Assembly (NCBI GenBank): GCA_021234155.1
Contig: JAJEKV010000010.1
Location: forward strand, 22,592,833 to 22,656,832
Direction: 5' to 3'
DNA: 64,000 bases
Source: Isoetes taiwanensis
Lineage: Eukaryota > Streptophyta > Lycopodiopsida > Isoetales > Isoetaceae
The notes beneath the pieces are model-generated. The model searched no databases. It saw nothing but the letters and a program-made list of their open reading frames with translations, and was not told where the DNA came from. Made by a program: the position numbers and the translations under genes. Positions 1-64,000 of the stretch are shown in pieces (position 1 is the stretch's first letter; each line of letters begins with the position of its first letter).

Positions 1-9
1 TACAAAAGC

Positions 10-834
10 ATGCATCCAGAATGCCCATGTTGTAGACAGAAAGACACAAAGTTCGACTATCTCAATAATAAGTGCAATCATCAGCATCGATTCCTCTGCA
101 AATTATGTGGTTTAAAAGGCAAGAGATTTAAGTGGACTTTAGAGAGTAAACCTAGAGAGAGCACTATGCGAAAGCATAAACTCATCTGTCCAATGGCCCG
201 TAATATGGCCATTTCAAACCCAAGTCCTCATGTTATAGACCCTATGTCCACCCACTATAGTCCATCTATAGACCAGCCTTCTTTGGTTTTGCCCCATGGT
301 GCCTTCATCGAACCTCAATCTTCCATGGCCAACCCTACGATGATGCCAATGACTTTGCCCCATGGTGCCTTCACTGAACTTCAATCTTCCATGGCCAACC
401 CTATGATGATGCCAACGACTTTGCCCCATGGTGCCTTCACTGAACTTCAATCTTCCATGGCCAACCCTATGACGATGCCAATGACTTTGCCCCATGGTGC
501 CTTCACTGAACCTCAATCTTCCATAGCCAACACCATGATGATGCCAATGATGGATGAACAAGCTGGAGAGCCCATGGCACCACCAGTAGTCGAGGAGGAA
601 ACTTCTTGGGATCCCTTTTCAGTGCTGAACATTGAAGAAACTCAAGAGCCTAGCCATGCTCAAGATTGTTTCTCGTACAATCCTCATTTAGAGTTGTTGA
701 GAATAGGTTCAGATACTTGCCAAGAAAATTCTAATTTGCCTGCTCGCATTGAACCAACGATGCCGGCTCACATGAACACGCAATGCTTTATACCAATGAC
801 TATGAGGGGTTCAAGAAAAAGACGCATTTGCTAG
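10..834 (+). CDS. Divergent Dof-type zinc-finger protein, possibly 5'-partial
   Basis: This is an open frame of 274 codons. Residues 5-33 have the exact C-X2-C-X21-C-X2-C spacing of the plant Dof DNA-binding finger, and the local text CPCCRQKDTKFDYLNN resembles the Dof core, although the usual Cys-Tyr-Tyr is Asp-Tyr-Leu. A basic stretch KGKRFKW and a further Cys follow. Residues about 93-181 are a four-fold 22-residue repeat rich in Met, Pro and Ser. An acidic region follows and the protein ends in a basic RGSRKRRIC. Dof proteins are plant transcription factors that bind AAAG sites. The frame is still open upstream of the ATG to the window edge, so the true start may lie outside. No intron is needed. 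It could be a diverged Dof paralogue or a transposon-carried copy. Confidence 0.6.
   Translation: MHPECPCCRQKDTKFDYLNNKCNHQHRFLCKLCGLKGKRFKWTLESKPRESTMRKHKLICPMARNMAISNPSPHVIDPMSTHYSPSIDQPSLVLPHGAFIEPQSSMANPTMMPMTLPHGAFTELQSSMANPMMMPTTLPHGAFTELQSSMANPMTMPMTLPHGAFTEPQSSIANTMMMPMMDEQAGEPMAPPVVEEETSWDPFSVLNIEETQEPSHAQDCFSYNPHLELLRIGSDTCQENSNLPARIEPTMPAHMNTQCFIPMTMRGSRKRRIC
289..552 (+). repeat. 66-bp tandem repeat, four copies, inside the Dof-like ORF
   Basis: The string GCCCCATGGT recurs at 291, 357, 423 and 489, exactly 66 bp apart. Each unit encodes a 22-residue block beginning LPHGAF and containing QSSMANP. Units differ by a few substitutions and no frame-breaking indel, so the repeat stays coding. 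Confidence 0.95.
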
Positions 835-857
835 GTGTATATTGTGGACCAACTAGT

Positions 858-1699
858 CAGGGTTCAAGTTTGACGACTTTTATGCCTGTTTTTGGCTTTT
901 TTGCCCGTCAAAACAGGCAGCAAAAAAAATTGCCCTGCATATGAAGGGTAACAAATATCAATTTCCCTGTCATATAGAAAGGCAAAGAAAAAATGTATAT
1001 GTCATTTGAAAGGTTGCGAATATAAAATTGCCTTTTATTTTTGTATAAATACTAGGGTTATTTTATAGGCATATCGAGTTAATGTACCTTACCTTTAATA
1101 GAACAATGAATTAGGTAACATTGATTTTTTTTTTTTTTAAAACTTCTACATTCCCGATTACTCCTATATTCTCCCATTTCCCAACGAATCCACCAATTTG
1201 GAAATCCGAATCATTTCTGCTCTACCAGTTGCCTGCCACGGCTCTTTGCAGTAAGCCAGTAATGCTCAGAGCTTTTTTTTTTTTTCTTTTTTTCTTTTTT
1301 GTTCTTTCCCCCCCTTTTCCACAAAACGGCGTCTGTGTGTGGAGTCTGTGGACGAAGTCTATGGATTGGTTTTTTCACCACGTTTCGGTCAGAGCGAGCA
1401 CTGCCGAGCAGAGAGGCCGTCATTATCTTTGTCATCGAGATTTACCAATGGACATTAACCAGAGCCCCACATCTGCTACTGTTAACTTTTTAATTGTATG
1501 TTTATATTAGTAGTTACTACTATGTAACTTACCTTTTTGTTCTAAGTTTATAATTGAAAAACGGTCTTCCGTCAATTAAAATTTTTGTATGTCAGTTGAA
1601 AGGTTCAAATTGATCAACATTCTGTCATATGAAAGATAAAAAAAAAAAAGTGCATATGTCATTGAAAAATTAGGGGATGCCCGTCAAACTTGAATCCTG
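858..1699. mobile_element. hAT-like non-autonomous DNA transposon (842 bp)
   Basis: The left end starts CAGGGTTCAAGTTTGACG. The right end read on the other strand starts CAGGATTCAAGTTTGACG, so 17 of 18 terminal bases match as an inverted repeat. Flanking 8-mers are CAACTAGT (850-857) and CAGCTAGT (1700-1707), an 8-bp target duplication with one change. CAGGG termini with 8-bp duplications are typical of hAT. Variants of TGTCATATGAAAGG recur near both ends (about 938, 970 and 1000; 1587, 1623 and 1653), like hAT subterminal transposase sites. The interior holds poly-pyrimidine and poly-T tracts but no transposase. Confidence 0.85.
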
Positions 1700-1862
1700 C
1701 AGCTAGTCTAGGATTGTCTAGGCCATGGGTTCATCTATATTCATTTGTTTATTAGAACAACGTGCGCAAATCTAAGAGCATTGGGTCAATTGAGCTCCTT
1801 CGCAGGGCTCCAGATTAGGCTATGTCACATGGATTTTGTTCCTTTATCTAAGTGTCACATAC

Positions 1863-2146
1863 CTTGCATACATGGAGACTTTGAAACGTACATCATAAAC
1901 TTCCCCGTTTTTTGTTTTGTATTTGGAATGCAATGGTGTGGAGTAAGATTTGGCTGGTGTAGAGTATGGGAAACCGTATATTTTAGGCGATTTGAGCAGC
2001 TTGTTGGCATTTAGATGTCTGACTTCTAATTTCGAACTGGTTGCAAGCTTGTTGTTGCCATACGGTTGGCAAATTTCCATTGTGGATAGCGTTTCAGGCC
2101 AGTTTCTTTTCCAGCAGGTGCAGCGGAGTAGAGCAGGGGCAGCCAT
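1863..2146 (-). CDS. Candidate first exon of an unrecognised gene
   Basis: A frame starting with ATG in good context (AAACCATGG) runs about 94 codons from MAAPALLRCTC to a strong donor, AAG|GTATGT, at 1862-1861. The N-terminus is rich in Ala, Ser, Lys and Arg with few acids, so it could be an organelle transit peptide. About 190 bp upstream, at 2321-2333 on this strand, is a telo-box-like AAACCCTAA, common in plant promoters and 5' UTRs. No convincing second exon was found before the hAT insertion and the plus-strand Dof ORF, so the gene may be truncated or may be a false call. Confidence 0.35.
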
Positions 2147-3273
2147 GGTTTCAAGGGCATGTTATTCACGGGGATCTCATGGAGGTGGTGCTGCGGCGCC
2201 AATGAGGATCTTCCTCGGCGCCCGGACCGGACACATGCGTGAAAAGGAATCTTGGGTGCAGGCGGCGGCGTGGAAACCAGGTTGGGATTTGGGATTTGGA
2301 GAGGCGGCGACGGCTTTTTAGGGTTTCTTATCCGGTTTGGGGTTTGTTTTCGGCATGGCGGCCGGGGGAGGGCAACCACACGGACATGATTTGCAATCGC
2401 TTTGAGCGAAATCTGCTTGAAGATTCAAAGCCACAGAGGCCGGAATTGGGGTTCGAGTAAAAAATATTGGCCAAATCTTCAGATTTAAAGCCGCACAGCC
2501 CGGATTTTACAGTCCGTGGCCTTCAGCAAAAAATTTCACGAAATCTTCAGATGTCCAGGGGCCCAAGAGGGCGGATGGGTGTCTTTTTGATGGCGGGGGC
2601 GGCGTCGTGTAGGATGGCAGGACAGCTTATACTATGCCGGGACATGCCATAGCTGTAGTTCCTTGAGCTATGTTCCTTGAGCTAGGAGCTTCGTTTTTTT
2701 TTGTTTTGTCTGTACCATGGCCATGGGTGTGGAAGTGACCTTAGAAAGTGGCGGGGAATTTTTTTGCCGAAGAGATGGTAGCCGTTGATGTAGTACGATG
2801 CTCTGGATATGCTGGAGATCAACAGTTCACATAAAGATGCATTACACCATATAGATAACATGAAGAAGTACTAGACACATGGCACTAGAATCCCTTTGAT
2901 GGTAGATATATTTGGAAATTCGAATAAATCCACATCTCTCACATGGAGAAGCTAAAAACCCTTAACTGTTTATCAATACGCACTCTTTTACGTCATTGCC
3001 TTTTGTTACCGTAAATATGATGCAACTTAAGAAGCTTATTGCACCCTTTTCCTTAAACATAGTAGTCTTTTGAATGGTCATAACTTTGGATTTACCTGAT
3101 AAGTTTTTTGACCAGTTTCATAGTTATTTGAGTGCATTGTTCTACGTCAGCATACAAGAATCCTGCTTTTATGTATGGATGCTGCAAGCACAGATACCAT
3201 GTTTATATACAAAATCTAGATATACAATCCTGTTTATATTGGACAAACCATAATATTAAAACTTAAAATTGCA
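2147..3273. other. Intergenic, GC-rich left part, no supported gene
   Basis: 2150-2650 is GC-rich and contains two related short blocks around AATCTTCAGAT (about 2477 and 2540), possibly the 5' region of the minus-strand candidate. 2650-3273 is AT-rich and shows no coding signal. Confidence 0.5.
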
Positions 3274-5096
3274 TTAAGAAGTGCAGCAAATTAAACCCTT
3301 CCATATTGAGCCTGCCTTTTGTTTCTCCTTTGGTAGCAGCTTTGTTTCTTTGCTGCTAGACACTTGGTGGTCCTTGGTTGGAGGTGCTTCCTTTTCAAAT
3401 AAAGACCCCAAAGGTGTATGAGCTTTTTCAACTTCGCTCACACTGCTGATTTTGTATTCTTTCACCTCATGACTGCCTGGGACAGATAAGCATTCTTCAA
3501 TGACTTCAGAGGTGCCATTTTCTGGAATCGTTGAAGATTCTGTATGCAACTTTTCATTTTCCAGATCCATATCTTGGGCAGCAAGACATGCATCCAGATT
3601 CTTTTCTTCCAAAAGATCTACAGTTTTTACTTCACACGCATTTAGATTCTTTTCTTCCAAAACATCTACAGTTTTTACTTCACATTGTACTGTTCCTTCA
3701 ACATCATTTGTATGTGTACTTTTATGCTGGTCCAACATGGCAACTTCATTATCCTGATGGCAGTCCTCCAAAATGACAACTTCGGCTGTACTTATAGTTC
3801 TAGGCTGTTGATGTTCCTCCACATTGGCAGCTTCAGTCAGAAACGTTCCTGTGCCATTAAGAAAACAGCAGCTACTTCATATAACCACCAAAAATAGGTA
3901 GCACTTCAATAAAATATATAGACCTCCAATTAAAAGGTGGATTGAGATACCATGAGACATGACCAAAGATTTATGAACTCTAGAGAAGGTGGGAATCTCT
4001 TTTGTCACAGCGACAATAAGGGGTTTGGCAGCAAAACATTCTAGTAGGTTTCATAACCTTAAGGGGATGTATCAATAAAGTGTATGCCTTGAGGAGCTCC
4101 AGAGAAGCTGTGGCTGACATAAAAAGAATTGTGTGTCCCAAAGGGATGCTATTGTACATGTTCTCTTAAGAAAAGTCATTGATTTGAAAAGGTAAGCATT
4201 CTTCCTAGATCTGTAGACACATGCAACAAGTCTATGTAGTTTTAAAACCTAATCATGCAAGACAATTAAATCTGGAATGCGTGAGAATCATTTGTGCGCG
4301 ATATGTAAACAAAGAATAAGTACCATCTTGTGCATTGGATGCCAAACTTGCTGAAGTTTCGCAGATCTCAACGCTTTTGGCATCCAAAGTTGGTTCCTGG
4401 TTTATAGAGGCATCTAATAACTCTTCCCATTGTTGTAAACTATCAGCTTGGTGCTCCTCTCCGATCACTTGAGCTTGTTCTGTACAGATAATTTTAGTTA
4501 TTAGCTATACCAAACAAAACTATGAAAATTTGGTCTAATTAGTTTCTGAAGATAAGTCATATTAACATGGCTTTCCAAATGCAAAATAAATCATGAGTTG
4601 AATTCTTTTTTCTAAGCAAAAGACAATATGATGATGTTAAAATGCAAGTTCAAATTGTCTTATCTCACCAATTGGATTCGATAAGGGCTCATCATGATGT
4701 TCAAGAGGGACGACTGGGGGACCAAAAGAGCTTGACTCTTCAGGGGCAATACTTTCTGTCTTGGGTTCTGTCCCAGTAGCAGTATGAGGCTCTTCAACAG
4801 AAAGCGTCTGAGCATTGTTTGCTTGGGCAATCCCTTTCACAGATACTGGGGCGCCTGTATGACAAAACATAAGCAGTAAGCATAGGGCACCATATGGTAA
4901 AAATGCAAAATGACTTACCTGAATGGTGATGGCCTTCATCTGAAGAAGCCTCATCTGAAGAACCCCCTTCAGCATGAATGTCCACTTTTCCACAGTGCTT
5001 CTTGTGATTTCTCCTATGCTTGGCGCTGGGATGAGGATTTGGATATGTCCAACCACATCTCCGGCATGTCCAGCAGTCCTCCTTCTCAGCTTCCAT
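3274..5096 (-). CDS. C2H2 zinc-finger protein, four exons
   Basis: Exons read 5096-4919, 4854-4669, 4479-4324 and 3848-3274. All introns are GT-AG and every junction keeps one frame, giving 364 residues. Residues about 11-31 form a C-X2-C-X12-H-X3-H finger (CRRC...PNPHPSAKHRRNH), followed by KKHCG. The PNPHPSAKHRR core is characteristic of a small plant C2H2 family of unknown function. The rest is acidic and Ser/Glu-rich. The last exon contains a 16-residue direct repeat (CEVKTVD.LEEKNL.A). The protein ends GSIWKGLICCTS, where the paired Cys might be lipid-modified (inference). I chose ATG 5096; the frame extends 12 codons further upstream only through a GTG. Nucleic-acid binding is likely; the pathway is unknown. 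Confidence 0.8.
3590..3685 (-). repeat. 48-bp tandem duplication within exon 4 of the C2H2 gene
   Basis: Copies at 3590-3637 and 3638-3685 differ at only a few positions and are in frame. They give two 16-residue units with a conserved CEVKTVD start. Confidence 0.9.
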
Positions 5097-5119
5097 TACG
5101 TAAAAGCTCCTGCCAAAGG

Positions 5120-5134
5120 TTACATCGCCCACAT
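5120..5134 (-). promoter_or_regulatory. Possible minimal upstream ORF before the C2H2 gene
   Basis: Just upstream of the chosen start the minus strand reads ATG TGG GCG ATG TAA, a four-codon ORF ending 23 bases before the main ATG. If this stretch is in the mRNA it could dampen translation. A 5' UTR splice acceptor (CTTTGGCAG) lies downstream of it, so splicing could remove it. Confidence 0.3.
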
Positions 5135-6929
5135 TGAGCTACTGTTGATTTAGTTCAAAGCACGAGAATACAGAGAATGCAACAGCGGCAGAGGTTAGAA
5201 AAACTAACAGATACTCGTACCGATCCTTCCCAAGCTTGTGCAGCAGATTGACGTCCAGAGTGTGGCTTTGTTTAGGTTTTGATTGAATAGATTGATGACA
5301 CTTTTCCCGGTTTCCGAGATCCGGCAGAACAGAGTGTTGTAAGTTTGAATTGTCAACCAGGTCTAGACAAAATACAATTTACTCAACATCTTTTTGTTGG
5401 TCAGTTGTCTCCATCGTTTGGCCCCAAAGAAGGATAAGGCCAGCTAATCTAATACTAGATCTTGTAAATAGCCATTCTTTTACTCCCTGTCAAGTGTCAA
5501 TTGAACTAGCATGATTTCATACAGCTGTAGATGACATGTCCTACAACACACCTAGGGTAGAATTTTTCGCTTAGTGCTCTCAATGTGTGTATAGTTGAAG
5601 AATATTCTCAACCATTGTTTTTGTAATGTTTATAATTCCTAAAGAAACTCACAACCCTACAAAATTCCACATCTTGATTTTCAAATATATAAATTACACA
5701 CAACTATTAAGCCCACATCGTCTCTACGTGCTACGCGAGACCACTTTAGCCAAATAAACGAAAAGAATTACTTTACAAACAGAGGTTTTCCCATGTAAAA
5801 TCGAGCACAACCCACAAGATAATCACGATGATGACAGAGAGATATATGGACAAAAACATTAATATGTAATGCCCAACATTGGAAACAACTCATTTAAGAA
5901 GCCACCCGATGCCTTTCATATAGTTGTTAGCAATGCATATTTTTAAGAATAGCGCAACAGTTACCAGCAGTTACCGTTTTGAGAACTTTTGCATTTATAA
6001 CCATGTGTAAAGCACTATAAATCTAGTTTCGACAGAAGACGGAATAAATCAAGCAAAACTTAAATAGTGCATAAAAGGGGAATATACCAAGAATGTTCCT
6101 TACTAACCTAGTGCACTTACAAAATGGATATGCCAAAGAACATTCTAGAAGACATTCTCAACAGTTCGTGTACTATGATAGTAATACTGTGCAATTGAAG
6201 CAAGACAAAAATAAGCTTTTGCCTTGTCTAATGTGTGTATGTGAATGAATCATCTCCTAAGAATACTGTCAATGTGGTATGACATTAAAATTGCCTTGAA
6301 TCTGCAAAAATCAAAGGAGAAACAATGTGCAAAATCATAGTCTTGAATACATGTCCATCTCCACCAAATAACAAACATCTCCATTTCCAAACCATCAAAC
6401 AACAAATTAAGTGTTGTTGTCAATCACCTTACTAACACTATGCAGCCTTAACAACAAGATGCTACAAAGAGTAGCACCAAACCGAAATGAAATTAAGCCA
6501 AATAGATATGAAACGTTCTAGTTGTCTAAAGGCATGTTATTCAAGTGCCCATTCATCTTGCTCCTCCACAACATGTCATAATGCCTCATGTTGCTATGCA
6601 TGACTGCAGTTTCTTAGTGGTAATAGCTTGTGAAGTTATAGGTTTACCCTCCCTTTAAAGAAAGAAAGTTGTAGGTCTATGATGGCTTGCATCCATACAA
6701 ATAAGCCAAAGGTCTATGCAACGATTTACATTACCCCTAGTGTCATAAAGCTGCTCACAAAAGAAGACAATCGTCCACAAAGTCTATCTATCTAAAGAAG
6801 GTCTTCGATTTCTAAAGTTCAAACATCTGGACCAGGTGTACATGGAGGCCCATGGAGGCCAAGATCAACATTCTTGTTCTTGGGATGATCAAAATCTATG
6901 GGTGTTAGAAGAGCAAAACCATGGATTAT
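5135..6929. other. Intergenic, no gene seen
   Basis: This AT-rich spacer has no long frame, RNA gene or clear element ends. The part next to 5135 is presumably the promoter of the C2H2 gene. Confidence 0.5.
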
Positions 6930-7365
6930 TCAAGGCCCAATAGGACGAGAAGGACGCTCTATTCTAGCAATCTTTTCAACATTTGCATCAGGATTGATGC
7001 TTCTAACAGCAGAAGGAAGAGCGGAAGACTTCTCTGAACCACCTGGAAAATCATCTACAAGAACATAAAACTGCATCAATAGTATAACCATCAACGTTTA
7101 ATGGTATATATTTGGTGTTTTTTATTCTGCATTCTCGGCTAGTCTAAAGATATCAAGGGGATCCCCATCATCAACTGATGGTTTAAATTCACGCTCAGCC
7201 TCATCCCACTACCTCCTTCTCCATTCCCGAGTTCTTTACTATTTTTACTCTTTCACCGATACCATAAATTATAATAGCAACATTTTCTGCACTAGCTATG
7301 CGAGGGTTCAAAGGTAACCTCCAAGCAGCATGTACACGATGTTTCTGAATATTCTGGGAAGGGAC
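6930..7365 (-). pseudogene. Coding-like remnant of an unrecognised protein gene
   Basis: The 3' part (7070-6930) is a clean 46-codon terminal exon after an acceptor TTGATGCAG. It contains VDDFPGGSEKSSAL and ends SRPIGP before a stop. Upstream, 7365-7130 reads HRVHAAWRLPLNPR and VAIIIYGIGERVK, then after a frame change WDEAEREFKPSVDDGDPLDI. Both pieces have ordinary protein composition, but a frameshift and the lack of a donor suggest decay. The first piece vaguely recalls ribosomal protein L1 (a basic strand followed by a VAI...GE block), but I cannot assign it. Confidence 0.4.
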
Positions 7366-7585
7366 TCGCAAGAGACACAAAACCGGCTAGATAGGCTTGT
7401 CATTCATCACAGCAGCAGTATACAATGTTTTGAAGAATAGAGAGGGGTAGCCGACCATAGGAACAATATCGGACTACCCCGTAAAAAGAAATGTGCACAG
7501 GCAATATAGAAGGGTAATGGCGACAACTTCTCATCGGCATAAAAAGTTTTCGAGGAAAACCCTAATGAGAAATGGTCGCCAACAA

Positions 7586-7751
7586 CCTTGAATGTGTTGC
7601 CTGGAAAACCGAAGGAGATGGGTTGATGGCGAACACAAATATAGCAGGACCCCAGAAGACGGCGGAATCCTTGAATGTGTTGCTTGGAGAACAGAAGGAG
7701 GTGGGTTGATGGCGAACACAAATATAGCAGGACCCCAGAAGACGGTGGAAA
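7586..7751. repeat. 83-bp tandem duplication
   Basis: CCTTGAATGTGTTGC occurs at 7586 and 7669, and GGGTTGATGGCGAAC at 7620 and 7703, exactly 83 bp apart. The two units are nearly identical. Confidence 0.9.
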
Positions 7752-7914
7752 CCTGCAAGCAACACAAAGAACCCCTAAAAAACACCCGTGAATGGTGAGA
7801 GAAAAGCAAACTCATGCCCCCACGCAGCAGGGCGGGAAGGGAGGGAAGCAATGAGAATAGAAGAAGAGCTGCTGTGAGAAGACGCCGATAACCGGTCCGA
7901 AAGAGGAAATGGCC

Positions 7915-7921
7915 TTATATA
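7915..7921 (-). promoter_or_regulatory. Candidate TATA box
   Basis: The minus strand has CTATATAAGGCC, followed by a pyrimidine-rich leader and an ATG at about 7817. It could be the promoter of the remnant at 6930-7365. Position and motif only; no transcript evidence. Confidence 0.35.
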
Positions 7922-8513
7922 GTAGCTCATCCCTTCCCAGAATGGCGATCCGATGGCTCGGATCGATGTTATAAGCAAATGTTTTAGTTATCACCCAAAC
8001 ATTAGACAAGTGAAAAATAGCTTGTTCTTATTATTTTAATGACGACAGAGCTCAATCCATGATTCAATGTAGCACTCATTTGGTAGTTTCTAAGTTGAAT
8101 AACTCTAGCTAATCAGATTCTTGTGATAAAACAACATATTTTTATTCATTTCATTGGCTCCATAAATATATCATCACCACTAACGTTTAAGAAAAGCATG
8201 CTAATGGCGAGGTTTGCCCATTTTTAAGGCAGTCTTATCTCCAATAGATAAGCCTTATCGCCACGGCACAAATAACCATATCTTCAAAGGCCCCTAAAAA
8301 TTGTCTCCACACAGTTTAAAATCCTAAAATTGAAATACCAACATTATAACCCTTATATATGCTAAAACAAATTTATTATGTTATAATTTGTAAATTCCAT
8401 GTATTGATTCTCATACAATGTATTTCATTGCTCTTTCCAACACTTTTAAGCCTTGAAAATGTTCGACCATTGCAAATGGTAAAGAGGGGTATCAATAAGC
8501 ATCTATGGCATTA

Positions 8514-8921
8514 GGCCCTTTTTTCATGGTAGTCGCAAAATATGACTGCGCTATACACTATATGACGCCATTTGTGACTCCAGGGCTAAAAATGAGACAC
8601 ACAAATTGAAGCTTGCTTTTCCACTGCATGGCAGTCATAAGATATGACACCACTAAATACTAGTGGAAAACCATGAAAAAATAGGACACGTCTTATTTTT
8701 AGTTATATTTTCAAATAAGACTAGGTGTCTTATTTTGTGGGGGAATCCCCCAGAATAAAATAAGACTCCATTTACAATCTAAACCTATCCCGAACCTAAA
8801 TAAGACATGTCTTATTTTCATAGTGGAAAAGTGAAATTATTTTAGGATAATAGGTGGCCAAACATCATTTGATAAAATATGTGACTTTTAGAAATAAGAC
8901 TACCGTGGTGGAAAAAGGGCC
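8514..8921. mobile_element. Tourist-like MITE (PIF/Harbinger type, 408 bp)
   Basis: The ends are inverted repeats: GGCCCTTTTTTCATGGTAGTC on the left, and GGCCCTTTTTCCACCACGG then TAGTC on the right read in reverse. They are flanked by TTA at 8511-8513 and 8922-8924, the 3-bp target duplication of PIF/Harbinger. A near-central palindrome around GGGGGAATCCCCC (about 8739-8751) with matching AATAAGAC/GTCTTATT arms lets the whole element fold as a long hairpin. No coding capacity. Confidence 0.85.
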
Positions 8922-8924
8922 TTA

Positions 8925-10400
8925 GCTTTCTTTATTCGCAAGGTTTTGTCATCATGACAATTCTTTTTTTCTTTCTTTTTCTTTTCTTTTTTCCTTTCAG
9001 GACACTATGTAATTAATATACTTCTTATATATGTATTATTCAATTTCGCATCCTAGAGATCCCCCCTTTCTTAGTTATTGATTCTCTTGGAATATTCCTA
9101 CCAATTGAATTGATGCCATCATAACAAGTTGGCCGGTTACTTCTTTTCTTTCAGTTGGATTATTCCTTGGAGGTATACTCGCTTTATACATGGTCAACAA
9201 TTATCCTAGTAATGATTCTTTCTTAGCGAGGTGATCAATCTCACTAAGCGGTTTCAATGTGTTGGATGTCCGTCACAACTGTATATAATTTTTGTTACTC
9301 CTATGCGTTTCCTTCCCAATCTTTGACGCTTTGCTCAATCTTGAGGCAATCCTTTCAACAATTTATACCATATATTATGCTGGAACATCACAGGGAGCAA
9401 TGAATATTGATCTTTGGGCACGTAGATATGTTGATCCTACGAGCACAAAATACCCTGAATTATTCGTAGAATAAGGCATTTTTGCCTATAAAGGCTAGCA
9501 AGACTTACTTGACAATCTTGTTTCTGGCAATTTTAGTACACATTCGTATGTAATGTACAAAGCGTTGAATGGCATGCATTGCAAAGTCTTAATGGGTTGT
9601 ATTTATCTTTATCAATGTAATAATTACTTGTCCAACAAGAGTAACAAGGTGCTGCGCACGATGGGTTGCCCTCCGGCGGGGTATGTTTTCTTGTTTCTCG
9701 TTTTGTGTGTCCGACCTTTTTTAGTCTGAGCAGTTGCATTTGTTTTTTTTTTTTTTTTTTTGCAATGGGAGTTACTGCTAATGGTCTTCTATTCTTGCAC
9801 TTTACAATGGTCTAATTCCATATGTGGCAACATTCTTTGTCTTTACAGATTATATGAGGGGTGCAAATGTAATATCTTATAACAAGAATATGGAAATTTA
9901 GACAGAATATCAATAATCTAGGAGTTTCACAAAATTCCATTAAAACAACATTAGGGAATGTTAGGTCCAAAACCTTTCACAATGTTTACACGTTATTTCA
10001 CAAAACCTTAATAAACTATCCACACGCCTCAAAATAGTTACATTCAAGTTCGCACAAGTCCCTGTATTATCCCCATCATATAGTAAGTGAGGTTTGAATA
10101 TGCATACCATTTTAGCGTACATGGAATTCAAATACATATAATGTGCTCAACCCTTCTGCCGTTTGAATTCGTAGAAGACCCTGAATTTCTACAATTAAGG
10201 CAACTACTAGACAAATACAATCAACAAATGGCCTTGTATCTGAAGTGAACATTGTCATGATCAAAGTAACGTATATCTCTAATGATATCAATTCTACAAA
10301 TCTAATACTATGCTTGGGGCTTTTCCAACAATACTATTATTTGCAATAGAGAAGGACTATTCTCAGCCTTGACTTTTAACATTGTCCCTAAATAACTCCA
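8925..10400. other. Intergenic, no gene seen
   Basis: Contains poly-pyrimidine (8965-9000) and poly-T (9743-9761) tracts. The short frame near 9292-9474 matches nothing I know and has no flanking signals. Confidence 0.4.
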
Positions 10401-10755
10401 TTAGTTATATATTGTTGTTCCCGATATTTTTACATCAAGAAGGGGTTTGTGATCAGACAGAAAGTATTGTAGAAATTGAATGTAATACTGATTATATGTG
10501 TACCTATCATTTTTATTTGTCTGTACATTTCCTAGGCGCTTCACTACCTCCATACTCTTGGATACCCTTCCAAATATAGTATGTTTACCTGAAAAGAAAA
10601 AAGGATTCAGATCCTTCAATGAGACTAATTTTTTACCTTAAACGACAGTCCAGGTCCAAAGATGTACCGTGCAACCATGGTGTTGGAGCAAGTGTAATAA
10701 AAAATTGGCTGTCATTTGTATTATGGCCAAACTTAGCCATAAGAAACTTACAAGT
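10401..10755 (-). pseudogene. Cyclophilin (peptidyl-prolyl isomerase) pseudogene, PPIL1/CYP18-2-like
   Basis: Three exon-like blocks follow the cyclophilin C-terminal half. The first (about 10755-10668) reads NTNDSQFFITLAPTPWLHG, the second (10588-10504) KHTIFGRVSKSMEVVKRLGN and then VQTNKNDR, and the third (10446-10401) PLLDVKISGTTIYN and stop. The donor after block 1, the acceptor before block 2 and the donor after block 2 are intact GT/AG sites. The acceptor before block 3 reads CACAAA instead of an AG. The expected GAGILSMANAG segment is degraded to CKFLMAKFG, and no N-terminal exons were found. It is therefore a 5'-truncated, intron-containing duplicate and not a processed copy. Cyclophilins isomerise Xaa-Pro bonds; this nuclear subfamily works with spliceosomes. 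Confidence 0.8.
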
Positions 10756-10758
10756 GCG

Positions 10759-10912
10759 TAAAGTTTCAAAATGCTTTAAAGTCGCAAGGTTTGTGATCTA
10801 GTATTGTCTAAAAGTGCATCCTTATGAGATGAGGAGCAGTTAGATGGTTAAAGTTGCAAGATGCTTTAGAATGTAAGGCATGTATCCTAGTATTGTATAA
10901 AGTGCATCCTCA
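10759..10912. repeat. Imperfect tandem duplication, about 90-bp period
   Basis: Blocks starting TAAAGTTTCAAAATGC (10759) and TTAAAGTTGCAAGATGC (10848) both run to AGTGCATCCT. It lies directly upstream of the cyclophilin remnant, where the missing exons would be. Confidence 0.7.
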
Positions 10913-11814
10913 TGTTATGGGAAGCAATCTCTAACTTTCTTCAATGTTGATTAACCAAACCTATAAAACCATCAATCCAAGTCCATTAATGATATTGAGA
11001 AATATGAACACAAGTTGAATTGCCTACTCCAGCATTTATGAACTCCATTCTATGCCTTGGTAATCGAAACCCAAGGATCTATGAGCTAACCTATGTTTGG
11101 TTAGCCAAGTTGATAATCGGCCCTACATTTCATTATCTGTAGAAGTATTTGTAGAAAAATCCAACGTATATGTAAGGAAATGATTCATTCAACATGATTT
11201 AGGCATCTTGGTACTCAAAAAGTATTAAATATCAGGAGATACAATAGAAGCTCTCATTGAGAAATGAAATTTTGCTGAAAAAAGGAAGGCCATATTAATC
11301 TCCAATTTGGACATCATTGAAAATCCTTGCCTAGAGCAGACAAACTATAACCAACCATCGACATAGGATATATGCTGTGGCCTTTCGATGGAAGAATGAA
11401 ATACCATCTCTAAGTACTTAGCCATTAGATTTCAAGCAATGAACGTGAACCCCAAGGTTTCCATTCAATTAGAGCAAGTATTTATTGTGTAGATGAAGAT
11501 AACCAGCTTAGGTTTACAACTGCAAGTTGACTTGAATAAGCCCAAACCACACCTACGTATATTAGAACAAAAGTAATATTACCAGCCTTCTAAGACCTTG
11601 CACTAGACTAAAAATGGCATGAGAACAACAGATGATGAAAACCTCACAAACAAATGAGATTATGGATGGTTATGCAAACAAAAAATATTTTGCTAGTTTT
11701 GCAATTCGTGAGGATTTAGATGACCAATAAATTAAAATAAAATAATATAAATCTAACACAATATAGCAGAAATATGTTAATAACTTCTGCATAACCATGT
11801 TAAAACTACTAATA
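10913..11814. other. Intergenic, no gene seen
   Basis: AT-rich sequence without coding or repeat signals. It includes the left copy of the LINE target duplication at its right end. Confidence 0.4.
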
Positions 11815-12190
11815 TGTTAATAGCAAGCCTTGCATCTGTGCGTGGCTTGGTTGGTGTGGCTGATTTGGAAGCGGCGGCGGTTGTGGATCTTTCAGGGGAT
11901 TCAGCAGCCTGCAGCCTCTCTGATTCCTCGACTCAGGTACAAGCTATTTCAAAGCTTTTTGGTGTTCCCGGGATTAGTAGAGCAGAAGTTTACCATTTGG
12001 CGGGACTTCTTGGGTGTTGTAGATGGTGATGGTCGGTTTGTACAGCCGTAGAGTTGCAGTTTTTCTGTGAGTTTGTTGTGGAGTGTCGAGGTATCGCTGT
12101 CTCTTTGGGGCAGTTCTCCTTCCTCCTCACTTGCTTTGTAACATTACCATTCTTTTAATATATTGATGACACAGTTCTTCAAAAAAAAAA
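11815..12190 (+). mobile_element. 5'-truncated LINE with poly-A tail
   Basis: The sequence ends in about ten A residues after GACACAGTTCTTC. It is flanked by AACTACTAATA on both sides (ending 11814, and starting 12190 after the tail), an 11-bp target duplication. Frame 11830-12051 reads VAWLVWLIWKRRR and ends GDGRFVQP, like the C-terminal end of plant L1-type ORF2 proteins. A short 3' UTR follows. Confidence 0.75.
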
Positions 12191-12621
12191 ACTACTAATA
12201 ACCATGTAGCTTACTTTTCTTTGATGAAACTTATATTTGACGTCCAGCAGCTTTTAACCTACAAACCATGTTACTTATTGTGAAGCTTTCCCCTAACGTG
12301 TGAAAATAACTTAGATTACTTGCTAGAAGTTGGTCGTATAACTAAGATTGAAGTAAAACTTCCTAGGCAAATCAGGCTACAGGAGTTTTATAAAATGGCC
12401 AGAATATCGCCGCTAAAATGGACAAAAATGCAACTCCCTCGTTCTAAATATGTATATGTGTCTGGCTAGCAAAGAATAAACACGAACAATTAGGTATGCA
12501 TTCTGAAGACGCGATCAAACATGACAAAGAAAAAAGTGAAAAAGGAAGCCATGATTCCATGAATGATGACTTACAGATGCAACTTTTTTTCCAAATTTTC
12601 TTCCATTAACATAATATTTTC

Positions 12622-12755
12622 AGAATAGAATAGAATAGAATAGAATAGAATAGAATAGAATAGAATAGAATAGAACAGAACAGAATAGAGTTTTTATCGT
12701 TCACGGAGACTAGTTGGTCTATGGGACCCAAACAGGAGGCGCAGTAAGTGTAATA
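12622..12755 (-). mobile_element. Solo 3' end of the pentanucleotide-tailed LINE family
   Basis: Read on the minus strand, GGGTCCCATAGACC then AACTAGTCTCCGTG then AACGATAAAA leads into a (TTCTA)n-type tail (12622-12690). The same 3' UTR block occurs on the plus strand at about 45030-45080, 48740-48790, 52830-52870 and 53780-53820. This copy keeps only about 65 bp of body plus the tail. Confidence 0.8.
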
Positions 12756-13994
12756 CATAATCTGTCATGCTAAGAAAAAAGAATAAAAGAATCGCGATTG
12801 ACATCTATTTCAGAGTATGGCCATCTATTGTACAGAGTTTTGTTGAAATTGGTCCAAATCATTCACAGCCAACAATCCTGATCTACTAATCCTATGTAGC
12901 AACAAGCCCAAGCATACTACTAAATGCAATCTGATTAGAAAAGCATGGTCACCTTAAACATGGAGCATACGTGCCATCATCTAGCTAACAACGTCTTGGC
13001 CGTTGAGAAATTGCCATAGCCCCAATTAAAGTATCCCATGAAACCACTCTGGATCTGCAAGTCAGTCAAAAATGATTGGCAACATATCAACAATGTATTG
13101 CAAACTGCAATATCTCAATTAAACACACAATTGTTGAACTGCTCATGTATCTGCATGCCCTAGTCTATGGCCCTCGCCAATGGCCATATAAAAGTAAGAG
13201 TGAACAACAATTAAGTCGTATTTAATTAAAGTGGGACTCATTCCATTCCCACTTTTTTTGGGAACCCTGTTAATTTACACAAAAAGAAGCACCCCGACCC
13301 GAAAACTGGCCATAATTGGAATTTTTGTCTATTAGTGTGCATCCAAGCTTTTCTTCCAGTTTTCTTGGATAGCGTGTCGAGAATAAGAACAATGCAACGC
13401 AAACATAGGAATTTCATTACAGCTTGAAACCAAAGTTCTAATTAAAAAAGATTCTTAGTTGAACATTTTGGCTCTATTTTCTTAGGTGGGTAGACAATAG
13501 ATCACAAATTCCAACAAAAATTAAGCAAATTGTTTACTTAATCACCCAAAAATACTAGTTTTGAGATACCTTATATTTATAAATGGGCTCATTACAATAT
13601 ATATTACAGTGGGTGAAGAGACCATAGTGGTGGTATGGGCACAATGATTGCACCCTCTTCACACATGAACCACCTAGTGCAAGGGGCGCGTGGAGCTCTC
13701 TCCTAGTCACGGAGCAACTTACAGACGATAGAAATTTGTATGAGGAGTTCCTTTATGGGCCACGTGCTTGTATGTCCAACTGATGTCACCACCCTCTTCT
13801 CGGCACCTTTCTTCAATGAACTGATCTTTTCATTGCTCCCAAGCATGTACTATCTGGTCGAGATAAGGACTGCAAGAGACAAAATCAAATTAGTCAAGTG
13901 ATGCTACATGCAAAAAAAAAAATAAAACACGTTCTTAGGGCCATTTTGGAAAATACGAGGCATGAGAAAGGCAAAATCGAGGGGGAAAAACACA
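12756..13994. other. Intergenic, no gene seen
   Basis: No coding, RNA or element-end signal was found. Confidence 0.4.
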
Positions 13995-14553
13995 AAAGAA
14001 GGCCTTTCTCGACTCGCGAGTCGAGAAAGGCAGCTCAAAGCGAAAAACGCAAGTTTTAGGGGTCAGAAGGCCTTTCTCGACTCGCGAGTCGAGAAAGGCG
14101 TTTCAAGGCTTAAAAACGCAGTTTTAGGGATCGAGAAGGCCTTTCTCGACTCGCGAGCGAAAAGGCGATTCAAACGCCGAAACGCAGGTTTAGGGGTCGG
14201 AAGGCCTTTCTCGACTCGGGAAGTCGAAAAAGGCAAACCAAAGCGAAAAAATGCAAGTTTTAGGGGTCGAAGGCCTTTCTCGACGCGTGAGTCGAGAAAG
14301 GCGTTCTCAAAAGTTAAAAACGCAGGTTTTAGGGATCAGAAGGCCTTTCTCGACTCGCGAGTCGAAAAGACCTCAAAACCCCTTTCGAGGGCCTTTCTCG
14401 ACTCAGCGAGTCGAAAAGGCAACTCGTGAGTGAAAAACGCAGTCCAGTGGGCCAATTCCGCGGAAGAAGAGGCAGGTCTGAGGAACTTTCTCGACTCGCA
14501 AGTCGAGAAAGGCAGCTTAGAGTAAAAACTTAAGTCTGAGGGTCATTCTCGAC
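13995..14553. repeat. Minisatellite of perfect palindromes, about 68-bp period
   Basis: Eight or nine units begin near 14002, 14070, 14139, 14204, 14273, 14343, 14391, 14485 and 14544. The core is GCCTTTCTCGACTCG followed by its exact reverse complement, 30 bp in units 1 and 2. Later units carry small changes, some compensatory. Spacers of about 38 bp share AAAACGCA and TTTTAGGG. The core is rich in CpG and in TCGA and CGCG sites. It looks like an in-frame Lys/Arg-rich ORF only because of the repeat. Confidence 0.95.
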
Positions 14554-17045
14554 TCAAACATGTAATCAAACATGAAACAAATGTCACAAACCTAGTTGTC
14601 TACAAACATAGTTTCTATCTCCAATATTATGGAGCACAAATCATGACTAATGGGATTTTAATATCTCTAATATTATGGAGCACAAATCTGCTTGAAAAAA
14701 ATGGGATTTTAATAATAGATGAGCTAAACAATATAATATGATCTAAAATAATATAAAACATATATGGCATTCAAATTTATATATAACATTTAAATCCATA
14801 TCCATTGGCCTTAGATAAATTCGAAATTTGAAATTTAAAGGGGGGGGTGTGTACTTTGTACATACCTTTGAAAAAGAAGAGATTTAGGACAATGTCCTAA
14901 AGGTTCAAACTATATCATCTGGCTGGCTGGCCGAGCTGCTCCAGTCCCCACAGGGCCCCAAGTGATAGAATATGTAGAAGCACCTCCTGCACACGCATAA
15001 AAAGAGAAATTGGAGGTGTATGTATAATTGTCAAATTAAAATATTATATTAACATTTATTTTATACTTGTTTTTTCAACGTATTTTTTTACCCTACTTTT
15101 TTTCTATACCCCGCCATTTTTTCCCGCCCATGCTTGAAATTTAAAATTTGGTACATACCTTTGAGACGAAGATCTTTTGTACCACTTGGACTCTTTTGTT
15201 TCGGGAAGAAGCTCCCATAGCCATCCGGGAGAAGCTCCTATAGCCATTCATTGATCGGGAGAAGAAATGGCATCTAAATCTGAAGTTTTCTGATCAAAAC
15301 AGAAAAGGGGAAAGATTTTCAGGAGAAAAATGGTTTTAAATCTGCACGGTGCCAAATCGTCGGACCTGCCCAAACAGATCAACAGGCTTCTCACCACAGA
15401 AATCCGAGGTTAGGGCACTAGAAGGATTCCAAGAAATACCAGGTTCAGAAAGAGTGCCGGAGAAGCTATGGCTTTTCTGAGCTTCGGCTTTGAATCTAGA
15501 CTCTCTTTTTGAAGAAATTGAAGCCATGTTTCGCAAATACTCTGGCCCTGGGCTTGTAGTAGCGGCTCCTCCTCCGCCATGCTGACATGCCCATGCCGCT
15601 GCCTTACTACGGGAATCTCTCTCCCTATTGCCGTTCTTTGCCATACCTTCGTTATTTTTCTTGCTCTTTTCTGCTTCCCTAGATAGATGAGCTGCCTCAC
15701 TTCTTGCCTTCATAAGAACCAGCCCAAAATCTTTTCCCAATGGCGCCATAGCCAGTTCTATATCTACTATACTCTGACACATTCCTTTTCTTGATCTTGA
15801 TTTCCGGCACACTGCCATTGTAAGCAAAGATTGAATCCTAAACAAAGATTGTTGCCATTGTAAACTCGATAGCTGATCATTCTTCACAGATTATTCTTCA
15901 CAGATCATTTTTCACAGGCTTATTTGCAGATTACAGAGCCATGGCAAGAAGCCGATAGCTAAGAACGATAGCTAAGAACCTTGGAAGTAGGGCGGTAAAA
16001 AATGGCAGCAGATCTACAGCACATACTGCCCAAAGGATTTTCTAGCTATTCTTGGGCTCGGCGATGGCGATGCTCCATATTTCGCCGGAGCTGGAGATGC
16101 CGAAGCTTTGTGCCGGCTCTTCCTCGTCTGAGGTATGACCTGCTCCTATAAGATCCTGCAACCTTGATCCTATAAGGCTGGAAAATCTTTGCTGCGCAGA
16201 GGGCAGGCATGACGAATCTAATCATGACGAATCTAAAGAGCATATTTGCAAGACGAAAGGATAAAAGGGGAAAGCAGGGATCGACCAAGACGAAGCACAA
16301 ACGAGAAGCACAAATTCAAATTTAGGATTCAAAAAAAGGTATAGAAGCCATGTTTTTTGCAGCAGTAGATTTTTCGGCAGTACAAGAGTGTGAAGCAGTT
16401 TTCGGCGGCAGTATGTAAGCTTGTGGTCTTCGGCTGGTTGACATCAGAGTTTCTTGCTGGAGATTTTCCTGTGGCTGGCAGAACCACAGAGCAACTACAA
16501 CAGAGTTTGAGCAAATCTGGACAGGATTCGAGCAGCTCCCCTGGCTTATGCCATCTTCAAATCCGATCTGATCTGGGTCATTTATCAGCCCTTTCCAGTC
16601 CGATCCGACCTGTATTCGCCTCATGTATGCCTTCGTTGTGTCCTCCTGATCGCCTTATATGGGCTGCATCTTGTTAATAGGAGCAGGCCAAGAAAGAAGA
16701 AAGGAGGATCCTGTTGCCTTGCACCAGAGTTTTGAGCGAAGATTTAATGAAGTTTTAATGAAGTATCAAAGGATGCTTAGGCGAAGGCTTCAGAAAAGAT
16801 GCTTCATTCTCGACTACCGAGTCGAGAATGGAGGCAGTTGTGTTGTGTGTTTGTGTTGTATTTGGGCCCTAGGTAGTTGTGGTGTTTGGTTGGGTATTTG
16901 GGCTCTATGCTTGTGATTGTATGCATCCGTGACTACCATGTTAAGGATTATTATTTAACTTAGTCATTAAATTAATTTAATTTATTATTTAATTAATTAT
17001 TTAGTTAGTTTAATTAATTATTAATTATACATTAATAATTAATAC
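14554..17045. other. Unclassified region with weak ORFs; palindrome at 16805-16830
   Basis: A 183-codon minus frame (15336-15887) and a 100-codon minus frame (16322-16624) lie here but match nothing known, and both are Ser/Ala-rich without conserved blocks. At 16805-16830, CATTCTCGACT ... AGTCGAGAATG repeats the palindrome theme of the 14-kb array with a 4-base loop. 16930-17040 is very AT-rich. Confidence 0.35.
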
Positions 17046-17430
17046 TTGGGGGGAGGGGGGAGACCTTGCCCCACTTTGCCCCTCCCTCTCCTCCTTTCCT
17101 CCTTTGCTCCTCTCTCCCCTCCCCCTGCCCCCTCCTCCCTCCCTCCCTCCCTCCCTCCCTCCCTCCCTCCCTCCTTCCCCCTCCTCCATCCCCCCCCCTT
17201 CCCTTCCCCTTCTTCCAACTTATCCCTTGCCTCTCCTACCTCTCCCCTGCCTCCTCCCTCTCCCTTGCTCCTTTGCCTCCCTCCCTCAGTCCCTCCCTTC
17301 CATCTCCCCTTCCTTCCTACCATTTTTTCTCCACCGTCTCCCCTTCTTTTCTCGAATTGTTCTTTGTAAATGTTATTGTTGTCTTATTAAGAAAAAATTC
17401 TACTCAAGCATTCAATTCAAAAAAAAAAAA
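17046..17430. repeat. Poly-pyrimidine low-complexity tract ending in poly-A
   Basis: 17090-17330 is (CCTCCC)-like sequence. It is followed by ATTCTACTCAAGC and an A-run at 17419-17429, which could be the 3' end of a retroposed transcript. Long frames here are composition artefacts. Confidence 0.6.
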
Positions 17431-19244
17431 TTAGTATGAGTCTTATTTTCAGTCTGAGTCCCAAATTTCGAGATTTGACCCATTTTAATTAAATGCGACT
17501 TAATTGCAATAGGAAAGGCTGCAATTTGAAAGGAAGATTCTGAATCAATCTGTATGACAAGTATCATGTATGCATCTACTTTATAGAAATGTTTTTATTT
17601 GCTTATTTCTTCACATAAAGCATCTGAATACATGAATGCATTCTAATTGCAGTAATGAGACTTTACTTGAACCAATCTCCAAAGTAATAACTAAAATTGA
17701 ACTCTAATTAGAGAAAGATCATGTGTTTGGAAGCATAACGCGCAGGAAATGCAGACAAACAAAACCACAATCAGCATGCCATACATTAAAATAGAAATGA
17801 AAAGAATGAGCTTACAACTTTGTAATACTGATGCATCCTAGAATTGTCAAGTTAGATATGCTTTTAGCTTGCTGGTTTAATGGGCCAGAGGAAGTCTTAG
17901 ACATGGACATATCAGATGCTATGGCTCATTGCATTGAAATGGAATACACCAACGCATTCACATTTAAATAAGAAAACAAAAGGCTAATTACTAACAATCC
18001 TTATAATAATCCGTGCGAGATTTAATGCCTGTCAACATTATAGCACCAATCAGTTCTCTCTTCCAGAAGTTAGCTTAATTGAATTCTAAAGAGCCACAAT
18101 TCTATGTGCACAGGATTCCCACAACTCGCCTTCAGCCACACCAGCATCAGAATATTACCTAGAAGCACAGGACGAGCAGTTGCCCCATTGAAGATCTTCG
18201 CTGCTGAATATTGTTGTTCGACAAAGATATTCTGTACAAATATAAGCTTCCAGGGTTTAAGAAATGTGCGCGCCAGTCAAGCAAGCAACTAAACTTCTGA
18301 CAATATAAAAAATGAAGGCGGGTCCTCAAAATCTGAGAAGTTTTAGCAATGCCAAAATCACAGTCATATGGAATCGTAACTACTTAGAAGCTCCTGATGA
18401 TGGTAATCCTGCTCGAAGCAAGCGGAGCAAGCCTTTCCTTGCTTCAGTGAACTCGACCTTGTTGCACCTGCAAATGAAGAACTATCACTAGATGAGAAAA
18501 TAAACTATAGACCAACTTGACATCATTGCCTACCTGAGAAAAGTTGGAACAGAACTAGTAGAGGCCTAGCTGTGGGGGTAATCGCCGAAGCAGTCGCTCC
18601 ATTGCTGCCATGGCCAACCGACCCATAACCATCGAAATGGAGCCATCGTCCCATTGTTCAACTACTAGATGGCCCAGAGCTTCGCAGATTGGCCCCTCTA
18701 CTCTTTTCTACATTGGAGCACTCACAATTCATTTCTCTACGCTTGCTTACGTATTCTCAGTGTTTTTGTCTCAGTTCATTTTTCTTTGTTCCAGGCAACT
18801 CAGTGTACTTCTTACGACGTTTTACATTTAACATATCTTTCTTCTCTCTCTCCTCAACACTCATTCCCTCTGTTTTTTGTCTGCCCAAAGCTCACCCTTT
18901 GATGTATCATAGAGAAAGTAAAGCAGTCAACCTGCTTCAATAGGTGAGGTTTATCCTGGAAAGATATCTATAGCCATGAGAGCAAATAAGCCAGGCAATG
19001 ACCAAATCACAACAACTATTAATCTAGTGAATGTTCTAAATAAAGATCTAAATCCTTTTTACGGTAAAGTGGCATTGTACAAATTCTGCAAATCATCACC
19101 TTAAATAGTATGCAAATATCTACATCCAATTAGCAACTCCGCTTAAGCAATAGCCACTCACAATAAATAATAAGGTAGCATATATTTTATCTTTCCTAAA
19201 CAAGCATTTAAATGTTTTTTCACAGCAAAATAGCATTGTACAAC
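17431..19244. other. Intergenic, no supported gene
   Basis: A splice-like block on the minus strand (about 18471-18384, acceptor TTTGCAG, frame ending SGASK) is the only coding hint and is not convincing alone. Confidence 0.3.
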
Positions 19245-19390
19245 TTTTTTTTTTTTTTTTTTTTTTTTTGGAGAGAGTGAATTTTTTCATTAATCAAGAT
19301 AAGCCATACATTATTTTGCTAAAAATAGCAAAATAAGAGTGAACCGTGAAGCATCATAATACATATAGCCTTCCCTTAGAAGAGAAAAGG
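19245..19390 (-). mobile_element. Poly-A end of a retroposed sequence
   Basis: A run of 25 T (19245-19269) is followed on the plus strand by GGAGAGAGTGAA and TCATTAATCAAG. On the minus strand this is a transcript 3' end with a poly-A tail, as in L1-type LINEs. The 5' limit and target duplication were not found. Confidence 0.45.
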
Positions 19391-19678
19391 GTCTGTTAAC
19401 TTGAGAGGACAATTACTTTAACTTTAAATAGTTCAGGCTTTGACCTCAAAAATAAGTCAGAGCATTCAGTGCTCAATTCTTCAGCCTCGACCCCAACTAT
19501 GAGTCCCAGATTCCATTGCCTTAAGTGACCAAAACCTGGAAAATAACTTAGCCAACCAAAAACTCTTACAAGATGATGAGTTTAAATTGAGCAATTAGTG
19601 GCAGAGCATGAATTTCAGATGATAACAAAAACAGAAGGTATGGAAATGAGTTTATGAAGAAAGAGAGTCAAGTTTAGC
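19391..19678. other. Spacer before the transposase-like unit
   Basis: No gene or terminal repeat recognised. Confidence 0.3.
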
Positions 19679-21133
19679 ATGGATCTAACTGGGAACCAAA
19701 ATATTAGATCATGTCATGCTTGTGCAGAGAGGCCTCCAGCTGCAAGTCTAATATCTTGGGAGAGCTGTGATGTTTTGCTTCGTGATGGTAGGACAGTTTC
19801 ACAACATTTACAAGCTCGAGCTGTTGTTGAAGAGGATGACTTAGAAGTTGAGTGCCTAGAAGCTGATGTTGAGAAGCAATTCAAGAGTAAAAGGAAATAT
19901 ATGTGAAGAGGGCCAGGAGGGAACCAAAGGGGGGTAGCAAGGAGGAGAGGATGTGTGCTTCCAAGTCAATCAAGAGAGCTCTAAAATCAACATGTTGCAA
20001 GGAAGATTGTATCAAAAAACTGAGCCGAGAACAAGTATGTGCCTTAAGAAAAGAATTTTATTCTCAATCAAGCAGTGCAAGGATTACGCTTGTTTTTGAT
20101 GTGTTGAGTGTAACTTATACAGGGCAGTCGGAGGCGAAAGTAGTGATCTATGGAGTGGAATGTTGTCATGGCGCGTGGCTTTAGGAGTTGCTCAGTCTAC
20201 GTTTTATAGTTGGAGGAAGAGGTTCGAGTTAGGTGGAAAACGAGCGGAGCATGGTAATACAGGCTCTAAGAAGCCTAGATCTGTGACACTAGCTACAGAA
20301 AGTGTGTTTGATACCTTCACTAGTGAGAATGCGGAGAGAATTCCATATAGAAGCAAAAAAAGAAAGGATGATATAAGGGAGAATATTCGCAAACTTCCTT
20401 CCATCCTTAATAAGAAGAGCATACATAAGGAAATGGGTGCCGTGATGGAAGAATTGACAGGAAAGAGTGTAACCTTGCCCTCTTTTTATAATATTATCAA
20501 GAAGAGAGTGTGTTTGCATGACAGTACAAAGCAACTATGGATTACTGAACGGAGATTCTTTTATGTTTGGAAGATGTATCGCCAGGACGACCTCAAAATG
20601 ATAACTTTGGTTGCGTACAAGGCAAGAACCTCTACAAGTTGCCTTTACTCCAGAGGTCGATGAAGCCGTCGTGCTTGTAAAACCTTTGCCTTCTTATTGT
20701 GGGCCAGCAAATGGGTGTCCACTGTTACCTATGGATGAGTTCGATCCTCATGCACATGTTATGAAAGGTATGTTTGTTTTAGTCCGACCTGGAGACGATG
20801 AAACTCCAACGTGACATGTTATGAAAGGTATGTTTGTTTTAGTCCGACCTGGAGACGATGAAACTCCAACGTGGTTGGGCTATATAGAAGAAGATGCCAT
20901 CTTGGATCCAGAGTCTACCAATTATGGTCATATTTATGTATCACGGTGGATGCCTATTGGTCGTAACTATACATGTTGCTTAACTAAATGTTGGCGACAC
21001 AATCCATCAGATCCATCAAGGTATGAGAAGTTAGATGTTATACATTATGCATGGGATGCAAATGGCAAAAGACCGAAGACTATTCAGATCCAAAATACAT
21101 TGTTGACACATATGGGGGAACATAGCATTAGCT
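19679..21133 (+). pseudogene. Decayed transposase-like gene of an unclassified DNA element
   Basis: Four consecutive frames read as one degraded protein. 19679-19904 is an acidic N-terminus. 19903-20184 has a Cys cluster (TCCKEDCIKKL). 20160-20663 has a helix-turn-helix-like VAQSTFYSWRKRFE then EHGNTGSKKPR. 20611-21133 carries a small beta-rich C-terminal module (VRPGDDETPTWLGYIEE, VSRWMPIGRNYTCC). The layout of Cys cluster, HTH and HGNxGxKKPR recalls widespread eukaryotic DDE-transposase-like genes, but the catalytic middle is missing. A frame change at about 20170-20180, another near 20640 and a stop created by a 60-bp duplication make it non-functional. Confidence 0.5.
20754..20873 (+). 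repeat. Perfect 60-bp tandem duplication in the transposase-like gene
   Basis: 20754-20813 and 20814-20873 are identical, and each carries ATGAAAGGTATGTTTG and GACGATGAAACTCC. The junction creates an in-frame TGA, while the length is a multiple of three. Perfect identity means it is very recent or an assembly artefact. Confidence 0.95.
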
Positions 21134-21415
21134 AACGGCCCTCAATCTCAGCCATATTCTCGATAATCACGTATGTATTTCTCTTGCTATAATGGTAATG
21201 CATCAGTAGCTATATTTAGTTGCCATTTTTGATGTAATACTTCAACATTTTGCTATAATACTTAAGCATTTTGGACAATTAATACTCAGGTTTGATACAT
21301 CAAATAATATTCATTACACTTATACATCCTTACATCCTTAGTAGGTGCTTACACATCATTACATCTGATGCATACACATTAGCTGCACATATTATTGGTG
21401 ACATACAGTCAATGA

Positions 21416-21490
21416 TCACTCATCAACCTCTGCTAAGGTGATCCCATTCAACTCGTAGGTATGGCGCTCAGGAAGCCAAACAAGGTGATC
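21416..21490 (-). pseudogene. 3' half of a minus-strand ORF split by the hAT insertion
   Basis: The minus strand reads HLVWLPERHTYELNGITLAE, then VDE and a stop at 21418-21416. It continues, across the hAT element, from the ORF at 43540-43750 (possibly with a one-base shift). The function is not recognised. Confidence 0.4.
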
Positions 21491-21699
21491 ACACCAGTGT
21501 AGGTTAAGTACGCGTACGGTACCTTTGAAGTACCTAACGTACCAATCTGGGACGTACAATACGTACGGTGCAAGAAGATGCACATTTTAATTCCTTTTTG
21601 AAGTTGAATTTCGTACATGTACGTAATATATTATAACGTACAGTACCATATCTTACGTATGATACGTACGTTAAAATCATATGAGTTAAAACAAAAAAA

Positions 21700-23279
21700 C
21701 TTCATAGGACCCCTTTTTTTTTTTTGCTATTTTATACATAAAAATTCTAATTCTTTATCTTACTGTTTTTCGAACCCTAACGCTGCCTCGAACTTCTTTC
21801 CTAAAACCTAAAGCTCCTATTGCATGCGACTTCGGCAATGCAGCGGCCATGATCTCCAGAAGCAGCGATAGAGGAAGGGATATGCTAATTGACGACCATA
21901 GTCAGTAGCCATCTTCCATATCTGATAAAGACAGAGCACATTATTGAGCAGTAGAGCAGAGCAGCATGGACCTATCAAGATTCTATGATATCAGATCGAT
22001 TTTTTCTGTTCTATCCCACCTATATATGCCATTCTTCATCATAACATAAGGTAAATTCATTTTCGTGATGCTTATTTTTTTATGCAGGTAGTTTGCTTAT
22101 GCTGATGCATTAACTTGTTCTTGTTTTTTATCACATGTTTATTTTCCCATTGACAGTCAATATAAAGAAGGAATGATCGAATGGGCCAAGAAAGGTAATG
22201 CAGGCCTTTTTTTAAGTCTTTTTATCTGCTGAATAGAAGATGTATCAGGCTGATCTGTGGCATTGTAGTAAAATGACCAGCATTTGGATTTTTCAGGCTG
22301 ATATGTAGCACGGTGATAAAAGGATCAGCAAGTTCCTTTTTTATTTATGCTGGAAAACATACTTTAAGCCTTATCTGCCACAAAACAAGTTAAAGCACGT
22401 GAGTTTTGATCAAATTAGTTTGTTTGTATTATTATTATGTTCGTCTGTATTTACTATCTTTCAAAGTTTGGCCATTCGAGGTTTTAATTGCCATGCTTTA
22501 TATAGGGCAAACAAAGACAATCATTTTAAAAGAACGAACACAAAATTTTGCCATCAATAATTGCCAAAAGATCCAGGTGAATAAGTTTTGTTGCTGAAAA
22601 TCTCTACTGTGTTTTTTTCAGTTTTTTACCTAGATTTCCAAAGTTATTATGAGCAACCATCATGGAAAAGTCCTTTTTCTATTGGTTTTCAGTTCCTTAT
22701 TAGCAGCAAATTAAGGAACGCAATTAACATGTGGGTTATGATGATAATGTAGATAATAGAGATTGCAAGTTTGAATGCACCTCAAAAGCTAGAGAAGCAG
22801 TTAAAAGAAGAAAAGCGAACATAATCGACAAAGACGGATTCAAATTTGTTGGCTGAACATCAACGAACTACTCACAAATTGCTTCGAGTGAGTCTTTTCC
22901 TCATGTATTCTGCATTAGATTTGACAACAAGTTTGCTTTAGGAAAATGTTGCCCAATAACATTTCAATGTTGCAAGTTGATGAAAATATTGAAATTGGAA
23001 AGTTTTTCATTAACATTACAATGCTGTTATTGGGGACCTTTTTCCAATTTCAATATTTTCATCAACTTAGTTTGATAAAATATTATTTAGTTACTGGGAA
23101 TAATGACAATGACAATAATGACAATGACGATAATGATGATAATAATAACACAGCAGATTCCATATATATTTTGGGTAGAATGCTCCTTCGTTAAAGAGAG
23201 AATTTATAAGTAAATGAAGCTATGCTTTCTTTTTGTCATGGGCTGCTATAAAGTTGTTGTATCTCTTTCAGGGCAATGT
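21700..23279 (+). other. 5' interior of the hAT element, non-coding
   Basis: Contains leader-like sequence with possible small exons (for example ATGATCGAATGGGCC before a donor AAAG|GTAATG at about 22194) and a (GACAATAATGAC)-like microsatellite at 23100-23150. No long frame. Confidence 0.35.
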
Positions 23280-23284
23280 TATCT

Positions 23285-24023
23285 TGTTAAAATTATTAGT
23301 CAACTAGATGTTTCAACTTGAAACAAGCTTCAACCAACTTTGCAAATCAAGTCAAATAATATCTTAGATCAATTTATGATCTATACAACAAGCACTTAGT
23401 TGAAATTAAGCATGAATTTCCTATAGAAATTCATGGATGCAAAGGAGCCACAATATGGTCCCTAATCCTTTGCAATAAAAGGAATTTCAACCTTTAGCTT
23501 AAAATCATAGTCATTAATGCTTCAATCTACTGTAGCTACGGGATTGCCTTAATCACTGTAGCTATAACCAAACACGAACGTTAATGACTTAAAACCTCTT
23601 CAGTTCATTCGATCTGCAGTCTGGGTACGTCTTCAGCATCAATGCATCCATATTTTATGTTGTACTCCGTCGGTTTAGCTCGGATAGAAGTTCTATCTTT
23701 AGATTTCGGTGGCCTCGAGATATCCCACAGACGTTATGCATTAAATCCAGCACTTTCGAATTATCCCACAGACGTTATACGTAAAGTTGGCTTGAACCAT
23801 TGAACCATTAGATCAATGTTAAAATATCAAACTCCCTTTCAATATTTCGTGCACCTAGTTTCCATTGTATCACCATAACATTCAAATTTGTATTCTTCAA
23901 ACCACCTTACCAAGTTAACCTAATATGTTCTTACCCTGACTTTAGCTTAACCCTTTCCTTCAGTCTGCAATCTCTGAGTTTAACTGCAAGAAGAAAGATT
24001 CACATGACCATTGATTTCTATCA
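23285..24023 (-). repeat. 3' LTR of the copia element
   Basis: 739 bp, nearly identical to 41483-42221. It is bounded by TG...CA and the TATCT target site. Confidence 0.97.
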
Positions 24024-25658
24024 TTCCCCCTTCATGTAATCTTTCTTGTTATTGTATTGTACTGCATCTCTTAACTCCTGAAATCTCCCGAGTGACAATG
24101 CTTTTGTCAGCAAGTCTGCTAATTGATTGACTGTGCTAACATAAGTAAGATGTACCATATTTTTTTCCACCATATCTCTTATAAAATGAACTTCCATCTC
24201 TATATGCTTACATCTTTCATGCAGTACAGGATTTTTAGACATAGCAATGCAACTTGTGCTATCACAAAAAATGACTGTAGGTTCTGTTTGCTCTACTCCA
24301 AGTTCAGCAAGCAATCTTCTTTCCCATACAACCTCTTTAGTCAATAAAGTTGCAGCATTGTACTCTGCTTCTGCACTAGAAAGAGCTATGCTGCCCTGCT
24401 TCTTGCATTTCCAGGCTATAGGGGCACCTCCCAATAAAATCACATACCCTGATGTTGATTTTCTCTGATCTAAGTCACCTGCCCAATCAGAGTCACAATA
24501 TGCCTTTAATTTTAATTCATCTGAGTTATACATAATACCAATATCCAGAGTTCCCTTAAGATATCTCAAGATTCGTTTAGCAGCTGTCCAATGTTCCAAA
24601 CCAGGGTTATTGTTGTACCTACTCAATATATTTACCCCAAAAGCTATATTTGGTCTTGTGCAATTTGCTAAGTAGGACAAACATCCAATTAATGACCTAT
24701 AAGGTTTGTTCTCCATTTGTCTTTTTTCCTTCTCAGTTTTTGGACACATATGAGCTGAGATTTTGTGCCCTGGTACTAATGGAGTCTGTGTTGCATTATA
24801 ATTCCTCATATTGAACTTTTTCAGCGTATTCATAATATGAGTTTGCTGGCTCAATGTCAACATCTTATTTTCTCTATCCCTGCATACTTCAATGCCAAGA
24901 AACCTCTTAAGTTCACCTAAGTCTGTCATTTGAAACCGTTTACTGAGCATTTGTTTGCAATGAGATAAAATATCATTGTCATTTGCAATCATTATATTAT
25001 CATCAACATATAGGGCTATAATGCACCAGAACTTTCCACTATTGTACCTGTATAAATTTCCATCACATTTTAATTTTTCAAAACCTTGCTCTAAGAGGTA
25101 ATTGTCCATACATTTATACCACTCATGTGGTGCTTGCCTTAGCCTATAAAGTGCCCTGTTTAATTTCCAGATTTTTCCTTCTTTTTTCTCAAACCCTGGT
25201 GCAGGCTTTAGATAAATTTCTTCCTCAAGTTTAGCATTAAGAAATGCAGTGCTCACATCCATGTGATGAATTTCCAAGTTACATGAATTTGCAATGGCCA
25301 GCAACATTCTCAAACTATTAATTTTGACCAATGGTGAAAATGTTTCATCAAAGTCTAAACCTTTCTTTTGAGTAAATCCCTGTGCTACAAGCCTTGCTTT
25401 GAATTTTTTTGTTTTCCCATCAATGCCTGGCTTTATTCTAAAAATCCATTTACTGCCAACAACATTTTTGGCTAGTGGCTTATCAACCACAGTATAGGTG
25501 TCTGTTCTTTTGAAAGATTGCATCTCATCCTCCATAGCTTTTCTCCAATTTTCTGCATCATCACTTTCAGTAGCTTCTTCAAATTTATTTGGCATTTTTT
25601 CAGTCTCTAATACTAGAATATCAAACACAGAATGAATTTCACCTTTACCATCATGATG
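24021..25658 (-). CDS. Copia pol C-terminal half: reverse transcriptase and RNase H
   Basis: An open frame of over 540 codons. The RT starts near the WRKAMEDEMQSF and GSKWIFRIKPG motifs and continues through ARLVAQGFTQ, HHMDVSTAFLN and the catalytic YVDD at ALYVDDNIMIA. RNase H follows with AYCDSDWAGD, STSGYV, SSAEAEYNA and LLTKAL. It ends ...NNKKDYMKGE just inside the 3' LTR. The upstream continuation lies at 38811-39666 beyond the gypsy insertion. Deleting the insertion and one TSD copy would keep the frame, so this gene was intact when gypsy landed. The first codons before about 25658 belong to the gypsy LTR. Confidence 0.95.
   Translation of the reverse strand, partial: HHDGKGEIHSVFDILVLETEKMPNKFEEATESDDAENWRKAMEDEMQSFKRTDTYTVVDKPLAKNVVGSKWIFRIKPGIDGKTKKFKARLVAQGFTQKKGLDFDETFSPLVKINSLRMLLAIANSCNLEIHHMDVSTAFLNAKLEEEIYLKPAPGFEKKEGKIWKLNRALYRLRQAPHEWYKCMDNYLLEQGFEKLKCDGNLYRYNSGKFWCIIALYVDDNIMIANDNDILSHCKQMLSKRFQMTDLGELKRFLGIEVCRDRENKMLTLSQQTHIMNTLKKFNMRNYNATQTPLVPGHKISAHMCPKTEKEKRQMENKPYRSLIGCLSYLANCTRPNIAFGVNILSRYNNNPGLEHWTAAKRILRYLKGTLDIGIMYNSDELKLKAYCDSDWAGDLDQRKSTSGYVILLGGAPIAWKCKKQGSIALSSAEAEYNAATLLTKEVVWERRLLAELGVEQTEPTVIFCDSTSCIAMSKNPVLHERCKHIEMEVHFIRDMVEKNMVHLTYVSTVNQLADLLTKALSLGRFQELRDAVQYNNKKDYMKGE
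24024..24033 (-). promoter_or_regulatory. Polypurine tract of the copia element
   Basis: The minus strand reads GAAGGGGGAA directly before the 3' LTR. It would prime plus-strand DNA synthesis. Confidence 0.85.
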
Positions 25659-25663
25659 CCTTT

Positions 25664-27295
25664 TGTGACGGTCCAGGGGAACATACGCCATAAATACGTA
25701 TATTCCTGGATCCGTCACCATACAAGTCTATCTTCATAGCCTTGTATACCATAGATTGTGGCACTAGGGGGCATGGCTAAGTTATTCTCATAACTTAGCC
25801 AACCATAGGTTAAGCCATTATCCACGTGGCCTTAACCTATTGGGGCACCGCCACACAGGACTCACCCGATTGGTGCCACGTGGCATCCTAGGTGGACCTA
25901 ACTCATATAGACATAAACCCTAACCCTAGACCTCTTTCCAGCCCTAGCACCCGAGAGACTCACCTACTGCTCGAAACCCCGCTTCAACATCGCTTGTCAG
26001 TGGCATAGACTGGTGCAAAGAGCCCCAGGTAGACTCGCTCTTGGAGTAGGAGCGGCATCTCGTGAGCTCCGGAGACCATGGAGGCACACGGATCTGGAGG
26101 AGAGCATCGAGGAGCGGTATGTAGGATAGTGGTTGTGATAGCTCATCCGGAAATTAGCATTCCGGATATGCTAGTATTTTGTATCTAGAGTAGAGCCATC
26201 CTAGAACCCATATTCAACATCTTGAACCCTAATCAAGGAACCCTAACTATTAGTTAGATTTGTATGATTAGGTTAAGATGTTATTCTTATGATTATTCTC
26301 ATGATGTGATGATTATGTGATGATGGTTGATCATGTTTGCTCCTCTTGTATTGGGAAGGGGGTAGAGACCTAGAGCCATATGTAGTATGCTCCTAGAGTA
26401 GACCCCTTAGTTCCTATTAGTTGCGGCAGGCATAGGAGCCCACCGTGCTATTGAGGCTATGATATGACTCAAACCATATATAACAGGGCTAGAGGGAAAG
26501 TGGAGGGAGGATCCCCCGCCGAGGGGGGCTTCGGGATCCCATAGTGGGCTAGGCTTATGGTCGGTCACTTCGTGTGGGCCGAGCATGGGTCCGACACCTC
26601 CTGGGGCAATGGTGTTGCCCTGCCTCTTGAGAGCTGCAAGTGTTGGCTTGGCTCTCGTTTTGGGGGTTCATCCAGTGCAGAATCGTGTGTCGCCACGATT
26701 CTCTAGCCGCCCGCGGCACCTCTAGATCCCGGAAGGGGAGATGCAACCCTTCCCGCCTCATCGGACCGTGGAGATGCAACCGAGTAGTCCCGATGGGTGA
26801 TGCCATGGGGTTGCGTATCCGGAAGGCTAGAGTCCTGTCAGAGCCTGATCTAGCCCATCTGCAAAGTATGCACAGGAGGGGCGGATGGAGTGGTCAACCC
26901 TAGCCATTGTTCTATGCCAGCCCTACGCCATTGCCATGACTTCGGTGCGCTCTATCTTGAGGCCTAGCCGGCCAGTCATCCTCCTTACGAGTCTGAGCCG
27001 GGGTAGGAGCTCTCATGTTTTATGGTTCGTGATTATCATCTTTGTCTTGGATTATGAGTGATGCACTACCCTTCGAGGTAGTATTTGTATATGTTGATGC
27101 TAGTTCTGACGTGTTATCGCTTCCGCCTTTGTTATAGGAGCCCATAGGGGAAGGGCGCAAAGACACCTTCAGAAGCCCCCCGCACTAGGAGTCACCTCGA
27201 GTCTGGGGTAGACGAAGGGCCCATGCGGTTGTTGAGCCTGGATGGGGATTTCTCGCCGAGTGTACTACGGGCCGACGCTTAGCGAGAGCGTCACA
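25664..27295 (+). repeat. 5' LTR of the gypsy element
   Basis: 1,632 bp. It matches 37158-38805 exactly over long AT-rich stretches, but differs by many one- to three-base indels in GC-rich parts. Confidence 0.97.
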
Positions 27296-27296
27296 A

Positions 27297-27308
27297 TGGT
27301 ATCAGAGC
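27297..27308 (+). promoter_or_regulatory. Primer binding site (initiator Met-tRNA) of the gypsy element
   Basis: TGGTATCAGAGC begins two bases after the LTR end and is complementary to the 3' end of plant initiator Met-tRNA. Confidence 0.95.
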
Positions 27309-27867
27309 GATGTTCTTGGTTGACCAAGAACTAGCACTGACCATAACCATGAAGTAGTCTAACAGGCCTATAGGGGTGTGAAATAAACATTTCCACCATT
27401 GAACCGCGAAAATGGGGGAAAAATTTTTCTCCTAGGTAGTGGGTCAGGAATTAGGCTAAGTGTTAGACGAAGATTTGAGTGAGTCAAACGAACCTTCTAG
27501 TAAATTTGGAGTGAAAATTATGCATCTGCATCAAATTTCACCTAAAATGGGTCGAAGAATCATGCCAATCGGAGACCCAGGTGAAAAATGGCACAAATTC
27601 ATAAATTGCACTTCGAACCATTAGGAAAATTCGAAAATTTAAAGATAATATCAATTAATATAGGTTAATTTATACATTAATAGTTAAATAATTATTAAAT
27701 ATCTTGTAATTAATAAGGGGGGCTAATAAATAGGGGTAATTATGGTAGGAGAATATTCCCAGGGACCCTCCTTTTTAAATATCTGACACCTCATTTTCTC
27801 TCTCCAACCCTTCACCTCCAACTCTCTCTTGCTCACCCTTTCACACCCATTTTCTCAACCATAAGAT
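27309..27867 (+). promoter_or_regulatory. Leader/promoter-like region before the H3-like ORF
   Basis: An AT-rich stretch (27640-27780) with TTTTAAATATC is followed by a CT-rich leader (27785-27860) rich in CTCTCTCC, ending just before ATG 27868. This looks like a plant core promoter with a pyrimidine-rich 5' UTR. Confidence 0.4.
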
Positions 27868-28967
27868 ATGGCACGCACCAAGCAAACCTACAGGAAGCCT
27901 GGAACAAGACCTACCCTCTCCATGGCGCAGGCAGCAGGGCGGCATGTGAAGAAGATCCCGGAGCACCTCCGACCCAAGAAAGGGGAAGAGGAACTTCCCC
28001 CCAGCAGCAGCAGCAGCGAAGCCTCCTTCCATGATGCCGAGGAGAGTCCCAGCAGCAGTTCTCCGTCGGCAGGTACCCAGAGGACCGGCGAGTCTCGCCA
28101 TTTCGGGGCCACAGACACCGAGGTGGAAGAAGAGGTGGAAGAAATCGTGCACAACAACAGAAGAAGCCGGGCCCCTTCAAAGGCCCAAAAAGAAGGGAAA
28201 GGAAAAAGTAGCAGAGTGGCCAGAGGAGAGGGCCGCTAGGAAGAAAAGGGAGAGAGAGGGAGGAGCCGAGGGAGCAAGAGCGACGGACGAAGAAGAGGAA
28301 CGATGGCCCTCGCCGGACCATCGTTATTGATGAGCCTCAGCGGGAGGAAGAGGAGCAGGAGGGCGGGGATGAAGAAGAGGAGGAGGAGGGGCAGCAGGAC
28401 CCCGACGCTAGGCCACCCTACCCTAAGTGGCCGGAACCACCTAAGGTGGTGAAGAAACAAAAGGTAGGGGAGCGGGCATTCGCGCTCCAGCAGGACCGGG
28501 AGTTCAAACGGAAGATGGTGGCATACAAGGAGTACCTTCGTCGTTGGACGAGGTACAATGAGTGGTATTGCCGCCAGGAGGTGCAGCGCGTCGTGGTGGG
28601 CGGCAGGCCGAAGAAGAACCAGCCCAAGCCACCCCCACCTAGGCCGGAAAAACCCAAGAGGGTTCACCACGGCGAAACGGCACAAAGACATGCCCGGGTG
28701 TTTAGGGAGATTCGGCACTTCCAGATGTGCACGAATCTCCTGATAAGGAAGGCGCCCTTCGAGCGTCTCCTTAGAGAGGTCTTGCAGCAGTTCCGGACCG
28801 ATTATAGGGTTACCCCTCTAATGACCCGGGCCCTGCAAGAGGCTTCCGAAGCAGAGCTGGTCCAGCTCTTCGAGGAAGGGAACCTCTGCGCTATCCATGC
28901 TAAGAGAGTTACCCTTATGCCTAAGGATATTCCCTTAGCACGGAGGATCCGCAGGGAGAGGCCCTAG
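27868..28967 (+). pseudogene. Histone H3-like protein with long charged insertion, carried by the gypsy element
   Basis: The ORF starts MARTKQTYRKP, which is the histone H3 tail (ARTKQT, then R8 K9) with A7 to Y and S10 to P. AQAAGRHVKKIPEHLRP follows, recalling H3 residues 24-43. A Ser/Glu/Lys/Arg-rich insertion of about 230 residues comes next. From 28692 the frame encodes a complete H3 fold: [66 protein letters not shown], stop. Loop 1 has the canonical H3 length, not the longer CenH3 form. K4, R8, K9, C110, K115 and K122 equivalents are present; K56 is Met and K79 is Arg. Frame 1 holds to about 28200, then frames 2 and 3 carry on, so at least one indel, probably two, breaks this copy. The identity as H3 is secure; the role in the element is unknown. 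Confidence 0.9.
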
Positions 28968-29654
28968 GCCTCAAATTTTGTAAATTTTGTAGAAGAATTA
29001 AAATTTTCATGTAACTATGTTTCTTATTAATATAAAAGTTATTTTCCTCTATAATTAGAAAAAATGTTGTATGCTTGAAATGTAGGAAATAGAACCCAAT
29101 CGTAGTAGAATTCTTCATAGCATGCCTAGAAACACCCTAGAAATCATGACTACAACAAAATTTTGGCAAAAAAATCATCTAAAATGCTAAAAATTGGGCC
29201 AGTCGGGTGAGACCGCGCCAATGGCCTCTGCGTCAATGCTGACGCTGGCTTTCATGGATTCACCCGCCTACCCCCAAAATCTTGCTTTTAGATGTCAGTT
29301 TTGCTCAAAATAAGTTGCTAGTTAGGTTAGAATTGGCCCAATTAGCCATATTAGCATCTTTAAATTCCCAAAAATGACCAAAAATTGGCCCAAAAATGAG
29401 CCAACCGGGTGAGATCACGCCAAACGCTGTCATCATCGGACGACGCTGAGGCCATCCGCTCGGATTCACCCGGGTCAGCCCATCTTTGAGCCAAATTAGC
29501 CAAATTTGATCCAACAAATTGCCATGTAGTGTTTCTTGCTTTGTTTTGCTTAAGTTTGCACTTCATGGTAGTTCATTTGGACACCCAGAGCCATAGAACC
29601 AAGGTCGTCTTAGGTAGGTACCTTTTTGCACGAACCCCGAGGTCACCCATAGTC
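28968..29654 (+). other. Spacer with two hairpin-forming direct repeats
   Basis: Copies at about 29190-29270 and 29380-29480 share TTGG(C)CC...CGGGTGAGA at one end and GATTCACCCG at the other. Each copy can pair its own ends (CGGGTGA with TCACCCG) over about 60 bases. AATATAAA and TTGTAAATTTTG near 28980-29035 may serve as a polyadenylation region for the H3-like gene. Confidence 0.5.
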
Positions 29655-29661
29655 TATAAAA
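29655..29661 (+). promoter_or_regulatory. Candidate TATA box of the second accessory ORF
   Basis: CTATAAAAATAGG lies about 115 bp upstream of ATG 29773, a normal plant spacing when the 5' UTR is about 85 bp. Confidence 0.4.
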
Positions 29662-29772
29662 ATAGGCCCCATTTGCCATTTTTCTTCCTACAGAACTGCT
29701 CCCAGCCCCTTAGGCGATTTTCTGATCCTCCACTGATCTTTGCAAGCCATTTTCTACACCCTTTCCTGCTCA

Positions 29773-30863
29773 ATGGCGCCCAGCAACTTTGAGAGATGGT
29801 ACAATGCTGCCAGCCATATCCATCAGCTTCCAGTAGATCAAGCCTTCTCTGTGTTTGATCACTTGTTTGATCTTCATGCAACTTTGACTAGAACACCCTA
29901 CTACACGGACATTATGTGCCAATATGACCAGCAGGTCCTGCCTTGGGAAGTTAGACTGCCTCCTAGGGGAGGGAATTGGGTTTCCCTTGAGACACTTACC
30001 CAAGCCTTAGGTCGAGAGTTGGCAGGATCCAAAGGCAAGAAACAGCTATGGGATAGGACTAGGACCATGCCCGATTACATGACCTGCAGACATAATAGGC
30101 ATAGGTACCTTTCAGCTCAGACAGCCCTTGCCCTCTTCATGCACTATAAGTCAATCAACAAAGTAGGGGAACCCTCTGTTCAGCCCTTTAGACTTAGCCA
30201 CTTGATACCCGTGAGCCCGGGATCAAATCCCCGAATATAGAGTCCTCCGCCTACGAATACTATGGCACGACGTCAGGGGCACCATCTCTACAGATCCATG
30301 AAGACTACGAGCAGCTAGGGGAGCAGAACCCAGAATGGGAGAGCAGGGAGGCAACAAGAATGCGGAGGTATGCGTCGAGGCATGACGACGACGTGAGAAC
30401 AGCTACCGACCCACCAGTCGGCATCACAGCTCTGTCACCGATAGTCATCGACGGGGAGGAGTACATTTTTGCAAATGACATCCTCAACTTGTCCCATCAT
30501 TGCAGAATGGGTCTTCGAATCGATGAGCTCTTGGGCATGATAGCACACGGGAAGAGCGCAGACCTCATCGACTACTCATACCAGGAGATCCCAAGGGAGC
30601 TGGCGGAGAGACACTCTTATGCTGGGGAGACAATGTCGGACATAGCAGCCTATCAGCAGATAAGGGAGATCTATCGACAGCAGGAACCTATCATCTCAGA
30701 GGAGGAGTTCCAGCAGATACAGAGCACACTCTACAAACCAGGGAAGGGCCCAAGCTCAAGCCCACCGAGCCGAGCCGAGCATGAGGGAAGGGTCCAAAGA
30801 AGATCAACTTGGACAATGCAACCAAAGATGTGGAGGGATCATGAAGACCCGATGGCGCTTTGA
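29773..30863 (+). CDS. Second accessory ORF of the gypsy element, unknown function, one frameshift
   Basis: Frame 1 starts MAPSNFERWYNAASHIHQLP and runs to about 30203, then the protein continues in frame 3 from 30204 to the stop at 30861-30863, about 363 residues in all. The first half is globular and aromatic-rich (WEVRLPPRGGNWVSLETL, CRHNRHRYLSAQTALALFMHY). The second half is acidic and helical (IVIDGEEYIFANDILNLSHH, AYQQIREIYRQQEP, SEEEFQQIQSTLYKPG). I do not recognise the family. It is not gag, since a separate capsid-like region lies downstream at 32178-32369. Its sense orientation and place after the H3-like ORF suggest it is a regular part of this element lineage, or a second captured host gene. 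Confidence 0.5.
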
Positions 30864-31500
30864 TGCCTACTGCGGAAGCGTACTCGAGAGGAAGGGCACC
30901 GGATCGCGAGGCGTAGGGAAGGGCACGACGACTTCGCTACTATCTTCCACCCTCGACCAAGGGCAAATGATAGTCTTCCACAAGGAGTTCAGCCCAAGGG
31001 GAAGAATCCGTGACACTTCTCATAGCACTTTCGGGCCGGGCAAAGCACTTTCGATATATCGCCCATGCCGATCACATCATTCTTTCAACAGGCGGCCGCT
31101 CCCATTGCCTCGATTTTGGCGAGAGGGCACCTTAGGGATGCAACACTTTCGGTGGTAGCAAGAACAAACCACTTAACTCCCTAACCGGAGATGGCCCGAA
31201 AGCACTTGAAGGAAGATCGACGAGGAACATCTTATGCAACCTCGGCAAAAGGCCTCCGATTCGTGGATGTCAAGAACTTCTTCAGGCTTTTGAGGCCATT
31301 GAATAGTTGTAAAATTTTCTTAAGTTTTGTGCTAAGTATTTCTTGTACCCATTGTGCTAAGATATATCTACCTTATCATGTAATCCTTATGTATTAATGA
31401 CTATTAACCGCTTTTGTCAATGTAAGGCTTTGTATGATTTCTTATAACTAAAGATAATTCAATTGCAAGTAAAATTGATCATCTAACCCAAATAAAATGT
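30864..31500 (+). other. Degraded coding sequence between accessory ORF and gag
   Basis: Short frames (for example FFQQAAAP and ILARGHLRDATLSVV near 31070-31160) suggest that a coding region continues with several stops. It is followed by an AT-rich stretch at 31300-31500. Confidence 0.35.
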
Positions 31501-31501
31501 A

Positions 31502-32940
31502 TTGATGATCAATCCTTGCAAAGAAGGAACTCAAGTCGCGGATCTCAAGATCCCGACCACCACGCAATTGGGTACCAAGGAACTTGTTTGGCGAGAAACA
31601 GAAGACGTTGGAGCATATATGTCACCGAGGCAGTCAACGCAAAAGGTTGGTGCGATGAGGAACCGTGATGCAACACCTCATCAACCGGGCGACACCTCTC
31701 ATGAATGCACAGAAGATGGTCCTCCACCTCCACCTTGTTTTCCCGTGGTGACGGTCCCTCGCCAGAAGGGGAGGGCAACCAGGGGGAACGCCGTGGATAG
31801 GAGAAGGAAGAGGAGAACCAGGAGTCCATCATCATCTAGCTCCGGCTCATCGATAGCTCTTCCAGTGAGGATAGCTCTAGTCTCACGATCGGTCGGGCAC
31901 ACCCTAAAGCAAGGAAAAAGAGCAAGAAAGACAGTGACTATCGGAAAAAGGTGGATAGTGCTATGAGCAATGTATGGAAGACAAGGAAGCTCTACCGGTT
32001 CGGGAAAGACAGATCGCATGGAGGCTGAAGCATGGCTTGATGAAATGGAAGAATTTGGCAACTCATACGGTATGAAAGACAAGGACATAGGGGAAAGTTG
32101 CTACAGCCTAACCTTATTGGACCGGCAAGGATCTGGTGGAAGGGATATGCTAAATCCAACAAGCTGAAGAGGAACAATTGCGTTTTAAGACCTTCAAAAA
32201 GGCTTTCCCGAAGCACTACGTGCCAAGGTCTCATACTAGTAGACAGATTCGCCAGCTTTTACAGTTGAATCGGGGTAGCTTATCGCTGGCTAAGTATACC
32301 GGCGAATTTATGAGGCTCAGCCGCATGTTCCCCGAGTCTCGAGAGGCAAGCCGCGGATACTTACATTGAGGGGTTGAACAGCAATATCAAGAGGCTTGTT
32401 AGAGCAATCAACCCAAGGTCAGTTCTTGCAGCCGAAGATAAAGCTATAAGTTTGAGGAGGCACCAACTCCACTCCAGAAGCAACAACCTTCGTGGGTAAG
32501 AGAGTTCGCAAGATCGTGACAATATCGTGGTAAGCAATCAGCAGCCTACACCATCGGGGAGTCAGCAGCAAGGTAAGGGTCGAGCAAAGCTTTTGGGGAC
32601 CGTAGCCACGAATGCATCATCAGGGCAGCGCTCTTAAAGCCGCTCTAGACAGTCTGCCGAAGGAAAAGAGACAGAGTGCATTGAGAAAAAGCTATGTTTC
32701 AAGGTGCTTCCAGCCGGGCAATCAACACATGATTGTCCATTCACATGCGGTCGGCCTTGGCGTAACTCTTGGATTGGGACTCCCCAACGGAGAGAACGGC
32801 GGGGACGACGACCCAGCCAGAGGGTCGGGGACTTCATAGATGGTGAGTGCCACATATGTGCAAACATTGAGACAGTGATATAGAGAATCAGTCAACTGTC
32901 ATCGGCCAGCGACGGGATCATAGATAGTAATTCTTATCCT
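31502..32940 (+). pseudogene. Gypsy gag (capsid and zinc knuckle), frameshifted
   Basis: 31502-31966 is a basic, Pro/Ser-rich N-terminal part. 31990-32369 has the retrotransposon gag core: EAEAWLDEMEEF, then FKKAFPKHYVPRSHTSRQIR, LLQLNRGSLSLAKYTGEFMR and LSRMFPESREA. Around 32690-32745, CFK....GQ.STHDCPF is a damaged CCHC knuckle. The pieces fall in different frames. Confidence 0.8.
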
Positions 32941-32949
32941 CATAGATAC

Positions 32950-34100
32950 ATGTAGCTCTCATAATTTTGCATCTCCTAGATTGGTCTGCTCTAATGAAGA
33001 ACAAGGTATTGAAGTCTAAGCCAAGGCCAAGAGCTATGGCAAAACCATACCATTCGCACACTAAGGGGAGGAGGATCACCTTTGACATAGACCTTAGTGG
33101 GGCTAAGTGGCCGATGGGAGCAGAAGTCATGGATATCGGGAAGATATGATCCGATAGTGGGGATGGAATTTTTGAAGCCCGCCAAAGCCATGATTGATTG
33201 CGACCGAATGAAGTCACCATGGCGGCACCGGGCGACAAGTTGATAGTGAAAGGTAAGAAGCTAGATTCTCCTATGCGGTGTATTTCTTTGAAGCAACTAA
33301 GGAGGAGTATAGAAAGGAATAAGGTGGATTACATCTTGAGGATGGAATCGCTTGAGCGAAAAAGCGGGATGGAAGTGAACCAAAAGGAAATCGATTGCCC
33401 AGCAGATAGCAAGGCTTATTTCAGAGTTCAAGGATATATTTCGGATGAAATCCGGCGATTTGCCACCTTATAGGGGTGTGGAATGTGAGATCACATTGGC
33501 TCGGGATCACGAAGCCTACGAAGAAGGCCATATAGAATGAGCACCCGAGAATTGATTGAGCTCAAGAAACGACTTGAAATTGCTCGAGCTTGGATTTATA
33601 AGAGCAAGTGTGTCTCCTTTCGGAGCACCTATACTCTTTGTGAAGAAGAAGGATGGGAGCTTAAGAATGTGCATAGACTATCGCCAGCTTAATAAGCAGA
33701 CGATAAAGAACAAGTATGCATTGCCAAGGGCGATGATCTAATGGACCCGGTTACAAGGAGCAAAGGTATTCTCTAAAATTGATTTGAGGTCGATACCATC
33801 GATAAGAATAAAAGAAGAGGATATCCATAAGACCGCCGAGAACGCCGGTATGGTCACTTTGAATTTACGATAATGCCCTTTGGACTATCGAATGCTCCAA
33901 AGAACGCGTTTATGCGCCTCATGAACGACATCTTCAGAGACTTCTTGGATGAGTTTGTTATTGTCTTCTTCGACGACATCCTAATCTACAGCAAGTCCCT
34001 TGAGGAGCATTGTCAGCATCTCAGGAAAGTGTTGGAGAAGTTGAGACGTCATCGGTTGTATGGGAAGCTCTCTAAGTGCCACTTTGCAACAGTAGAGTAG
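32950..34100 (+). pseudogene. Gypsy protease C-terminus and reverse transcriptase, frameshifted
   Basis: 32967-33250 resembles the protease end (GRRITFDIDLSGAKWPMG, then NEVTMAAPGDKLIVKG). RT motifs follow: [57 protein letters not shown] and the catalytic box [11 protein letters not shown] (the usual FIDD is FFDD). At least four frame changes are needed. Confidence 0.9.
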
Positions 34101-34109
34101 AGTACTTGG

Positions 34110-34930
34110 GGCATGTAGTAACATCCGAGGGAATCTCCACAGATCCATCTAAGATTGAGGCAATAGTTGATTGGCCAGCTCAAGGAATGTGGCGTAAGTA
34201 AGAAGCTTTCTCGGGTTGGCGGGATATTACAGAAAGTTCGTCAAGGACTTTGCGAAGTGGGCGTCCCCCTTGTCGGACCTCACTAAGGCCAAGAAGATTA
34301 AGGATTGGACTAGCCATTGGTTAGAGAAAGTCCAAGCTTCTTTTGAGAAGCTTAAAGAGGCCCTAACGACAAACCGGTGCTTGTCCTCCCGACCAGTAAA
34401 GATAAGTTGGTAGCAACAGATGCAAGCAAGATAGCAACAGGGGCGCCTCTTGATGCAAGAAGGAAGGGTAGTCGCCTCGACTCGAAGAAGATGAACGACG
34501 CCGAAAGCAACGCTACCCAAGCCATGATCGAGGGCTGCTAGCCATTGTCGGGGCATTGAGGATATGGAGGCATTATCTGGCTGGGAAGGAAGTTTCACCG
34601 GATAATCGATCACCGAGCCTTCAAGATCTTTTCACCCACCCACTCCTCAACTTAAGGCAAAGGAGGTGGATGGAATTCCTGAGGAGTATGATTTTGATAT
34701 TATATATAAGCCCGGTAAGCTTAATGTTGTAGCGATGCCCTCTCGTGAGACCATTTCGACAAGGACGCATTGTAATGCGATTTCCACTCTTTTGAGTGAG
34801 TTTGGCAAGAAGATTGAGGAGTCCTTGCCAACGATGTGGACTTCAAGGAGGTATGGGAAAGCCTTTCCAAGGAAGCCGTAATGCATAAGGAGCCGGAAGT
34901 CTTCAAGCATTATAAGAAGGAAGGCAACCC
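34110..34930 (+). pseudogene. Gypsy RNase H and connection region, frameshifted
   Basis: GYYRKFVKDFAKWASPLSDL is the RT-RNase H connection. VATDASKIATGAPL, then SKKMNDAESNATQ and YDFDIIYKPGKLNVVA, mark RNase H. Several indels and stops are present. Confidence 0.85.
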
Positions 34931-35800
34931 GTTGTACCACAAGCATAAGTTGTGTGTGCCCGAATCATCGGGGTAAGGAAGCTAATTCTTCATGACACAC
35001 ATAACAGCCCAATAGCGGGCATCTTTGGCTTCATGAAGACCTATTTCAAGATTCAAGTAGCTACTTCGGCCAGAATGAAGAGGCGGATAGCTGCATATAT
35101 TCGGATTGCCGCTTATGTCAGACTAAAAGCGAGCAACCCCGATTCCGTGTGCTCTTGAGCCATTGGGGGTGCCAAATGCAAAGTGGGAGGTCATAAGCAT
35201 GGATTTCATCACGGGTCTCCCTAGAACTCTTCGAGGCAAGGATGCATTGATGGTTGTCATAGATAAGTTATCTAAGATGGCACATTTTGTGCCTTGCAAG
35301 ACTACCGACACCGCATTAGATAATCGCCAAGTTATTTGTAAGGGAGATTTTCAGACTCCATGGCATGCCTCGGAGATAATATCCGATAGGGATTCCAAGT
35401 TTATGAGTGCCTTCCGGCAGGACCTCTTCAGCACCATTCGCATCGAAGCTCTCCATGAGCACGGCATATCATCCCCAAACAGATGGCCAGACGGAGAGGA
35501 CGAATCGGATCATTGAAGACATGCTTCGAAGCTATGTGTGGAACAAGCAGTCCAAGTGGGATGAGTACATCCACTTGGTGGAATTCGCCTACAACAATTA
35601 TAGCGAGGAGTCATCTCGATGTCTCCTTTCATGGTAAATTACGGTACCGTGCTTAACCCCTGATACCTGGCACAATCCTGTGTCCAAGGTAGAAGTATCC
35701 CAGCAGATGTTAGGGGATATGCAGCAGCTAGTGGAAGAAGTAAGGGGTTATTTATTGGCAGCAAGAAGTCGGGCGTAAGTGTGTAGCCGACAAGCACGGG
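34931..35800 (+). pseudogene. Gypsy integrase, frameshifted
   Basis: HDTHNSPIAGIFGFMKTYF belongs to the HHCC finger. The catalytic core shows WEVISMDFITGLP (first Asp), ISDRDSKFMSAF (second Asp) and HPQTDGQTERTNRIIEDMLR (Glu), then FAYNNY. The core crosses a frame change near 35440-35470. Confidence 0.9.
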
Positions 35801-36240
35801 ACCGTAAGAGAATTCAAGGCAGCGAGATAGCGCCCGGTTGAAGATAAAGGTGAAGCAAGCCAAGCTGCGGATTGGGAGCTGCAAGAAGCTTGCCCCTAGG
35901 TGGGCTGGTCCGTTCAAGATTTTGGAGAGTGGGCTCTCAAGCCTACAAGTTGGATCTTCCAACCCATCTCAAGGTGCACAAGGTCTTCCACGTAAGTTTA
36001 TTAAAAGGCACAATCCTAACCCCGAGGAGGTTTTGGATACTCCAACCTTGTTGGAAATGACGGAGGAGCAAGTAGAAATAGTGCCTGAATTGCTTCTTGA
36101 TAAGTCATTCAAGAAGACTAGGAGGTCTCGGTTCCTCTCCAAGATTTGGTTAAGTGGAAGCACTTACCCGTGGAAGATGGCGACATGGGTATTGAAGCAA
36201 GACTTGGAGAAGCAATACCCGTGAGTTTATGAAGGAGTTT
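35801..36240 (+). pseudogene. Integrase C-terminus with chromodomain-like tail
   Basis: KLRIGSCKKLAPRWAGPFKIL is the GPY/F-type module and KVHKVFHVSLLK follows in another frame. The final part has PELLLDKSFKKTRRSRF, then, one frame over, LVKWKHLPVEDGDM, which is the (Y)LVKWKG-P-E-ATW core of chromoviral chromodomains. Chromodomains of this kind bind methylated H3 or heterochromatin partners and direct integration. Confidence 0.65.
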
Positions 36241-37144
36241 GATGGGCGAGTCGCCTCCCACTTGGTCGACCCCGACTTGCCGTGGGTTAGCTAGTATGTT
36301 GTTAGTTAGCCTTAAGCCCCGGCGCATGCATTCTAGTTACTAGGGTGCATGTGCCGTAACCTTGGATCGTGTGGGCGATGATGGGATACACCTTTAGGGC
36401 ATTCTCTAGGCCACACACGCACCAAGAGGTGCGCATGACCATTAGGGTCATGTGAGTGAGGAATGAGGCATAGTGGGCTTATGATGGGACATCGACGGAT
36501 GATCTCTATGCCACGATCGCGGGGTACGCATTACACCGGGCGTAGGAGGGTCATGGTGAAGGTTAAAGTGATCATCTTGATGATGGGATCGTGAGACGTT
36601 CCCTAGCTTCAAACCCGTGGGGCATGATGCACTAGGGGTACTCGGCACCGGGTAACCGAGTACAAGGTAGCACTCGATCATGGGCGATGATGGGAGCATC
36701 TTAAATGATCCTTAAGCTCAAATCCGAAAGGGCCATGATCTTGGGCAAGGTAGTAGGACAACCTTGAGTCAGTAGTTCGACTCAAGGAGGTAAGGGGGGT
36801 GGTCCCCTAAAACCACAAATTATTAACTAAACTAACGTAATGTGCTCCTTTTGCAGGCAAGTAGAAGGTGGACCTCAACGAGGAGCGCATTACGAGAAGA
36901 TAGGGAGAGCCATAATTTAGATTATGAACCCTAATAACTCTTACCATAATGTTTTGAATTATCGTAAGAAATAACCGTGTTAAGGCTATATAATTTTGTA
37001 TAAGTACAAATATAGCCTAAATTTTTGACTTGAACTAATAAAACTTGATTGCTAAACTAAACTAAAGGTTATGACATGTTGTTGCTTGTGCAGGCATAAG
37101 GTAGGTTCGTCACCTTAGCGCAATGCTGAGGACAGCATTGTCCT
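36241..37144 (+). other. 3' untranslated part of the gypsy element
   Basis: Long GC-moderate sequence with no frame, ending in the PPT. Confidence 0.6.
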
Positions 37145-37157
37145 AAGGGGGGGAGAA
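37145..37157 (+). promoter_or_regulatory. Polypurine tract of the gypsy element
   Basis: AAGGGGGGGAGAA lies directly before the 3' LTR start at 37158. Confidence 0.95.
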
Positions 37158-38805
37158 TGTGACGGTCCAGGGGAACATACGCCATAAATACGTATATTCC
37201 TGGATCCGTCACCATACAAGTCTATCTTCATAGCCTTGTATACCATAGATTGTGGCACTAGGGGCATGGCTAAGTTATTCTCATAACTTAGCCAACCATA
37301 GGTTAAGCCATTATCCACGTGGCCTTAACCTATTGGGGCACCGCCACACAGACTCACCGATTGGTGCCACGTGGCATCCTAGGTGGACCTAACTCATATA
37401 GGCATAAACCCTAACCCTAGACCTCTTTCCAGCCCTAGCACCCAGAGACTCACCTACTCGTTCGAAACCCCGTTTCGAACATCGTTTGCTGTGGCATAGA
37501 CTGGTGCAGCAGCCCCAGCAGGGTAGACTCGTTCTTGGAGTAGGAGCGGCATCTCGTGAGTCGGAGACCATGGAGGCACACGGATCTGGAGGGAGAGCAT
37601 CAGGAGCAGGTATGTAGGATAGTGGTTGTGATAGCTCATCACGGAAATTAGCATTCCGATATGCTAGTATTTTGTATCTAGAGTAGAGCCATCCTAGAAC
37701 CCATATTCAACATCTTGAACCCTAATCAAGGAACCCTAACTATTAGTTAGATTTGTATGATTAGGTTAAGATGTTATTCTTATGATTATTCTCATGATGT
37801 GATGATTATGTGATGATGGTTGATCATGTTTGCTCCTCTTGTATTGGGAAGGGGGGTAGAGACCTAGAGCCATATGTAGTATGCTCCTAGAGTAGACCCC
37901 TTAGTTCCTATTAGTTGCGGCCTGTGCATAGGAGCCCACCAGGGCTATTGAGGCTATGATATGACTCAAAGCACCATATAACAGGGGCTAGAGGGAAAGT
38001 GGAGGGAGGATCCCCCACGAGTGGGGGCTTCTGGGATCCCATAGTGGGCTAGGCTTATGGTCTGGTCACTTCGTGGGGCCGAGCATGGGTCCGACACCTC
38101 CCGGGCAAATGGTGTTGCCACCACGCCCTCGAGAGCTGCAAGTGTTGGCTTGGCTCTCGTTTTGGGGGGTTCAGTCGGGTACGAATCGTGTGTCGCCACG
38201 ATTCTCTAGCCGCCCACGGCACCTCTAGATCCTGGGAAGGGGAGATGCAACCCTTCCTGCCTCATCGGACCAGGGGAGATGCAACCCGGAGTAGTCCCGG
38301 ATGGGTGATGCCATGGGGTTGTGATCCGGAAGGCTAGAGTCCCGCGAGCCTGATCTAGCCCATCTGCAAAGTATGCACAGGAGGGGCGGATGGAGTGGTC
38401 AACCCTAGCCATTGTTCTATGCCAGCCCTCGCCATTGCCATGACTCGGTCTGCTCTATCTTGAGGCCTAGCGGGGTCACCATCCTCCTTCACGAAGTCCG
38501 AGCCGGGTAGGAGCTCTCATGTTTTATGGTTCGTGATTATCATCTTTGTCTTGGATTATGAGTGATGCACTACCCTTCGAGGTAGTATTTGTATATGTTG
38601 ATGCTAGTTCTGACGTGTTATCGCTTCCGCTGTTATAGGAGCCCATAGGGGAAGGGCGCGCAAGACACCTTCGTGTTCCCTTCCCGCACTAGGAGTCACC
38701 TCAGAGTGCGGGGTAGACGAAGGGCCCATGCGGTTGTTGAGCCGGATGGGGGATTTCCTGCCGAGTGTACGGCCGGGCGCCGTACGTTTAGCAGGGAGCG
38801 TCACA
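37158..38805 (+). repeat. 3' LTR of the gypsy element
   Basis: 1,648 bp, TGTGACGG...GCGTCACA, followed by the target copy CCTTT at 38806-38810. Confidence 0.97.
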
Positions 38806-38810
38806 CCTTT

Positions 38811-39666
38811 TACTTCTACCTGTTTCAGTTCTACCATGCAATTCCAATTTGAGTTTGCTCTCATCAGCTAAGATTTGAGCTTCAGTTCTTCTGATTTTTC
38901 TCTTTGGCTTGTCTACATACACAGGTGGTTCAGATTTTGCCATCTCAGGCTCAGCTACTGGTACATCCTCTGCATGTTCAGATTCTGAGAGATTTCCCTC
39001 GTCTGGTATTTTAGTTTTGTCCGCATCTTCGTGTTCACTATCACTGTCAAAAGCATCTTTTGTATCCTGCATTTCAAATTCATTTTGAGCAGTATGCTCA
39101 GTTTTTTCTTTTAGATCAATGTCGCCTTGATCACCATTCAAAATATCATTATTAACATTTGGAATTGCTCGATAGAACTTATTTTCATTGAATACTACAT
39201 CTCTACTGATCAGAATTTTTCTATGAGCAGGATCATACAACATGTATGCCGTTGAATGCAGATCATAGCCTACTAAGTATGTAATACATGCCCTGTCATC
39301 AAGTTTTTTTCTAAGTTCCTCAGGAATGTGAGCAAAAGCCAAACAACCAAATGATCTTAAATTTTCATAACTAGGAATCTTTCCTGACCACAGCATGTTA
39401 GGTACTGTACCTTTTGTACTTACAGAAGGTAATATGTTTTGAATGTCAACTGCTGTTTTGAGAGCTTCACTCCAAAGAAAATTTGACAAACCTGAGTATT
39501 TGAGCATGGAACGAACATCATTTGGCAAAGTCCTATTTTTTCTTTCAGCCACACCATTTTGTTGTGGAGAGAATCTGCATGTCAACTGTCTTTTAATACC
39601 ACGGTTAGCACAATACCATTTGAATTCTTTTGACAAGTACTCTCCTCCTCTTCTGATCTTATGCAC
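38811..39666 (-). CDS. Copia integrase C-terminal part
   Basis: The frame starts within the integrase core: GGEYLSKEFKWYCANRGI, the catalytic Glu region SPQQNGVAERKNRT, then LWSEALKTAVDIQN and FGCLAFAHIPEELRKKLDDR, and an acidic linker. It is one frame off from the upstream gag-protease-integrase frame; the two overlap at about 39582-39666, so one indel breaks gag-pol here. The 3' side runs into the gypsy LTR at 38805. Confidence 0.92.
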
Positions 39667-41459
39667 TTAACTTTTCTTTCTGTCTCCAGTTCTACCTCAG
39701 CTATAAATAATTTCAAAGCTTCAAAAGCTTGATCTTTTGTCTTCAATAAATAACATTTTGTTCTCCTGCTAAAGTCATCTATGAAGGTCATAAAATATCT
39801 ATGTCCTTCAATGCCTGTGACATTAATAGGCCCACACAGATATGTATGAACTAAATCCAATATTCCTTTAGCTCTTTTTGCATTTCTTTTAAATGCAAGC
39901 CTAGATTGCTTGCCAAGTTGACAACCTGCACATGGTCCTTTTTCTTCATCTATTTTTGCAGTTATGAACTTGTTTTTAATGAGCAGATCAATATTGGATA
40001 GATTAGTGTGACATAATCTATGGTGCCAAGTTGTCTCTGAAGGATGTTGAACCAGATTTATAGACAACATATGATCTTTGTCAAATCCAAATAAGTTGCC
40101 TACTCTTCTTCCAATGAACTTCAAAGTATTATTCATAAATATTTTGCATTCAAGTTTTTCAAAGACAACCTTGTAACCAAGATCTACAAGCTGACAAACT
40201 GAAATTAAATTTCTCACAAGCTTAGGCACACATAAAACTTCTTTAAGCATCACACTCTTTCCATTCAAATCAAACAATTCTAATATTCCAGAATCTCTAA
40301 TTTTTTGTACTCCACCATCTCCAAGCTGAACATGACCATGCTCTTGTTTACATTCTTTTAAAATCTTCAAATCATGCACTACTGATTTCTCTGCTCCTGA
40401 ATCTATAACGAGAAATTTGTTATCATACTTGTTAAAATCCTGAGAAACATTAATCACATGTTTTACCTCAATGTCATCAGCTTCTTCATTTGATTCTTCC
40501 ACTATATTCACACTAGCACTTCCTTTGAACCGTCCTCTTCCTCTTTTAGAGTCCACTTGTGTTCTCCCTCGATCTCTTCCTCTTCCTCCAATACCCTTTG
40601 GACTCGGACAATTTGCTGAAATATGGCCTTTACCATCACAATTAAAACATTTGAATTGCTTACCTTCACTTGCACTTGGACATTCATTTTTCAGATGCCC
40701 ATATTGATTACAAGAATAGCAGGGTCCAATTCTGCTGGTTCCTCCTCCCCTTTTCTGCTTTCTTGCAAATAATACCTCTGGAGCTTGATCATCATCTTGC
40801 ATGCCCTTTGACTGCTCAAATTCTGTTCTAATCATCCTCAAGGCATGCTCTTTTGATGTGGCAATATTCCTCACTAGTGTTGCAAGCTGAGGATTGTGAG
40901 AAACAGCCCTAGATAATGCCAATATTTGATATTGCTCACTCAGAACATTCCCAGCTCCTTCAAGATCTGCCACAATTGAATCAAACTTCTCCAAAAAATC
41001 TGTTAGCTCATCTTTTTCAAACAATTTAAGCTTTCTTAGTTGTTTTTCTAACAGATCTATTTGAGATGAACTTTTTACCTCATACTGACTTACAAGATAC
41101 TGCCACATTTCATGTGGCTTCATTCCCCTTAACCTCAGCTTCAAAGCAGTTCCTACCTTGCTTAGAATTATCTGCTGAGCTTCCATAACTTTATTGTCAT
41201 CTGTTATAGGAACCTTAGGAGCTGAAGCTGCTCCTGAACTTTGTGGGGCTCCAGTCCCTCCTCCTGGATTGCTAGAGCTGGCTCCTGGACTTGTACTTCC
41301 AGAACTGGCTGAAACAGTAGCCTGACCATCACCTACAAGATGCCACAAGTGTTCAAACTCTAGAACAGACTTAATAGACTCCTTCCAAACTTGGAATTCA
41401 GTGTCCCCCTTAAACACTTCAATTTGATTCAACAAATTTGCTGCAAATCTAGTTGACAT
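39582..41459 (-). CDS. Copia gag, protease and integrase N-terminal part
   Basis: The start ATG is at 41459 (MSTRFAANLLNQIEVFKG), 11 bp past the PBS. The gag region spans about residues 1-230. Two CCHC knuckles follow (CYSCNQYGHLKNEC and CFNCDGKGHISANC). Protease has FLVIDSGAEKSVVH. Integrase starts with the zinc motif WHHRLCHTN...CAGCQLGK. The first catalytic Asp position reads HTYLCGP, Tyr in place of Asp (codon at 39842-39840); the second, FIDDFSR, is intact. The frame ends in a stop after a frameshift at about 39650. Confidence 0.93.
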   Translation of the reverse strand: MSTRFAANLLNQIEVFKGDTEFQVWKESIKSVLEFEHLWHLVGDGQATVSASSGSTSPGASSSNPGGGTGAPQSSGAASAPKVPITDDNKVMEAQQIILSKVGTALKLRLRGMKPHEMWQYLVSQYEVKSSSQIDLLEKQLRKLKLFEKDELTDFLEKFDSIVADLEGAGNVLSEQYQILALSRAVSHNPQLATLVRNIATSKEHALRMIRTEFEQSKGMQDDDQAPEVLFARKQKRGGGTSRIGPCYSCNQYGHLKNECPSASEGKQFKCFNCDGKGHISANCPSPKGIGGRGRDRGRTQVDSKRGRGRFKGSASVNIVEESNEEADDIEVKHVINVSQDFNKYDNKFLVIDSGAEKSVVHDLKILKECKQEHGHVQLGDGGVQKIRDSGILELFDLNGKSVMLKEVLCVPKLVRNLISVCQLVDLGYKVVFEKLECKIFMNNTLKFIGRRVGNLFGFDKDHMLSINLVQHPSETTWHHRLCHTNLSNIDLLIKNKFITAKIDEEKGPCAGCQLGKQSRLAFKRNAKRAKGILDLVHTYLCGPINVTGIEGHRYFMTFIDDFSRRTKCYLLKTKDQAFEALKLFIAEVELETERKVKCIRSEEEESTCQKNSNGIVLTVVLKDS

Positions 41460-41469
41460 TATGAACCTG

Positions 41470-41481
41470 GCTCTGATACCA
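41470..41481 (-). promoter_or_regulatory. Primer binding site of the copia element
   Basis: The minus strand reads TGGTATCAGAGC one base after the LTR end, complementary to initiator Met-tRNA. Confidence 0.95.
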
Positions 41482-41482
41482 A

Positions 41483-42221
41483 TGTTAAAATTATTAGTCA
41501 ACTAGATGTTTCAACTTGAAACAAGCTTCAACCAACTTTGCAAATCAAGTCAAATAATATCTTAGATCAATTTATGATCTATACAACAAGCACTTAGTTG
41601 AAATTAAGCATGAATTTCCTATAGAAATTCATGGATGCAAAGGAGCCACAATATGGTCCCTAATCCTTTGCAATAAAAGGAATTTCAACCTTTAGCTTAA
41701 AATCATAGTCATTAATGCTTCAATCTACTGTAGCTACGGGATTGCCTTAATCATTGTAGCTATAACCAAACACGAACGTTAATGACTTAAAACCTCTTCA
41801 GTTCATTCGATCTGCAGTCTGGGTACGTCTTCAGCATCAATGCATCCATATTTTATGCTGTACTCCGTCGGTTTAGCTCGGATAGAAGTTCTATCTTTAG
41901 ATTTCGGTGGCCTCGAGATATCCCACAGACGTTATGCATTAAATCCAGCACTTTCGAATTATCCCACAGACGTTATACGTAAAGTTGGCTTGAACCATTG
42001 AACCATTAGATCAATGTTAAAATATCAAACTCCCTTTCAATATTTCGTGCACCTAGTTTCCATTGTATCACCATAACATTCAAATTTGTATTCTTCAAAC
42101 CATCTTACCAAGTTAACCTAATATGTTCTTACCCTGACTTTAGCTTAACCCTTTCCTTCAGTCTGCAATCTCTGAGTTTAACTGCAAGAAGAAAGATTCA
42201 CATGACCATTGATTTCTATCA
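41483..42221 (-). repeat. 5' LTR of the copia element
   Basis: 739 bp, paired with 23285-24023, followed by the target copy TATCT at 42222-42226. Confidence 0.97.
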
Positions 42222-42530
42222 TATCTTTCTCTTGTAAAGCTCACACGCTCTTCAGACTGAACCGCAATCACATCATGCAAATGGCAGTTTGTCTCAATGT
42301 GATAAAGTTGGATATGAACTAGGTCTGTTGCACAGCCCTGATACATTATTTATCTATTTTAGTTTCACTATTGTTTCTTACATTCCTTCAGAAACCAAAA
42401 ACCAAGATTTAAAGACTACTAAACCACAAATCTGAACACTTATGCTGGTTTTTATGTAGCTGCATGCCCTTTTTTGCTGCATGCATGTTATTTTTGCATA
42501 TTCTACTAATGCAATAGCATCTTTTATAGG

Positions 42531-42857
42531 ATGCCACGAAAGGGATCAGATCTTTGGGATAAGTTTTGCGTGAATGTGGTTAAGGTTAACAATGATAATA
42601 GGGAATGGGATTGTGCATTTTGTGGTCAACATGGCAAGGGTACGAAGACAAGGATGATAGCACACGTGGGCCATATTGGTGGGAAGGGGACAAGAAGATG
42701 CCCTCAAGTGACAGATGAGGCACGATCAGAAGCAAGGAAGGAGGCTAAGGTATTTGAGGCAGGTTCAAGTATGGAAGACCCGTCTTTAGACAGCATCATC
42801 CCTTTGGCCACCCCATCAAATTTGCCAACCCCATTAGATATAGATTCAGAATTATAA
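42531..42857 (+). CDS. BED-type zinc-finger exon of a hAT transposase, fragment
   Basis: The 108-codon frame follows an acceptor-like TTTTATAG. It reads MPRKGSDLWDKFCVNV, then WDCAFCGQHGKGTKTRM, IAHVGHIGGKGTRRCPQV. C-X2-C with a later His and Cys matches the BED finger at the N-terminus of plant hAT transposases. The frame stops after SLDSIIPLATPSNLPTPLD; no RNase H-like catalytic or C-terminal dimerisation part follows before the element end at 43539. Confidence 0.75.
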   Translation: MPRKGSDLWDKFCVNVVKVNNDNREWDCAFCGQHGKGTKTRMIAHVGHIGGKGTRRCPQVTDEARSEARKEAKVFEAGSSMEDPSLDSIIPLATPSNLPTPLDIDSEL

Positions 42858-43539
42858 AGACAATAAAGCTCCGAATATGCATGTTTTTGGGTACGTGCAT
42901 TTCTGAAATTTCCAGTTTTTTTGTTGATTCTAAATAGTTGATATTAACAAATACAAGTTTAACAAATACAGGTTTGAGTTGATGCTAACAAATACAGGTT
43001 CGGAACACTTGTGATGTTGTGAAAAAAAAAACAGCTCAATGTTTTAAATCTGCTAGTGAATTGCTGAGTTTAATATTTGTTTTAAAAGTAGTATTCACAA
43101 ACATTAGAATTCTGAAAATTGACAAGTACTTTGGTTTCATGCTGCTGTAAAACAACAACAGGGTTGAATATTATATTATGCAATATGATAAGATAGTAGA
43201 AACACATATGGAACTCTGAATTGTATTTCAGACTTATAAATCCATACATAGTTTTGAATTATAAGTATCGATGACTAAAAAATAGCGCATTAGTTAAACT
43301 GTAAAACAACATACATAAAATATTAAATAATGTCAATTAAATGACCCTTACAACTTCAAGGTACTTTATGTTAAATACATATTGTACGTATTTTAAGTAC
43401 GTTACAGGTACTGTACCTTCAACATTTTCACAAAAAAATAAAAATTCGGTACGTTACCTTTAGCTCCAGAACGTTACACGGTATAGTATGTAAAATACGT
43501 ACCGTACAAGTACGGTACGTCCAGTAGGTGACAACACTG

Positions 43540-43750
43540 ATCACAACACGATGAAGCCCGAGGCAATCATATTCGTGACCATTAGCTTTGGATTGTAGGT
43601 AAGGATTGAGGAGAATACCTCTTAGTACGCATCCAACAAGATCATTGTAGCTCATGGAGCAAGTAATGGTCTCGATGTGATCTGGACGAGTAGGCAAATA
43701 ATCCATGGGATATGAATGACTTCTACCACCGAATGGACTGCTTTTATTGT
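43540..43750 (-). pseudogene. 5' half of a minus-strand ORF split by the hAT insertion
   Basis: The minus strand reads SSPFGGRSHSYPMDYLPTRP, then CSMSYNDLVGCVLRGILLNP and HEYDCLGLHRVV up to the hAT end. The continuation is at 21490-21416. Unrecognised; it may be part of the same transposon-like unit as the flanking plus-strand ORFs. Confidence 0.4.
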
Positions 43751-43860
43751 CGCTGTAGCATTATTGGTATAATACTTCAGCATTATTGGTATTATACTTT
43801 AGCATTATTAGTATAATACTTCACTATTATTGGTATAATACTTCAGCATTATTGGATCCG
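43751..43860. repeat. Short AT-rich tandem repeat
   Basis: Units of TATAATACTTCAGCATTATT recur about four times with small changes. A related block (TAATACTTCAACATTTTGC) lies at 21233-21275, on the far side of the hAT insertion. Confidence 0.7.
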
Positions 43861-43880
43861 CAGCTATAAATTCTTTCACC

Positions 43881-44498
43881 TTGCTTTCACTTCTCACCCA
43901 TGAATTTAGTAAACTGCTCCTTCTCACCTTGCGCGCTCCGTGTTCCTTGCTCCATATTCCTTTCTCCGTGCTCTTTGTTCCTTGCTTCGTGGTCCTTTCT
44001 CTGTGTTCCTTGCTCCTTGCTCCTTGCTCCGTGTTCCTTGCTTCTTACTCCTTGTTCCTTGCTCCGTGTTCAGTGTTCCTTGCTCCTTGTTTGCTTTTGC
44101 AAATGATTAATCTCCAACACAATCCTCCCTGGGTTACTTCAGAAGCCCTGCGAGTATGCCCCAGGCATTCTGTGCGGCCTGATCAAGATGAGTTGTTTGA
44201 CCATTTCTTGGAGTGGAGATTGTGCCATTATTTAGCACACTCTCTGGATCAATACATACCAGAGGTCATTCATGAAAGCTATAAGGGACATATGTATGGC
44301 CTTATTACCATGTACTACCACGAGTACAACAACTTTGTGGAGTTGGGTCCGCTCTTCTTCCGTGAGCATCATCATGTGGAATTACTTTTTGCATTGTCTA
44401 GGTACCCCATATGGTGGGAAGAATCAGGCTGGGATATGCGCGAGCTCGGGGTTCCTAACCCAGCTTGGTGGGTTAGACCTCACAGGGGAAGGGGTTAG
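43881..44498 (+). CDS. Unrecognised ORF preceded by a repetitive leader
   Basis: The frame opens at 43881, but its first 74 codons are a CTCCTTGCTCCGTGTTCCTT minisatellite (43915-44092), so ATG 44103 is the likelier start. From there 131 residues read MINLQHNPPWVTSEALRVC, then HFLEWRLCHYLAHSLDQYIP, YHEYNNFVELGPLFFREHHH, YPIWWEESGWDMRELGVPNP and AWWVRPHRGRG. It is rich in Trp, His and Tyr. I know no family for it. It may belong to the transposon-like unit that starts at 19679. Confidence 0.4.
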   Translation: MLSLLTHEFSKLLLLTLRAPCSLLHIPFSVLFVPCFVVLSLCSLLLAPCSVFLASYSLFLAPCSVFLAPCLLLQMINLQHNPPWVTSEALRVCPRHSVRPDQDELFDHFLEWRLCHYLAHSLDQYIPEVIHESYKGHMYGLITMYYHEYNNFVELGPLFFREHHHVELLFALSRYPIWWEESGWDMRELGVPNPAWWVRPHRGRG

Positions 44499-44642
44499 GA
44501 ACCTAGGGGAAGGTTACTAGGGACATACTATCGTGGTCTCTAGTAATTTTTGCTATCTATCATACATATTGTGTTTGGAAGTTGGTAGATGATATTGTGT
44601 TAATATGTTGTCTAAATATTCATGTAGTGTACACAACATATG

Positions 44643-44738
44643 TATGATACACGGGTACTGTACACGTGTATACAACCCCTGCATAAGGTCTATGATACAC
44701 GGGTATTGTACATGTGTATACAACCCCTGCATAAGGTC
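44643..44738. repeat. 48-bp tandem duplication
   Basis: TATGATACACGGGTA starts at 44643 and 44691, each followed by TGTGTATACAACCCCTGC-like text. Confidence 0.9.
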
Positions 44739-44852
44739 TACAATAAAAAAATTCCAGTTTACTAAAAATTTTTCCATTATAATGAAATTGTGCTTCATAA
44801 CTTTCTTAATATTCAAACCATTGTTATGACTAATGATAATAATTATCTTCTT

Positions 44853-45085
44853 TGCTAGGATCCTATCTCCAAGTCATCATGGATGAGCGCACTCGGTTAT
44901 GCCCCCACACTCAATTGTATCATAATATATATTATACAGTTTTCATACCTATTACCGATAAGGTTTTTCCCTCGAAAGCCCTTTGGGATAGGGGTTTTTT
45001 AATCCTAATAGTAATACGTTTGTTGTACTCCTTGATTGGTCCCATAGGCTAGTTGGTCTCCATGGATGATAAATATCAATCTAAT
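44853..45085 (+). mobile_element. 3' end of the stem-loop LINE family, truncated copy
   Basis: The ORF tail LGSYLQVIMDERTRLC matches ALGSYIQEVLDLRGHLC of the copy at 53198. The 3' UTR hairpin (AAAGCCC ... GGGGTTTTTT) and the block TAGTTGGTCTCCATGG follow. Confidence 0.75.
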
Positions 45086-45089
45086 TCAA

Positions 45090-46142
45090 TTCGATTCACA
45101 AAACTCTTCACCACTAAAGAAATCTTTAAAGTCATTGATCGTATGGAGAATGGTAAAACTCTATATGTAGATGGTCCCTGCAAAATCTAAAAAACAAAAT
45201 GGCTTGGGGATCCCTTAGGAACGATATAGTACCCATTGCTAATGAACTTATAATCCTTAAGAACCTGGATCGCAGGATTAATACCAGATTGATTACACTT
45301 ATTTCTAAGATTGATCTCCCCACCTCTTTCTCTAATTTTTGCGAATTTCTTTTTTCAATATTATGTACGTGATCATATCAGGAGCAATGGCTGCAAAGCT
45401 CAAGCCTATCTTGGACAATATCATTAGCAGAACTGACACTGCCCATTTAAAAAGCAGGTACATTCTGGACAATATGGTTAGTGCCTCTCTGCGCATCCAT
45501 TGGGCGAAGCAATCTAGCCAAGATATTGGTCAACCCACAATGAATATTGGTCAAGCTTTTCTGATGAGGTAATTTCTATCCTTTAGCTGTATTAAATAAC
45601 TAGATCTTATGTGCTCTATGGTGAATGTAGTCCCTTCTTTATTATCAAAAGGGGGCTTAAACAGGGTTGTCCCCTTGCCTTTTTTCCTTTTCCTTATAGT
45701 TATGAAGGGCCTACATAAGAACTTTTAAAAGGCCAAGGAACTCAAACTAATCAAAGGACTTAAACTCCCCCCTAATCAGGGGAATGAAGAGATCATCAAT
45801 GTTCATTTTGCAGATGACACTTTCTTGTTCATTTCCGTGGATCATAATTCTATTCTAGACTTTCAAATATCTTGGACAATTTTGGGAGATGCTCAGGAGG
45901 CAAGATTAATCCCAATCAAACCAAGTCCTATCTTGAGGAATCAGATAGATGTAGAACAGGTGGTCCTATTCCTTGGATGCAATCTCATCCAACATCAAAT
46001 CTAAAATCAATGGGGTTCCCTTTTCTACCAGAGCTAATACTAGTGATTTGTGGGATGACCTTATTATAAAGTTTTACAGAATGGTGGATTCTCTTAATAC
46101 CAAGTTCTCTCTAAGAATGGCAGAGCCATCATTGCAAATTCA
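45090..46142 (+). mobile_element. L1-type LINE reverse transcriptase fragment
   Basis: INTRLITLISKIDLPTSFSN, KLKPILDNIISRTDTAHLKS, then RGLKQGCPL (about 45650) and VHFADDTFLF (about 45805), and DNFGRCSGGKINPNQTKSYL. These are consecutive RT motifs of plant L1 ORF2, in three frames with stops. Both ends are missing. Confidence 0.8.
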
Positions 46143-48815
46143 ATGATCTCTTCCTTACAGGGTTATCAGTCTTCCATGTTCTTGCAGATAGATTGGCAGG
46201 CCAACCGAGCACCCATTACCCCAACACCCCATGTACCACGGTTGCGTTTGGACTATGATCATGCGGCGGTCTATGCAAGGATGCTTGAGCATGAACTGCC
46301 GGGAGTGCTGCAGCTCCCCACACTTCAACAACAGACGGCCCAGCTGAACCAGCTCCTTCTGAGGGTAGGGGACAGATGCTTTGGGAGAGGCCACTCTCGA
46401 CGATCCACAGGGGCTGCAACCACCTTCCCCCGCAATCACCGGGTTCGATGATCTAATGTCGGAGTTGAAACGATGGCTCCGCCAAGTGTCGGACCCCACC
46501 TCCTTCCCATAGCCGTCCGTCAATACCGCCCCTTCCTCAAGACCAAGAAAGCCATGTACCTTAAGCGAGCACCAAGAATGTGATGTTTGGTCTACTAGAC
46601 CGCCACCCTAGGGCCTTCTGGAGAAAGGTCTTGAGTAAGCCCTGACCCACGTGAAATATTACCCCTAACAATGGGTGAGATACTTGCGGCACTTTGATGA
46701 CCCAATGGGAAGCCGGGCACCGCATTCTCCGCAGACGAAAGCCTAGCACCGGGTCATTACCGGGGATGTCATAATGGGCCCGCAACGCCGCTAACGGAAG
46801 GCAAAGCAGATTTGGATGGTATGCGCAGAGCTTCTCAAGTGGGCCGGGCCCCCAATGGTGTCGGTTCTCACAAAGACTCTTCAACGGGGCATTGCAAGAA
46901 GGCTTCCCCGACCGACTACCAAGAGTTGTGCCCATATACAAAGCGGGGGACCCCACAGCCCAAACCAACTATCGCACCATTATGGTCGGGCCTCGTCTTT
47001 GCCAAGTTGCTTGCCGTGATTCTTGAGCAAATGATCGACACTTTGGGCGGGATGGAGAAGTGCGGCTCTCGCAGGCAAGGCTTCCTTGCGCATTCTACTA
47101 TTGACCATATCTTCACTCTGCTAACACTCATAAAGGATAGCCGGAATCAACGCCGACTGCATCGCTGTTGCTTTGTGGATTTCGCAAGGCTTTTGACACA
47201 AGTGCCCTCGGATAAGTTGTGGGACGATTGAGACAGCCTAGGGACCCCGGCCGACTTGCGTAATGCTATATACGCACTATCATAATGAGGCTTGCTCCTG
47301 GTCGCCCTCACACCGCCGGGGAGCCCGTTGTTAGTAGCATTGGGGTGCACCAGGGCTGCCCTCTATCCCCTCGCCGGCTTGTAGCGTACATTGACCAAAT
47401 AGAAGAATGGCTAGGCCGAAAGCACCGGGCGGGAAGGCGCCGCTTGATGCACCACATATTCCGCAACTCATATATGCCGATGATGTTGACCTGCTTTCGA
47501 TATACCCCGTGAGGACATGCAACGCCACCGGATGCTTTGGACACTTTCTCGCCAATTCACCGACATGAGAGTTAACTTGGCCAAGACAAAGGGTGTCGCT
47601 GGTCCCGGGCTATCCCACCCACGCCTTTCCCTCATTCACTTACCAGTAAGGGTAGTGGAGGTGGCTCGGCCTTATAAGTATTTGGGCATTGAGTTTTCTA
47701 CTACCACACACCGGGATGCATCTATCGTTACGGGTCACCGCAGTCGGAAAGCCACAGATGCAATGCAAAACAACAAATACAAGGCGAGTTGTATGCATGG
47801 GGTCACCAGCACACTTGTTCGGGCCTTGGTTGAACCGGGTCCTCCTCTATGGGGCGTGAAGTGTGGGGGCAAAGATATCCCTCACCACTTGGAACGATCT
47901 AGAGCAGTGCATGTAAGGCCTTCTTGGTCCCTAACCGGGAGTGAAGTCCACGGTCCCATATCGAGATCTTGCTCCAGAGACAGGCTTCCTTCCATTATAG
48001 AGGGCTGCACCGAAAGTCACATTATTTACTTCCGTAAGGTGGTGGCTATGGATGAAGCCCGGCTGCCCAACCTTGCTTTGGCGGTGGCGATGGGCCCTTG
48101 GCGACTCAAAGCCCGGCTGGAAAGACAAGCAAGCCCGGTGGTTCTCGCTATGGAATGTGCAGGGCACACGATGTGGACCGGTGCATACACCGAAGGAACG
48201 CTGCCCTTGAAGCGCATTTGGATGCTTGCTTCATGGCCAAGCTTTGGCAAATTATCGACAGCAGGTTAATCCCATGCTCACGAGGAGCCCACACCACTAC
48301 CTGCGCACCCATCTACCCATGAAAAAGCGCAGGGTGATTGCTTCCATTCGCGACAGTGCACACCACCTCCGTATTGAGACAGGGAGATGGATTCGAGGAG
48401 CCGCGTGAGGACAGAGTGCATCGACCTCCCTCCGTGCTGTCCCCGGCTGATACCAAAGATATCCGGGCTCGGTATACTCGGTTAATTGTGCCCCATCGGG
48501 CCTTGCATGAGCTAACGCACGGCCTCTCAGTAGGGCTTGTTGGGATCAGTACCTCCGGGAGGTAATGGATACGCGGACTCGCTTATGCCTCCCTCGTCCA
48601 ACATTAACCTCACCAGATTTGTGATTATGTATATAATCAGGCAAGATGTCAAAAGATCCTTATTGCTATCGCTTTTTTTTCCGAAAACCCCTTCGGGGGG
48701 GTTTTTAATCCTGGTAGTAATACCGCTTTCTTTGCTCTCTCTTTGTACTTGGGTCCCATAGGCCAGTTGGTCTCCGTGGACGATAAAATCATATTCTATT
48801 CTATTCTATTATTAT
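46143..48815 (+). mobile_element. Stem-loop LINE family, longest copy, degraded
   Basis: RT landmarks are GLVFAKLLAVILEQMIDTLG, QGFLAHSTIDHIFTLLTLIK, CCFVDFA, VHQGCPLSP, LIYADDVDLLSI (frame 3 near 47470) and YKYLGIEFS. The C-terminus reads ASIRDSAHHLRIETGRW. The 3' UTR has a hairpin AAAACCCC-TTCG-GGGGGGTTTT (48684-48707), then GGTCTCCGTGGACGATAAAA and a (TTCTA)n tail to 48811. Many frameshifts. The clade was not determined; it is not L1. Confidence 0.8.
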
Positions 48816-49562
48816 GGCTCCTAAAAAGTCTATCACAAGATGCAAAGCATTATTGGTAGGTTCATTGCTAGAGGATCTAATAAAGGATGTTGGATACCAA
48901 TCTGCATGGAGGTGTGCTGTAAAAATAAGAATATACGGGTCTTGGTGTATTCAATATTGAAACGCGGGGCATTGTTCTTGCTGCTAAATGCTTTTATAGG
49001 GCTTGCCATGGCCTAAAAATCTTCAGAAAACTACGTATATGTCGATTGTCTCTTCTGTAAAATGATGGCGCTCTAGAAGTTCGACATGGATTTGTGTTCA
49101 CTTGGATATGGTTATTGAAAGCAAAAATTGCGAATCTTGAACCAAAACTGCAAAATTTGAAGGGCAGAAATAACCAATGAGGAAGGGAAAAAATAGAGCA
49201 AAATTTGCTACCAAATCAACAAAACTTGTAGAGTAATGAGGTTCCATCAAACCCAAAGCATGGTCAATAAGCAAGAAATGAGTTGAGGCAATTGAGAATT
49301 ATGTAAGAGTATGGATGCATCTATCTGCCTTGGTTTTTACCTGTCAAGCATGGTACATTTGTCTACATATATATAATTCATTCTCCTTAAATTCGATTCC
49401 TATATTCTATCTCCTTTTCCTGACGCCTGTGCTTTTTTTTCCTAGGTACAGATTCGTGATGATAATTTCTGGTGGAGCGTGCGTGGAGTGGCAAAATTGG
49501 TAGGCCTACCAAGGATCCAAGGCAAAGGCAAGGGCTATGGAGGGTGGCCGGATTTGTGGTGC
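48816..49562. other. Spacer between LINE and TRIM-like element
   Basis: No gene or repeat end recognised. Confidence 0.4.
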
Positions 49563-52087
49563 TGTTATAGATCACAACATTTAACCATACCTTTTATATG
49601 CCTGCAACCTTATTTAAGACTTCTCATTCAATTCATGGTTTCCCAATCTGTAATCCATCCAGAATTTTTACATGATCCACAATAAAACTGTTAGCAATAA
49701 CAAAAGGATCTCTATTTGAAATAAATACAGAATATGAGTTACACGAATAACTCAGATTGGCCAAGCTCTAGTTCACCAAAACCAGAGGTAGGCCAAGATA
49801 CAATAACCAATCTATGATAGTTCACCTCCCAAACGGGTCGTTCGATGCTAAGAATTGGCAAAATTATGGCAAGGCCTGACAATCAGCTTCCACTGATAGC
49901 TCCTCCTATGAGCTAACAGTCTTAGAATCAGATTTAAGAGCGAATGAGTAGAGCAGTTTTCTTTGACCCCCTATCACTCTTCCGGCCATATCTTTCTTAT
50001 TTGGATGAATCACAAAATCTTCCACCCTAATTCGAAAACTAGACTCTGAGCTGGTTCCAGCGAAGTAAATATTTTCCTCAATCAGAGCTCTTATTGCAGA
50101 GTTATGTGTAACTGAAGTTCATCGTCTATTTATAGGTCTCTGCTACGACTTTAGCCTTTTTTTATTTAGCTAAGCTTTTTTAACATCATAAATATAGACC
50201 ATAGGTTGTCTTTATTGCCTTGCCTTGCCAATAATTTGCCAAACTTAGACACCCATGTTAGTTCATCAAGACTAGCATCCAAGACCACTCCCCCGAGCTA
50301 CCATATTCGTATCAATTCCTCCCTTTCTGGAAAGCAACCGACATCAGTTGTACCCGTCAACTACAAGTTGAGCACCAACTCAATTGTATAGGTGAGTATC
50401 AACACTCCTTTTCTTATTTAGGTGTGAGCAACAACCCATCCCATTCACTTAGACATGAGTAACAACCCATTCCATTCACTTGGGAATGAGCAACAACCCA
50501 TTCCATTCACTTGGACAAGAGCACCAACTCTTTCCATTGGACAAGAGCACTTACTCTTTCCATTCACTTGGACAAGAGCAACAACTCCTTCCATTCACTT
50601 GGACAAGAGCACCAACTCTTTCCATTCTCTTGGACAAGGGCACCAACTCTTTCCAACCTTGAGGCACCAACCTCAGCTAGTAGCACCATTGGACAAGAGC
50701 ACCAACTCTTTCCATTCTCTTGGACAAGAGAACCAACTCTTTCCAACCTTGAGGCACCAACCTCAACCCAGTAGCGCCAACTACTGTTCATAAATTTAGA
50801 CAACAATCTAAAATTATCCGTCGATGCACCAACCTCAACTATAAGGATGCAATAAAAAATATCTAAGGATTCTAATCACAATCCTTAAACATCAATTTCA
50901 TACCAGACAAGAGATAACCTATTTGCAATTTGCTCCTCTCCACCTCTTTATATTGCTTTCTTCTCAGCCTTATTCTTTTCAGCTTCGAAATTTCCTGCAT
51001 CTATTTCATCCATATACACATTGTGCATTTGAGATTTACTTTCAATGCGTTTTATGAATTACAGGAAATATTCTGTTTTTGCAGCTGTCTTATTCCGAAT
51101 CACTTGTACCTAATAAATTCATATATGTTTTCTGCAACAAAAAAGGAATTCGCGATACAAATATTCAAGGGCTATTCTAGAAGGTTCTCTTGCTTTTAAG
51201 AGGATCAAATTAATAATAAATTAAATCCATGGAGAGAAATCATTTGGGTTCTCAGGATAAGGATTTCTATTCTAGTTTGCAATCACCAGCACCAACTAGA
51301 TAACTTGCAAACGTCAAGAATAGCCTGGCTCTGATACAATTGTTATGGATGACAATAATTATTTAAGGCTTCTCAGTCGGCTCATGGTCTCCCAATCTGT
51401 AATCCATCCAAAATTGCCTCCCAATCTGTTAGCAATGACAAAAGGATCCCTATTTGAAATAAATACAAATACATAATCCACAATAAAACTGTTAACAATG
51501 ACAAAAGGATCTCTATTTGAAATAAATACAGAATATGAGTTACACGAATAACTCAAAGTGGTCAAGCTCTAGTTCACCAAAACCAAAGCTAGGTCAAGAT
51601 ACAATAGGCAATCTATGATAATTCACCGCCCAATCGGGTCGTTAGGTGCTAAGAATTGGCATAATTATGGCAAGGCCTGACAATCAGCTTCCATTGGAGT
51701 CCTAGAATCATATTTAAGAGTGAACGAGTAGAGCAATCTTCTTTGACCCCCTATCACTCTTCCGGCCATATCTCTCTTATTCGGATGAATCACAGAAAGT
51801 GCCATCCAATTCGAAAACTAGACTCCGTGCCGGTTCCAGTAAAGTAAATGTCACCTCAATCGGAGATCTCATTGCGGAGTTATATGTAACTGAATTTCAT
51901 CGTCTATTTATCTCTGTTACGACCTTAGCCCTTTTTTATTTAGCTAAGCTTTTTAGCATCATAAATATAGTCCATAGGTTGTCTTTATTGCCTTGCCTTG
52001 CCAATAATTTTCCAAACTTAGACGCCCATGCTAGTCCATCAAGAATAACATCCAGGACCACTCCCCCGAGCTACCATATTCGTATCA
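49563..52087 (-). mobile_element. TRIM-like non-autonomous LTR retrotransposon
   Basis: Direct repeats 49563-50314 and 51341-52087 both start TGTTAT and end CGTATCA. On the minus strand a PBS-like TTGTATCAGAGCC (about 51339-51327) follows the 5' LTR, and a purine-rich CCAGAAAGGGAGGAAT (50330-50315) precedes the 3' LTR. The internal region is only about 1.03 kb and codes for nothing. No clear 5-bp target duplication was seen (GGTGC versus GGAGA), so the insertion is old or rearranged. The left LTR has a roughly 40-bp extra block near its start; the right LTR has an internal duplication of about 65 bp (51430-51530). Confidence 0.8.
50455..50790. repeat. Tandem repeat inside the TRIM-like element
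   Basis: Units around CCATTCACTTGGACAAGAGC and ACCAACTCTTTCC recur eight or more times with variable length. The frames through it are repeat artefacts. Confidence 0.85.
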
Positions 52088-52744
52088 GGAGACCAACAAG
52101 CTCTTCGTTTGCAAAGGATGGTCGGGCCTGCCAGCTTGGGGAGTGATTTTGGTGGTTCGGCTAGTTTTTAATCTGAAAATCATCGTGTTCTTAATTCGAT
52201 CCCAAATCGTTTTGTTTTGCTTCCAGTTCTAGCCGAATCACTCTGAGTCTGTAAGCACGATTTATAATGGGCATTGAGGACTTGGCTTATGCCGGAACAA
52301 AACATATGAGTTTGTTGGACAAATGCACGGATAGCTTATGGTAGAGTCTCAACAATCCCTCTTCCACCTGCAGCTCGGATCAATGGCACTGGCAGCTTTG
52401 CCGAATTGATTTTGTCTCCTATAACTTGATAAAATCTAGCTCTTCACCTTTTTGTTTGGCGGATGTCTATTTTTTTTCGGATCTACCAGGACAAAACTGA
52501 CATTTATTGCCACATCCAAGCATCAGGCAACTTATATCTGGCTGAAAAAACCTTCAGAAAAACTAGACATGCCATGTGAATACACTGCTAATGAAAAGGA
52601 TCACCACTGATTCGGCCATATCAATTCCGCCCTGAAAAAATCGTATCATGTGAACCCTACATAAATTAGAATCACAAAAGTTTACTAAAGTTTTAGAAAG
52701 TGCACCCTCTCATGATAGATATTTGTACAGTTTGACAGCAATCC
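52088..52744. other. Spacer, no gene seen
   Basis: No frame or element end recognised. Confidence 0.35.
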
Positions 52745-52895
52745 TATTCTTGTCACGATTTTTCCCTCAAAAACCCTTCGGGGTGGAGGTTTTTTAACCC
52801 AGACAGTAATACGCTTGCTGCGCCTCTTTTTTGGGTCCCACAGGCCAATTGGTCTCCGTGGACGATAAAAACTCTATTTTATTCTATTCTTCTAT
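52745..52895 (+). mobile_element. Short 3' end of the stem-loop LINE family
   Basis: Hairpin (AAAAACCC ... GGTTTTTT), then GGCCAATTGGTCTCCGTGG and ACGATAAAA with a TTCTATTC-type tail. Only the 3' UTR remains. Confidence 0.8.
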
Positions 52896-53197
52896 CATTT
52901 TTGAGCATATCAGGGCTTCATTAGCACTGTCAATCCCTTTTCCATAAAAAGAAAAAAAAAAAAATCACCCCTTTGTCTGCTTTAAAGGTTGGAACCTGGC
53001 TGACGCCATGCGGCATGGTCAACAAGCAAGAAAAACTCTGGCTAAAACAGGAATGACAGAATAGGAAGCGGCCGCTCTGCCAAAACCGAAGCACAAATTA
53101 CATATTTTTAAATTTCTACAGAATAATGCCATAATTTGAACATCATATTCGTTACTAACTAGATTGGATGACGATTTTCAACATTTTGGCCCCATGA

Positions 53198-53845
53198 TTG
53201 GAAATAGGAACTCTTAAACTATTGAGAGTTGCCCACATCAACCCCGTGTTAGCCCGGGGCCCACAGCTCTACCTGCGTTCCCAGCTGCCCCTGAAAAAGC
53301 GCAGGCTCATTGCCTCCATTCGCACAGGTGCCCACCATCTTCGCATCGAGACGGGCAGGTGGATTGGGGAGCCCCGCCAGGACAGGCTCTGTCAGTGCTG
53401 TCAAACGGGTGCCGTTGAGGATGAGTCTCACACTTTCCAGAGTTGCCCAGCGTTCAGTCAGATTCGGGCCAGATACGCTCCCTTAGTACGGCTGGACGTG
53501 CCCTTGCATTTGCTGATGAACACACCGTCAGTACGTGCCCTGGGGTCATACATCCAGGAGGTACTGGACCTGCGAGGTCACCTTTGCCCCCGCCTGGCTG
53601 TCCGCTGACTAGGCACTACGGGGGTGGTGCATGACTGTATATATTGGGATGTTTCTGCATTTTATATGATTAGCACAGTTTGTCAGCAGGCTGATTGCTG
53701 CCACGGTTTTTCCCTCGAAAACCCTTCGGGGCGGGGGTTTTTTAATCCGGGCAGTAATCCGCTTGCTGCGTTTTTGTATTGGGTCCCATAGACCGATTGG
53801 TCTCCGTGGACGATAAAAGTAACTTCCTTCCTTCCTTCCTTCCTA
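53198..53845 (+). mobile_element. 3' part of the stem-loop LINE family with intact C-terminal ORF
   Basis: The open frame 53198-53608 (136 codons) reads ...ASIRTGAHHLRIETGRW, then a CQCC...EDESHTFQSCPAF cysteine/histidine motif and SYIQEVLDLRGHLC. The 3' UTR keeps the hairpin AAAACCC-TTCGGGGCG-GGGGTTTT (53718-53741), GGTCTCCGTGGACGATAAAA and a (CTTC)n tail. This is the best-preserved 3' end of the family here. Confidence 0.85.
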
Positions 53846-54704
53846 GATAGGTGCTGAATCAATGATAGGCCTAACATTCACAACAATTATGATGAGTCTT
53901 TGCTTTCTATCTTCATTTGGCTTGAGAAGATAGCATATGATTGTTTATTCTTTCGTAAAATTTCATCTTGAAATGACACCAACTTGGTGAAGAGAATTTG
54001 ATGACACCAACACACCATGTGTCATCAAATGCCCTAAGTATAATTTAATGACACTAACACACCATGTGATAATAAGAAGCTTTGAACATAGTTAGAGTGA
54101 ACATTAAAGCAGCAAGCAGCAGGCCAAAGCCACCAAGAATTAGTTCTGCTGATGACGGTAGCCAAAATGCTATTGTTTACATTGAGCCCTTGACAGCATG
54201 TAGATAAAGAAAAATGTGGGGCATTTGATTGTTGATGCACTGCAAAAGTACCACTTACTAAAGAGTGGCCATGGAACGAGGAGAAGCATCCACAGTATCG
54301 ACATCCACAGAGCCTGTAAGGGACCATTTACATCACTATATTTGTCACTTTTCTGCATAAACATAGAATATACAGCATTTAGCAGTAGCTGTTATCACCC
54401 CAAAAAATATTTGGTAATGAAAAGGGTGTCATTTGTCACCATAAGTTTATAGTCAATTTGCTCTCTGGCATTTGTAAATGAAAGAAGCTCAGCAGAAAAG
54501 AGCTCTCTGAAATTGGAGCACGGAGGTGTGTGAAAGATCCAAGCTGCAAACACAGGCAGATCTTTTTCTCTTAATGCATAACCAAGAGCCGCCTCAAAGT
54601 ATACAAATTCATAATCATACATATATCTTTCTTTTCACCTCATCCATAGTACTCCCTTAATCTCGGATCTCCATGTCAATAACTATCTCGCTCTCAATAA
54701 TTTA
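53846..54704. other. Intergenic, downstream of the PPR gene
   Basis: No gene seen. A short direct repeat, GACACCAACACACCATGTG-like, occurs near 54002 and 54051. Confidence 0.4.
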
Positions 54705-56978
54705 TCATGGATGTGCATAAGCATTTGCCATGAGCACATACCCCGCTCCTGACTGAGGTTCTAAATGAATAATTTCATGAAAGCATCTCCTCCCTAGCTC
54801 TGTATTACCGTAGCTCCTGCACGAACTAAGCAGAGATTTCCATCCAATAATATTTGGCTGCTGACTAGAATTGAGAAAATGTTGCGCATCATGCCAGCAC
54901 CCAGCACGTCCAAGAAGATCAATCATACAGTTATAATGGGAAATGCTTGGAAGTATGCCATTGACTTCAGTCATGAACCCAAAAGACCAATGACCTTCAT
55001 CAACTAAGCCTGCACGGCTAAAAGTAACAAGAATACTGGCAAAGGTCACTTCATTCGGTTTAAAACCCTCCTGCACAATGTCCTGGAGGCATTGCTCAGC
55101 CAGTGCGACATTGCCAGCAATAGCATATCCCGCAATTATTGCATTCCATGAAATAATATTTTTTTTTGGCAATGCATTTAGGATTTTGCATGCCTCTTCC
55201 ATGTTTCCACACTTTGCATACATGTCAATAATGGTACTTACCATGGCAACATCTAATATAAGTTTATCTTTCCTAATACAATCAAGAATAATCCTTCCTT
55301 TCTCTATGGCACCCAAAATACCACATGCTTTTAGAGCACTAAAAAATGTAATTTCATTGGGCTTTATGCCAGTATGATGCATGCTTTCAAAAAGTTCCAA
55401 GGCAGGAAAACCTTCCCCTTGGTGTACGTATCCTGCAATCATTGCATTCCATGACACTACATCAGTCTTTTCAAGCGTTTGAAAGACATCCCAAGCCTCC
55501 TCCAAATGCCCACATTTCGCATACATGTCAACAAGCGTATTGGCAACAGTGGTATCTGATCTATATACGCCATCAAGAATTTGTTTATGGATATACCTAC
55601 CCACCTCTATGGCTCCAACACGTCCACATGCTCTTAAGACACTTGCAAATGTTGCTTCATTTGGTGCTACACCCTCCTGCTTCATCTTTTCAAACAGGTT
55701 TAATGTAACAGAGACTAAACTATGGTCTGCATATCCTGCAAGTAAGGCGCCCCAGGAGACAATATCACGGATGGACGAGTTCTCAAAGATTGTGCATGCC
55801 TCCTCAAGGCTTCCACATTTTGCATACATGTCAATAAGAATATTCTGCAGTCCATCGGATGTTATTCGGTCTTTTAATACATAGCCATGGATAAGCTTCC
55901 CCTGCTCTATAACACCTAAGTTGCCACATGCCTTCAACAATATCAAGAATGTTATCCTATTTGGCCTTATGCCATCAACCTGCATCCTTTCCAGAATATG
56001 AAGGGGACAGACCCCATCTTCATCTTTGGCATATATTGTAATAATTGCATTCCATGAAACCTCATTCCGGTTTTCCAAGTTCTTGAATAACTTGTAGGCC
56101 TCTAAGGGGCTTCCACACTTTGCATAAACATCAATAAGGGTATTCTTTACCACAACATCTAGTATAAGGCTTGAACTTATGAGTTTCTCATGAATGAGCC
56201 TTCCCAGTTGTACAGCTCCTATATAGCCACATGCTTTCAAGACACCCAAATATACAACCTTATTGGGGGTTATGTGATCCTCCTCCATTTTCATGAAAAG
56301 ATCCAAAGCATAAGAACCTTTTCCTACCTGTACAAAGCCTCCAATAATTGCACCCCAAGAGAAAACATCCCGACTTTGCAGCTTCTGCAGAACCTCAATG
56401 GCCTCTTCCAAACTTCCACATTTGGCATACATGTCAATCAGGGTGTTTCCTATAATAACATTTGATGACATTTCCAGATTGATAATTTGTTCATGTATGA
56501 GCCTTCCCCAGTTCAAGTTAGCCATACAGGAACATGCTTTTACAACGATAGAGAATGTGACTTCATTAGGCTTTATCCCTTCCTGTTGCATCTTCTGAAA
56601 ACACTTAAGAGCTAGAAAGGCCTCTTCATGATGAATATATCCATTAATGAGTGCACCCCAGGTAACCACATTTTTATTTGACAGTCTATCAAACAACTGG
56701 AGAGCTTCTTCTAAACTACCACATTTAACGTACATATATACGAGCGCTGTTCCTAAAAGAATGTTCAGTTCAAGTTTGCTCTTCATAACCTGATAATGAA
56801 TTAGTCTTCCCTGTGCAAGGGCTGGTGCTTCTGTACAAGCTTTGACAAGGGCAAGGTAATGATCTAACTCTCCTTTGAAACCTGCCTGTTGCATCCTCTG
56901 ATACAATTCAAAAGCAATCTCGGGCTGCCGAAGCATTGAGATCATCGGACCCCATATCCCTGCACTGGATTTCCTCAT
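54705..56978 (-). CDS. PLS-class pentatricopeptide repeat protein, ending within the E domain
   Basis: Intronless frame of 757 residues from ATG 56978; a TTG five codons upstream also lies in frame, but ATG is the first credible start. Repeats alternate in the P-L-S order, with the hallmarks NTLIDMYAKCGSLEEA, VVSWNAMIAGYVHQG and GIKPNEVTFxxxLKACG recurring about every 100 residues along the whole chain. The last part, HYNCMIDLLGRAGCWHDAQ, then WKSLLSSCRSYGNTELGRRC, is the start of the E domain. The protein stops at GYVLMANAYAHP, so E is incomplete and there is no DYW deaminase domain. Such proteins bind organelle transcripts and usually guide C-to-U editing; a protein lacking DYW would need a partner. 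No clear transit peptide is seen. Confidence 0.93.
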   Translation of the reverse strand: MRKSSAGIWGPMISMLRQPEIAFELYQRMQQAGFKGELDHYLALVKACTEAPALAQGRLIHYQVMKSKLELNILLGTALVYMYVKCGSLEEALQLFDRLSNKNVVTWGALINGYIHHEEAFLALKCFQKMQQEGIKPNEVTFSIVVKACSCMANLNWGRLIHEQIINLEMSSNVIIGNTLIDMYAKCGSLEEAIEVLQKLQSRDVFSWGAIIGGFVQVGKGSYALDLFMKMEEDHITPNKVVYLGVLKACGYIGAVQLGRLIHEKLISSSLILDVVVKNTLIDVYAKCGSPLEAYKLFKNLENRNEVSWNAIITIYAKDEDGVCPLHILERMQVDGIRPNRITFLILLKACGNLGVIEQGKLIHGYVLKDRITSDGLQNILIDMYAKCGSLEEACTIFENSSIRDIVSWGALLAGYADHSLVSVTLNLFEKMKQEGVAPNEATFASVLRACGRVGAIEVGRYIHKQILDGVYRSDTTVANTLVDMYAKCGHLEEAWDVFQTLEKTDVVSWNAMIAGYVHQGEGFPALELFESMHHTGIKPNEITFFSALKACGILGAIEKGRIILDCIRKDKLILDVAMVSTIIDMYAKCGNMEEACKILNALPKKNIISWNAIIAGYAIAGNVALAEQCLQDIVQEGFKPNEVTFASILVTFSRAGLVDEGHWSFGFMTEVNGILPSISHYNCMIDLLGRAGCWHDAQHFLNSSQQPNIIGWKSLLSSCRSYGNTELGRRCFHEIIHLEPQSGAGYVLMANAYAHP

Positions 56979-59330
56979 GCATGGAGTCTTCAAATCAGAC
57001 TCTCAAACAAATCAAGAAATCACGATGAGGATTGATAAATGCACAAGCTTTCACTTCAAGGATCAAAGTATACATCCCAAAATAAATTTGACAGCAAATA
57101 CTTGCGCCTGAGACCTAACTGGCCACGGAACCAAATGTGAGGCCTTTGTCATCTTTTCTTTCCTACACCGCTTAATAAACCAAAACTTTGGAGAGCCATT
57201 CAGATAAATGACTGATTTTAAGCGCAAGCCCGACATATCGCATTTCTTACTACTGCTGCCCAGAAAAATATTCATGGATAACATCGCCAAGAGGCTTATC
57301 TTGCGTCTCTGCTCCTCTCTTCTGTTACTTGATGGCCATGCTATCAAATAAGTGACCTCTTGGCACCACTTTTTCGGATAAAGGCCTGCACCACAAAAAC
57401 CAACTCATATTGGTTTTTCAATAGATGCCACATAGCGTAAAAGCCGGTAAGGGCGTAAGGGCATTTTATATTGATACTAAACGGGTGTCCGACATTGTGG
57501 GGCATGACATTGTGGGGCATAAATACGGGTCTATTGTAGGCAATTATGAAGTTGTAGACATGCTTATCTTCTTATATTATTTTTATTTTTATTATTAAGT
57601 ATGTCGTCAACAAAACCCTAATCCTAACCCTAATTTCGACATTTAGGGTTCTGATATATCGGGCCAGGGTCCTCCCGTTTTCGTGCAGTCCAGGTCCAGC
57701 GATAGGAAGAGGCTGTCGGATTCTTTTAGGAAGAGGCCGTAGTAGAGCTTTACAGTATCTTTCTGCTACCATGGCTGCATGAACCGGGCAGAAGCTTCAG
57801 GGTTTCATTTGAGTGGATTAAAGCCTGTCAGAACAGAAATGAGGGTTTCTGTGCTGTCTGTCGTCCATGGCTATGGCGGAAATATCTGATGTCGTTCTGT
57901 CCTTCGATTTTGGTGATAGCATGGACCGGATTTTTTAAGAAGCAAGTTTTAAATATTTTAATATTGCCTTGAACTGTCTATTCTGGTGGCTTGGCTTGGC
58001 TTTGTTAAATTTATTGTTCTTATACTCCTCTAAATGGGAAGGATTGATCAACCAACAGGTTTGCCATTGAATTGTTATGGCCAGTCAGCACATTTATATT
58101 GGCAGAGAGCCTGTTTTTTATTAGAATGAAGGCTATGAGACGAATGAATTAGAGCAGCTCAAACAGTTTGAGCTGCAAGCTATAGATTTCGGTCGCTGCA
58201 AAGCCGTTATTGGAAGCTGGTAGTAAACCTTATTCCATTTTCAGTTGTGGATAAGAACTATAAATTGTCATCAGTTAATCAAGGTATGTTTGATATTTTA
58301 GTAATTTGTTTCTTTATCTTTCCTAACAACATGCAGCTATTCTAAAACTTTAATTCTACCTCATCTGTATGCACTCTTTAATCAGGATAGAGGAGTTCAA
58401 AGTTAAAAAGTCATCTCCATTTTCAAGCTTGAGCATGTGTGCGGACGACCAAGAAGCGTCCAGGTTAAACAGGTTGGAGCAAGGTACAATCACGATCTAA
58501 TAAGAAATTTATAGCACTGCTTATTTATAGCAACTATGATGCCTAAAGGGCTTCTTAAAAACGGCAAACATTGGCTCTCAAAAGGTCTGGAGTCGGACAT
58601 CTGTGTCAGGTATCAATAAAATGTACATTATTTCCTTCCCAAATTATGCAGTATGCAGGTCTTTCATCACATAGAAGTTTTGCTATATGTACATTATGAC
58701 AGCTTTGATGCGTGAAATTCCCCTTAGTTGTTCACCCCAATGTATTGGAAAGTAGATTATCAAGGGAAGAAAGTGCTCAATACTATGTAAATGCTAAAAT
58801 TGAGTTGCACATCAGACTATGTTGGGTCCAGATCGATTACCTTAAAAACTCTCCCTTTTTTTTTTTTTTTTTGAAGAATATAAGAATATATTAAACCACT
58901 AGAATGCGATCAAGTACAATGATAAGTGCTTTTTTTTTCTTTTTTATTTAGATTAAGATTTGCTGCAGTTTGTGTGAGTCTCTACAGCTCCCAAGGATGA
59001 ATTTCGTGTTGTCCTCCATCTTAAAGCCATGATTCTAGATTAAACATTAACGATGGCTATGCGTAAGGTCTGCAAAAACCACTCAGGTTAAGCCTGACGT
59101 TTTTTTATTGACCCTAATGTTCTAGACAAGGTAAGAAAGTGCTTAATGCTAAGTGTAAATTCTAAAATTTAGTTGCACATCAGATTATGTTCGGCCCAGA
59201 TCGATTATGTTCGTGCGAGTCTAAAGCCATGATTCTGGATTAAATATTAACAGTGGCTAATGTTTTCAACAACGATACTGCAGCTTGGTATGAGTCTAGT
59301 CACCTCCTGTCATGGGAAGCATTTAGAACA
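56979..59330. other. Intergenic, promoter side of the PPR gene, with telo-box
   Basis: 57605-57642 contains AAAACCCTAATCC and TAACCCTAATTTCG, telo-box-like motifs often found in plant promoters of organelle-biogenesis genes. It lies about 630 bp upstream of the PPR start. 57650-57930 is GC-richer and may be a divergent transcript leader. 58858-58873 is poly-T. No second gene could be supported. Confidence 0.4.
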
Positions 59331-59396
59331 TAGAATAGAATAGAATAGAATAGAATAGAATAGAATAGAATAGAATAGAATAGAATAGAATAGAAT
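59331..59396. repeat. (TAGAA)n microsatellite
   Basis: About 13 pentanucleotide units. The same unit forms tails of the stem-loop LINE family, but no LINE 3' UTR adjoins it here. Confidence 0.95.
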
Positions 59397-59559
59397 GAGT
59401 AATTTAGACTCATATTGCTGCTTTGTTGCCACAGGATTCTGGCCCACAAATTGAAGTAGCTATATGGGGTTGCCATCAGGGTATCAAGCCAGAGTGCTTT
59501 CTTTCTTCTGTTTATAAATTGCTTCTACATTCTGAAACCTTGTCTCAGTCAGATAGAAT

Positions 59560-59800
59560 GGCATCTTCAAGTCCCTCAGCCACAATGGAGAAGTGATTGG
59601 GCATGGGTATGGGATAAGTTGCTTCATCCCAAAGTGGCAGTTCTGTGGTGGCAAGTGATTCATAGATGCCTCGGACAACAGGCTGGTTTATAAAATTGAT
59701 AATCGGATTTCAGAGCTATGTCCCTTATATAAGCAAATATTTGAGAGTCTTGAGCATTGTTTCTTCTTGTGTGAGCGGCTCGGCGGGTAATGGTCTTAGT
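59560..59800 (+). mobile_element. LINE ORF2 fragment (zf-RVT region)
   Basis: The plus strand reads WVWDKLLHPKVAVLWWQVIH, then after stops NRISELCPLYKQIFESLEHC and FFLCERLGG. W-DK---PKV--F-W---H and CPLC---ESLEH-FF-C are the zf-RVT signature of plant LINE proteins. Isolated and degraded. Confidence 0.7.
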
Positions 59801-60176
59801 TGTTAACCCGATTTGGCACTTTTCGATCTCGCCAGCAAATTCTGCTCGCTATTTACCTATGCATGGCCCAAACTGCAAAAACGAGTTTTTCATCTCGCGT
59901 GTGGCTGACTTTTATGGTCGATCTGGAAGAGAGAAAGAAAGAAAGAAAGAAAAGAAAGAATTGTTTATTTCCACCTATGAGGCCATCAGACCTATTATAT
60001 ATTTCAGTAAAAACAAGTACATATATCTCCGTCACACACGCTAGAGTCTATCACCTGTTGGAATATCACCTGTTTCTCTCCCTGTGTCTCCCGTAAATTC
60101 ATCCAATAGTTGTTTGTAGCTCTTTACCGATGCTGTTCTTAAATCTTGTGCCTCAAGTATATATTTCCCTATTATG

Positions 60177-61500
60177 TTACTCACATATGGAAAGAAGTCT
60201 CGCAGAGATATCTCGTAGATTCTGATATGCTAGACAGTGTAGGAGGAATTGTGCTTTATCTTCTATTTCATTTGCCCCACAGATCTTGTAGGTGTGTTGT
60301 TCTCTAGGAAATTCCCCCACCTTCCAACTTTGACCCCTAAATGATGTGAGCTCATACGTATTCGACCTATGGGCATGTCTTTTTTTCATCGATATCTGAT
60401 CCCTCAAGTAACCCATTGGTTCCAGACCCGGGTTCATATTATTTTTGTAGTCCACCATTTTGATGCATGCATCCTGCCAAATCTTATATTGCATAGAGAT
60501 CTTGACCCATTCTCTAATCTTGTCTCTTTCGTAAGGCATGTTTTGTATGTTCATTCCTCATTTAGTAAGCCATTTTTCAGTTCAGCGTACCACCCCTTGG
60601 CTTCACTTTCTCGCCATGCCAAATATGGAAAACTGTCATCTGCCATCCCATCACCTTGCTAAAATAGTGGAGGGTCTCGAACAGTGTCTCTCCCTCCAGT
60701 GACATCATATCTATTTCACCAAGAAGGATCTCGTAAGGTGGCTACATCTTTACCCCCAATTCTGACATCAAGAACTTTTTTTGGATTTTTTCCACTTGCT
60801 TCCACGTATCTAGAGATAGTCCTGATCCCCATATTATACATCCATATAATACCATTGCTTGGACAAACGTTTTATATAACATTCTCTTGAGACCAAAGTC
60901 CATGATTTCTGCTTTTCTACATTTCCTTTGCATAGAAAAAAGTGCTCTGAACCCACCGTCTATTTTATGTTCCACTGCCCTATTCCACTTGTAATTCTGG
61001 TCAATCATCAATCCTAAGTATTTATAACTTGTTATAATCTCTATTTCTCCCCTTTGTAATAGAAGTCAAAATCCAATGAAATTCACCGTCATTTGCATCT
61101 TGTCAAAGAAAGAAGCAAGCACAATTATATGTTGTCGCATGTCTTTTTCATTTCTACCTAACATGACTATGTCATCCGCATATAAGAGCAATGAAAGCAC
61201 ATACCCTCCCAACCTTGTCCCTTCGCCTCCATGTTGTAAAATCCATGACTCCAATTCATTGATGAATATGCCAAACAATATGGGTTAAAGTGGGCATCCT
61301 TGTTTCACGCTTATGTTGCTGTCAACTCTCTCTTGACATTGCTCTACAAGTAGGAACAACAATTGTGACCATATTGTCTCATAGAGCCGCGGCATTGCAT
61401 GTCGAAGTTGTGCTAGAACCCCTATGTTTTTCCATTCATACCTAGAGATCTCCTCGTCTAACTGTATCAAATGCTTTTGTCAGGTCCACAATGAGAGCAA
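60177..61500 (-). mobile_element. LINE reverse transcriptase remnant
   Basis: Reading down the minus strand: KQGCPL (about 61290), LFGIFINELESWI, LLLYADDIVMLGRNEKD (about 61185), then DFGLKRMLYKTFVQAMVLYG and KQVEKIQKKFLMSELG (about 60770), and a C-terminal block CGANEIEDKAQFLLHCLAY (about 60250). This is the motif order of a non-LTR reverse transcriptase with its C-terminal Cys/His motif. Three frames are needed, and the endonuclease domain is absent. It differs from the stem-loop LINE family at 46143-53845. Confidence 0.85.
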
Positions 61501-63059
61501 AAAGGGGTCCATAGAGGAGGAGATTGATTGCTTATCTTCACAAAATTGATCTGAGGTTTCACGAATTGAAGGTACATACTACATAATACTTTATTAATTC
61601 CACTGCATCCCTTGTAGTTATTATATGCATATATCATTTGCACACGTCTCTATTCTTATGTGGTCTCCAACTTCGGAAAACCAACTGCAAATGATATTAT
61701 TATTGTGGAGATATGGTTTGTGGCTAATGCCAAATAGCTTGTTGCATATCCCTTTTAAGTTATTTGATACAACAAAGTTCGTGCAAGACAACAATGAGCA
61801 CTGTTTCGCTCTAGGTTAGTGCTAAAACTCCAAATTGTTCATGATAAGCCTGTCATTTTTCCTTCATTAAAAATTTTTGTTTGATACATCAAAAAGAATT
61901 AGATCCGCCTGAATTTTGTGTCAGTTCTTCTACAGGATCATGATGTATAGCCATGAATATATGCTTCAACAAATGTTATCGGACTCTTCAGAAGATATAT
62001 CAGCCAAAACAAAGAGTGTAGTTGAATTAAAAGAAGTTGCAGCTGCTCCAATTACATATCGCATCAGAATATAATTTTGGATTCGTAACCGCAAAAGGTT
62101 GGTTTTGAATTTGTTATCATGTCTTATCTATTTTTTAGCATCTTTATTAGTGATAATAAGCAATGTTTACCATAAAATAGTAGTAGCCTATTAGTGAACT
62201 GATGTCCTCTATGCTCATTTTATAAATACAAACGATCACACTTCCAGCCACAGTTTACACTCTAAGTTCTCGATGCATGTCTATGCAATGCATTAATGAA
62301 ACTGATGTTCTGTTAAATACAAACCGCCACAACATTAAGCTTTGGCGCATGTCAATGTAATACAATTAATGCCATTGCCAAGTCTTACAAAGCTTTTGAG
62401 CCACAAGGTGGTAATCGCTATGCTTAATATTCTATGCATTGAAGAGGTTGATATGACATAGATTTTCAATTAGTTTTTGTGAGCCAAGTTTTGATTTTGC
62501 GACATTTATCAGTTGCTATATGATCGCAAACTTATCATGCTGCCTTTTAAGTCAGAGAAGATACTCCCCTTATGTATTTTCAGTGTTGGATCTACATAGT
62601 GTAGGAGAGGCTATTTTTATAGCTTTTGCTGATTCTGATGCATGTCTTGTCTTGCCTCAATTATGCAGACCCCGCTCCATACTCCATATTATGTACAAAA
62701 GCCCCATTCTCCTATTGCATGGAGTCCCATTCTTTAGTTGTCTTCATCTGCTTGCAGATGTGGTATAAGGGATGCATCACCTGTGGATATATGAGGGTTA
62801 GAATGACTTGAGTCATTGACTTATAAGTACATCTCAGTAAAGTTGTTATTCAATATGCTAACTATTGACAACACTGCAGTTCCATAGATGGTATGCCATC
62901 TACCTCTTCTGGAGAGGATCCTAGATGGGGCTCGTAACTAATTATCTACAATGCAACTGATATTCAGGTTCCACTTCATAACTAATTAGAAGCCTTGACA
63001 TCTTTCAAAGGAAAAATCATGTTGTATTGGGGATTTTGGCTCTAATGCTTGGGCTTGAA
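61501..63059. other. Intergenic, faint coding hints only
   Basis: Near 62590-62640 the plus strand reads AIFIAFADSDACLVLPQ, which could be a ruined GDSL block I (FGDSxSDTG) belonging to the remnant at 63060. Otherwise nothing was seen. Confidence 0.3.
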
Positions 63060-63317
63060 TATTTGCAGACTTTGCTATGGGCACCAATTTGCTTGTTCTG
63101 GAGCAGGTCCATTGCATGCATTGGCTAAATATGGGAGGAACGTAAGCTCAAATTTCCTTACAAAAAGTACATTGAAAAATTCCCATCCAAGTACCTGTTT
63201 TGGGATCATCAACATCCCACAGAGGCAGCATATAAGATCGCCTTCAAGGTAGTCTGTCTTGAAAACAGCTCCTACATTCAAACTTACAGCATCCACACCT
63301 TGATCTCCAATAAATAG
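63060..63317 (+). pseudogene. GDSL esterase/lipase C-terminal remnant
   Basis: Frame 63129-63317 reads KYLFWDHQHPTEAAYKIAF, the block V motif of plant GDSL lipases with the catalytic Asp and His (WDxxHPTE). Just upstream, in another frame, CYGHQFACSGAGPLHALAKY resembles the preceding ACCGxGGPxN block. The frame change, the in-frame stop at 63126 and the lack of a clear block I mark it as a pseudogene. GDSL enzymes are secreted hydrolases of lipids and esters. Confidence 0.65.
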
Positions 63318-64000
63318 ACAGCCCATTAACTTGATCTAGCGCTAATTGATCTATGCTCATTAATTGTGTTCAGTTCAAGTTGATAAAATCATGAAATCAT
63401 GTATATTTGATGGCCAAATGGACTACACACATGGCAATCAAGTTAGGTTGTGTGTCTACTCTACATTAACTTAAATCATAATAAACATCGAGTGTTAAAG
63501 CATGGCATAATCATTTGTTATTGTCATGCTATTAGACATGCATTACTACATTGCCTATACAATCAGCTAATCTTTATCGTTATGGTATAAAGGACATTTA
63601 GCAACATTGCTAATTTAGAAATGGAAAAAGATTCTGCATTCGGAAACTTATTAGTACATGTGCCAAGGCACTAAAGGCTTTGGCTTTTGTTTTCAAAACT
63701 AAAAGGCATGGTGGCAAAGTATACTATAAACTAGACTATTGTGTTCATCATATTGTGTGAGGTTTTTATTCCTTAAAGAGGTGAAAAGAAAAGGATGTTT
63801 CAATGATAAGGTTTATATTATTAAGCATAGATGCGAAAAATCAAAGCAAGCCTAAGGTTAGACATTATGTTTCTCATTTTCCTATGCAAACTACCTAGGG
63901 GAATATGTAGCATAATAACAAGGGGATTTGATATGGATGTAAAAATGACAATTTCTAAAACCATGGACCATATCTTTAAAACAATTTAATGGGTTGTAAT
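63318..64000. other. Intergenic to window end, no gene seen
   Basis: AT-rich, no frame or repeat recognised. Confidence 0.4.

Follow-up and report, generated by a model that had tools for sequence, protein, structure and literature searches.

The window analysed here, that is, the whole stretch of 64,000 nt from Isoetes taiwanensis (assembly GCA_021234155.1, contig JAJEKV010000010.1, positions 22,592,833–22,656,832 of the forward strand), contains a complete Ty3/gypsy-type LTR element on its plus strand that carries a histone H3-like gene. Flanking target site duplications of the sequence CCTTT mark the borders of the insertion (25659–25663 on the left and 38806–38810 on the right). The 5' LTR (25664–27295, TGTGACGG...CGTCACA, with TG...CA ends) and the 3' LTR (37158–38805) were found as a self-BLAST pair with 92.8% identity. 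The primer binding site (PBS) TGGTATCAGAGC (27297–27308), which we take to be of the initiator-tRNA-Met type, and the polypurine tract AAGGGGGGGAGAA (37145–37157) were read from the sequence. Pfam matches identify a gag remnant (32154–32366, Retrotrans_gag 6.8e-08), fragments of the reverse transcriptase (33831–34097, RVT_1 1.4e-17) and of RNase H (34472–34729, RT_RNaseH 2.6e-09), a weak integrase core fragment (35127–35513, rve 0.0073, below Pfam's own cut-off) and an SH3-like piece of the integrase C-terminus of the Tf2-1/gypsy type (35854–36057, SH3_Tf2-1 9.8e-10). This order of domains is that of Ty3/gypsy elements. The frames are broken, including that of the reverse transcriptase, and no Chromo domain was matched by Pfam at E 0.1 in this decayed copy, where a chromodomain-like stretch is visible by eye only. 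At least 28 open frames are needed to tile the 4.7 kb of gag-pol, whereas two each suffice for the H3-like gene and for ORF2, another additional gene that follows it. The whole gypsy element is inserted into a copia element of the opposite strand. The copia element is young, with LTRs at 23285–24024 and 41483–42222 (minus strand) that show 3 differences in 740 positions, and it is interrupted by the gypsy element. Elsewhere in the window, an open frame of 765 aa on the minus strand (54705–57002) encodes a PPR protein (Pfam PPR_2 2.2e-102), which fits a plant host.

The H3-like gene is located between the PBS and gag, in the same orientation as gag-pol. It is preceded by a leader (27309–27867) with the TATA-like pattern TTTAAATA 94 bp upstream of the ATG. 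The first frame (27868–28239) starts with MARTKQTYRKPGTRP at 27868, encodes a tail beginning with MARTKQTYRK and an acidic, serine-rich part, and continues in the same frame to a stop codon at 28237–28239. A second, overlapping frame (28212–28967) codes first for a charged linker (from 28212 to about 28700), then for the complete globular part of H3 (about 28704–28964), and closes with a stop codon. A previous interpretation of the same DNA, made from the letters alone and referred to here as the sequence-only reading, had described a single ORF leading from MARTKQTYRKP to an H3 fold. Both ends are present where it had placed them, but in the window copy they are split over two frames. Among 2932 ATGs on both strands of the window, the one at 27868 is followed by a match to nine of ten N-terminal residues of H3, with five as the next best value. 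The 1.1-kb gene can be tiled with two open frames, compared to a mean of 7.6 for shuffled sequences, none of which (0 of 200) reached so low a number.

The second frame matches the Pfam Histone family with an E-value of 6.3e-28, and in a comparison with PDB chains ordinary H3 ranks first (E 2.2e-31). From helix αN to the C-terminus, 58 of 87 residues are identical to canonical plant H3, and no gap is required. Since this alignment is ungapped, the length of loop 1 is canonical, and the longer loop 1 of CenH3 is absent, as judged by comparison with canonical H3 and not with CenH3 sequences. In this respect the sequence-only reading, which regarded loop 1 as canonical and not CenH3-like in length, was right. 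An ordinary H3 has about 136 residues and a continuous modifiable tail; the intact copies described below encode 362–378 aa. The element protein is thus H3-derived and differs from an ordinary H3.

The assembly of the window itself (1.658 Gb) was searched for sister copies with an 80-residue part of the fold as query. The first look gave 8230 candidates, and at least 150 genomic places, including the window copy, were scored with the fold, all with E < 1e-38; this value counts scored matches and not the copy number of the family. A stop-to-stop frame of at least 355 aa is present in 41 of the 150 scored matches. Sixty copies were fetched, namely ranks 2–21 in list order and 40 hand-picked ones that lean to long frames. 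An unbroken frame from MARTK to the stop codon (362–378 aa) was found in 24 of the 60, a share that does not represent a family-wide rate because of the hand-picking; among the 20 copies taken in list order the frame is intact in 11. A start coding for MARTK is present upstream of the fold, in any frame, in 51 of the 60 copies.

The surroundings of the gene recur as well. At least half of each part was recovered for the LTR in 34, the leader in 39, the H3-like gene in 40, the spacer in 40 and ORF2 in 37 of 40 longer pieces. As a rule the parts are arranged in the order LTR, leader, H3-like gene, spacer and ORF2, the exception being the rearranged copy L041 with three matches to the fold. The PBS is exactly conserved in 32 of the 40 sister pieces, 1.40–1.48 kb upstream of the fold, and a 3' LTR lies at the expected distance in all three intact-frame copies that were checked. 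Since all sister pieces were retrieved through the H3-like gene, these counts refer to gene-bearing copies; copies lacking the gene are invisible to this search. The sequence-only reading had proposed that an H3 gene was captured by the element and is retained as a regular part of it, and named restriction of the ORF to this one copy as the observation that would speak against it. The fold recurs at at least 150 places, with the same surroundings in the pieces that were fetched, and, as described below, is under strong purifying selection, so that this proposal is supported. For the use of the gene, the sequence-only reading had named marking or disruption of chromatin and a decoy role as possibilities.

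The LTRs of the gypsy element posed a separate problem. Between the two LTRs in the window there are about 60 small indels and 45 substitutions; one or two of the indels are artefacts at the end where the 3' LTR had been cut 15 bases short for this comparison. Three further LTR pairs (L011/L069, L022/L070 and L042/L071) show a similar indel-rich pattern, with 24–40 gaps and 46–58 mismatches. LTR divergence was dropped as a clock, given indel-rich LTRs within a copia element whose own LTRs are nearly identical. Candidate causes are assembly errors, conversion between copies or LTRs that are prone to indels. Assembly error is disfavoured, because three indel-rich copies have unbroken H3 frames.

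Two parts of H3 are clearly kept in the protein: the first ten residues (ARTKQT..RK) and the globular part from αN to the C-terminus. About 250 residues with a high content of Glu, Lys, Arg and Ser take the place of most of the tail. In the 24 intact copies the residues M, A, R, T and K at the start are invariant, as is Thr6, while Gln5, Arg8 and Lys9 are each present in 23. The proposed retention of K4 and K9 in the tail is thereby confirmed, with K4 in 24 and K9 in 23 of 24 copies. Residue 7, an Ala in H3, is Tyr in 16 and Ala in eight of these copies, and the residues following Lys9 vary (PG, TG, YN, YH and others). Two or more types of tail therefore circulate.

Beyond residue 10 the resemblance of the tail to H3 does not exceed that of shuffled sequences (P 0.76 for the window copy and 0.06–0.27 in eight of the 24 intact copies), and in these nine sequences the stretch corresponding to residues 11–44 of H3 does not stand out from shuffles. 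A motif close to VKK(I/V)PEHLRP occurs in 22 of 24 intact copies; it resembles residues 35–43 of H3 by eye, at a level not above shuffles. Likewise, a second copy of the H3 tail directly before the fold was sought and its similarity did not exceed shuffles (P 0.41). Within the fold, a stretch of 26 residues, which in H3 spans the H3–H3' interface and a portion of the surface bound by ASF1, is highly conserved in the intact copies. AlphaFold models had mean pLDDT values of 44 for the fold frame and 53 for a piece of ORF2, a low confidence at which they support nothing.

Selection on the gene was estimated from the fetched copies. For the fold, dN is 0.032 and dS 0.631 over the 60 copies, which corresponds to a dN/dS of 0.052 (1658 of 1770 pairs usable). 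The sequence-only reading had suggested testing dN/dS on the fold, and the low value agrees with its proposal. The ratios are 0.135 for the linker block (60 copies, 1613 pairs) and 0.154 for the tail block (55 copies, 1174 pairs), taking copies intact or not. When only intact copies are considered (24 copies, with 222–276 of 276 usable pairs), dN/dS is 0.063 for residues 1–10 of the tail, 0.170 for residues 11–45, 0.115 for the linker and 0.047 for the fold. Conservation within the fold is uneven: in the intact copies the last 38 columns have a dN/dS of 0.004 and the preceding 40 columns one of 0.105. In H3 the near-invariant C-terminal part takes part in the contact between H3 and H3' and in the ASF1 surface. 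A stop codon inside the fold was found in one of 60 copies.

The age classes of the variants point in the same direction. In 41 sequences (40 copies and the window), codon variants present in at least three sequences comprise 50 synonymous and eight non-synonymous changes and no stop codon; singletons comprise 16 synonymous and 15 non-synonymous changes and one stop codon (variants seen twice were excluded). Selection is thus evident in the older variants, and the young ones look nearer to decay. Furthermore, of the 29 fold residues that differ from canonical H3 in the window copy, 16 require at least two base changes, compared to 3.2 expected under neutral decay, and this number was reached in none of 4000 simulations at each of two values of kappa. 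When residues 84–90 are omitted, the values are 11 of 22 versus 1.9 expected (0 of 3000 simulations). The absence of stop codons is by itself uninformative (P about 0.21). The multi-base changes demonstrate a long evolution under constraint, a measure that does not separate evolution in the element from earlier evolution in the host. The constraint is placed within the element because the sister copies bear it.

Ranking the copies by similarity of the fold protein lowers dN of the fold, so that its ratio may be somewhat low. Parts outside the query, namely the linker, the tail and ORF2, still have dN/dS values of 0.11–0.21. At the mean dS of 0.40 in the set of 41 sequences, neutral evolution would have produced about 80 non-synonymous differences between the folds of two copies, and about three are seen; the ranking bias is hardly sufficient to explain the low ratio. 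In the copies retrieved, the H3-like gene is a conserved additional gene under purifying selection and no chance insertion.

As a separate observation, the H3 fold has a synonymous divergence of 0.41 in 15 copies, close to double the values for ORF2 in the same 15 copies (0.235) and for the LTR (0.215, 55 pairs). Leader and spacer have diverged by 0.11 (55 pairs), so the H3 fold exceeds them about fourfold. Exchange of segments between lineages, CpG decay and pressure on silent sites are candidate causes of the high silent divergence of the H3-like gene.

Downstream of the H3-like gene, a non-coding spacer (28968–29772) contains the TATA-like pattern TATAAA 118 bp upstream of ORF2. Its predicted RNA folding is more stable than that of shuffled sequences (z -4.78, 20 shuffles), and it contains two diverged copies of a GGGTGAG...TTCACCC unit, identified partly by eye. 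ORF2 (29773–30863, starting with MAPSNFERWYNA) is broken over two frames in the window copy. In 15 of the 40 pieces a start of the MAPSNF type is followed by a frame of at least 140 codons, the longest encoding 509 aa. With dN/dS values of 0.11 (first 160 columns, 15 copies) and 0.21 (five long copies), ORF2 is a real second additional gene under purifying selection. No Pfam family above its own cut-off and no PDB chain at E 1 matched ORF2, and its second part had no relative among annotated proteins at E 0.001. A local comparison of the leaders of the H3-like gene and ORF2 gave a similarity not above shuffles (P 0.18).

Outside the assembly, 5984 annotated proteins match the fold frame, and the best 120 of these 5984 bear animal names. 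An alignment of 27 of those best 120 gave a majority line that corresponds to two joined H3 units. The linker part had no match among annotated proteins at E 0.001, and the element family was not seen in this collection by a search that requires shared five-residue words and proteins of comparable length. No match came from viral or prokaryote contigs.

Captured or additional genes in mobile elements are known, and several systems resemble the present one in part. The elements Retrosat2, RIRE3 and RIRE8 are likewise large Ty3/gypsy elements with an extra gene, ORF0, before gag-pol, and they share long LTRs with similar inverted ends (TGTCAC...GTGACA in the Retrosat2 type and TGTGAC...GTCACA here), as described in PMC3485330. 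According to the same description, ORF0 was found in grasses only and is hydrolase-like by model inference, which sets it apart from the H3-derived gene reported here; a term search of that paper gave no occurrence of 'histone'. Retrosat-2 is listed under the chromovirus lineage Tekay in PMC6317226. Gypsy elements of orchids carry a gene for an AlkB-type m6A demethylase, again a regulator of host type as additional gene, which the authors tie to host surveillance of transposable elements; in contrast to our case it is an RNA demethylase in a 25-kb element, with activity shown in vitro (PMC9289625). The text section on the screen of 121 angiosperm genomes in that paper names no histone domain.

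A precedent for the captured gene is found in hAT DNA transposons of Dothideomycete fungi, in which histone H3 was likewise taken up and multiplied. Truncation affects 90% of the copies in P. fijiensis, where RIP has inactivated every copy except the original, while P. tritici-repentis may have many active copies (PMC6710886). Those are DNA transposons, in contrast to the LTR retrotransposon described here, in which most of the tail has been replaced and purifying selection is seen. Giant viruses (Marseilleviridae and Medusavirus) are also selfish elements with core histones of their own; they have relatives of all four core histones, whereas only H3 was found here (PMC8015243). Host gene parts inside LTR elements are known from maize Bs1 and other transductions. 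Bs1 contains host gene segments, and the present element contains a complete fold in many copies under purifying selection (PMC7264820 and PMC13317346). The word histone is absent from the main text, as available, of a review of additional ORFs (PMC7264820), and no LTR retrotransposon with a histone gene appeared among the matches listed in our literature search, which covered titles and openings of abstracts of mostly non-subscription literature. The sequence-only reading had known of no plant LTR element with an H3 gene. For LTR elements this holds within our searches, but capture of H3 by a transposable element as such has a precedent in the fungal hAT elements (PMC6710886). Within the reach of our searches, an LTR element with a selectively maintained H3 is new.

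On balance we consider it probable that this Ty3/gypsy family captured an H3 gene long ago and carries it, between the PBS and gag, as an additional gene whose product acts as an element-encoded H3 variant in chromatin. The protein would pair with H4 and H3 chaperones, as is suggested by the near-invariance of the C-terminal part of the fold, and would enter nucleosomes either on element DNA or more widely. Such nucleosomes would present the H3K4 epitope and no recognisable K14–K27 stretch. Recognition of K9 may be altered because residue 7 is Tyr in 16 of the 24 intact copies and Ser10 is replaced, and the insert between tail and αN could hinder normal nucleosome packing. Nucleosomes of this kind may resist part of the silencing marks, which would favour transcription of the element. 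The later steps, in which the variant is placed on the DNA of the element and withstands silencing marks, are inferred. The more specific proposal, that a working variant histone with a rebuilt tail shows the K4 epitope, lacks most silencing sites and lets the family escape or rewrite host silencing, is put forward tentatively and has a somewhat less than even chance of being correct.

Three other explanations were weighed against a variant histone. A protein that stays outside nucleosomes as a soluble decoy could tie up ASF1, CAF-1 or the writers and readers of H3K4 and K9 and thereby weaken silencing. The unchanged ARTK in all 24 intact copies next to a remaining tail that is unrecognisable above shuffles would fit such a role, as would the long charged insert separating tail and fold, and histone mimicry by viruses is reported for influenza NS1. 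However, a pure tail decoy would have no use for the fold, which is conserved more strongly than any other part of the protein. We regard this explanation as rather unlikely. Still less probable is a co-factor of the particle or of integration that coats the nucleic acid of the element or marks element chromatin for return of the integrase. The location of the gene, after the PBS and ahead of gag on the strand that also encodes gag-pol, is compatible with this idea. In addition, no partner has been identified for the type II chromodomains of plants (PMC6317226), and captured histones seem to serve giant viruses in packaging their DNA (PMC8015243). Against it, the window copy has no Chromo domain at the Pfam threshold used and is inserted in a copia element and not in its own kind. 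Moreover, we know of no case in which H3 alone, without H4, packages nucleic acid. A functionless passenger, be it a transduced host gene or a chance insertion in one copy, is very improbable and was rejected: a gene transduced by a plant LTR element is usually limited to one or a few copies (PMC7264820), whereas this gene, scored at at least 150 places, has the same neighbours throughout the fetched copies as a rule, with a fold dN/dS of 0.052 at a dS of 0.63.

Plant hosts silence retrotransposons largely via DNA methylation and histone H3 marks. An element-borne H3 may allow the element to add to host chromatin or to mimic it. If the reading as a variant histone is correct, this would be, among the cases that we found or know of, the first LTR retrotransposon in which selection has maintained a 'transposon histone'. 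The element also offers a natural experiment, since it can reveal which portions of H3 are indispensable once the tail is replaced. An element with its own H3, in which the K4 end is kept and most of the tail exchanged at a dN/dS of about 0.05, would make the chromatin arms race between element and host testable at the level of the nucleosome.
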